A stretch of DNA of 35,405 nt from an uncultured Clostridia bacterium. GTDB lineage: Bacteria > Bacillota > Clostridia > Christensenellales > Borkfalkiaceae. Below are positions 1 through 35,405 of the stretch, piece after piece (position 1 is the stretch's first letter; each line of letters opens with the position of its first letter). The notes beneath the pieces are model-generated. The model made no database searches and was not told the origin of the DNA. It saw only the letters and a program-made list of their open reading frames with translations. A program made the position numbers and the translations under genes. The stretch is from the NCBI GenBank assembly GCA_947625595.1, contig CANQOX010000008.1, positions 1 through 35,405 on the forward strand, given 5' to 3'.

Positions 1-372
1 TGGAACATGCGGGAGCGCTCGCTCACCGTCTACATCGACAGGGAGGGCGGGATCGACATTCTGACCTGTGAGAAATTTCACCGCGCCATCGACGCGCCCC
101 TCGACGAGCTCGACCCCACCTTCGGCGAGGGCTACACGCTGAACTGCTCTTCCCCCGGGCTCGACCGCCCCTTCAAGACCCAGCGGGACTTCGACCGCCA
201 CATCGGCGAGAAGGTAGAGGTCCATCTCTATGCGCCGCTGGAGGGGAAGAAGTACCATGAGGGCGTTCTGAAAGGATTTGACGGCGAGACCGTCACGATC
301 GGGACGGAGGCGGGAGACCGCTCGTTCCCGTTTGAGAAGTGCTCGAAAGTCTGCCTTCTCATTGAAGTTTGA
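1..372 (+). CDS. rimP: Ribosome maturation factor RimP (5'-truncated by window edge)
   Basis: Reading frame 1 is open from the first base, so the N-terminal part lies outside the window and the ATG at position 7 is internal. RimP helps assemble the 30S subunit. The visible part has the end of the N-terminal domain (LTVYIDREGGI, then a segment matching the usual 'DCExxSRAV' helix), the family signature SSPGLDRP, and a C-terminal SH3-like domain (GEKVEVHLYAPLEGKK, then GVLKGFDGETVTI). About 40 residues seem to be missing compared with the usual length of roughly 150. It stands directly upstream of nusA, its normal place in Bacillota, and is probably cotranscribed with it. Confidence 0.93.
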   Translation, partial: WNMRERSLTVYIDREGGIDILTCEKFHRAIDAPLDELDPTFGEGYTLNCSSPGLDRPFKTQRDFDRHIGEKVEVHLYAPLEGKKYHEGVLKGFDGETVTIGTEAGDRSFPFEKCSKVCLLIEV

Positions 373-406
373 AAATCAACCATTCGGAAATATAAGGAGA
401 TTCGTT

Positions 407-1504
407 ATGGCAACCAAGGATTACAGGGAATTCTTTGACGCACTCGCCGATCTTGAGCGGGAAAAGGGCATCAGTCAGAGCGTCTTTCTGAAGGCGCTCG
501 CGGACGCGCTCGCCTCCGCCTACAAGCGGCAGTTTGAGGACGACACGGGGATCGTGGACGTCCGCATCGACCCCGAGAAGAATTCTATGCGGTTTTTCCT
601 CGTCCACACCGTCGTGGATGCGGAGGAGGCGGGCGAGGGCGAGATGCTTCTCGAGGACGCCCTCGAGAAGAGAGCAGACGCGAAGGTCGGTGACGTGCTC
701 GAGGAGGAATTCGTTCCCAAGGATTTCTCGCGCATCGCCGCGCAGACCGCCAAGCAGGTCATTTTGCAGAAGATCCACGAGACCGAGCGCGACAACACCC
801 TTTCGGAGTTCTCCGACAAGGAAGGGGAGCTCATGAGCGGCCTCGTGCGCAAAGTTGAGGCGAAGAACGTCTATATCGAGTTGGGCAAAGCCCAGATCGA
901 GGGCGTGATGCTGCCGCAGGATCAGGTCCCCGGGGAGAGATATGTCCTCGGTGACAGGATCAAAGTCTACGTCCGCCGCGTGAAGAACGGCACGAAGAAT
1001 GCGCAGGTGCTCGTCTCCCGTTCGGCTTCGGGGCTTGTGAAGCGGCTCTTTGAGGAGGAAGTCCCCGAGATCAAGCAGGGGATCGTCACGATCAAAGCGA
1101 TCTCCCGCGAGGCAGGCCACAGGACGAAGATGGCCATCTATTCCGAGGATCCCCGCATCGACGCCGTCGGCGCATGCGTGGGGAACAAGGGCGCGCGCGT
1201 CAATGCCGTCGTGCAGGAGCTCGGCGGGGAGAAGATCGACATCATCCTCTGGAGCGAGAATCCGCTCGAATTCATCGCCAAATCCCTCTCGCCTGCGACG
1301 GTCATTTCGGTGACCCAGCTGTCCGAGAAGTCCGCCGTCGCCGTCGTTCCCGACGACAAACTTTCCCTTGCGATCGGCAGGGACGGCCAGAATGCCCGCC
1401 TTGCCGCACGGCTCACGGGCTGGAAGATCGACGTCAAGAGCGAATCGGCCGCCGCAAAGCTCAATTTGGGCGAATACGACGTGCCCGAGGACACGGAGGA
1501 ATAA
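407..1504 (+). CDS. nusA: Transcription termination/antitermination factor NusA
   Basis: NusA binds RNA polymerase and nascent RNA and modulates pausing, termination and antitermination. The 365-residue product has the RNAP-binding N-terminal domain (about 1-125), an S1 domain (about 135-200, with SGLVRKVEAKNVYIELG) and two KH domains. The KH1 GxxG-type loop is GNKG at 259-262 and the KH2 loop is IGRDGQNA at about 323-330. The length is typical of Bacillota NusA, which lack the C-terminal acidic repeats of the E. coli protein. The ATG at 407 was chosen because AAGGAGA lies at 394-400 and the protein then starts MATKDYREFF; an in-frame start further upstream would overlap rimP without a ribosome binding site. 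Confidence 0.97.
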   Translation: MATKDYREFFDALADLEREKGISQSVFLKALADALASAYKRQFEDDTGIVDVRIDPEKNSMRFFLVHTVVDAEEAGEGEMLLEDALEKRADAKVGDVLEEEFVPKDFSRIAAQTAKQVILQKIHETERDNTLSEFSDKEGELMSGLVRKVEAKNVYIELGKAQIEGVMLPQDQVPGERYVLGDRIKVYVRRVKNGTKNAQVLVSRSASGLVKRLFEEEVPEIKQGIVTIKAISREAGHRTKMAIYSEDPRIDAVGACVGNKGARVNAVVQELGGEKIDIILWSENPLEFIAKSLSPATVISVTQLSEKSAVAVVPDDKLSLAIGRDGQNARLAARLTGWKIDVKSESAAAKLNLGEYDVPEDTEE

Positions 1505-1774
1505 ATGCTTCGCGAGCGCAAAATTCCCATGCGGACCTGCATCGCATGCAGGGAGGAGAAGCCGAAGCGCGACATGCTCCGCGTCGTGAAGAATGCGGCG
1601 GGGGAGGTCTCCCTTGACTTTTCGGGCAAACTCGCGGGCCGCGGCGCATACATCTGCAACAGCGCGGAGTGCGTCAAAAGGCTCAGGAAGTACCGCCTTC
1701 TGAACAAGGCGTTCTCCTGCGAGATCCCCGAGAAGGTCTACGCGCGCATTGAGGAGGAATTCGGTGCGAAGTAA
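1505..1774 (+). CDS. ylxR: YlxR/RnpM family RNA-binding protein
   Basis: A small basic protein of 89 residues from the YlxR family, encoded between nusA and infB in most Bacillota. The B. subtilis member has been reported to bind RNase P RNA and is also called RnpM. The sequence shows the family features MRTCIACREEKPKRDMLRVV and, later, GRGAYIC, both part of the expected nucleic-acid-binding surface. It begins immediately after the nusA stop codon (TAA then ATG), so translation is probably coupled. A second ATG eight codons downstream (MRTCIAC) is a possible alternative start. The 3' end overlaps the next gene. Confidence 0.93.
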   Translation: MLRERKIPMRTCIACREEKPKRDMLRVVKNAAGEVSLDFSGKLAGRGAYICNSAECVKRLRKYRLLNKAFSCEIPEKVYARIEEEFGAK

Positions 1775-2045
1775 GGCGGAGAGCTACCTCGGGCTTGCAC
1801 GCAGGGCGGGGAAACTCACCCTCGGCGTCAATGCGCTCGGAACGGTCAAAAAGTGCTTTCTCATCGCGGCAGATCCCGCCGCGTCGGAGAATTCCAAACA
1901 GGAGATCAGAAAACAGCAGTCACGTCTCCAATGTCCGCTCGTCTGGTTTGAGAATTTGGGCGAGGCGGCGGGGAAGCGCGGCTGTATCGTCGCTGCGGTG
2001 AGGGAGGAGAACCTCGCCAAGGCGATCTTAAAGGAAATCGGATAA
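1764..2045 (+). CDS. ylxQ: L7Ae/L30e-family K-turn RNA-binding protein YlxQ
   Basis: This 93-residue protein belongs to the L7Ae/L30e/S12e/Gadd45 family that sits between ylxR and infB in Bacillota and binds kink-turn RNA. It starts SKAESYLGLARRAGKLTLG, the typical opening of the family, and ends with a short C-terminal helix (AKAILKEIG). I chose the GTG start at 1764 because GAGGAGG lies 6-7 bases upstream (about 1750-1757) and the family alignment begins there; a TTG at 1749 would overlap that Shine-Dalgarno sequence. The gene overlaps the end of ylxR by 11 bases, which suggests coupling. Confidence 0.9.
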   Translation: MRSKAESYLGLARRAGKLTLGVNALGTVKKCFLIAADPAASENSKQEIRKQQSRLQCPLVWFENLGEAAGKRGCIVAAVREENLAKAILKEIG

Positions 2046-2062
2046 CAGGTCAGGAGTATTGA

Positions 2063-4612
2063 ATGGCATACGAGAATATTGAAAAATTGAATCAGCTCGC
2101 CACGGATCAGGACACCGCTGCACTGCAGAAGGCGATCGTCGCCAACGAAAAGCAGGTCTCGGACCTTTTGAAGAAGCTGTCCGAGTTAGAGGCGGCCGTC
2201 AACAGGAGACGTGCGGAGGAGGAAGCGAGACAGCGGGAGGAGGAGCGCAGACTCGAAGAGGAGGCAAGGGCAAAGGAGGCCGCACGGCTCGAGGCCGAGA
2301 AAGCGGCAGCCGCCATTCCCGAGACGCCTCCCGCCGCAGAGGAAGCGCCGAAGCCCGCCCCCGCACCCGCGCCCGCAGAGAGCGCGAAGACGGAGCCTCC
2401 CGCACGCCCCCGTCCCGCACGGCCCGCGCAGGAGCCCGCTCCTTCGCCCGCGCCCCGTCCCACCTTCCGTCCCGAGCCGAGGGGAGACGGCAGAGGCCCG
2501 CAGGGCAGGCCTTCCTATCCACCCCGCCCCGCGCAGGGAGGCGCAAGGCCTTCCTCTTATCCGCCCCGCACGGGAGGGCCTTCCCCCCGCACAGGCGGAC
2601 AGGGAACGGGAGCGGCAAGACCGCCCCGCCCGATTGGCGTGAGGCCCGTTGCACCGCCTCCCGCGCCGACGCAGACGAGAAAGGAACCGCCCAAGCGGTT
2701 TGACAGGACATTTGTCGAACGCCGTCCCGTCAATAAACGCGCCCTCCAACGCCAGCAGGGCGCGACAGTCGGAGATTTCGACGAGGAGAAGTCGGGCTAC
2801 CGCAAGGCACGCTTCGGCAAGAAGGGGGCCAAGCGCGAGGCACAGACGATCAAGATCGATCACGCCGTCGTCACGAGCAAGGAGATCCCCATCAAGGTCC
2901 TCTCCGAGAAGCTCGGGATCTCGGCCGTTGAGATCGTCAAACGCCTCTTCAAGGAGGGCGTCACGAAGACGGTGAACGAGTCCATTGACTACGACAACGC
3001 CGCCTATATCGCCCTCGAGCTCGGCATTGACCTCGAATATAAGCCCGAGAAGACGGCCGAGGAGACCCTGATCGAGGCGCATGAGGAGCAGGACAGCGAG
3101 AACGCCGTTCCCCGCGCTCCCGTCGTCACCGTCATGGGCCACGTCGACCACGGCAAGACTTCCCTTCTCGACAGGATCAGAAAGACCAACGTCACCGAGG
3201 GCGAAGCGGGCGGCATCACGCAGAGCATCGGCGCCTACACCGTGACCCTCGGCGAGGGCAAGCAGATCACCTTTATCGACACCCCGGGACACGCCGCCTT
3301 CTCGGCAATGCGCGCGCGGGGCGCAAAGGTCACCGACATTGTCGTGCTTGTCGTCGCGGCTGACGATGGGATCATGCCCCAGACCGTGGAGGCCATCGAC
3401 CACGCCAAGGCGGCGGACGTTCCCATCATCGTCGCCATGAACAAGATCGACAAACCCAATATCAACCCCGACGCCGTCAAGCAGGGGCTCATGAAGTACG
3501 ATCTCGTTCCCGAGGAATGGGGCGGCGACGTCATGGTCGTTCCCATCTCGGCAAAGACGGGCGAGGGCGTCGACCAGCTCCTCGAGGACATCTATCTTCA
3601 GGCCGAAATGCTTGAACTTAAGGCCGACCCCACGCGGAAGGCAAAGGGCGTCGTCATCGAGGCCAAACTTGACAAGGGCAAGGGCCCCATGGCGAGCGTT
3701 CTCGTCCAGAACGGGACCCTTCGCACGGGCGACAACCTCATTTCGGGCACGACCATGGGCCGCGTCCGCGCCATGTTCGACGACAAGGGCATGCAGGTCA
3801 AGGAGGCAGGCCCCTCCATGGCAGTCTCCGTCCTCGGGTTAGAGGACGTCCCCGGGGCGGGAGACACGATCTTCTCCGTTGACCAGTCCCTCATGAAGAA
3901 GGTTCAGGAGGAGCGCAAGAGCAAGGAGCGCGAATCCATGATCCGCGAAATGAAGAAGACCAGCCTCGACGACCTCTTCAGAGATGTGACGGAGGGGGAT
4001 CTCAAGACCCTCAATCTCATCGTGAAGGGCGACGTGCAGGGCTCGGTCGAGGCGGTCAAGAGTTCGCTCGAGAAGCTCTCCAATGAGGAAGTCCGCATCA
4101 AGGTCATCCATGCGGCGGCGGGCGCCATTTCGGAGAGCGACATCACCCTCGCCGACAGCGCGAACGCCATCGTCATCGGCTTCAACGTCCGCCCCGACAG
4201 CAAGGCGAAGACCCTTGCCGAGCGGTCGCACGTCGACGTCAGGCAGTACCGCATCATCTATGAACTCATCGACGACATGGAGGCCGCCCTCAAGGGCATG
4301 CTTTCCCCCAAGTACAGAGAGGTGTACATGGGCAAAGCGGAGGTCAGGCAGACCTTCCAGATCACGGGCGTCGGCACGGTCGCAGGTTGCCTTGTCGTGG
4401 AGGGAAGGCTCGTCCGCGGCGGCAAACTTCGCATCTACCGCGACAATGTCATGATCGTCGAGGGGGGCGTCAAGACGCTCAAACACTATAAAGACGAAGT
4501 CAAGGAAATGGCGGCGGGCATGGAGTGCGGCTGTGCGATCGACGGATTCAACGAGATCAAAGTCGGCGACTTCATCGAGTGCTACGTCATGGAGGAGATC
4601 AAGCAGGCATGA
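2063..4612 (+). CDS. infB: Translation initiation factor IF-2
   Basis: IF-2 is the GTPase that places initiator fMet-tRNA in the P site and promotes subunit joining. The product has 849 residues. Residues 1-90 form a charged helix, and about 85-230 is a low-complexity Pro/Ala/Arg-rich linker that differs strongly in composition from the rest. An IF2 N-terminal subdomain follows (around 265-330: [21 protein letters not shown]). The GTPase domain has G1 GHVDHGKT at 359-366, G3 DTPGH at 406-410 and G4 NKID at 460-463. Domains II, III and C2 complete the protein. A CAGGAGT sequence lies about 9 bases before the ATG. It overlaps rbfA by four bases (ATGA). Confidence 0.98.
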
Positions 4613-4962
4613 AGCGGACCGATCGGCTGAACAGCGAATATCAGAGGGAGATCTCCGCGATCCTCTCGGGCCCGCTGAAGGACAGGGAACCCGACATCAA
4701 GGGCATCATCTCCGTGACGGGGGCGGTCGTCGCGCCCGATCTCAAGACGGCAAAGGTGTATTTGAGCATCTATGCTTCCGAGGAGGAAAAGAAGAGGACC
4801 TTTGCGCTCATCAAGGCCAATGCGGGGTTCGTTCGCAGCGAACTTGCCAAGGTCATGCGGATGCGCACCGTCCCCGCGATCACGTTCCTCGCGGACGGGA
4901 GCATGGAATACGGCTCTAAAATGGACGAACTCTTCGCACAGATCCACAAGGACCGTTCATGA
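4609..4962 (+). CDS. rbfA: 30S ribosome-binding factor RbfA
   Basis: RbfA is a small KH-fold protein that acts late in 30S maturation near the 5' end of 16S rRNA. The 117-residue product begins [16 protein letters not shown] and contains DLKTAKVYLSIY and later MRTVPAITFLADGSMEYGSKMDEL, which match the family at the expected places. The start codon overlaps the infB stop (ATGA), and the GGAGGAG inside the infB end at about 4591-4597 can serve as Shine-Dalgarno. The gene also overlaps nrnA downstream by four bases, so the three genes look translationally coupled. Confidence 0.95.
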   Translation: MKRTDRLNSEYQREISAILSGPLKDREPDIKGIISVTGAVVAPDLKTAKVYLSIYASEEEKKRTFALIKANAGFVRSELAKVMRMRTVPAITFLADGSMEYGSKMDELFAQIHKDRS

Positions 4963-5921
4963 ATACGATCGGAGAAATTTCAGAGGAAATCAAGAAGCTA
5001 CACAGCGCGGTCATCTTTACGCATACGCGCCCCGACGGCGACACCATCGGAAGCGCGCTTGCCTTGGGCCGCGCTCTCGGCATTCTCGGCGTCAGATGCG
5101 AGATCGCAAACGAGAAGGCGCTCCCCGACAAATTTTCCTGCCTCGGCGGCGCGGAGAAAGTCACCCGCACGCCGTCTTCGGATGTGGAAGCGTTCATCTT
5201 CGTCGACGTGAGCGACACGGGGAGGTTGGGGGAGCTGAAGGAATTCTATCTTCGCCATGCGCGGAAGAAGGCGACCTTCAACATCGACCACCACATCTCC
5301 AACACCCGCTACGCAAAGCGCAACTTTGTGCGCCCATGCGCGAGCAACTGTGAGAACATCGCCATGCTCATCGACGCGCTCGGCGTGCCGTTTGACGGGG
5401 ACATCTGCCGCTGTCTGCTCGCGGGGCTTGTCACCGATTCTGGCTCCTTTTCGCATGACGACGTGACGGGGGAGACGCTCCGCCTCGCCGCCCGCTGTAT
5501 GGACGGCGGCGCGAACATCGAGCGCATCACCTACGAGTTGCAGACCAAGCGTTCCCGCCCCCGCGCACAGCTCTATGCGGACGTCATCTCAAAGATCAGA
5601 TATTTCCTCGACGACAGACTTGCGGTCGCCGTCATTCCCTCTGCGCTCCTTGCGCGGTACGGCTTAAAGGCGGACGCGACGGAGGGGATCGTCGACTTTG
5701 CGCGCACTGTCGATACGGTGGACGTGAGCGTCTGCCTGCTCGAGGTCAAGCGCGGACAGTATCAGGTCTCCTTCCGCTCCACCCGCGCGGATGTCAATGC
5801 GATCGCACGCGTGTTCGGCGGGGGCGGGCATATCCGCGCGTCGGGCTGTATGCTGTTCGGCGAAGAGGAAGAGGTCATCGACAGGTTGCGCTTCACCGTG
5901 GCGCAGTATATAGAGACATGA
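4959..5921 (+). CDS. nrnA: Bifunctional oligoribonuclease / pAp phosphatase, DHH-DHHA1 family
   Basis: NrnA-type DHH phosphoesterases degrade nanoRNAs of 2-5 nucleotides and dephosphorylate pAp. The 320-residue protein has the full set of family motifs: RPDGD at 24-28, the VDVSDTGRLG segment, IDHHISN with DHH at 110-112, GLVTDSGSF, and a DHHA1 domain ending with GGGGH at 287-291 followed by IRASGC. The length is typical. In Bacillota nrnA commonly lies between rbfA and truB, as here. It overlaps both neighbours by four bases (ATGA junctions). Confidence 0.95.
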   Translation: MNTIGEISEEIKKLHSAVIFTHTRPDGDTIGSALALGRALGILGVRCEIANEKALPDKFSCLGGAEKVTRTPSSDVEAFIFVDVSDTGRLGELKEFYLRHARKKATFNIDHHISNTRYAKRNFVRPCASNCENIAMLIDALGVPFDGDICRCLLAGLVTDSGSFSHDDVTGETLRLAARCMDGGANIERITYELQTKRSRPRAQLYADVISKIRYFLDDRLAVAVIPSALLARYGLKADATEGIVDFARTVDTVDVSVCLLEVKRGQYQVSFRSTRADVNAIARVFGGGGHIRASGCMLFGEEEEVIDRLRFTVAQYIET

Positions 5922-6751
5922 CGGGATTTTTCAACATCTACAAGCGGGAGGGCATCTCTTCCGCATATTGCGTGAACCGTCTGAAGCGGCTCACGAAGAC
6001 CCCGTGCGGGCACATGGGGACGCTCGACCCGCTCGCGGAGGGGGTCCTTCCGATCGGGGCGGGCAATGCGACCCGCCTCTTCGACTACTTTTTGGGGAAG
6101 GAAAAGACCTACCTCGCCCGCTTCCGCTTCGGTGCGACGACGGACACGCTCGACAGAGAATCGGAGGTAAGGGTCTCGGGCATGGTACCCCAAAAATCCG
6201 CCGTTGAGGAAATTTTGCCCTGCTTTACGGGAGAAATTTTACAGCGTCCGCCCGTCTTTTCGGCGATCTGCGTGGACGGGAAGCGGAGCTATGAACTCGC
6301 GAGAAAGGGCAGGGACGTGGAACTTCCCGCGCGGAAGGTCGTCATTCACTCCCTGACGCTCACGCGGCAGACCGCGGAGGACGAATTTGAGTTCGAGATC
6401 GTCTGCGGGGGCGGGACCTATATCCGCTCTCTCGCCCGCGACATGGGGGAGAAGTTGCAGACGGGCGCATATATGACGAAACTTGTGAGAACGGCGAGCG
6501 GGCCTTTTTCTGCCGCCTCGGCCGTGCCGCTCGGCGACCTCACGGGAGAGAACATTGAAGGTTTCCTGATCCCCGCCGAGAGCGTCCTGCCGTTTGAGAC
6601 GATCGAAGTCACCGACGCGCGGTTTTTCCACGGCGTCCGCGTGCCGACCGACAGGCCGAACGGCATGTACAAACTCACCCGAGACGGCGCCTTCTACGGC
6701 ACGGGCGTCGTAGAGGAAGGGCTGCTCCGCCCCGATAAAAAGTTATGCTGA
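5918..6751 (+). CDS. truB: tRNA pseudouridine(55) synthase TruB
   Basis: TruB makes pseudouridine 55 in the T loop of tRNAs. The protein has 277 residues. The catalytic aspartate is D37 in GHMGTLDPLAEGVLPIG, close to the consensus GHTGTLDPLATGVL. The N-terminal motif NIYKREGISS corresponds to the usual 'xxKPxGxTS' element but is divergent, with no KP. A conserved GTYIRSLARDMG segment follows in the second half. The C-terminal tail after about 220 is short and is likely a small PUA-like or TruB C-terminal region. It overlaps nrnA by four bases and ribF by seven. Confidence 0.94.
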   Translation: MTGFFNIYKREGISSAYCVNRLKRLTKTPCGHMGTLDPLAEGVLPIGAGNATRLFDYFLGKEKTYLARFRFGATTDTLDRESEVRVSGMVPQKSAVEEILPCFTGEILQRPPVFSAICVDGKRSYELARKGRDVELPARKVVIHSLTLTRQTAEDEFEFEIVCGGGTYIRSLARDMGEKLQTGAYMTKLVRTASGPFSAASAVPLGDLTGENIEGFLIPAESVLPFETIEVTDARFFHGVRVPTDRPNGMYKLTRDGAFYGTGVVEEGLLRPDKKLC

Positions 6752-7662
6752 CCTTTGAATACGAGAATGCCGCGGAAGTTCCGTCCGCACCGCCCGTCGC
6801 GCTCGTCCTCGGCGGCTTTGACGGACTACACCTCGGGCACAGACAGCTCCTCTCCGAAGCGCAGAAGGCGGGCTTTCCCATCCTTCTGACGACGATGTTC
6901 GGCGAGAAGGGAAAAGTCCTCTTCACCCGCGAGGAGCGGAGAGGGATCTTTGCGCGGGCAGGCGTTTCCCTCCTGTGCGAAGTCGATTTGGGCGGAACAT
7001 TGCGCAAGATGTCCGCCGAGGAATTTGTTCAAAGACTTTTTTCACGCTTTGAAATACGCGCGGTGTACTGCGGGGAGGACTTCCGCTTCGGCAGGGACGC
7101 CCTCGGCTCGCCCGCGCTGTTGAAGGCGATCGCGCCCTGTCCCGTCTTCGTCCATGAGACGGTCAGATACCTCGCGGAGGAGAGCGGCAGGACGCGGAAA
7201 TTCTCCGCCTCCGCCTGTAAAAATTATCTCAAGGCGGGCGATCTGTCCCGCCTGAACGCCTGTCTCTGCACCGACGGCTTTGAGACGGCGTACTTTGTGC
7301 AGGGGACGGTGGAGCACGGAAGGCAGGTCGGCAGGACTTACGGCTTTCCCACGCTCAATCTCTCCGTTGCGGAGGAAAAATTGCTTCCGCCCGACGGCGT
7401 GTACGGGGGATTGTGCGCGACGCCGAAGGGGAATTTCCCGACCATCGTCAACATCGGCGCACGCCCCACATTCGGCGTGGAGGAGAAAAAGATCGAGGCC
7501 TACCTCGACGGATTTTCGGGCGACCTCTACGGGAGCGTCGTTCGCGTCTGTCCGACGGAGTTTTTCCGTCCAATTTGCAAATTTTCCTCCGCCGAGGAGC
7601 TCAAAGTCCAGCTCGAGCGGGACATCGCCCGCCTTCGGGCAAGGCATGAGGGGGAGAATTAG
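6745..7662 (+). CDS. ribF: Bifunctional riboflavin kinase / FAD synthetase
   Basis: RibF converts riboflavin to FMN and then FAD. The N-terminal nucleotidyltransferase domain has GGFDGLHLGH at 23-32 and FRFGRDALG near 113-121. The C-terminal riboflavin kinase domain has GRTYGFPTLN at about 196-205, NIGARPTFG at 237-244 and the acidic segment IEAYLDGF. The adenylyltransferase motif usually written SSTxIR reads SASACK at 154-159, so the FMN-adenylyltransferase half departs from consensus while the kinase half looks intact. Length 305 is normal. The gene overlaps truB by seven bases and closes the first operon; no terminator is evident before the next gene. Confidence 0.92.
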   Translation: MLTFEYENAAEVPSAPPVALVLGGFDGLHLGHRQLLSEAQKAGFPILLTTMFGEKGKVLFTREERRGIFARAGVSLLCEVDLGGTLRKMSAEEFVQRLFSRFEIRAVYCGEDFRFGRDALGSPALLKAIAPCPVFVHETVRYLAEESGRTRKFSASACKNYLKAGDLSRLNACLCTDGFETAYFVQGTVEHGRQVGRTYGFPTLNLSVAEEKLLPPDGVYGGLCATPKGNFPTIVNIGARPTFGVEEKKIEAYLDGFSGDLYGSVVRVCPTEFFRPICKFSSAEELKVQLERDIARLRARHEGEN

Positions 7663-7692
7663 CTTCATTCAAACAGAAAGGGAGTACATATC

Positions 7693-8550
7693 ATGATAAA
7701 ATTCGGTCCGAGCGGCAACTGCGAAAGTTTCTATGCGGCGGGATTTGAGCACACCGAGGACTCTGCCCGCTTTGTCAAAGAGTACGGCCTCGACTGCTTC
7801 GAGTATTCCTTCGGCCGCGGCGTCAATCTGACCGAAAGGAAGGCCGCCTCGATCAGGGCCGCCTTCGAGGAACAGGGCGTTGAGATCTCCGTCCACGCGC
7901 CCTATTTCATCAACTTCGCCAATCCCGACGACGAAATGGCCGAAAAATCGTACGGCTATGTGCTCGACAGCGGCAAAATGGCGCGGGCGATGGGGGGAAG
8001 GCGCATCGTCTTTCACCCCGCCGCACAGGGCAAGGACACGCGCGAAGCGGCCTTCTCCCGCACGCTCGACAGGGTCAAAATTTTGAGGGACCGAATCTAT
8101 CTGAACGGTCTCGAAGACATGATCTTCTGTCCCGAGACGATGGGGAAGATCGCCCAGATCGGCACGGTCGAGGAGATCGCCGCGCTCTGCAAAGTCGACC
8201 CCGTCTTCACCCCCTGCGTCGATTTCGGCCACGTCAATGCGCGGGAACAGGGCAGTCTCAAGACCGAAAAGGACTACTGCGACCGCCTCGACATTCTCCT
8301 CGATGCGATCGGGTATGAGCGTATGAAGCACTTCCATGTGCACTTTTCCAAGATCCAGTACGGCGCGAAGGGGGAGATCCGCCACTTGACCTTCGAGGAC
8401 GACGTCTTCGGACCCGCATTTGAGCCGCTCGCCGCCGCGCTCATCAGGTACGATTTGGAGCCCTACATCGTCTCCGAGTCGGCGGGCACCCAGACCGAGG
8501 ACGCCATGGCGATGAAAGAGATGTATTTCAGATCAAAAGCGGGGAATTGA
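7693..8550 (+). CDS. Endonuclease IV-like TIM-barrel protein (AP endonuclease family 2)
   Basis: This 285-residue protein fits the AP endonuclease 2 / xylose isomerase-like TIM-barrel family. The residues expected of an endonuclease IV-type trinuclear zinc site are in place: H68 (HAPYFIN), H108 (FHPAAQG), E148 (PETMGK), D177 and H180 (VDFGHVNAR), a histidine among 213-217 (HFHVHFSK), H231 and E262 (SESAG). By family knowledge it could cut at abasic sites, but sugar-phosphate isomerases share the fold, so substrate is not certain. AAAGGGAG lies about 8 bases before the ATG. It is 30 bases downstream of ribF, on the same strand, and may be read from the upstream operon. Confidence 0.8.
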   Translation: MIKFGPSGNCESFYAAGFEHTEDSARFVKEYGLDCFEYSFGRGVNLTERKAASIRAAFEEQGVEISVHAPYFINFANPDDEMAEKSYGYVLDSGKMARAMGGRRIVFHPAAQGKDTREAAFSRTLDRVKILRDRIYLNGLEDMIFCPETMGKIAQIGTVEEIAALCKVDPVFTPCVDFGHVNAREQGSLKTEKDYCDRLDILLDAIGYERMKHFHVHFSKIQYGAKGEIRHLTFEDDVFGPAFEPLAAALIRYDLEPYIVSESAGTQTEDAMAMKEMYFRSKAGN

Positions 8551-8560
8551 GAAAAAACCG

Positions 8561-8589
8561 TTGACGAATACCCCATAATTTGGTATAAT
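8561..8589 (+). promoter_or_regulatory. Sigma-A promoter with extended -10, abutting the next start codon
   Basis: TTGACG at 8561-8566 and TATAAT at 8584-8589 are separated by 17 bases, and TGG just before the -10 box gives an extended -10 element. With standard geometry (-10 hexamer at -12 to -7) transcription would begin at 8596, which is the A of the ATG used for the Xaa-Pro peptidase. The mRNA would then be leaderless. Confidence 0.85.
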
Positions 8590-8595
8590 ATGGCT

Positions 8596-9648
8596 ATGGT
8601 TGCGGAGAAATTGCGCAAAATATATCAGAATTCGGGCGCAGACGCGCTCTTCATCGAGTGCGACTTCGTCAGAAGGTATCTTACGGGCTTCTATTCGACG
8701 GACGGTTACGTCATTCTCGATGGGAGCGGGTGCAAATTTGTCGCCGATCCCCGCTACTTTGAGGCGGCAGAACGGCAGCTCCGCGGCTCGGCCGTCGAGG
8801 TCATCGAAGGTTCCTACGCATTGGCGTTGGAGCTCCTTCAGGGCAAAAAGACGGTCGGCGTTCCCTATCCCTTCACCGATGTCGCCTCGTTCGAACGCCT
8901 TCGGAAAAATTTTGAACTCATCGACTGCATGCCCGCCCTGCGGGAGGCCATGATCTTCAAAACGGAGGAGGAGCTTTCCCTGATCGGGAGGGCGTGCGAC
9001 ATTGCCGAGGAGGGCTTTCTCCAGCTCCTTCCCGCGATCAGAGAGGGGATGACGGAGAACGAGGTCGCCGCCCTTCTCGAATATAACATGCGTAAGCTCG
9101 GCGCGAGCGGGACTTCCTTTGAAACGATCGTCGCCTTCGGCCCCAACGGCAGTGTTCCCCATCATGAGACGGGAAACACGGCGTTGAAGTTCGGCGACGC
9201 CGTCCTCATCGACTTCGGTTGCAAAGTGGAGGGGTACTGCTCGGACATCACGCGCACCTTCCTCTTCGGCGACGACGGGAAGCACGGGGAGTTCAGGAAA
9301 GTCTATGACGCCGTCCTTGCCGCCCACGACCTCGTCCGCGAAACACTTGTCGCGGGCATGACGGGGAAGGAGGGGGACGCCATCGCGCGGGAGCATCTCA
9401 AGAAATTCGGCCTCGAGAAGTACTTCACCCACTCTTTGGGCCACGGCATCGGCTTGCAGATCCACGAGTACCCGATCCTTTCGCCTCGCTCCGAACAGAA
9501 GATCGAGGATGGCATGGTCTTCTCGGATGAGCCGGGGGTGTACATCGCGGGAGAGCTCGGCATCCGCATCGAGGACAGTATGTACATGAGGGACGGCAGG
9601 ACGCATTCCTTCATGAGCAAGACAGAGAAAAAATTATTGGTTTTGTAA
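8596..9648 (+). CDS. M24-family Xaa-Pro aminopeptidase
   Basis: A metallopeptidase that removes an N-terminal residue before proline. The 350-residue protein has a creatinase-like N-terminal domain (LRKIYQNSGADALF, RRYLTGF) and the pita-bread catalytic domain with five metal ligands: D206 and D217 (IDFGCKVEGYCSDITRTF), H283 (SLGHGIGL), E312 (SDEPGVY) and E326 (IRIED). Two in-frame ATGs, at 8590 and 8596, are possible. I chose 8596 because the predicted transcript starts there and the protein then begins MVAEKLRKI, like homologues. There is no Shine-Dalgarno sequence before either. It precedes efp by 18 bases, an arrangement common in Bacillota. Confidence 0.93.
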   Translation: MVAEKLRKIYQNSGADALFIECDFVRRYLTGFYSTDGYVILDGSGCKFVADPRYFEAAERQLRGSAVEVIEGSYALALELLQGKKTVGVPYPFTDVASFERLRKNFELIDCMPALREAMIFKTEEELSLIGRACDIAEEGFLQLLPAIREGMTENEVAALLEYNMRKLGASGTSFETIVAFGPNGSVPHHETGNTALKFGDAVLIDFGCKVEGYCSDITRTFLFGDDGKHGEFRKVYDAVLAAHDLVRETLVAGMTGKEGDAIAREHLKKFGLEKYFTHSLGHGIGLQIHEYPILSPRSEQKIEDGMVFSDEPGVYIAGELGIRIEDSMYMRDGRTHSFMSKTEKKLLVL

Positions 9649-9666
9649 TCAAAGGAGATACACAGT

Positions 9667-10230
9667 ATGGCACAAATCATGGCAGGCGATATCAGAAAGG
9701 GCACGACGTTCGAATACAAGAGCGGCGTCTACACCGTCGTCGAATTCCAGCACGTCAAGCCCGGCAAGGGCGCGGCTTTCGTCCGCACGACGCTCAAGAA
9801 CGTCGTCACGGGACAGGTCCTCTCGGATGAGACCTTCAACCCCTCGATGAAGCTCGAGACGGCGCAGGTCGAGACCAAGAAGATGACCTATTCCTACAAC
9901 GACGGCGAGTTCTACTACTTCATGGACGATGAGTTCAACATGACCCCTCTCAATCATGAGCAGGTCGAGGATGCGCTCCGCTATATCCGCGAGAACGATA
10001 TCGTCACCGTGCGTTTCCTCTATGACAAGGCGTTCTCCGTCGAGCCCGAGAACTTCGTCGAGCTCAAGGTCATCGAGGCCGAGCCGGGGGTCAAGGGCAA
10101 CACCGCGACCAACGTCACCAAGGCCGCCAAAGTCGAGACGGGAGCCATCTTTCAGGTCCCCATGTTCGTCAATGAGGGCGATACGATCCGCATCGACACC
10201 CGCACGGGCGAATACATGTCGAGGGTGTAA
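9667..10230 (+). CDS. efp: Translation elongation factor P
   Basis: EF-P relieves ribosome stalling at polyproline stretches. At 187 residues it has the normal three-domain length. The loop that reaches the peptidyl-transferase centre reads VKPGKGAAF, with the tip lysine at K34. The C-terminal domain contains the signature region [17 protein letters not shown]. No gene for a lysine-modifying enzyme (EpmA or YmfI-like) is adjacent. AAGGAG at 9652-9657 lies 9 bases before the ATG at 9667. The gene follows the Xaa-Pro peptidase and is probably cotranscribed with it. Confidence 0.97.
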
Positions 10231-10282
10231 GCGGTTTTGCCGCAAAATGGGCTCTTTTACCGCGCGGAGGAGCGAAACATCG

Positions 10283-10297
10283 CATTCCGAGCGCAGT
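10283..10297 (-). repeat. Short interspersed repeat, inverted copy of 25046-25060
   Basis: The 15 bases here are the exact reverse complement of 25046-25060 (ACTGCGCTCGGAATG), with weaker similarity just outside. This places a fragment of the repeat family found downstream of the TIR gene in the efp-dtd gap, about 14.7 kb away and in the opposite orientation. Confidence 0.7.
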
Positions 10298-10323
10298 GAG
10301 GGGACCCCTCAAACGGAGTATTT

Positions 10324-10761
10324 ATGAAATTTGTCGCGCAAAGGGTATTGTGCGCGAAGCTCGCTGTGAACGGTCAGCCCGTCTCCGAAATCGGACGCGG
10401 GCTTGTCGTTTATTTCGGCATTCGCGTCGGCGACACGCTCGGACAGGCGCGGAAGTGCGCGGAGAAGATCGCGGGTCTTCGCATCTTTGAGGACGAAGCG
10501 GGCAAGATGAACCGCTCGGTCCTCGACGTCGGGGGCGAAGTGCTCTTCGTCTCCCAATTCACGCTCTACGGCGACGCGAGAAAGGGCAACCGACCGAGCT
10601 TCACCGACGCCGAACGGCCCGAGAAGGCCGAACCTCTGTACAGGGAGGCGGGGAAGATCCTCGAATCGCTCGGTGTTCCCGTGCGGTACGGCGTCTTCGG
10701 TGCGGACATGCAGATCGAACAGCTCGGCGACGGCCCCGTCACGATCATCTATGAGGTCTGA
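10324..10761 (+). CDS. dtd: D-aminoacyl-tRNA deacylase
   Basis: Dtd hydrolyses D-amino acids mischarged on tRNA. The 145-residue product has the two family motifs: the SQFTL element in FVSQFTLYGDARKGNRPSF, and the C-terminal GPVTI (usual form GPVT), which carries the Gly-cisPro pair. The start is ATG at 10324 with GGAG at about 10315-10318 in the preceding spacer. That spacer of roughly 90 bases carries a fragment of an interspersed repeat. Downstream is a 280-base repeat island, so the gene's operon relation to the next gene is unclear. Confidence 0.95.
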   Translation: MKFVAQRVLCAKLAVNGQPVSEIGRGLVVYFGIRVGDTLGQARKCAEKIAGLRIFEDEAGKMNRSVLDVGGEVLFVSQFTLYGDARKGNRPSFTDAERPEKAEPLYREAGKILESLGVPVRYGVFGADMQIEQLGDGPVTIIYEV

Positions 10762-11041
10762 ACGAAGTGAAGAATAGAGGGGGTTTCTCTTGGCTCCCCT
10801 GTAGGTCGCAAAACGCAATTCTTGCGCATCAGCACAGTGTGCCGTGCGCTGCGTTTTGCGGTGAGTGAGCGCATTATCCCGCGCGAACGGTGACCGAATG
10901 CGGGTCTCTACCCGCATGAGACGATGTCGAGGCGTAGCCGAGACTGAAGGGTTTCAAAACCCTTTTGCCCCTACGGGGCACTTCCCCTATAAGGGGCAGC
11001 AAGGGCGAATCCGTTTCCCTAAACGAAGTCATTCTGACACC
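10762..11041. repeat. Intergenic repeat island of stacked palindromes
   Basis: This gene-free stretch of 280 bases is built almost entirely of inverted repeats: a long compound hairpin at 10807-10860, a perfect 8-bp stem with a four-base loop at 10898-10917, then GGGTTT/AAACCC, CCCC-TACG-GGGG-type and CCCCT-AT-AAGGGG units up to about 10998. The 22 bases at 10923-10944 are the exact reverse complement of 22312-22333. The final part (GAATCC...AACGAAGT) resembles the ends of the islands at about 22450-22470 and 35241-35260. No convincing promoter or Shine-Dalgarno for the next gene was seen. Confidence 0.75.
10807..10860. repeat. Long compound hairpin
   Basis: The 11-base arm CGCAAAACGCA (10807-10817) pairs perfectly with TGCGTTTTGCG (10850-10860). 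Inside, GCGCA (10824-10828) pairs with TGCGC (10845-10849), and GCAC (10832-10835) with GTGC (10839-10842) around a three-base loop. The result is one long imperfect stem with small bulges. It has no T-run and is not a typical intrinsic terminator. Confidence 0.75.
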
Positions 11042-11875
11042 ATGCACATCACCTATCTTGGAACAGGCGCGGCCGAAGGCATTCCTGCCCTGTTCTGCAA
11101 CTGTGAATACTGCCGCGGCGTGCGCGAGAGAGGGGGAAGGGAGGTCCGTACCCGTTCCCAAGTCCTCATCGACGGGGAACTCTCCATCGACTTTCCGCCC
11201 GACGCCTTCTGCCATGCGCGGAACTATGACTTTTCCGCCGTCAAATATCTACTCGTGACCCACTCTCACATGGATCACTTCTACGCGCATGACTTCATTC
11301 TGCGCGGCTACAAATACGCCTCCGACATGACGGAACCCGTGCTTCACATCTATGGAAATCAGGACGTCATGCGCGTCTTCGCCGAATGCACGAGGCGGGA
11401 GATGAAACCCGAGGTCATCGGGCATTTTGCGCTCCGCTCCGTTGGCGCGTTTGAGGAAATTTCCTTCGGCGGCTACCGCGTCTATACCCTCCTTGCACAG
11501 CATTCCTCCGAGGAGCCGCTTCTGTTTCTCATAGAAAAGGGAGGAAAGCGCATCCTGCATTTGACAGATACGGGCAGACTGCCCGACGATTCGATCCGTT
11601 TTCTCGCCGAGATCGGGGGCGCGCCCGTCGATCTCATCACCTTTGACTGCACCTTCCTCTTTGCCGCGACCGACTCCTCCGCCCGCCACATGGGATTGGA
11701 CGAAAATATGCGGACGCTTGACCGCCTCCGCGGGATCGGCCTTGCCGACGAACATACGAAGAAGATCATTACGCACTTTTCGCACAACGCCCGCCCGTCC
11801 CCGACCGCCCTTGCCCGCGCCGAGAGGGAATTCGGCGTCATCGCGGCCTATGACGGCATGGAAATAGAGATATAG
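11042..11875 (+). CDS. PhnP-like metallo-beta-lactamase-fold hydrolase
   Basis: A 277-residue member of the metallo-beta-lactamase superfamily. The N-terminus MHITYLGTGAAEGIP is followed by a cysteine cluster (C19, C21, C24: CNCEYC), as in PhnP-type phosphodiesterases, where such cysteines hold an extra zinc. The HxHxDH motif is H74-S-H76-M-D78-H79. Further metal ligands are likely in LTDTGR and ITHFSHN. By family knowledge it may be a cyclic phosphodiesterase, but no phosphonate genes are nearby. The ATG at 11042 fits the fold start, although no good Shine-Dalgarno precedes it; longer in-frame starts would translate the repeat island. Confidence 0.82.
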   Translation: MHITYLGTGAAEGIPALFCNCEYCRGVRERGGREVRTRSQVLIDGELSIDFPPDAFCHARNYDFSAVKYLLVTHSHMDHFYAHDFILRGYKYASDMTEPVLHIYGNQDVMRVFAECTRREMKPEVIGHFALRSVGAFEEISFGGYRVYTLLAQHSSEEPLLFLIEKGGKRILHLTDTGRLPDDSIRFLAEIGGAPVDLITFDCTFLFAATDSSARHMGLDENMRTLDRLRGIGLADEHTKKIITHFSHNARPSPTALARAEREFGVIAAYDGMEIEI

Positions 11876-11907
11876 CCGCGCCCTGTACATATTATCCGTG
11901 AGGTCCT

Positions 11908-12750
11908 ATGGGTTTCCTTTCCCTCTTGAGATCCCTCTTCGGGAAGAAAAAACCGAACATCAAACTCGGCCTCGCGCTCGGCAGCGGGGGCGCGAAGGGA
12001 ATGGCGCACCTCGGCGCGTTGAAGGCGTTTGAGGAAGCGGGACTTTCCTTTGCTGTCGTGACGGGGGCCTCCATCGGCGGGATCGTCGGCGCACTCTATG
12101 CGAAGGGCTATTCCTCGGCTGACATGGTCGGCATCGTCGAGAATGTCAACCGCAGGGAGTTTTCCCGCAACCTGAAGCCCTTCTCGGACATGTCCTACAT
12201 CGAGAGCTTTCTCGAAAACTATTTGGAGGGGGATTTTTCCTCCCTGACCCTTCCCTTCGCCGTCTCTGTGACTGATGGGGAGAGCAATTTGAGCAAGATG
12301 CTCCGCGAGGGGAAACTTGCGAGGGCGCTCACCGCTTCGGCAGCCATTCCGCCCTTCTTCCGCGGCGTGGAGATCGGCGGGAAGAAGTACTACGACGGCG
12401 CATTTTCGGACGCCATACCCGCGGATTACTGCAAACAGCTCGGCGCGGACCTCGTTGTCGGCATCGACCTGTCGGCCTACAACCGCCCCGAGGAGGAGAA
12501 GAGCGCCTTTCAGCGTCTCCTCGGTTCGGCGATCACGGCGATGATGCCCGTGCGGTATCTTGAAAACGCCAAAACGAGGGGATACGCCGCCGCCGATGTG
12601 ATGCTTCGTCCCAATCTCGGCGGGTACAGGGCGACGGACGTGGGCCGCGTCTCCATGGATGAGATGTACGAGATCGGTTATGAGACCGCCAAAGCCCAGA
12701 TCGCGGAGATCAGGGACAAGATCGCCGCATGGGAAAAGGAGAAGAGATGA
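11908..12750 (+). CDS. Patatin-like phospholipase (first of two in the window)
   Basis: A 280-residue lipid acyl hydrolase of the patatin / RssA-like family. The serine-aspartate dyad is visible: the oxyanion-hole stretch GSGGAKGMAHLG (26-36), nucleophile S55 in GASIG, and D163 in YYDGAFSD. The first 16 residues are hydrophobic and basic (GFLSLLRSLFGKKK), suggesting membrane association rather than secretion. GAGG lies about 8 bases before the ATG. The stop overlaps the aroC start by four bases, so the gene leads the shikimate cluster. A second patatin is encoded at 32380. Confidence 0.88.
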   Translation: MGFLSLLRSLFGKKKPNIKLGLALGSGGAKGMAHLGALKAFEEAGLSFAVVTGASIGGIVGALYAKGYSSADMVGIVENVNRREFSRNLKPFSDMSYIESFLENYLEGDFSSLTLPFAVSVTDGESNLSKMLREGKLARALTASAAIPPFFRGVEIGGKKYYDGAFSDAIPADYCKQLGADLVVGIDLSAYNRPEEEKSAFQRLLGSAITAMMPVRYLENAKTRGYAAADVMLRPNLGGYRATDVGRVSMDEMYEIGYETAKAQIAEIRDKIAAWEKEKR

Positions 12751-13865
12751 TACGCATGATGACGGCAGGTGAATCGCACGGGAAGGGGCTTTTTGCCATT
12801 CTCGAGGGGGTCCCCGCGGGGTTGAAACTCGACCTTGACGCCATTGATGCCCGCCTTGCCCTGCGGCAGAGCGGCTACGGCAGGGGGTCGCGGCAGAAGA
12901 TCGAATGCGACCGCGTGGAGGTCCTTTCGGGCGTGAGAAACTGTGTCACGCTCGGCAGTCCCATTACCCTTGCGGTGTGGAACCGCGACTATGATCATTG
13001 GAAGGACGTCATGGCCCCCGAGGGGTGCGACGTCTCCTCAAAACGGCTCACCAAGGTGCGCCCGGGGCATGCGGACCTTGCGGGCATGCTCAAATTCGGG
13101 CACGATGACGCGCGGAACGTCCTTGAACGCGCCTCCGCACGGGAGACCGCCGTCCGCGTCGCGGCGGGGGAGATCTGCAGACAGCTTCTGTCTGCGCTCG
13201 GCGTCGGGATCGCGGGCTTTGTAAAGAGCGTCGGCACTGTGATCGATATGAAGGAATACTCCTTCGAGGAGATCCTCGGCCGCTCGGCGGTCCTTGGCAT
13301 GGTGGACAGAGACCTCGAACGGGAGGCCTGCCTTCTCATCGACGAGGCGAAAGAGAGCAAAGACACCCTCGGCGGCGTCGTCGAACTCCGCGTCAGGGGG
13401 CTTCGGAGCGGCTACGGGAGCTGTATGACGTATGAGGAAAAACTTGACGCCCGCCTCTGCGCCGCGCTCATGGGCGTACAGGCGGTCAAAGGCGTCGAAG
13501 TCGGCCTCGGCTTTGAGAGCGCCCGCCGCTTCGGCTCCGCCGTCCACGACGAGATCAACGTAGATTTTTCACGAAAGACCAACCACGCAGGCGGCATCGA
13601 GGGGGGCATGTCGAACGGCGAAGAGCTCGTCTTCCGCGCGGCCATGAAGCCCATTCCCACCCTCATGAAGGGGCTCTCCACGATCGATACGGACACCCTT
13701 CTTCCCGCGGTCGCGGCCGCCGAACGCAGTGACGTCTGTGCGATCCTCGCCTGTGAGACGGTCTGCGAGGCCGCCATTGCGGCAGAACTCGCCAAAATCG
13801 TCACCGAACGCCTCGGCGGGGATACAATGGCCGAACTCATCAGGCGCAACGGAGAACTGAAATGA
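12747..13865 (+). CDS. aroC: Chorismate synthase
   Basis: Converts EPSP to chorismate using reduced FMN, the last step of the shikimate pathway. The 372-residue protein carries the conserved elements MTAGESHG (6-13), RQSGYGRGSRQKIE, RPGHADLAGMLKFGHDDARNVLERASARET written in full in the usual place, and the FMN/EPSP-binding stretch GGIEGGMSNGEE. I chose the ATG at 12747 (TGA overlap with the patatin) because AAAGGAGA lies 5 bases upstream; an ATG at 12729 is in frame but would put that Shine-Dalgarno inside the gene. aroB follows with a four-base overlap. Confidence 0.97.
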   Translation: MIRMMTAGESHGKGLFAILEGVPAGLKLDLDAIDARLALRQSGYGRGSRQKIECDRVEVLSGVRNCVTLGSPITLAVWNRDYDHWKDVMAPEGCDVSSKRLTKVRPGHADLAGMLKFGHDDARNVLERASARETAVRVAAGEICRQLLSALGVGIAGFVKSVGTVIDMKEYSFEEILGRSAVLGMVDRDLEREACLLIDEAKESKDTLGGVVELRVRGLRSGYGSCMTYEEKLDARLCAALMGVQAVKGVEVGLGFESARRFGSAVHDEINVDFSRKTNHAGGIEGGMSNGEELVFRAAMKPIPTLMKGLSTIDTDTLLPAVAAAERSDVCAILACETVCEAAIAAELAKIVTERLGGDTMAELIRRNGELK

Positions 13866-14920
13866 AGACGTTTCACATCAATTTGAAGGGTACGCCGAAG
13901 AGAAGCGTCATCGTCTGCCGCAAAAATGTGCTCACCAAACAGCTCAAAGACGACCTTCCGTGGCTGAAGGCGGGCGGGGCGATGATCTTTACCGATTCCA
14001 ACGTCTTTTCCCTCTATCAGAGGAAGATCAAAGTTCTGGATCTCCCCGTCTTTGTCATGCCCGCGGGGGAGGAATACAAGACCGAGCAGACCCTCTTTGC
14101 CCTGCTTCAAGCCATGGCGGAGGCGGGCCTTCGCCGCTCTTCTGCGCTCATTGCCCTCGGCGGCGGGGTCGTCGGGGACATCGGCGGGCTTGCCGCGAGC
14201 CTCTTCATGCGCGGGATCTCCTGCATTCAGGTCCCGACGACGCTCTTGGCGCAGGTGGACAGCTCCGTCGGCGGCAAGACGGCCATCGACTTCTGCGGCG
14301 TGAAGAACCTCATCGGAGCCTTTCATCAGCCCATGTATGTGTACGCCGATCCCGACTTTTTCAGGACGCTTCCCCCGCGCGAGATCCGTTGCGGACTGGG
14401 GGAGATCGTCAAGCACGCCGCCTTGAACGGCGCACTCTTCGAGAAACTTCTCGCCAATCGGGGCAGGCTCTTTGACCTCGGTTTTCTCTCCGAGCTCGTG
14501 CCCGAAAACATCGCGATCAAGGCCGAGATCGTGCGAAAGGACCCCAACGAGACGGGCCTTCGCAGGTGTCTCAACCTCGGCCACACCACGGGTCACGCGA
14601 TCGAACTCACGAAAGGGGACCTCTCCCACGGCGAATGCGTCCTTCTCGGCCTTCTCTATGAGAACCGCATCGCCCGCAAGTATCTCGCAACGGACGAAGC
14701 CTATCTCGACGCGCTCGAGTCGCTCATCCGTACCGTCCTCGTCTGCGACGTCACATTTGACGCCGAGGAGGCCGCCCGCCTTGCCCTGCATGACAAGAAG
14801 AACATGGCAAAGGACACCGTCTCGCTCGCCGTTCCCACGCGCAAGGGGGAATTTGCGTTCCTCGATCTGAATTTCTCCGACTACGTCCATGCCTTGAAGG
14901 AGATCGGAAAGGCGCTATGA
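13862..14920 (+). CDS. aroB: 3-Dehydroquinate synthase
   Basis: Catalyses the second step of the shikimate pathway, DAHP to 3-dehydroquinate, with NAD and zinc. The protein has 352 residues. The NAD-binding GGGVVGDIGG is at 100-109, and the conserved PTTLLAQVDSSVGGKTA is at 125-141. Zinc ligands expected from the family are E181 (GLGEIVKHA), H241 (NLGHTTGHA) and H256 (LSHGECV). It overlaps aroC and aroE by four bases each, so the whole aro block appears to be translated in a coupled way. Confidence 0.97.
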   Translation: MKTFHINLKGTPKRSVIVCRKNVLTKQLKDDLPWLKAGGAMIFTDSNVFSLYQRKIKVLDLPVFVMPAGEEYKTEQTLFALLQAMAEAGLRRSSALIALGGGVVGDIGGLAASLFMRGISCIQVPTTLLAQVDSSVGGKTAIDFCGVKNLIGAFHQPMYVYADPDFFRTLPPREIRCGLGEIVKHAALNGALFEKLLANRGRLFDLGFLSELVPENIAIKAEIVRKDPNETGLRRCLNLGHTTGHAIELTKGDLSHGECVLLGLLYENRIARKYLATDEAYLDALESLIRTVLVCDVTFDAEEAARLALHDKKNMAKDTVSLAVPTRKGEFAFLDLNFSDYVHALKEIGKAL

Positions 14921-15747
14921 TGAAACTTGCAGTCATCGGAAAGGACGTGTCGAAGTCGGATAGCCCCGCCATTCATGATTTTCTCATGCGGCGCTTCGGC
15001 GTTGCATGCTCCTATGAGAAGGTCAGTATCCCGCCCGAGGCGTTCCATTCGCGGGCGGAGGAACTTTTTGCCCGCTACGACGGGTTCAACGTCACCATTC
15101 CCTTCAAAGGGGAGATCATAAATTATCTGAAGGGGCTCGAGGGGGACGCGAAGAGCTTCGGCGCGGTCAATACCGTCGTCTCGGCCTCCCGCCTCGGCTA
15201 CAATACGGACGGGTTCGGCTTCATGCTCATGCTTGAGAATGCGGGCGTCGCCGTGAAGGGAAAGTCCGTCCTCGTGCTCGGCGCGGGTGGCGCGGGGCGC
15301 AGTTGCATCAGAAAGCTGTGCGACGGCGGCGCGGAGGTCTTTGCCTATGAGCGCGATCCTGCGCGGCTCGGGGAAGTTTTCAGGGAGCTGGGCGGCTTTA
15401 CGCCCCTTTCCGACGTCCCCCTGCGGGAGTTTGACCTCATTCTGAACTGCACGGGCGTCGGAATGCACAGCACGGAGGGCATGACCCCCGAGATCTCCCT
15501 TGCGGGGGAGAAAAAGCCCGTCGGGGCGGAGCTCCTGTCCCGTTGCGGCGTGGCGGCCGATCTCATCTATGTGCCGCGGGAATCGGAATTTCTGCGCATC
15601 GCCCGCACGCTCGGCAAAAAGACGGTGAGCGGCGCGGCCATGCTCTTCTATCAGGCATATCTTGCCGACTGCATCTTTTTGGGAAGAAACTCTGACAGCG
15701 AAGAAGCCAGACGGCTTTGGAAGGAATACAGCGAGGTGGTTCTATGA
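14917..15747 (+). CDS. aroE: Shikimate dehydrogenase
   Basis: Reduces 3-dehydroshikimate to shikimate with NADPH. The 276-residue protein has the substrate-binding SKSDSP (12-17), NVTIPFK with catalytic K64, NTDGFG with D98, and the Rossmann loop GAGGAGRS (about 127-134). ATG ATG at 14917 gives two adjacent start choices; the first overlaps the aroB stop. The C-terminal end LADCIFLGRNSDSEEARRLW is somewhat longer than the usual 'F.lW.g' tail. It overlaps aroQ downstream. Confidence 0.95.
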   Translation: MMKLAVIGKDVSKSDSPAIHDFLMRRFGVACSYEKVSIPPEAFHSRAEELFARYDGFNVTIPFKGEIINYLKGLEGDAKSFGAVNTVVSASRLGYNTDGFGFMLMLENAGVAVKGKSVLVLGAGGAGRSCIRKLCDGGAEVFAYERDPARLGEVFRELGGFTPLSDVPLREFDLILNCTGVGMHSTEGMTPEISLAGEKKPVGAELLSRCGVAADLIYVPRESEFLRIARTLGKKTVSGAAMLFYQAYLADCIFLGRNSDSEEARRLWKEYSEVVL

Positions 15748-16166
15748 AATTTTTAGTGCTCAACGGCGCCAATCTCAACCTCACGGGGAAGAGAGAAAGG
15801 GACGTCTATGGCGGCGAAACGCTCGAGGAGATCAACAGAGAACTCGAGGCCTTCGTCGAGGGAAGGGGACATTCTGTGGACTTTGTCCAGAGCAACTTCG
15901 AGGGGGAGATCTGCACGCAGATCCAGCGGGCCGAGGGCGTCTATGACGGCATCGTCCTGAATGCGGGGGCGTTCACCCATTACAGCTACGCCATCCGCGA
16001 CGCGATCGCGAGCGTGAACGTCCCCGTCGTGGAGGTGCACATGTCCAACGTGCACGCGCGGGAGGAATTCCGCCATACGTCCGTCCTGACGGAGGTCTGC
16101 AGGGGCGAAATTCTCGGCTTCGGCAAAAACAGCTATCGTTTGGCATTGGAGAGTTTTTTAGTATGA
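15744..16166 (+). CDS. aroQ: Type II 3-dehydroquinate dehydratase
   Basis: Dehydrates 3-dehydroquinate to 3-dehydroshikimate; type II enzymes are small dodecamers. The product has 140 residues and shows LNGANLN at 6-12, catalytic Y22 (DVYGGETL), N73 in LNAGAFTHYSYAIRDA, H99 in EVHMSNVHAREEFRH, and R110. The start at 15744 overlaps the aroE stop by four bases; the open frame extends 27 bases upstream, but the family begins at MKFLVLNG. Using a type II enzyme rather than the AroD type is common in Clostridia. Confidence 0.96.
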   Translation: MKFLVLNGANLNLTGKRERDVYGGETLEEINRELEAFVEGRGHSVDFVQSNFEGEICTQIQRAEGVYDGIVLNAGAFTHYSYAIRDAIASVNVPVVEVHMSNVHAREEFRHTSVLTEVCRGEILGFGKNSYRLALESFLV

Positions 16167-16669
16167 ATATCGTATTATGCGGCATGATGGGCGTCGGCAA
16201 GTCGAGCGTTGGCATCAGGATCGCACAGAAGACGGGCAGGCGGTGGTATGACACCGACATCGTCATCAGCGACCGCCACGGCAGGATCTCGGACATCTTC
16301 GAGTACTATGGCGAAGACCACTTCCGCGCCCTCGAGACGGACGTCGTCAGGGAACTTTCAAAGATGGACGGTCTCGTCATCTCGACGGGCGGCGGTCTCG
16401 TCTTAAAGCCCGAGAACAATGAACTTTTGAAGCAGAAGGGGAAGATCTTCTTCATGCGGGCGAGCTTTGAGACCCTCCTGACGCGCGTCCGTGCCGACGA
16501 GACGCGGCCCCTTCTCAAGGACAACGGCAAGATCGCCGAAAAGCTCGGCGAGCTTCTCTCCGCGCGGACGCCCGTCTATGAGGCCGTTGCCGATCACATT
16601 ATAGACACCGATCTCAAGTCGGTCGACGAGGTCGCGGATGAGATCATCCGCCTTGCGGAGGGCGTATGA
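16163..16669 (+). CDS. aroK: Shikimate kinase
   Basis: Phosphorylates shikimate at O3. The 168-residue product has the P-loop GMMGVGKS at 7-14, DTD at 30-32 (substrate-binding D32), FRALE with R55, the GGG motif at 76-78 (STGGGLV), and an adenine/LID arginine region RVRADETRPLL. It overlaps aroQ by four bases (ATGA) and the SDR gene by four. With aroB, aroE, aroQ and aroC it completes five of the seven common-pathway steps in one block; EPSP synthase (aroA) is not in the window. Confidence 0.96.
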   Translation: MNIVLCGMMGVGKSSVGIRIAQKTGRRWYDTDIVISDRHGRISDIFEYYGEDHFRALETDVVRELSKMDGLVISTGGGLVLKPENNELLKQKGKIFFMRASFETLLTRVRADETRPLLKDNGKIAEKLGELLSARTPVYEAVADHIIDTDLKSVDEVADEIIRLAEGV

Positions 16670-17361
16670 GGGCTTTGGTCACGGGCGGAACGAAGGGCAT
16701 CGGCCGTGAGGTCTGCCGCCTCCTGTGCGAGAGGGGAGACCGCGTCACCGCGCTCTATTCGCGCGATGAAGCCGCGGCGAAGGCCGTCGGAAAACTGCTT
16801 CCCGACGTCGAATTTCTGCGCGCCGACGTGAGGGACGAGGAGGCGGTGAAGGCCGTCTTTGCGCGGTTTTCCTCGCTCGACGTTCTCGTCAACAATGCGG
16901 GCGTCGCCCTCTTCCGTCAGGTGCAGGACACGACGATCTCGGAGTGGGAGGACGTTATTGGCGTCAATGCCCGCGGAACGTTCCTGTGCTGTAAATACGC
17001 CGTCCCGAAAATGCTTGAAAGGGGCGGGGCGATCGTCAACGTCGCCTCCGTCTGGGGAGAGACGGGTGGAAGCTGTGAGAGCGTCTATTCGGCCTCAAAG
17101 GGGGCCGTCATCGCCTTCACGAAGGCCCTTGCAAAGGAGCTCGCCCCCTCGTCGATCACCGTCAACTGCGTTTCCCCGGGGGTCATCGACACTGCAATGA
17201 ACGACTGTCTCTCGGCGGCCGACAGAGCTGGCCTTTGCGATGAGATCCCGATGGGGCGCTTCGGCACGGCGGAGGAGGCCGCGCGCGCCGTGCTCTTCCT
17301 CCTCGACAGCCGCTATATCACGGGGCAGGTGCTCGGCGTGAACGGCGGATTTTACATCTGA
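16666..17361 (+). CDS. Short-chain dehydrogenase/reductase (FabG-like)
   Basis: A classical SDR of 231 residues. It has the cofactor loop TGGTKGIG at 6-13, NNAGVA at 76-81, and the catalytic triad S128, Y141 and K145 (YSASK). The C-terminal PG motif SPGVIDTAMN and the GRFGTAEEAA...YITGQVLGVNGGF end resemble 3-oxoacyl-ACP reductase FabG, but no fatty-acid genes are nearby. R13-type NADPH preference cannot be judged with confidence. Its placement as the last gene of the aro cluster, with a four-base overlap to aroK, is the only context clue and the substrate is unknown. A terminator-like hairpin follows. Confidence 0.88.
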   Translation: MRALVTGGTKGIGREVCRLLCERGDRVTALYSRDEAAAKAVGKLLPDVEFLRADVRDEEAVKAVFARFSSLDVLVNNAGVALFRQVQDTTISEWEDVIGVNARGTFLCCKYAVPKMLERGGAIVNVASVWGETGGSCESVYSASKGAVIAFTKALAKELAPSSITVNCVSPGVIDTAMNDCLSAADRAGLCDEIPMGRFGTAEEAARAVLFLLDSRYITGQVLGVNGGFYI

Positions 17362-17364
17362 CGC

Positions 17365-17388
17365 AAAGGGGGACCGCGCTCCCTTTTT
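17365..17388 (+). terminator. Probable intrinsic terminator after the aro/SDR operon
   Basis: AAAGGG (17365-17370) can pair with CCCTTT (17381-17386) around a GC-rich loop, and a T-rich stretch (TTTTTCT, then TCCTATTTCTG) follows at once. The stem has alternative registers with G-T pairs. The position just after the SDR stop codon fits a transcription stop. Confidence 0.6.
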
Positions 17389-17550
17389 CTCCTATTTCTG
17401 CATTCAATTCATGAAAATTGGCAATTTGCGAAGTATTATGACACACATAATATTCGATTTATGCCTGACATACTATTAAAAAAGACTGATTTTTGAAAAA
17501 ATTTCCTTCGAAAAAGAGGATTTTTTTCTTTTTTTGCGTAATAACTTGTG
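17389..17550. other. AT-rich spacer before dgt-dnaG-rpoD
   Basis: This stretch is markedly more AT-rich than the rest of the window and has runs of A and T near its right end (17480-17540). It must hold the promoter of the dgt-dnaG-rpoD-trmK operon, but I find no pair of -35 and -10 boxes with good consensus and spacing. TTGCGA at 17426 with TAATAT at 17448 is the best weak candidate. Confidence 0.4.
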
Positions 17551-18564
17551 ATGAAAGAAACATTTAACGGATCCACAAAGGAAAAAACTTATGCAAAGGA
17601 GAGGATGTTCCTCTCTCCCTACGCGGTGCGCTCCGAGGAGACGCGCGGCAGAATTCGCGAGGAGGAGCCCTGCCCCATGCGCACGGACTTCCAGCGCGAC
17701 AGGGACCGCATCATCTACTCCAAGGCCTTCCTCCGTCTCAAGAACAAGACGCAAGTCTTTTTCGCGCCCGACGGCGATCACTACATGTCCCGCCTCACGC
17801 ATACCTTGGACGTCTCGCAGATCGCCCGCTCCCTCGCCCGCTGTCTCTCGCTCAACGAGGACCTCACCGAGGCGATTGCGCTCGGCCACGATTTGGGACA
17901 CACGCCCTTCGGCCACATCGGCGAGCGCGTCCTCGCCTCCCTGAATCCCGCGGGTTTCAAGCACAACGAGCAGTCGCTCCGCGTCGTGGACAAGCTCGAG
18001 AAGGACGGCAGGGGACTCAACCTCACCTATGAGGTCCGAAGCGGCATTCTCAACCACACGCCGTCGGGCAGACCCGAGACGCTTGAGGCCGAAGTCGTGC
18101 GGTATGCAGACCTCATCGCCTACATCAACCACGACATCGAGGACGCCATCCGCGCGGGGTATCTCACGGCGGACGAACTTCCGCAGGACGCCGTCGCCAT
18201 GTTCGGGCGGCACACCTCGGAGCGGATCAATACCGCCATCATGGACATCACCCGTGAATCGGAGGGCAAACCTTACGTCCGTATGTCGGAGGAGAAGGAC
18301 AAGGCTTTGGGACAGCTCCGTTCCTTCATGTTCGAGCACGTCTATGAGCGGGCGAACAAGGTCATTCAGGAGAGCGCCGAGCGCATGCTGAAAGCGCTAT
18401 TTACATACTTTATGGAACAGCCGCAGGAGCTCCCTGTCCTCTATGCCGAGACGGCGGAGACGGACGCCCCGAGGGCGGTGTGCGACTACCTTTCCACGAT
18501 GACCGACCGCTATGCCATCGAGCTCTTCAATCGGCTGTTTGTGCCGCGGGAGGGGGGCGTGTAA
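17551..18564 (+). CDS. dgt: Deoxyguanosinetriphosphate triphosphohydrolase-like HD protein
   Basis: HD-domain dNTP triphosphohydrolases of this family split dGTP or other dNTPs into nucleoside and triphosphate. The 337-residue product has FQRDRDRIIYSKAFLRLKNKTQVF, H84 in RLTHTLDVSQIAR, the HD pair H113-D114 in GHDLGHTPFGH, and a later NHDIEDA aspartate. The start is uncertain: GTG at 17548, ATG at 17551 and ATG at 17605 are in frame, none with a well-spaced Shine-Dalgarno. I prefer 17551 because homologues carry about 20 residues before LSPYA. dgt directly upstream of dnaG and rpoD is a common Bacillota arrangement. Confidence 0.9.
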   Translation: MKETFNGSTKEKTYAKERMFLSPYAVRSEETRGRIREEEPCPMRTDFQRDRDRIIYSKAFLRLKNKTQVFFAPDGDHYMSRLTHTLDVSQIARSLARCLSLNEDLTEAIALGHDLGHTPFGHIGERVLASLNPAGFKHNEQSLRVVDKLEKDGRGLNLTYEVRSGILNHTPSGRPETLEAEVVRYADLIAYINHDIEDAIRAGYLTADELPQDAVAMFGRHTSERINTAIMDITRESEGKPYVRMSEEKDKALGQLRSFMFEHVYERANKVIQESAERMLKALFTYFMEQPQELPVLYAETAETDAPRAVCDYLSTMTDRYAIELFNRLFVPREGGV

Positions 18565-20342
18565 TGCAGGATTTTGCTTCCTTTATCCAGACATTAAAAG
18601 AGAGGAACGACATCGTAGACGTCATCGGTTCCTATATCAAGTTGGAGAGAAGGGGCTACAACTATTGGGCCTGCTGTCCTTTTCATCACGAAAAGACGCC
18701 CTCGTTTTCCATCAATGCGGCGGACAGGTACTATCACTGCTTCGGCTGTGGGGTGAGCGGGGACGTCATCGGCTTTGTGAAGGAGTACGAGAACGTCGAT
18801 TTCAATCAGGCTGTGGAGATCCTTGCCAAGCGCGCGGGGCTCGAAGTTCCCGCCCGCGATGAGAAGACGGCCGAGCTTGCCGCTCTGAAGAAGAAAAAGC
18901 GGGACAGGCACGTCGCCCTGATGAAGGACGCCGCGCGGTTTTATCTCGGCAACCTCTACAGCGGCAGGGCCGACGAATACCTCGCCTATCTCGCCAAACG
19001 CGGGGTCACGCCTTCGCTTGCGAAGAAGTTCGGCATCGGCGCCTCGCTCGATTTCAACGGCCTGCCCGCCCACCTTCTCGCCCTCGGCTACACGAAGGAG
19101 GAGTGCGCCGAGAGCGGCGCATGCGGCCTCACTGACGAGGGGCGGCTCTTTGACTTCGAGGGGGGAAGGCTCATCATTCCCATCATCAACAGCTTCGACG
19201 AGGTCATCGCCTTCGGCGGAAGGGTCATGCAGCCCACCGACAGGGCCAAATATAAGAACACGCGCGAGACGCTTCTCTTCAACAAGAGCAAGAATCTCTA
19301 CAATATCAACCTTGTGAAGAGGGAGAAACGGGCGGGGGGACTTCCCTGCCTCATTATGGTGGAGGGGTACATGGACGCCATTTCCCTCTATGCGGCGGGG
19401 TTCAGAAACGTCGTCGCGAGCATGGGGACTTCGCTCACGAAGGAGCAGGTCCGCCTTGCCAAGCGGTACACCGACACCGTCCTCATCAGCTATGATGGCG
19501 ATGCCGCGGGGCAGTCGGCCAACCTGAGGGGTCTCAAACTCCTCGAGGACGAGGGAATGAAACTCCGCGTGGTGCCCCTTCCCGACGAACTCGACCCCGA
19601 CGACGTCATCCGTCAGCGGGGCGCGGAGGGGTATCAGGCCTGTCTCGACGTCGCGATGCCGCTCATCGACTTCCGCCTGCACGCCGCGGCGAAAAAGTAC
19701 GACCTCTCGAGGACCGACGAGGTCCGCGATTTTGTCCGCGAAGCTCTCTCCGTCGTCAAGGATTCGGACAGCGAGACGGAGCGGGAGGAGCTGTTGAAGC
19801 GCATTTCCAAGATGGCGGGCGTCAGCCTCGGGGCGCTTCAGAGGGATCTCGAACGCCTTCCCGAGGGCAAGGAGGAGCCTGTCCCGCTTCCCACGGTGAA
19901 GAAGGAGGAGGGCGCGGGCAGCGCCGTCAAGGCGGCGAGATATGTCCTCTGCGCCTGCCTTTTGAGCAAGCCCTACGCGCTCAATTTCGACCTTTCCTCC
20001 CTCGAATGGGACATGGACGAGCACAGGACTGTGGCGGAATTCGTCATGCGGGAGCGGCAGAGCGGCAGGGTCAGGGCGAGCGGCATCTTTGACTATCTCC
20101 CCGAAAGCGGTGAGATCGCGTCCATTCTGAATCTCGACTTCGGCGACAATTTGGAGGGCGAAGGCGCGGAGAAGTACTTCCGCGACTGCGTGAAGACGCT
20201 CCAGAAGCACATGTATGCGCGGAAGATCGCAGAGGAACAGGAGGCATTCCAACGGGCACAGAGCGCAGAGGAGAAGAGAGAGATCCTTCTCCGCATCAGC
20301 GAGTACACAAAGAAAATGAAAAACATAGGAGGTATGGTATGA
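18564..20342 (+). CDS. dnaG: DNA primase
   Basis: Makes RNA primers for replication. The 592-residue product starts with a CHC2 zinc-binding domain (C38, H41, C59, C62 in [11 protein letters not shown] and HCFGCG). The TOPRIM catalytic domain has E267 in MVEGYMD and D311/D313 in SYDGDAAG. The last 140 or so residues would be the DnaB-binding helical domain. The start codon shares its A with the dgt stop TAA (TAATG). The upstream purine-rich stretch AGGGGGG is a weak Shine-Dalgarno, so translation may depend on coupling. Confidence 0.97.
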
Positions 20343-21394
20343 CGGTTTCCGACGAAAAACTCAACGAGCTCATCGAAAACTTATCCGAAAGCTATCGCAT
20401 GAAGGGGAGCATCTCCACGAACCAGCTCTGCAACGAGCTGGAGAAATTCGATCTTTCCCCTCAACAATACGATCAGATCTACAAGGCGCTTCCCGAACTG
20501 GGCATCAGCATCTATGACGAGGACGAACGGGACAAGGAGCTCATGGATCAGGCCCTCTCCGACATCGGCCTCGACGACCCCGTCAAGATGTATCTGAAGG
20601 AGATCGGGCGGGTGCCTCTTCTCTCGGGAGAGGAGGAGATCGAACTTGCGAGGCGCATGCAGGAGGGGGACGAGGCGGCCAAAAACCGTCTCTCCGAGGC
20701 CAATTTGAGGCTCGTCGTCTCCATTGCGAAGAGATACGTCGGCAGGGGAATGCTCTTCCTCGACCTCATTCAGGAGGGAAACCTCGGCCTCATGAAGGCG
20801 GTGGAGAAATTTGACTATCAGAAGGGGTTCAAGTTCTCCACCTATGCGACGTGGTGGATCAGGCAGTCCATCACGAGAGCCATTGCCGATCAGGCGAGGA
20901 CGATCAGGATCCCCGTCCATATGGTCGAGACCATCAATAAGCTCACCCGCGTCTCCCGCGAGCTGTTACAGCAGAACGGAAGGGAGCCCACGCCCGAGGA
21001 GATCGCCGCCGCGATGGGTATTGACGTCGATAAGGTCATGGAGATCCAGAAGATCGCACAGGACCCCGTCTCCTTGGAGACGCCCATCGGCGAAGAGGAG
21101 GATTCCCACCTCGGCGACTTCATCGAAGATGACAAGACGCAGACCCCCGGGGACAGCGTCGCCTCCATCATGCTCAAAGAACAGCTCTTGAGCGTTCTCG
21201 ACTCTTTGACCCCCCGCGAGGAGAAGGTGCTTCGTCTCCGCTACGGCATCGACGACGGCAAGCCCCGCACGCTCGAGGAAGTCGGCAAAGAATTCAACGT
21301 CACGAGGGAGCGGATCCGTCAGATCGAGGCAAAGGCCCTCCGCAAGCTCCGCCACCCCTCGAGGAGCAAGAAACTCAAGGATTTCCTCGACTGA
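20339..21394 (+). CDS. rpoD: Primary sigma factor SigA/RpoD
   Basis: The housekeeping sigma factor, 351 residues. Region 1.1 is short (about 1-75), region 1.2 begins [17 protein letters not shown], region 2 holds [19 protein letters not shown] and the -10-recognition stretch [17 protein letters not shown], and region 4 ends with [26 protein letters not shown], the -35-binding helix-turn-helix. AGGAGGT lies about 5 bases before the ATG at 20339, the strongest Shine-Dalgarno in this operon, which fits high expression. The start overlaps the dnaG stop by four bases, and its own stop overlaps trmK. Confidence 0.98.
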
Positions 21395-22059
21395 TGGACA
21401 GGATCGCAAAGATCTGTTCCCTGCTTTCGGAAACGGAGACCTTCGCCGACGTCGGTTGCGACCACGGCTATATGGCAGAATATATGCTGAAAAATTGCCT
21501 CTGCCGCACGGCTTACATCACCGACATTAGTGAGAAGTGTCTCAAAAAAGCGGAGACCTTGCTCGACGGATACATTCGGGCGGGCAAGTGCATTCCCGTC
21601 GTCTGCGACGGCCTTGCGGGCGTGCCGAAGGACTGCGGCTTCGTCCTCATCGCGGGAATGGGAGGGGAGGAGATCGTCAGGATCCTCTCCGAGAGTTTTC
21701 TCCCCAAAAAGTTCCTCTTTCAGCCCATGAAAAATTCCGAAAAGCTCCGCCGCTATCTCGCCGCCCGCGGCGCGAAGTTGGAGCGTGACTTTACTTTTTC
21801 GGACGGAACGGCCTTCTATGACGTCATTTCGGGACAGTCGGAAGGGGGTGGGGCGTACACCGAGGAGGAGTTTTTCTTCGGAAGGGAAAATCTGCGCTCG
21901 CCCTCGGCCGATTTCATAGAGAAGTGGGAGAGTGAAGCCGCCAAGCTTCGCTCCTATCTTGAGAGGGACAACATGGCGGCACCGCACCGCGAGGATCTCA
22001 CCTCCCGCCTCACCCGCATCGAAACGCTCTTGGATAAAATCCGCCTTTCCGTATTTTAA
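21394..22059 (+). CDS. trmK: tRNA (adenine(22)-N1)-methyltransferase TrmK
   Basis: Methylates A22 of tRNAs with SAM. The 221-residue protein has the SAM-binding motif FADVGCDHGYMAEYM (17-31), a TDIS strand end (43-46), CDGL at 71-74 and the family-specific IAGMGGEEIVRIL (86-98). The ATG shares a base with the rpoD stop (TGATG). In many Bacillota trmK is followed directly by the nif3-like gene yqfO; here those two genes are separated by about 3.1 kb of accessory DNA. Confidence 0.94.
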   Translation: MDRIAKICSLLSETETFADVGCDHGYMAEYMLKNCLCRTAYITDISEKCLKKAETLLDGYIRAGKCIPVVCDGLAGVPKDCGFVLIAGMGGEEIVRILSESFLPKKFLFQPMKNSEKLRRYLAARGAKLERDFTFSDGTAFYDVISGQSEGGGAYTEEEFFFGRENLRSPSADFIEKWESEAAKLRSYLERDNMAAPHREDLTSRLTRIETLLDKIRLSVF

Positions 22060-22500
22060 TTAAAAATTGAAAATTGAGGCGGGGGATTAGAATGCTCTCG
22101 CTGTCCCTCTCATTTACCCCCTCCATGGGAGGGGGGGTAGGGGGTGGGTCACCGCATTCTCGCTGCCCCTCATAGGGGAAGTCCCCCGTAGGGGGAAAGG
22201 GGTTTTAATTCTAATCACACGTCACCCTGAGCTTGTCGAAGGGTCACCGCAGCAAGAATAAGGTGATGGTTCGACTTCGCTCACCATGACACAATCAGAA
22301 CAAACCCCTCTGTCTCGGCTACGCCTCGACATCTCCCCTAAAAGGGGCGACAAGAGTAAACTGCTCATTCTGCCCCGCCCGCACGTTCTTTATGGCGTCG
22401 AAGGGCGGCACGAGCAGCATAGCCGCGAAGTAGGCCCCAGAGGGGCTGAAGGATTCCCTGAACGAAGTTATCCACTTCATCTCATTTCAAAAATTTCTTG
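22060..22500. repeat. Repeat island upstream of the TIR-LRR gene
   Basis: About 440 bases with no credible gene, made of small palindromes: CCCCCTCC/GGAGGGGG (22117-22135), CCCCT-CAT-AGGGG and TCCCCC/GGGGGA near 22166-22196, CACCCT...AGGGT near 22223-22243, GGTGA...TCACC near 22262-22285, and CCCCT/AGGGG near 22336-22347. The 22 bases at 22312-22333 match 10923-10944 in inverted orientation. A 74-codon open frame here (22286-22510) has no homologous look and no Shine-Dalgarno and was not called. Confidence 0.75.
22111..22156 (+). repeat. Direct repeat A, copy 1 (left flank of TIR gene)
   Basis: This segment, from CATTTACCCCCTCC through GGGTCACCGCAT, recurs in the same orientation at 24979-25025; the two differ only in the lengths of two G runs (7 and 5 here, 6 and 6 there). 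It contains a perfect 8-bp stem CCCCCTCC/GGAGGGGG with loop ATG. A third, more diverged copy is at 35309-35345. Confidence 0.85.
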
Positions 22501-22520
22501 GAAAAATTAGTACCATACTA

Positions 22521-22549
22521 TTGACAGATGTAAATCATGCTGTTATAAT
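22521..22549 (+). promoter_or_regulatory. Consensus sigma-A promoter of the TIR-LRR gene
   Basis: TTGACA (22521-22526) and TATAAT (22544-22549) are both perfect and separated by 17 bases, with TGT before the -10 giving an extended -10 element. Transcription should begin near 22556, leaving an untranslated leader of about 54 bases. The leader ends in AAAGGAGGA (about 22592-22600), a strong Shine-Dalgarno 10 bases before the ATG. Confidence 0.9.
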
Positions 22550-22609
22550 TGTAGCACAATCATTATAAAGGGACTATATCCCGATCAAAACAAAGGAGGA
22601 AACATTCTC

Positions 22610-24892
22610 ATGTTTCAATGTAAGAATTGTGGGCGCAACCTTGACGCAGAATTGGAAAATGCGCGGAACGGCGTTGTGATCTGTCCCGCCTGCATGAGCC
22701 GTTGGCCCGTTCCTGCGGCGGCGACGCCGACGGAAGCCAAGATCCTTCTCAGCCAAGGGGAATTGTTCCTCGACACCTGTCACTTCGACGAGGCAAAGAC
22801 GGCGTACGAGAAGGCGGCAAAACTTGCTCCCGAGGAAGCCGAGGCGTACTTTGGCATGGCTCTTGCCGCTTTTAAGGTACAATATCTGAAAGATGAGGAG
22901 AAAAAACGTCTCCAACCGATCTGTTATAAGTTCACCCAAAGCGTTTTCTCCGAGGATAAAAATTATTTGAGAGCCTTGGAACTTGCGTCGGAGGAGAAAA
23001 AGAAGGTTTATCAGACAAAGGCGCGGGAGATCGACGCAATCAGGGAAGAATTCTGCCGCTTGAAGCAAGAGGGAGTCAATTACGACTGTTTCCTCTGCGT
23101 CAAGGTCGGTGACAATCATGGCGGAAACACGCAGGATAATACCGATGCATCGAACCTCAATTCCTACTTAACGACGAGAGGTTATCACACTTTCTACTCG
23201 GAAGTGGATGCACGCGGTCGAGTGGGTGAGGAGTATGAGGCCATCATTCTCTACGCACTCTACACTTCGAAGTGTATGCTGGTTATTTGCTCGAATAAAG
23301 CATATCTTGAGACCGATTGGATGAAGAATGAGTACATGCGGTTTGCAAAAATGATCGCAGACGAAGATAAGGAGCGCGATGCGATCGCGATCGTGTTCCG
23401 AGGCGAGGTCATTGAACATTTACCTGGAAGGGAGGGAAAACTACAGGGAGTAGATCTTGCCCGCCCTGACGCATATGCCTTGATTGAGGAGTATATAAAG
23501 AAGCATACGTCGGGGGGCAAGGGACCGATTGGAGCAAAACTGTATTTCTGTCCAAAATGTGGGACGCCGAATGATGAAACGGAGAAAAAATGCACCGAGT
23601 GCGGGACCTCCGCTGCCTATTTCATCACGCGCGAGGAATTCCAGAGGCGCGAAGCCGAACGGAAAGCGGCCGAGGCCGAGCGGAAAGAGAAGGAGCGCAT
23701 CGACGAGGAAAAGCGGAAAGCCGAAGCAAGGGCGAAAGCCGAGGCAGAAGCAAGAGCAAGGGCAAGAGCTGAGGCCGAAGCAAAGGCAAGAGCCGAGGAA
23801 GAAGCAAGAGTAAAGGCGAAAGCCGAGGCCGAGCGGAAGAAGCGGGAAGAGATAATAGTAAAGCCGTGGCTTGCGCCCGACTATCCTACGCTTGAAAATT
23901 ATGATAGAGATAAATTTGAAATAGAAGGCACATCGCTGATAAAATATAATGGATATGAATCAATTGTAGAAATTCCCAAGGGTGTGACATCGATTGGAAA
24001 CTGTGCGTTCATGGATTGCACTTCGCTTACGAGCATCACAATTCCCGACAGCGTGGCCTCAATTGAAGAGTATGCGTTTTGGGGCTGCATCGCGCTTGAA
24101 AGCATTACCATTCCAGACGGCGTGAAGGAAATAGAGGAGGGCGTGTTTTGTGATTGCCGTTCGCTTCCGAGCATTACCATTCCCGACAGCGTGAAATCGA
24201 TTGGACAGTGGGCGTTTAGTAATTGCAGTTCGCTTGAAAGTATTGAGATTCCAAACCGAACGAGGTCGATGAGGACGATTGAGTGGTATGCGTTTTCGGG
24301 TTGCAGTTCGCTTCCGAGCATTACCATTCCCGACAGCGTGACCTCGATTGGAAAATCTGCGTTCGAGGGTTGTAGAAAATTAATCATTTATTGCAAAAGA
24401 AGCGACAAGCCCCAAGGATGGCATGAGGAATGGAATCCCGATGATTGCCCCGTAATATGGGGTTATAACAATTCGGCACGCACATTCAAATCCGCGTCTG
24501 ATGAAAAAGATGAGACCGTGAGGAGGACAGAAGAGGAGCGCAAAAAGCAAGAGGAGATAAAAACAAAGCCGTGGCTTGCGCCCGACTATCCCACGCTCAA
24601 GGCTTACGATAAAACCGTGTTTGAGATTAAAGGGACAACGCTGATAAAATATAAGGGAAAAGGTTCAACTGCAGAAATTCCCAAGGGCGTGACCTCGATC
24701 GGAGATTGGGCGTTTTGGGATTGCATTTCGCTTACGAGCATTACCATTCCCGACAGTGTGACCTCGATCGTAGGGTCGGTGTTCTATACTTGCAGATTGC
24801 TGAAAGATGTAACGATGCCAAAGGGATTCAAGAATTATATAGAGAAAATATTCGGTAGCAACTACAAAACAATAACATTTACATTCATTTGA
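22610..24892 (+). CDS. Zinc ribbon-TIR-leucine-rich repeat protein, putative intracellular NADase/sensor
   Basis: This 760-residue multidomain protein has a CxxC...CxxC zinc ribbon (C4, C7, C25, C28), TPR-like helices (about 42-135), and a TIR domain (about 157-298) starting YDCFLCV and holding SKCMLVICSNKAYLETDWMKNEY. W237 and E241 match the WxxxE position whose glutamate is catalytic in NAD-cleaving TIRs. A second ribbon (C314, C317, C328, C331) follows, then a long A/E/R/K charged helix (340-414) and BspA-type LRR_5 repeats (about 436-590). A near-copy of the linker and first LRR comes at 651-738. There is no signal peptide, membrane segment or P-loop, so it should be cytoplasmic. Similar zinc ribbon-TPR-TIR N-termini occur with varied C-termini in gut Bacillota; function is unproven. 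DNA is visibly more AT-rich than its neighbours. Confidence 0.87.
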   Translation: MFQCKNCGRNLDAELENARNGVVICPACMSRWPVPAAATPTEAKILLSQGELFLDTCHFDEAKTAYEKAAKLAPEEAEAYFGMALAAFKVQYLKDEEKKRLQPICYKFTQSVFSEDKNYLRALELASEEKKKVYQTKAREIDAIREEFCRLKQEGVNYDCFLCVKVGDNHGGNTQDNTDASNLNSYLTTRGYHTFYSEVDARGRVGEEYEAIILYALYTSKCMLVICSNKAYLETDWMKNEYMRFAKMIADEDKERDAIAIVFRGEVIEHLPGREGKLQGVDLARPDAYALIEEYIKKHTSGGKGPIGAKLYFCPKCGTPNDETEKKCTECGTSAAYFITREEFQRREAERKAAEAERKEKERIDEEKRKAEARAKAEAEARARARAEAEAKARAEEEARVKAKAEAERKKREEIIVKPWLAPDYPTLENYDRDKFEIEGTSLIKYNGYESIVEIPKGVTSIGNCAFMDCTSLTSITIPDSVASIEEYAFWGCIALESITIPDGVKEIEEGVFCDCRSLPSITIPDSVKSIGQWAFSNCSSLESIEIPNRTRSMRTIEWYAFSGCSSLPSITIPDSVTSIGKSAFEGCRKLIIYCKRSDKPQGWHEEWNPDDCPVIWGYNNSARTFKSASDEKDETVRRTEEERKKQEEIKTKPWLAPDYPTLKAYDKTVFEIKGTTLIKYKGKGSTAEIPKGVTSIGDWAFWDCISLTSITIPDSVTSIVGSVFYTCRLLKDVTMPKGFKNYIEKIFGSNYKTITFTFI
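23861..23886 (+). repeat. Internal duplication in TIR-LRR gene, module 1
   Basis: The 26 bases encoding KPWLAPDYP are identical to 24566-24591. The similarity continues at protein level for about 55 residues: KPWLAPDYPTL, then FEI.GT.LIKY, then EIPKGVTSIG..AF, in residues 416-467 and 651-702. This indicates a duplication of the linker plus the first leucine-rich repeat. Confidence 0.85.
24161..24194 (+). repeat. LRR-encoding DNA repeat, exact 34-base copy
   Basis: The 34 bases encoding SLPSITIPDSV are identical to 24308-24341, 147 bases downstream. A further copy at 24728-24761 differs at two positions, and two more diverged copies lie near 24026 and 24094. Such close identity at DNA level suggests recent repeat expansion or gene conversion inside the gene. 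Confidence 0.85.
24308..24341 (+). repeat. LRR-encoding DNA repeat, second exact copy
   Basis: Identical to 24161-24194. Recombination between the two would remove 147 bases, exactly 49 codons, keeping the reading frame, so LRR number could change without breaking the gene. Confidence 0.85.
24566..24591 (+). repeat. Internal duplication in TIR-LRR gene, module 2
   Basis: Second copy of the exact 26-base match at 23861-23886. Before it lies a short charged helix (RRTEEERKKQEEIKT), so the duplicated unit repeats the order charged helix, linker, LRR. In this copy the LRR block is short: about two repeats before the protein ends. Confidence 0.85.
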
Positions 24893-24915
24893 TCGTTTGG
24901 GGAAGAGGGGAGCGT

Positions 24916-24962
24916 TGCCCACCTCAGTCGCCTGCGGCGACAGCTCCTCCTCGGGAGGAGCC
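24916..24962 (+). repeat. Hairpin repeat B, copy 1
   Basis: A 47-base unit that recurs at 35356-35402 with four differences. It forms two hairpins: GTCGCC/GGCGAC and CTCCTCC/GGAGGAG. Compared with the other copy, two of the four changes form a compensatory pair in the first stem (G-C here, A-T there), and the other two lie in the loops. Confidence 0.85.
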
Positions 24963-24978
24963 TCCTCGCTACCCCTTT

Positions 24979-25025
24979 CATTTACCCCCTCCATGGGAGG
25001 GGGGTAGGGGGGTGGGTCACCGCAT
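24979..25025 (+). repeat. Direct repeat A, copy 2 (right flank of TIR gene)
   Basis: Same orientation and nearly the same sequence as 22111-22156; stem CCCCCTCC (24985-24992) with GGAGGGGG (24996-25003), loop ATG. The two copies bracket the promoter and the whole TIR-LRR gene, about 2.87 kb apart. Confidence 0.85.
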
Positions 25026-25050
25026 CGCAACAATGAGATTCCTCGACTGC

Positions 25051-25122
25051 GCTCGGAATGACAGAATATTGGCTGCTCGGAATGACGGAATCATAGCCGC
25101 TCGGAATGACGTGACGCACAGG
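25051..25122 (+). repeat. 24-base tandem repeat, three units
   Basis: GCTCGGAATGAC occurs at 25051, 25075 and 25099, exactly 24 bases apart. The first two 24-base units are similar over most of their length (GCTCGGAATGACAGAAT... and GCTCGGAATGACGGAAT...); the third diverges after the shared 12-base core. The core also appears, inverted, at 10283-10297. Confidence 0.8.
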
Positions 25123-25169
25123 AAATAAAATCGTAAGAAATAATTTGCTAAAAAAGGATCAAGAAAAAC

Positions 25170-25940
25170 ATGCAAATCAGAGAAATTTATGCTATGATAG
25201 ATGAGACGGCGCCGTTTGTGCTGTCTAAAGAGTACATGCAGTTGGGCATGCACGACAACAGCGGTCTGCTCCTCGACTGCGGGAGAGAGACCGCGGGAGT
25301 ACTCTTTGCGCTCGATCTCACGGTCGAGGCCGTCGCCGAGGCGAAAAAGAGGGGCTTTCATCTCATCGTGACCCATCACCCCGCCATTTGGGACGGCGTC
25401 ATGCGCATCACGCCCGAGGAGACGCCCGCGCTCTTTGACTGCGTGAAGGAGGGCATTTCGGTCATCTCCGCGCATCTCAATCTTGACGCGGCGGACGGGG
25501 GCATCGACGAGAGCCTGATGCTCGGTCTTGGCGGGAAGAAGCCGCTTGCCGTCATGGAGAAGCTCTCCTGTGGCGGCTATGGCAGGGTGTACGACGTGGA
25601 GCCGTGCACGCTGTCCGCATTTGCCGCCCGCGCGGGGAAGGAATTCCGCACCGACAAACTTGTCGTCTACGGCGAAAGGGAAGTCAGGCGCGTCGCAAGT
25701 TTCTGCGGCGGGGGATTTTCGGGCCAAGCCATAACATTTGCACTCGAGAACGGCGCGGACACCCTCGTCACCTCGGACGGAAAGCATCACATCGTCCTCG
25801 ACGCCGTGGAGAGGGGGCTCAATGTCCTTCTCTTCACCCATTACGCCTCCGAGATCTACGGGTTCACCCGCTTTGCGGAAACGATAAAAAATAAAATCGG
25901 GCTGCCCTGCGCCGTCTTTACGGACAGGCGGTTCCTGTAA
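25170..25940 (+). CDS. Nif3-like dinuclear metal centre protein (YqfO family)
   Basis: A 256-residue member of the NIF3/DUF34 family, proposed metal-binding hydrolases whose substrate is not settled. Expected metal ligands are visible: H69-H70 in VTHHPAIW, H102 and D106 in AHLNLDAA, and near the C-terminus THYASE, with His and Glu. It lacks the central PII-like insert of longer YqfO proteins, so it is the short form. AAAAAGGA lies about 11 bases before the ATG. In related genomes this gene follows trmK directly; here the TIR insert and repeats lie between. Confidence 0.9.
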   Translation: MQIREIYAMIDETAPFVLSKEYMQLGMHDNSGLLLDCGRETAGVLFALDLTVEAVAEAKKRGFHLIVTHHPAIWDGVMRITPEETPALFDCVKEGISVISAHLNLDAADGGIDESLMLGLGGKKPLAVMEKLSCGGYGRVYDVEPCTLSAFAARAGKEFRTDKLVVYGEREVRRVASFCGGGFSGQAITFALENGADTLVTSDGKHHIVLDAVERGLNVLLFTHYASEIYGFTRFAETIKNKIGLPCAVFTDRRFL

Positions 25941-25952
25941 GGAGTGAAATAT

Positions 25953-26651
25953 ATGTCTGCATTACAAGAATTATTGGAATATCAGAGATTGGATGGCGAG
26001 CTTCGGAAGATCGAAATGGAGCTGAACGCGACGGAGGAGAAGAAAAAGCTCAATCAGGCGAAGATCGTCATGCGGAATGCCGAGCAGAGGATCGCCGCGC
26101 AGGACAAACGCGCCGTGGAGCTCAAGGCTCTCCGCGACAGCCTCATCGCCCGCGTGGACGAGACGAGCAAGGCGATCGCCGAGTATTCGGACGTCGAGGA
26201 GCTTGTGGAAGGGGGCGGGGACGTCGGCTTCTATAAGAAGAGCGCACAGCAGCTCATGGACAGGGTCCGCTCCATGAAGAGCGAGCTCAACAAGCTCATT
26301 GCCGAGATCGAACAGCTCACTGCCGAGTATAAAAAGCTCATGGAGCAGGGCAAGCTCATGAGCAGGCAAAAGAGGGAGTACACCGAGAAATTCAAGGAAG
26401 TTCAGGCAAAGTACGCCGACAGGATCGCCCAGCTCAACAGCCAAATGGAGGAGGCGGCGAAGAAGATCCCCCCCGAGATCCTCGACAGGTACAGACAGAA
26501 GCGCAAGGAGAAAATTTTCCCCGTGCTCGTCCCCCTGAACGGCGATATGTGCGTCTGCGGTATGGACCTTCCCCTTGCACAGCGGAACAGTCTCGCGGGC
26601 GGCAACGTCATCGAGTGCGAAAACTGCCACCGTTTCATCTACAAACAGTAG
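25953..26651 (+). CDS. Coiled-coil protein with C-terminal C4 zinc ribbon (zf-RING_7-like)
   Basis: This 232-residue protein is almost entirely helical: a long heptad-rich coiled coil from about 5 to 175, then a C-terminal zinc ribbon (CVCG, then CENCHRF). This is the layout of the family usually annotated as 'C4-type zinc ribbon domain protein', often found beside nif3 and of unknown molecular function. The ATG at 25953 was chosen because TAAGGAG ends about 8 bases upstream; the in-frame GTG at 25944 overlaps that site. The gene is 12 bases after nif3 and is likely cotranscribed. Confidence 0.87.
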   Translation: MSALQELLEYQRLDGELRKIEMELNATEEKKKLNQAKIVMRNAEQRIAAQDKRAVELKALRDSLIARVDETSKAIAEYSDVEELVEGGGDVGFYKKSAQQLMDRVRSMKSELNKLIAEIEQLTAEYKKLMEQGKLMSRQKREYTEKFKEVQAKYADRIAQLNSQMEEAAKKIPPEILDRYRQKRKEKIFPVLVPLNGDMCVCGMDLPLAQRNSLAGGNVIECENCHRFIYKQ

Positions 26652-26684
26652 GCAGCGGCGTCGGCCGCCTGCATAGAATGGGGT

Positions 26685-27689
26685 ATGCAATCCCTCCTTG
26701 CAAGCGTCGATCTCACCGCCATTGCCTTCAATGCGGAGTATTTTAAGAATTTGTCTGCCTGTCCGCTCATCGCCGTCGTCAAGGACGACGCCTACGGGCA
26801 CGGCGCGGAGGAGGTTGCCCTGTCGCTTCACGGCAGGGCGGCCTCTTTTGCTGTTGCGACGGTGGAGGAAGGCGTCTCCCTGCGCGTCGCGGGTGTCACG
26901 GAGGACATCCTCGTCCTCACCCCGCCCATGACGGAGGAGGAGTGCGGGCGGCTCCTCGGCTACGGGCTCATCGCGAGCGTCACCTCCTATCCCGCCTTCA
27001 AACTCCTCTCGGACGCGGGGGAGAAGTTCGGCATTGCCCCGCGCGTGCACCTTGCGCTGAATACGGGCATGAACCGCTACGGCGTGGCCGATACGGAGGC
27101 GGGAAAGTTTGCAAGGCTTGCGAAAAAGCACGGTTTTTTGGTCGAAGGGGTCTTTTCGCACTACTTTTCGGCCGAAAATGACGGCGCGAGGGAGCGGCAG
27201 GACCTTCTCTTCGCGCGGGGAGCTTCGGCCGTGAAGGAGGTCTTTCCCGACTGCATCGCCCACATTGCCGCGACGGAGGGCACATTGAAGGAGAAAAAGG
27301 GGGACGCCGTCCGCATCGGGCTGGGGCTGTACGGCTACCGTCCCGAGGGCGGGTCAAAGCCCCTTCGCCGCGCCATGAAGCTGTACGCCTATGTCTCGAA
27401 TTGTTGCAAGCAGTACGGCGAAGGCATCGGCTATGCGCCTTCGGACGGCGAACATGGCGTGCTTCACACCCTTCGGCTCGGCTATGGGGACGGATTTTTC
27501 CGCGAGGGAATGGACGGCGTCATCGGAAAACTCTGCATGGACGCCGCGATCGGGGAGGGCCGCGCCTCCTTCGGCGAGAGGAAACTCATCGTCTCCGACT
27601 TTGAGGCCTACGCCCGCAGTCACGGCACGACCGTCTACGAAGCTCTCGTCCGCCTCCCCGCCAAGGCCGAACGGGAGTACATCAATTGA
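26685..27689 (+). CDS. alr: Alanine racemase-family PLP enzyme
   Basis: A fold-type III PLP enzyme of 334 residues, probably making D-alanine for peptidoglycan. The PLP lysine is K33 in VVKDDAYGHG, and the opposing catalytic tyrosine is probably Y267 in GYGDGF. R131 (TGMNRYG), RIGLGLYG (210-217) and CMD (284-286) are also in place. Several family positions differ: the residue matching the carbamylated lysine (K129 of the Geobacillus enzyme) is A124, DTGM reads NTGM, and the phosphate-binding 'ANSA' reads AATEG. The protein is a little shorter than the usual 370-390. Specificity for another amino acid is possible. No clear Shine-Dalgarno precedes the ATG. Confidence 0.82.
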   Translation: MQSLLASVDLTAIAFNAEYFKNLSACPLIAVVKDDAYGHGAEEVALSLHGRAASFAVATVEEGVSLRVAGVTEDILVLTPPMTEEECGRLLGYGLIASVTSYPAFKLLSDAGEKFGIAPRVHLALNTGMNRYGVADTEAGKFARLAKKHGFLVEGVFSHYFSAENDGARERQDLLFARGASAVKEVFPDCIAHIAATEGTLKEKKGDAVRIGLGLYGYRPEGGSKPLRRAMKLYAYVSNCCKQYGEGIGYAPSDGEHGVLHTLRLGYGDGFFREGMDGVIGKLCMDAAIGEGRASFGERKLIVSDFEAYARSHGTTVYEALVRLPAKAEREYIN

Positions 27690-27703
27690 GCATTTGAGGC
27701 AAA

Positions 27704-27728
27704 GGGGGCAGAGGCCCCCTGATTTTTT
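27704..27728 (+). terminator. Intrinsic terminator after alr
   Basis: Perfect six-base-pair stem GGGGGC (27704-27709) with GCCCCC (27714-27719), loop AGAG, followed by TGATTTTTT. It lies 14 bases after the alr stop codon and ends the nif3-alr transcription unit. Confidence 0.88.
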
Positions 27729-27778
27729 GACTTTTGTACGCATTTTTCTGTCATTTTTTAATCTCATTTCCGAATAAC

Positions 27779-27807
27779 TTGACACCCGTTCCCCAAACGG
27801 TTATAAT
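27779..27807 (+). promoter_or_regulatory. Consensus sigma-A promoter
   Basis: TTGACA (27779-27784) and TATAAT (27802-27807) are perfect, with a 17-base spacer. Transcription should begin near 27814. It would drive the membrane protein-rsmD-coaD-DAHP synthase-pheA unit. Its position just after the alr terminator supports the boundary. Confidence 0.9.
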
Positions 27808-27840
27808 GGATTATGGGTGTTTACGCCCATGGAGAGAAAA

Positions 27841-28512
27841 ATGCTCAACGATACACCGAAAAAGGTAAAAGATCATTCCAATCCGACCAAATGGCAGCTG
27901 TTCTGGCGGATCCAAGGGGAATGTTGGAGGCGCATGATCACGCCCTATCTCATGTACATGTTCATGAGCCTTCTGCTCCTGTCCGTGCAGGCGATCGTTC
28001 CCGATGAAAATTCTATTCTCGAGATCATTCTCGGCATCATCTGTATTGTTGGCGGGGGATTTTTCAACGCCCACCTGCTCTATCATACGGGCGTTCTGCA
28101 TTACGATAACTTCATCACGGGCAATATCCACAGGAGGAACGCCCTTTACGGCATTCAGTCGGGCGGCGACCACCGCCCCGAGCGGGAATTCAGCCCTTGG
28201 AAGGGCTTCTACATCGGCCTTCTCATCAGTCTGCCCGTCCTCATTTTCGGCATCTTTGCCCACTACTTCTATGATGTCGCGAGCCTCTTCTTCATGATGT
28301 TCGCGGGCTGGGCGATCATTCCCATCGCATGGTTCGGCACAGCGGAGGGGGGCGGCCTCATCGTCGACCCGATCTGGTCGTTGCTCTTCATGATCCTTCC
28401 CATTCTCATCAGCGGGATCGCCTATCTCATCGGCGCTTTCGTCGAAAAGCGGAGAAAGGAGAACACAGCCGCGCGCGATGAGAGGGTCAGGGAAGCGGGG
28501 AAAAACAAATGA
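27841..28512 (+). CDS. Hypothetical multi-pass membrane protein
   Basis: I do not recognise this 223-residue protein. It starts with a polar, basic cytoplasmic stretch (to about 35), then has roughly four or five hydrophobic segments: LMYMFMSLLLLSV, SILEIILGIICIVGGGFF, FYIGLLISLPVLIFGIFA, SLFFMMFAGWAIIPIAWF and LLFMILPILISGIAYLIG, ending in a charged tail. The ATG at 27841 has GGAGAG 4-9 bases upstream and leaves a leader of about 27 bases; in-frame GTG (27817) and ATG (27829) starts lie at or near the predicted transcript start. It overlaps rsmD by four bases. Confidence 0.75.
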   Translation: MLNDTPKKVKDHSNPTKWQLFWRIQGECWRRMITPYLMYMFMSLLLLSVQAIVPDENSILEIILGIICIVGGGFFNAHLLYHTGVLHYDNFITGNIHRRNALYGIQSGGDHRPEREFSPWKGFYIGLLISLPVLIFGIFAHYFYDVASLFFMMFAGWAIIPIAWFGTAEGGGLIVDPIWSLLFMILPILISGIAYLIGAFVEKRRKENTAARDERVREAGKNK

Positions 28513-29042
28513 GGATCATCGCGGGAAAGCACCGAGGGCGCGTCCTTGCGGCCTTCGGCGGGCAGGACATCCGTCCCACGCCCGACCGCGTGAAGGAATC
28601 CCTCTTTCAGATCCTGTCGGGGTATCTGCGCGGCGCAAGGGTCCTCGACCTCTTCGCGGGAAGCGGCGCGCTTGGCCTCGAATGCCTCTCGCGCGGAGCG
28701 GAGGAGGCCGTCTTCAACGACAGCTCCAGAGAGAGCCTTGTCGTTCTGCGAAAAAATCTTGCCGCCTGCGGAGAGAGGGCAGAGGTCCTCAACATGGACT
28801 TTGCCGCCTGTCTCAAGAGCGTCGGCGGGACCTTCGATCTCATCTTCTGCGACCCGCCCTACCGCCTCGACCTCGCCGATGAGATCATGGAACTTGTCGC
28901 AGGGAGGGAACTTCTGCGGGAGGGCGGCCTCATCGTCTATGAGAGCGAGAGGGAGATCGCCGCGCCTGCGCCCTTTGAGATCGCCGATCGGAGAGAATAT
29001 GGAAGAGTGAAAATTTTTCTGCTCAAAAGGAGAGAAAGTTGA
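28509..29042 (+). CDS. rsmD: 16S rRNA (guanine(966)-N2)-methyltransferase RsmD
   Basis: Methylates G966 of 16S rRNA. The 177-residue product opens with MRIIAGKHRGR and has RPTPDRVKESLFQIL, the SAM-binding VLDLFAGSGALGLECLSRGA, and the catalytic CDPPY near 115-119. It overlaps the upstream membrane gene by four bases and coaD downstream, and the rsmD-coaD pairing is standard in Bacillota. Confidence 0.95.
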   Translation: MRIIAGKHRGRVLAAFGGQDIRPTPDRVKESLFQILSGYLRGARVLDLFAGSGALGLECLSRGAEEAVFNDSSRESLVVLRKNLAACGERAEVLNMDFAACLKSVGGTFDLIFCDPPYRLDLADEIMELVAGRELLREGGLIVYESEREIAAPAPFEIADRREYGRVKIFLLKRRES

Positions 29043-29533
29043 AAAAGTGCATCTTTGCGGGCACGTTCGACCCCTTCACGGTCGGACATGCCGACACTGT
29101 AAAAAAGAGCCTCACTCTCTTTGACGAGGTCATCGTCGCCGTCGCCGAAAACAGACGGAAGGTCACGATGTTCACCGCCGAGGAGAGGAAGGAGATGATC
29201 GAGGAGGTCTTTCGCGGCGAACCCCGCGTCCGCGTTCTCATCTGGGACGGGGTCATCGTGGACCTTCTCAAGCGCGAGGACACGCCATTCTATGTGCGCG
29301 GGGTCCGCAACGCCGTGGATTGCGCCTACGAGACGGATGATTTCTACGCCTCGAAGGACCTCTATCCCGCGCTCGTCACCCTGTTTTTGCCCGCAGAGCA
29401 GGGGCACACGCACATCTCTTCTACCCTTGTGAAAAATGCGCTCGCATTCGGGACGCCCTTTGAAAATTACGTTCCGAAGACGGTCTACGACTATATTTTG
29501 AGGAAAAAATCCCATGTTCCAGAGACAAATTGA
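29039..29533 (+). CDS. coaD: Phosphopantetheine adenylyltransferase
   Basis: CoaD makes dephospho-CoA from phosphopantetheine and ATP. The 164-residue protein has AGTFDPFTVGH with H17, VRGVRNAVDCAYE, and ISSTLVKNAL, all typical. The start is TTG at 29039, overlapping the rsmD stop by four bases; AAAAGGAGAG at 29025-29034 gives a good Shine-Dalgarno, and no ATG nearby would keep the N-terminal strand KKCIFAGTF. The 3' end overlaps the DAHP synthase gene by 20 bases. Confidence 0.96.
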   Translation: MKKCIFAGTFDPFTVGHADTVKKSLTLFDEVIVAVAENRRKVTMFTAEERKEMIEEVFRGEPRVRVLIWDGVIVDLLKREDTPFYVRGVRNAVDCAYETDDFYASKDLYPALVTLFLPAEQGHTHISSTLVKNALAFGTPFENYVPKTVYDYILRKKSHVPETN

Positions 29534-30542
29534 GATCCCGACCTTTGAAGAGATCCGCGCAGAACAGCCCGTTTCCAAGGAGCTTGCCGCGATCAAGAGG
29601 GAGCGCGACGAGCTTGCAAAGGCCGTCATCACGGGGGAGAGCGACCGCCTCATTCTCCTCATCGGGCCCTGTTCGGCCCACGAGAGCGCGCCCGTGCTCG
29701 AATATGTGAAGCGGCTGGGCAAGCTCAATGAGAAGGTCAAGGACAAGCTCGTCCTCATTCCGCGCATCTACACCGCGAAGCCGCGCACGAGAGGGGTGGG
29801 GTACAAGGGTATGTTCACCCAGCCCGACCCCGAGCACAAGGAGGACACGCTGAAGGGGATCCGCACCATTCGTTCTCTCCTTCTGAATGTCATCGAGGAG
29901 AGCGGGCTTTCGGCCGCCGATGAGATGCTCTATCCCGAGAATTACGCCTATGTCGAGGACCTTCTGACCTATGTCGCCGTCGGGGCACGGTCGAGCGAAA
30001 ATCAGATGCACAGGCTCGTTTCGAGCGGCATCGAACTCCCTGTGGGCGTCAAAAATTCCACTGGCGGGTCCATTCCCGTCCTGCTCAACTCCATCTTCGC
30101 CGCGCAGAGCCCGCAGGTCTTCAAATATCACAACTGGCAGGTCGCGACGGAGGGCAATCCCTACGCCCACGCCGTCCTGCGCGGAATGGTCGACCAGTAC
30201 GGCAACGACATTCCGAACTATCACTATGAGACGGTGATGCAGGTCGTCGAGGGGTACCATAAGACGGAGGGCGGCCTCAAAAATCCCGCCGTCATCATCG
30301 ACGCCAACCATTCCAACTCGGGCAAGCGCTTCCGCCAGCAGATCCGTATCGTCGAGGAAGTTTTGCAGAACCGCAGTTACGACAGCGATTTCAAGAAGAT
30401 CGTCAAGGGTTTCATGATCGAGAGTTTCCTCGTGGAGGGCTGTCAGAAGCACGACATCGTCTTCGGCCAGTCCATCACCGACCCCTGCCTCGGCTGGGAG
30501 GACACCGAGCGCCTTGTCTGCGACATCGCAGAGAAAGTATAA
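29514..30542 (+). CDS. aroF: 3-Deoxy-7-phosphoheptulonate (DAHP) synthase, type I-alpha
   Basis: Condenses PEP and erythrose 4-phosphate, the first shikimate step. The 342-residue protein has IGPCSAHE at 50-57 with metal ligand C53, YTAKPRTRGVGYKG, GVKNSTGG, DANHSNSGK (metal histidine) and MIESFLVEG. The architecture is the AroFGH-like class that is usually feedback-inhibited by an aromatic amino acid; which one cannot be told here, and the symbol is generic. It overlaps coaD by 20 bases and is followed 9 bases later by prephenate dehydratase, which hints at regulation by phenylalanine supply. Confidence 0.94.
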   Translation: MFQRQIEIPTFEEIRAEQPVSKELAAIKRERDELAKAVITGESDRLILLIGPCSAHESAPVLEYVKRLGKLNEKVKDKLVLIPRIYTAKPRTRGVGYKGMFTQPDPEHKEDTLKGIRTIRSLLLNVIEESGLSAADEMLYPENYAYVEDLLTYVAVGARSSENQMHRLVSSGIELPVGVKNSTGGSIPVLLNSIFAAQSPQVFKYHNWQVATEGNPYAHAVLRGMVDQYGNDIPNYHYETVMQVVEGYHKTEGGLKNPAVIIDANHSNSGKRFRQQIRIVEEVLQNRSYDSDFKKIVKGFMIESFLVEGCQKHDIVFGQSITDPCLGWEDTERLVCDIAEKV

Positions 30543-30551
30543 GGAGAGCTT

Positions 30552-31403
30552 ATGACAAAACTTTACGCGACGCAGGCGGAGAAGGAGGCAGACCGCCCAG
30601 AATCGACGGGAAAAGTGAGCTGTCTCGGCCCCGAGGGAAGCTATTCACAGCTCGCCTCGGAGATCCTCTGCAAGGGGTATGAGATCGTCCTCTGCCGCAA
30701 CTTTCGGGAGGCCGTCTCCAAACTTTTGGACGGCGAAACGGACTATGCGGTCCTGCCCGTCGAGAATTCTCTCAACGGCGGCGTTCTGCCCGTCTTGGAC
30801 CTCCTCGCCGAGGCGGACATCTTCGGCGACGAGGAGTACATGCTCAAGATCGATCACCGCCTCGCGATGAGGGAGGGGACGGACCCCAAGGACATCGATA
30901 CCGTCTGCTCCAACGAGCAGGCGCTCGGGCAGTGCCTCGAATATCTGCAGAAAAATTTCCCTGCGGCCGTATACCTTGCCACTTCCTCCACGACGGAGAG
31001 CCTGAAGCGGCTGAATCGTCATACCGCAGGCATTGTCGGGGCGCATGTGAAGCAGGAGGGCGTCGTCCTCTCCCCGGAGAATATCGCCGACGTCAAGCAG
31101 AACTTTACGCGCTTTCTGCGCTTCTCGAAGGGTCAGCCCTCCCTCGACAGGCGAAGCGCGATGATCTTTCTCTGCGCAGTCTGCGCCCACAGGCCCGGGG
31201 AACTTTTGGGCATGCTGAAGATCTTCCAGCGGTACGGGCTCAACCTCACGCGCATCGATTCCCGCCCCCTGAAGGATTCCTTCGGGCAGTACCGCTTCTT
31301 TATCGAATTCACGGGGGACGTCTCCTCCGACCGCGTCAGATCGGCCCTTGCCGAGATCAAGATCTACTGCGGCCAGTACAGGCTGATCGGCGCATACATG
31401 TGA
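30552..31403 (+). CDS. pheA: Prephenate dehydratase
   Basis: Converts prephenate to phenylpyruvate in phenylalanine synthesis. The 283-residue protein is monofunctional (no chorismate mutase domain). Catalytic-domain motifs are CLGPEGSYSQ, LPVENSLNGG, SNEQALGQC and the N-T-R-F element (QNFTRFLRF). The C-terminal ACT domain starts HRPGELLGMLKIFQRYGLNLTRIDSRP, with the ESRP-type phenylalanine-binding motif as DSRP, so feedback control by phenylalanine is likely. AAGGAGAG precedes the ATG at good distance. It ends 19 bases from the convergent ylbJ-like gene with no obvious terminator. Confidence 0.94.
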   Translation: MTKLYATQAEKEADRPESTGKVSCLGPEGSYSQLASEILCKGYEIVLCRNFREAVSKLLDGETDYAVLPVENSLNGGVLPVLDLLAEADIFGDEEYMLKIDHRLAMREGTDPKDIDTVCSNEQALGQCLEYLQKNFPAAVYLATSSTTESLKRLNRHTAGIVGAHVKQEGVVLSPENIADVKQNFTRFLRFSKGQPSLDRRSAMIFLCAVCAHRPGELLGMLKIFQRYGLNLTRIDSRPLKDSFGQYRFFIEFTGDVSSDRVRSALAEIKIYCGQYRLIGAYM

Positions 31404-31422
31404 CCGTCCGCATGGCGGCCCT

Positions 31423-32349
31423 TCACATCACCCAGAGCATTGTGAGAAAGCACAGCCCGCCCGCGACGGCGCCTTGAATGAATTTTACGGCGAGGAAGGG
31501 AAGGGGCTTCACTCCCGCCCGAGACAGGAAGGCGGTCTGCTGTACGAGGACGCACGCGCCACCGAATGTCGTGAGAAAACAGCACGCTGCGGCGGAGAGA
31601 GGGGAAGGCGAGGCAGAAAAGACCTTGCATCCCGCCGTCATCTCCATGAGCCCCCGCACCATTCCCTCGCAGAAGGGAGGCATCGGGGGAAGGACGGACA
31701 GGAGCATCTCCGAGAAGGCGTAGAAGAGGGCGATCGCGCCCCCGACGCAGAGGATAGAGATCACGGCGTTGTAAAGACTGTCGGAGAGGGCGTTTCCGCT
31801 CCGCATCTGCGGGACGGGAGGTGCCTTTGCGGGCCTTGCAAAGAGGCCCATCACGAAGCATACCCCCCACACGGCGGCGAGGTGGCAGAGAAGCATCGCC
31901 CATCCGACGGCGGGGGAGTGAAACATTCCGCTCCCCACGGCTCCCACGAGGAACATCGGCCCGCTCGTCGAGGCGAGACAGGCCAGCCGAAATCTCTCAT
32001 TTTCGTCCAATCTTCCGTTCTCATGCAGGTCGAGGACGGCACGCGCTCCCACGGGGTATCCCGACAGCGCGGACAGAATGGCGGTACACCCGCCCGCGCC
32101 CGAGACTTTGAAGATTTTGGAGAAGAGGGGCGAGAGTTTCCTTGACAGTCCCTCATAGAGGGAGAGCCGCGAGAAGAGGGCCGTCAGGAACAGGAAGGGG
32201 AAGGTAGCGGGCAGGACGCAGACCGCCCACAGCGAGATCCCCTCCGAGATCGCTTTCCCGTACTTTGCGGGGGATATGAGCAGGCAGACCATGGCGAAAA
32301 GGACGGGAAGCGCGGCAAGGAGCGATTTCAAAGTCTTTCTTTGGACCAT
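31423..32349 (-). CDS. ylbJ: YlbJ-like sporulation integral membrane protein
   Basis: A 308-residue protein with about eight hydrophobic segments and Gate-type features. Recognisable points are VLPATFPFLFLTALFSRLS, ALSGYPVGARAVLDLHENG, CLASTSGPMFLVGAVGSGMF, and the C-terminal CFLTTFGGACVLVQQTAF, matching the YlbJ family of spore-forming Bacillota, where it is a mother-cell sporulation membrane protein. It is shorter than the roughly 400 residues common for YlbJ. The ATG at 32349 is the best start by hydrophobicity, but no Shine-Dalgarno is visible, so the start is uncertain. It is divergent from the second patatin gene. Confidence 0.82.
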   Translation of the reverse strand: MVQRKTLKSLLAALPVLFAMVCLLISPAKYGKAISEGISLWAVCVLPATFPFLFLTALFSRLSLYEGLSRKLSPLFSKIFKVSGAGGCTAILSALSGYPVGARAVLDLHENGRLDENERFRLACLASTSGPMFLVGAVGSGMFHSPAVGWAMLLCHLAAVWGVCFVMGLFARPAKAPPVPQMRSGNALSDSLYNAVISILCVGGAIALFYAFSEMLLSVLPPMPPFCEGMVRGLMEMTAGCKVFSASPSPLSAAACCFLTTFGGACVLVQQTAFLSRAGVKPLPFLAVKFIQGAVAGGLCFLTMLWVM

Positions 32350-32379
32350 GCTAAAACATACGTAAGGAAGGAGGAAATT

Positions 32380-33177
32380 ATGAAGAAAACATTGGGGCTT
32401 GCGCTCGGTGCAGGCGGCTCGAGAGGGGTCGCGCACATCGGCTTTTTGCAGGCTCTCGATGAGGCGGGCATCCGCCCCGACTATATTACGGGTTGTTCCA
32501 TGGGCGCCATCGTCGGCGCACTGTACTGCGCGGGCGTCTCCCCTGCGGCGATGAAGGAGCGCGTTTTCTCGCTGAAGATGGGCGACCTCGCCGCGATCAA
32601 CCTCTCCCCGTTCAGGATGAATGGCCTCATGAATATGAAGAAGGCCCGCAAGGTCATCCTCGAGCTCATGGGGGAGGAAAAGGAATTCGATGCCCTCGAG
32701 ATCCCCTTTGCCTGCGTCGCGACCGACCTTATGAAGGGCCAGCCCGTGATGCTGAACAGCGGGAACGTCATCGATGCCGCGATCGCGTCCTCCTCCATTC
32801 CGGGGGTGTTCACGCCCGCCGTCTTCGGCGACTATCCGATGCTCATCGACGGCTGTATCACCGAACGCGTCCCGACGCGCGAATTGAATGAAATGGGCGC
32901 GGAAGTCATCGTTGCCGTCGACGTCCTCGGAAACCTCATCACGGAGAGGGAACCGACGGGACGGCTCGTCAATACCGTTCTCCGCGTCATCGACATCATG
33001 GACACCCGCGCCACACGACAGAAGAGATTGATGCGCGAGCATGTCGCCCTTTGGCTGGATCCTAAACTCGGCGACATGGACCAATATGCACTGAAAGATG
33101 TCGATTTTGCCTATCAGAAGGGCTATGAACTCGGAAAGAAGAAGGCAAATAAGATAAAACAGTTCGTGGGGGAATGA
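32380..33177 (+). CDS. Patatin-like phospholipase (RssA-like, second copy)
   Basis: A 265-residue patatin-family hydrolase. The oxyanion stretch GAGGSRGVAHIG (10-21), nucleophile S40 in GCSMG and D157 in LIDGCITE form the expected dyad. It lacks a membrane-anchor-like N-terminus and begins directly with the first strand, unlike the copy at 11908. AAGGAGG lies about 6 bases before the ATG at 32380; an upstream in-frame start at 32341 would read through that site. The stop overlaps rarA by four bases, so both proteins come from one message. Confidence 0.9.
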   Translation: MKKTLGLALGAGGSRGVAHIGFLQALDEAGIRPDYITGCSMGAIVGALYCAGVSPAAMKERVFSLKMGDLAAINLSPFRMNGLMNMKKARKVILELMGEEKEFDALEIPFACVATDLMKGQPVMLNSGNVIDAAIASSSIPGVFTPAVFGDYPMLIDGCITERVPTRELNEMGAEVIVAVDVLGNLITEREPTGRLVNTVLRVIDIMDTRATRQKRLMREHVALWLDPKLGDMDQYALKDVDFAYQKGYELGKKKANKIKQFVGE

Positions 33178-34481
33178 TGGACCTTTTCGATTTTAACGAC
33201 AACGAGGAGAAGGCCAAGCCGCTCGCGGAACGCATGCGCGCCTCGACCTTCAGGGATTTCGTGGGGCAGAGCCACATTGTCTCGGAGGGCTCGCTCCTTC
33301 GCCGCGCCATTTCTCTCGACAGGCTCGGCAGCTGTATCTTTTGGGGCCCGCCGGGGTGCGGAAAGACGACGCTTGCGAACATCATCGCCGCGCAGACGAA
33401 CGGCGAATTTATCAAGCTGAACGCCGTCTCTTCGGGCGTCGCCGACGTCAAGAAGGCCGTGGAAACGGCGCGGAACAACCTCAAAATGTACGGGAAGCGG
33501 ACCTATCTCATGCTCGATGAGTGCCACCGCTTCAACAAGACGCAGTCCGACTCCCTCCTGCCCGCCATCGAGCAGGGGACCATTCTCTTCATCGGCTCCA
33601 CGACGGAAAATCCCTATGCCTCCATGACGCCCGCGATCGTCTCGCGGTGCCGCGTCTTTGAATTTCTCCCCCTCACGACGGAGGAGATCCGCGGCGCCCT
33701 CGTCAAGGCCCTCGGCGACAAGCGAAAGGGGCTTGGAAGTTATGCGGCGACGGTGGACGATGCCGCGCTCGACCACATCGCCTTCACCGCTTCGGGGGAT
33801 CTGAGGTCGGCCTACAATGCTCTGGAATTGGCCGTTCTGACGACCCCGCCCGACAGCGAGGGAAGGGTGCATGTGACCCTCTCGGACGCCGAACAGTCCA
33901 TTCAGCGCAAGGCGTTGAGCTATAACGAGGAATTATATTACGATATCCTGTCGGCCTTCTGCAAGTCCCTCCGCGGGAGCGACGCAGACGCCGCTCTCTA
34001 CTACGCCTTCCGCCTCATCGAGGGGGGATGCGACCCGCTCCTCGTCTTTCGCCGCCTCATCGCGCACTCTGCCGAGGACGTCGGTCTCTCGGACCCCCGC
34101 GCCCTCATCATGGCGACGTCGGCTCTGACTGCCTTTCAGAATATGGGCGCGCCCGAAGGATTTTTGCCCCTCACAGAGGCAATTATCTACGTCTGCGAGA
34201 CCGAAAAGAGCAATTCCGTCGTCATGGCTCTTGATTCTGCACGGGAGGCCGCGCGGGAGAGCAAGGACGACGACATTCCAAAATACCTCCGCGATAGCTC
34301 CTACGGCAGCAGGGAGATGAAGGCCGAGAGCGCGAAGTACAAATACCCGCACAGCTACGGCGGCTGGGTCAAACAGCAGTACCTTCCCGATTCGCTCAAG
34401 GACGCTGTCTTTTATCACCCCTCCGACAAGGGATTCGAGGCCGAGATCAAGCGCATTCGGGAGAAAAAGGGCAAAAAGTGA
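33174..34481 (+). CDS. rarA: Replication-associated recombination protein A (MgsA/RarA)
   Basis: An AAA+ ATPase related to clamp loaders and RuvB that acts at stalled replication forks. The 435-residue protein has PLAERMRASTFRDFVGQSH, Walker A GPPGCGKTT at 58-66, Walker B LMLDECHRF with D115/E116, and sensor 1 GSTTENP (141-147). The C-terminal half has the tetramerisation region with DSSYGSREMKAE and HSYGGWVKQQYLPDSL. Two ATGs in a row (33174, 33177) are possible starts. A bidirectional terminator follows 22 bases after the stop. Confidence 0.96.
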   Translation: MMDLFDFNDNEEKAKPLAERMRASTFRDFVGQSHIVSEGSLLRRAISLDRLGSCIFWGPPGCGKTTLANIIAAQTNGEFIKLNAVSSGVADVKKAVETARNNLKMYGKRTYLMLDECHRFNKTQSDSLLPAIEQGTILFIGSTTENPYASMTPAIVSRCRVFEFLPLTTEEIRGALVKALGDKRKGLGSYAATVDDAALDHIAFTASGDLRSAYNALELAVLTTPPDSEGRVHVTLSDAEQSIQRKALSYNEELYYDILSAFCKSLRGSDADAALYYAFRLIEGGCDPLLVFRRLIAHSAEDVGLSDPRALIMATSALTAFQNMGAPEGFLPLTEAIIYVCETEKSNSVVMALDSAREAARESKDDDIPKYLRDSSYGSREMKAESAKYKYPHSYGGWVKQQYLPDSLKDAVFYHPSDKGFEAEIKRIREKKGKK

Positions 34482-34503
34482 CAATTTCATCATAAAAAGC
34501 CAC

Positions 34504-34530
34504 AAAAAAAGACGCCGAGGCGTCTTTTTT
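34504..34530. terminator. Bidirectional intrinsic terminator
   Basis: AAAAAAA-GACGCC-GA-GGCGTC-TTTTTT: a six-base GC-rich stem flanked by A and T runs, so it can act on both strands. It lies between the ends of the convergent rarA and zinc-ribbon membrane protein genes. Confidence 0.92.
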
Positions 34531-34536
34531 CTGCTT

Positions 34537-34890
34537 TCAGAGTACCGTTGTCGCGAGGGACAGGGAACTGACGAGGCTTCCCGCAACCGCGAAGACGATG
34601 ATGATGTAGAGCAAGACAATGCACATCTCCACGATACTGATAATGAGTCCCGCGAGAGCAAGTCCCGCACCGCCTTCGCCTCTCTCCGCGCACTGCTTCC
34701 GCGCGATGATGCTACAGATCAGCCCCGCGATGGGAATGACGAAGGAGAGGATGAGACCGACGATCGCAAGGACGTTAGTCTTCTTTGTCCCGGATGAATT
34801 GTCCGCAAGGGCGCTTTCGGTTTTGACACCGCAGTTCGGGCAGACATAGGCATAGTCGCTTATCTCTTTGCCGCAGTTTTTACAGAACAT
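34537..34890 (-). CDS. Zinc-ribbon membrane protein (DUF4190-like)
   Basis: A 117-residue protein with an N-terminal zinc ribbon (C3, C6, C17, C20: MFCKNCG...CPNCG) and two hydrophobic segments at about 40-63 and 76-104, separated by a basic loop (ARKQCAERGEGG). This resembles the common zinc-ribbon plus DUF4190-like proteins of Bacillota, whose function is unknown. The start at 34890 was chosen because GGAGG lies about 8 bases upstream on the minus strand; the longer open frame to 34950 would include its own promoter. It is divergent from an XRE regulator and probably regulated by it. Confidence 0.85.
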   Translation of the reverse strand: MFCKNCGKEISDYAYVCPNCGVKTESALADNSSGTKKTNVLAIVGLILSFVIPIAGLICSIIARKQCAERGEGGAGLALAGLIISIVEMCIVLLYIIIVFAVAGSLVSSLSLATTVL

Positions 34891-34921
34891 CTTTTTGCCT
34901 CCGTAAGGGTTTGATGTCTCC

Positions 34922-34950
34922 ATTATACTCCCATGATACTGGGAAGTCAA
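34922..34950 (-). promoter_or_regulatory. Sigma-A promoter of the zinc-ribbon membrane gene
   Basis: On the minus strand, TTGACT (34950-34945) and TATAAT (34927-34922) are separated by 17 bases. The spacer contains operator-like palindrome 1 (34930-34943), so a bound regulator would block RNA polymerase. Confidence 0.87.
34930..34943. promoter_or_regulatory. Operator-like inverted repeat 1
   Basis: CCCATGATACTGGG, an imperfect copy of the palindrome at 34959-34972 with the same CCCA/TGGG ends and the same length. It sits between the -35 and -10 boxes of the minus-strand promoter. Confidence 0.7.
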
Positions 34951-34958
34951 GTAATTTC

Positions 34959-34972
34959 CCCATAATTATGGG
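34959..34972. promoter_or_regulatory. Operator-like palindrome 2
   Basis: CCCATAATTATGGG is a perfect 14-base palindrome 11 bases before the XRE gene and 29 bases from operator 1 (start to start). Length and position fit a dimeric XRE repressor that controls its own gene. Confidence 0.75.
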
Positions 34973-34983
34973 AAAATGTTGAT

Positions 34984-35193
34984 ATGGAAAATGTATTTGG
35001 AGAGAGGCTTCGCGCCCTTCGGCAGGAAAAAGGTATCGGGCAAGTTCAGCTTGCAAAGGATCTCGATGTGGGCAAATCCATCATAAGTCTCTGGGAGATC
35101 GGCCGCTGTGAACCGACACTCTCCCGTCTCGTTTCGATCGCGCAGTATTTTCACGTCTCCATTGACTATCTCGCGGGTCTGAAGGACGAGTGA
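34984..35193 (+). CDS. XRE-family HTH transcriptional regulator
   Basis: A 69-residue protein that is essentially a single Cro/C1-type helix-turn-helix: FGERLRALRQEKGIGQVQLAKDLDVGKSIISLWEIGRCEPTLSRLVSIA, given here in parts as helices 1 (5-17), 2-3 (19-40) and 4-5 (43-64), ending DYLAGLKDE. Stand-alone regulators of this size usually act as dimeric repressors of nearby genes. The neighbouring divergent gene and the two palindromes support that. No Shine-Dalgarno or full consensus promoter was found before the ATG; CATAAT at 34961-34966 inside operator 2 could be the -10. Confidence 0.9.
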   Translation: MENVFGERLRALRQEKGIGQVQLAKDLDVGKSIISLWEIGRCEPTLSRLVSIAQYFHVSIDYLAGLKDE

Positions 35194-35308
35194 GGGGGCA
35201 GCAAGGGCCTCCCGTTCATCCTGAAGAAGCGAAGCGACTGAAGGATCACATGAACGAAGTTCTCTCGCCCACCCCTTGAGGGGTGGGTGTCTCTTGTCGC
35301 CACTTTCT

Positions 35309-35345
35309 TACCCCCTCCCAAGGAGGGGGGTAGGGGGGTGGGCAA
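35309..35345 (+). repeat. Repeat A, copy 3
   Basis: Stem CCCCCTCC (35311-35318) with GGAGGGGG (35322-35329) is identical to the other two copies; only the loop differs (CAA instead of ATG). The G-run, TA, G-run tail is also kept. Confidence 0.8.
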
Positions 35346-35355
35346 CGGCCAATCA

Positions 35356-35402
35356 TGCCCACCTCAGTCACCTTCGGTGACAGCTCCTCCTTGGGAGGAG
35401 CC
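35356..35402 (+). repeat. Hairpin repeat B, copy 2
   Basis: 47 bases with four differences from 24916-24962. The first stem reads GTCACC/GGTGAC, a compensatory A-T for the G-C of the other copy; the second stem CTCCTCC/GGAGGAG is unchanged. Confidence 0.85.
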
Positions 35403-35405
35403 GAG

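Follow-up and report, generated by a model that had tools for sequence, protein, structure and literature searches.

A stand-alone TIR–leucine-rich repeat gene from an uncultured Clostridia bacterium: a candidate member of a receptor-like family whose front is constant and whose back varies

Introduction

Defence systems often make use of TIR effectors, some TIRs serve as adaptors, and the pairing of a constant effector with diverse sensors is best known in plant and animal immunity. Several gut-bacterial TIRs yield ADPR or its cyclic variants by cleaving NAD+, according to the excerpted text of PMC9092222, Table 1 of which gives many gut strains without any active TIR. In the portion of a TIR survey used here (PMC7075850), the frequency of the glutamate need not track reported activity. 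TIR domains also occur in MoxR-vWA conflict systems (PMC7159879, in excerpt), and in PspA operons band-7 genes occur together with zinc ribbon and AAA genes (PMC11237479, in excerpt; the 'Tir' of that text is the CesT/Tir chaperone and not a TIR domain).

Here we describe a gene at positions 22610–24892 (plus strand) of a stretch of DNA of 35,405 nucleotides, referred to as the window. Its product is akin to the plant TIR-NB-LRR receptors RUN1 and RPV1 in its aligned W-x3-E glutamate, its C-terminal LRR, the lack of a visible export signal and the presence of several copies in some genomes; in contrast to them, it has no NB-ARC/P-loop switch, its LRRs are BspA-type, and a zinc ribbon and TPR-like helices precede the TIR domain. 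The C-terminus carries leucine-rich repeats (LRR_5), for which a sensor role like that in NLR receptors is putative. Unlike in Toll-like receptors, no obvious membrane-spanning helix separates LRR and TIR (maximum 19-residue hydropathy 1.44). The protein shares a TIR_2-type domain and a gut-bacterial origin with the NADases of PMC9092222, whereas no zinc ribbon–TPR–TIR–LRR architecture is described in the excerpted text of that study. Thoeris (ThsB/ThsA) likewise uses a bacterial TIR, and a nucleotide signal may be a further common trait; however, PADLOC identified neither a ThsB-type TIR nor a ThsA partner here, with no Thoeris model matching the protein at E ≤ 1 or the 95 of 283 near neighbours sampled at 1e-8. 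LRR_5 repeats are shared with BspA-type surface proteins, from which the protein differs in carrying a TIR and in having no export signal. Among the papers listed by literature searches, we found no description of a zinc ribbon–TPR–TIR–LRR family or of the operon link to SPFH, AAA and trypsin-like genes reported below.

Results

Architecture of the TIR–LRR protein

The gene is a single ORF of 760 codons with an ATG start, and the architecture proposed for it in a first-pass annotation was confirmed. On the plus strand, it encodes an N-terminal zinc ribbon (residues 2–28, Cys 4/7/25/28; 22613–22693), TPR-like helices (residues ∼43–89; 22736–22876), a TIR domain (residues ∼157–290; 23078–23479), a second zinc ribbon (residues 313–333; 23546–23608) and a charged helix (residues 345–418; 23642–23863), the ∼74 residues of which agree with the ∼75 annotated earlier. 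Pfam profiles placed LRR_5 far above its cut-off (196 bits against 27.7; E 2.3e-58), and TIR_2 at residues 174–286 (35 bits against 28) indicated a TIR fold by sequence profile. The second zinc ribbon fell narrowly under its cut-off (24.4 against 25), and the TPR (20.7 against 32.7) and the N-terminal zinc ribbon (18.9 against 29) were well under in the single sequence. The family profile A1 matched designed consensus TPR proteins, and the four cysteines of the N-terminal zinc ribbon were at least 90% conserved among 29 aligned members. The second zinc ribbon is not general, as a CxxC..CxxC pair was present in 11 of the 92 family ORFs reaching that place.

The absence of a signal peptide, membrane segment and P-loop, as stated in the first-pass annotation, was borne out. 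By eye, no export signal is apparent, the N-terminus being a zinc ribbon without a hydrophobic segment; the whole protein has no obvious membrane segment (top 19-residue Kyte–Doolittle mean 1.44); the GxxxxGK[ST] motif is absent from the 760 residues; and no NTPase family that could correspond to an NB-ARC/NACHT switch between TIR and LRR was matched at E ≤ 1 in Pfam.

A unit of charged helix, KPWLAPDYPTL linker and LRR is present twice, with the linkers at residues 418 and 653 and with 68% amino acid and 76% nucleotide identity over 82 residues. The first linker–LRR cassette spans residues ∼411–600 (23840–24409), and the second, with the C-terminal end, residues ∼646–760 (24545–24889, both plus strand). 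This duplication had been overlooked in the first-pass annotation. Among the LRR ORFs of the same genome that were listed, 3 of 9 start with lipoprotein-type signals, and the LRR could therefore be a recruited generic module. By position entropy, variation among the TIR-linked LRR units is greatest at positions 15, 16 and 19; we make no claim of selection at these positions, the comparison set being 32 units of one genome.

The TIR domain carries the glutamate of NADase-type TIRs

As annotated, W237 and E241 occupy the WxxxE position (W237-x3-E241, 23318–23332, plus strand), the predicted catalytic motif. Compared to solved sequences, a TIR-only family profile gave three matches at E ≤ 10, every one a plant TIR-NB-LRR: RUN1 (6o0w, 1.1e-5), RPV1 and RUN1 (7s2z). 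E241 shares an alignment column with the W-x3-E glutamate of RUN1, a residue that is Ala in 7s2z. A glutamate occupies this site in 94 of the 95 family ORFs covering it, the protein studied here among them, and both W237 and E241 are invariant in all 29 aligned members, at identities down to 28%. The RUN1 alignment and the family ORFs thus bear out a TIR with an NADase-type glutamate; because of the studies cited above (PMC7075850 and PMC9092222, in their excerpted parts), a glutamate at this site is no guarantee of NADase activity.

A genome-specific insert carrying a promoter-like site of its own

The gene lies between trmK (21394–22059) and the NIF3/DUF34 gene nif3 (25170–25940), all on the plus strand. 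At this trmK–nif3 site the TIR gene is absent in 29 of 29 relatives examined, and where the window holds the segment 22076–24915, the sister genome G010 has 113 bp instead. A dispersed short repeat with 42 matches in the genome is present upstream (22097–22158) and again downstream of the gene (24965–25025). A sigma-70-type promoter-like site, TTGACA-17-TATAAT, is found at 22521–22549 (plus strand) with 12/12 consensus positions and a 17-bp spacer, and AAAGGAGG stands at 22592–22599, ahead of the start at 22610. Promoter-like sites of any quality numbered 7 in the region against 3.3 expected; sites of 11–12 of 12 positions were observed for 15 of 85 members compared to 1 of 85 shuffled sequences. 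The G+C content of the gene is low (0.488 against 0.592), a feature dropped as proof of recent transfer, since a decrease of more than 0.04 is shared by 22 of the 79 members tested and is not a family trait.

A constant front is joined to variable backs

The zinc ribbon–TPR–TIR N-terminus that the first-pass annotation linked to gut Bacillota proved real, and the module widespread: 340 stretches encode a relative (the best 80 of the 340 were retained), and the family is present in 44 of 248 genomes across the order and, patchily, in 21 of 61 within the genus, several copies being found in some genomes. Two members (L150 and L171) belong to the named strain Pumilibacter muris CLA-AA-M08. Across this family, the C-terminal modules that follow the conserved W-x3-E-bearing module differ: 58 of 94 contain LRR_5 and 37 of 94 at least two membrane segments by crude hydropathy.

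For three same-genome pairs, the amino acid identities of front and back were 97/34%, 95/40% and 98/52%, and their upstream DNA showed no clear similarity (30–41% identity). A comparable pattern separates the copy studied here (G000:C1) from the syntenic copy in G010: the fronts are ∼99% identical at the nucleotide level (dS 0–0.08 per 75-codon block), the backs 61–89% (dS 0.39–0.71), and the next 1.5 kb downstream again 90–97%. A second ortholog pair (C33 and G010:C13) had no 99% front, which counts against the explanation favoured below. The front appears to stay while the back changes, much as in immune receptors, and the sensor–effector layout of the earlier interpretation gains independent, sequence-based evidence from this pattern.

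Some family members sit in a partner operon

For some members, the neighbouring genes form an operon and encode SPFH, coiled-coil, AAA and trypsin-like proteins. Three or more of the six partner families were present in 11 of 90 loci, corresponding to 10 distinct operons because two of the loci overlap on one contig. In one locus read by domain, the partners were SPFH (Band_7_1), a zinc ribbon, AAA, trypsin-like and coiled-coil; the combination of an SPFH/band-7 protein, a zinc ribbon, an AAA ATPase and a coiled-coil protein in one operon is reminiscent of the PspA–band-7–AAA operons in the excerpt of PMC11237479, whereas PspA itself, considered as a candidate, was not detected in 8 genomes of this analysis. 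Reading the AAA partner as MIT/Vps4 was rejected, as MIT was unsupported and the lid above cut-off in this locus was AAA_lid_6. An ESCRT-III reading of the coiled-coil partner stays weak: 8 of its 18 members matched Snf7 at E ≤ 1, with 3.3e-4 as the lowest value, across whole genomes 0 of 14 passed the cut-off with 9 of 14 control genomes matching too, and an ESCRT structure was not found.

Using the coiled-coil gene as a marker within one order (kinship ignored), the family was present in 17 of 25 marker-positive and 27 of 223 other genomes. The 17 genomes with both span 8 families, and marker and family member are at most 5 kb apart in 10 of them. Several results count against the favoured explanation: the family is missing from 8 of the 25 marker-positive genomes and the marker from 27 of the 44 family-positive ones; the related operon of the own genome lies on contig C3, which holds no family member, the TIR gene being alone in the window; and the sister genome G010 has two family members, with the marker not detected. 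The one-protein view of the first-pass annotation is incomplete, in that a multi-gene operon surrounds the gene at some loci.

Defence, phage and plasmid context

Random samples of 95 of 283 near and 95 of 299 farther neighbours were compared, operon partners excluded. PADLOC families numbered 9 near and 13 farther, so that the anticipated defence genes do occur near members, but with no excess over the farther sample, and among the 25 of 111 Pfam families listed for the near sample, housekeeping families prevailed. The best PADLOC match of the protein itself had an E of 0.033, and the assignment to Thoeris or another catalogued defence system was rejected on these grounds. MoxR-vWA conflict systems were also discarded, a TIR–LRR architecture not being seen in the excerpted text of PMC7159879.

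With the front half as query, phage records contained no relative, and none of 116 pattern stretches from viral contigs was confirmed as one. Among the 15 of 28 plasmid records listed, matches were confined to residue 418 onwards, the linker and LRR part, and a phage or plasmid cargo was not retained as a candidate. The anti-phage role assigned earlier is unsupported so far.

Discussion

We favour, with a probability of roughly 0.55, an explanation in which the gene represents, as a stand-alone copy, a receptor-like family whose front is constant, whose back is variable and whose partner may be an SPFH/AAA machine. The LRR cassettes would bind a ligand or sense a state of the cell, ligand binding would cluster the proteins via their TPR and helix parts, and the clustered TIR domains may cleave NAD+, resulting in depletion or a cyclic ADP-ribose-type signal. 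As the genomic associations suggest, the family may work with a membrane-associated SPFH/coiled-coil/AAA/trypsin-like machine, whose genes adjoin some members and in the own genome lie on another contig. From the earlier interpretation, the TIR glutamate, the sensor–effector layout and the zinc ribbon–TPR–TIR front of gut Bacillota are retained; anti-phage defence is unsupported so far, and the one-protein view was incomplete.

A self-sufficient abortive-infection receptor, the LRR of which detects a phage product while the TIR empties the NAD+ pool with no partner, would fit the insertion of a single gene behind a promoter-like site of its own, a retained TIR glutamate, a patchy presence in the genus (21/61 genomes) and the frequent use of TIR effectors in defence. 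We consider it rather unlikely, in that PADLOC families are not in excess in the near sample, the protein's own best match is at 0.033, phage records and viral contigs gave no match, and the operon link suggests partners. That same link would suit a sensor that responds to stress of the envelope or the cell, and not to phage, and that either signals jointly with the SPFH/AAA/trypsin machine or reports to it in a phage-shock-like logic. The Band_7_1 SPFH, AAA, trypsin-like and coiled-coil partners, the Snf7 matches, the membrane segments of 37 of 94 C-termini and the composition of PspA operons (PMC11237479, in excerpt) point this way; against this, Snf7 is weak and also matched in controls, no ESCRT structure was found, nor PspA in 8 genomes, and MIT is unsupported, leaving this alternative as improbable as the anti-phage receptor.

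The invariance of W237/E241 in 29/29 members at identities down to 28%, and of the glutamate in 94/95, argues against a non-enzymatic scaffold in which the TIR serves assembly only; that some TIRs are adaptors and that TPR-like and zinc-ribbon parts share the module speak for it, and we regard it as quite unlikely. Still less credible is that errors of assembly or binning in metagenome-derived genomes produced the constant-front/variable-back pattern. Although 76 of 78 loci are titled MAG and assemblers err at near-identical segments, the pattern is present in several assemblies, one pair (L155) stands in tandem on a single contig, and the two copies of the G000:C1/G010 pair share their gene order and regain identity downstream.

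Beyond the favoured receptor-like family, we tentatively propose a constant/variable receptor repertoire, a joint claim that is possible and yet doubtful as a whole: a TIR module that gene conversion or repeated duplication keeps near-uniform within a genome, recognition modules exchanged and internally duplicated at scattered sites, and a shared membrane-associated SPFH/coiled-coil/AAA/protease helper. Shared helpers would liken it to plant TIR-NB-LRR sensors, from which it differs in having no NTPase switch.

If true, gut Clostridia would hold sets of intracellular TIR receptors in which the sensor half diversifies and the effector half stays constant, providing a simple bacterial model for the origin of receptor repertoires and for the possible activation of a TIR domain by LRR binding without an NTPase, and pointing to a candidate partner machine at the membrane.

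Architecture and predicted catalytic site of the window protein

The window ORF at 22610-24892 (+) encodes a protein of 760 aa, in which TIR_2 (35 bits, residues 174-286) and LRR_5 (196 bits) exceed their Pfam cut-offs and the second zinc ribbon falls narrowly below. The TPR region and the first zinc ribbon score well below the cut-off in this protein alone and are supported because the best solved matches of the family profile are designed TPR proteins and Cys 4, 7, 25 and 28 are at least 90% conserved across 29 family members. Neither a P-loop motif nor a membrane-like segment (19-residue hydropathy maximum 1.44) was found in the protein. The domain description of the first-pass annotation is borne out. 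It overlooked a duplication: charged helix, KPWLAPDYPTL linker and LRR together form a unit present in two copies, which share 68% amino acid and 76% nucleotide identity over 82 residues.

A TIR-only profile built from 29 members and searched against solved sequences retrieved three at E <= 10, all plant TIR-NB-LRR proteins, namely RUN1 (6o0w, 1.1e-5), RPV1 and a second RUN1 entry (7s2z). W237-x3-E241 aligns with the plant W-x3-E motif, whose glutamate, the catalytic residue of RUN1 (E100), is replaced by Ala in 7s2z. For the family as a whole, a set of 123 ORFs at E <= 1e-10 was assembled from the window plus loci L051-L087 and L127-L204, reduced to 98 once those sharing the last 200 residues were dropped; the glutamate, read by the nearest W, is kept in 94 of the 95 ORFs covering the site (the window's own counted), the sole exception carrying Val and 3 of the 98 falling short of the position. 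The window protein is real and, from its sequence, a predicted NAD-cleaving TIR receptor. NAD+ cleavage by gut-bacterial TIR domains has been reported, with none active in the assay in some strains (PMC9092222), and presence of the TIR glutamate need not track activity (PMC7075850).

Distribution of the family and diversity of its C-terminal halves

Two further copies of the conserved zinc ribbon-TPR-TIR front half occur in the window's own genome (47% and 39% identity). Its profile matches 21/61 genomes of the genus (E <= 1e-3), three of which hold 9, 10 and 11 matches, fragments counted, and the family is found in 44/248 genomes of the order (E <= 1e-10). A contig search returned 340 stretches encoding a relative; among the 78 loci represented by the best 80 of these, 76 are titled MAG, mostly from rabbit-gut Clostridia, and two come from a named strain, Pumilibacter muris CLA-AA-M08.

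The C-terminal regions, 94 of 98 of which were scanned, carry overlapping groups of domains: LRR_5 in 58, TPR_14 in 7, Sel1 in 5, the ribosomal L7/L12 C-terminal domain in 4, peptidase M23 in 2, and Fer4 and a methyltransferase domain in 1 each, with at least two membrane segments in 37 by a crude hydropathy count. A second zinc ribbon resembling that of the window protein is present in 11/92 family ORFs. By eye, one member (L070, 12646-15387) seems to end in a 4Fe-4S ferredoxin-type domain plus LRRs, two (L078, 2-988; L081, 5608-9132) have L7/L12 C-terminal-like stretches after the TIR domain, a single ORF at L087 (5551-7035) apparently fuses TIR with a methyltransferase domain, and a 510-aa ORF (L082, 7375-8907) apparently holds two TIR domains, the second being hit by the family profile. 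Immediately 3' of a TIR-LRR member lies a short zinc ribbon and LRR-like ORF (L133, 8004-8747) with a C-terminal motif similar to that member's, possibly a remnant or a regulator. The own genome also encodes LRR_5 proteins with lipoprotein-type signal sequences (L005, L007, L013), a possible source of LRR modules.

Conserved fronts are joined to diverging backs

Comparison of the 85 members whose front is complete gave 44 pairs at least 75% identical over this half; nearly all of the front/back evidence comes from MAGs. Within single genomes, front and back identities are 97% and 34% (L053/L054), 95% and 40% (L060/L061), 98% and 52% (tandem pair in L155) and 89% and 52% (L148/L149). At the nucleotide level, high identity in such pairs is limited to approximately residues 20-370, upstream DNA being 30-41% identical and the backs mostly below 65%.

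The clearest between-genome case is the copy on contig C1 of the own genome and its syntenic counterpart in the sister genome (G010:C50), whose fronts are ∼99% identical in nucleotides (dS 0-0.08 per 75-codon block) and whose backs are 61-89% identical (dS 0.39-0.71), against a background dS of 0.19-0.32 (rpoD, trmK, nif3); the next 1.5 kb downstream is 90-97% identical and DNA farther downstream 68-91%. On these values, the front is best read as recently exchanged or homogenised, with the back diverging meanwhile. In the own copy on contig C33, by contrast, a 99% front is lacking, the front blocks being 77-95% identical, and the C-terminal membrane part diverges most (65-78%, compared with 87-93% just downstream and 73-94% upstream).

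The window gene as a genome-specific insertion

The window gene is bordered by trmK and a NIF3/DUF34 gene, the site being preceded by rpoD (Pfam) and, by eye, a gene resembling a primase. Of the 61 genomes of the genus, 56 gave a NIF3 match; loci were obtained for 30 genomes, own included, and in the other 29/29 trmK and nif3 adjoin with no window gene between them. The sister genome, whose NIF3 is 97% identical, aligns at ∼90% as far as 22075 and again from 24916 onward, and has 113 bp where the window has 2,840 bp. By parsimony, the window gene is an insertion specific to this genome. A short repeat, dispersed through the own genome with 42 matches, is present on both sides of the insert (22097-22158 and 24965-25025) and may have offered a route for recombination; no transposase or integrase was found by Pfam among six window proteins scanned. 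Upstream of the gene, a promoter-like site matches 12/12 consensus positions (22521-22549), and just 3' of the expected transcription start a small palindrome, GGGACTATATCCC (22571-22583), seen by eye, is possibly an operator or 5' hairpin.

A probable partner operon

Among 775 neighbouring ORFs around 90 loci, selected by length, six neighbours recur, their domains being read from L169 and L185: A is an AAA protein, B an SPFH/Band_7 protein carrying zinc ribbons, C and G are coiled-coil proteins, D is a small protein and E is a trypsin-like protease, with a zinc-ribbon-like start in L185. Further recurrent clusters comprise LRR proteins and housekeeping genes. At least three of the six adjoin a family member in 11/90 loci, or 10 distinct operons once the overlap of L157 with L169 on a single contig is allowed for. 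Contig C3 of the own genome carries a similar set of genes (C, C-AAA fusion, AAA, protease, SPFH, AAA; L215, 8745-18138) and no detected TIR-family member.

With C as marker, all 9 marker-positive genomes among the 61 of the genus contain the TIR family, as do 12/52 marker-negative ones. Across the order, the family occurs in 17/25 marker-positive versus 27/223 marker-negative genomes (Fisher p = 3.5e-9, relatedness not corrected for; unequal thresholds of 1e-10 and 1e-5; the own and some other searched genomes contributed rows to the profiles). Co-occurrence spans 8 taxonomic families, the two lying within 5 kb in 10/17 genomes; the family is missing from 8/25 marker-positive genomes. We do not apply the name ESCRT system to this operon because matches of C to Snf7 (8/18 members at E <= 1, best 3.3e-4) passed the cut-off in none of 14 genomes, 9/14 control genomes also gave a signal, no ESCRT structure was found, MIT was not supported and PspA was undetected in 8 genomes. 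A Snf7-like match under the cut-off was also seen at G025:C1:78670-79044, in a genome of the genus with two family members and no marker C hit. Overall, the family probably has a membrane-side partner machine.

Implications for the role of the family

The anti-phage defence context proposed by the first-pass annotation is partly weakened by sampled neighbours: with operon partners left out and a PADLOC threshold of 1e-8, samples of 95 of 283 near and 95 of 299 farther neighbours gave matches in 9 and 13 families, respectively, and Pfam assignments of the near sample were mainly housekeeping (25 of 111 families listed). Viral contigs and phage records yielded no relative. Given its receptor-like evolution and its association with the operon, the family may still act in immunity or stress. 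We found no description of the zinc ribbon-TPR-TIR-LRR architecture or the operon link in open-licence literature, and the family is not described in the accessible parts of PMC7159879, PMC7075850, PMC11237479, PMC9092222 and PMC13142454. The interest lies in the family, in which one constant effector module is joined to sensor modules that change from member to member and is probably served by a partner machine on the membrane side.
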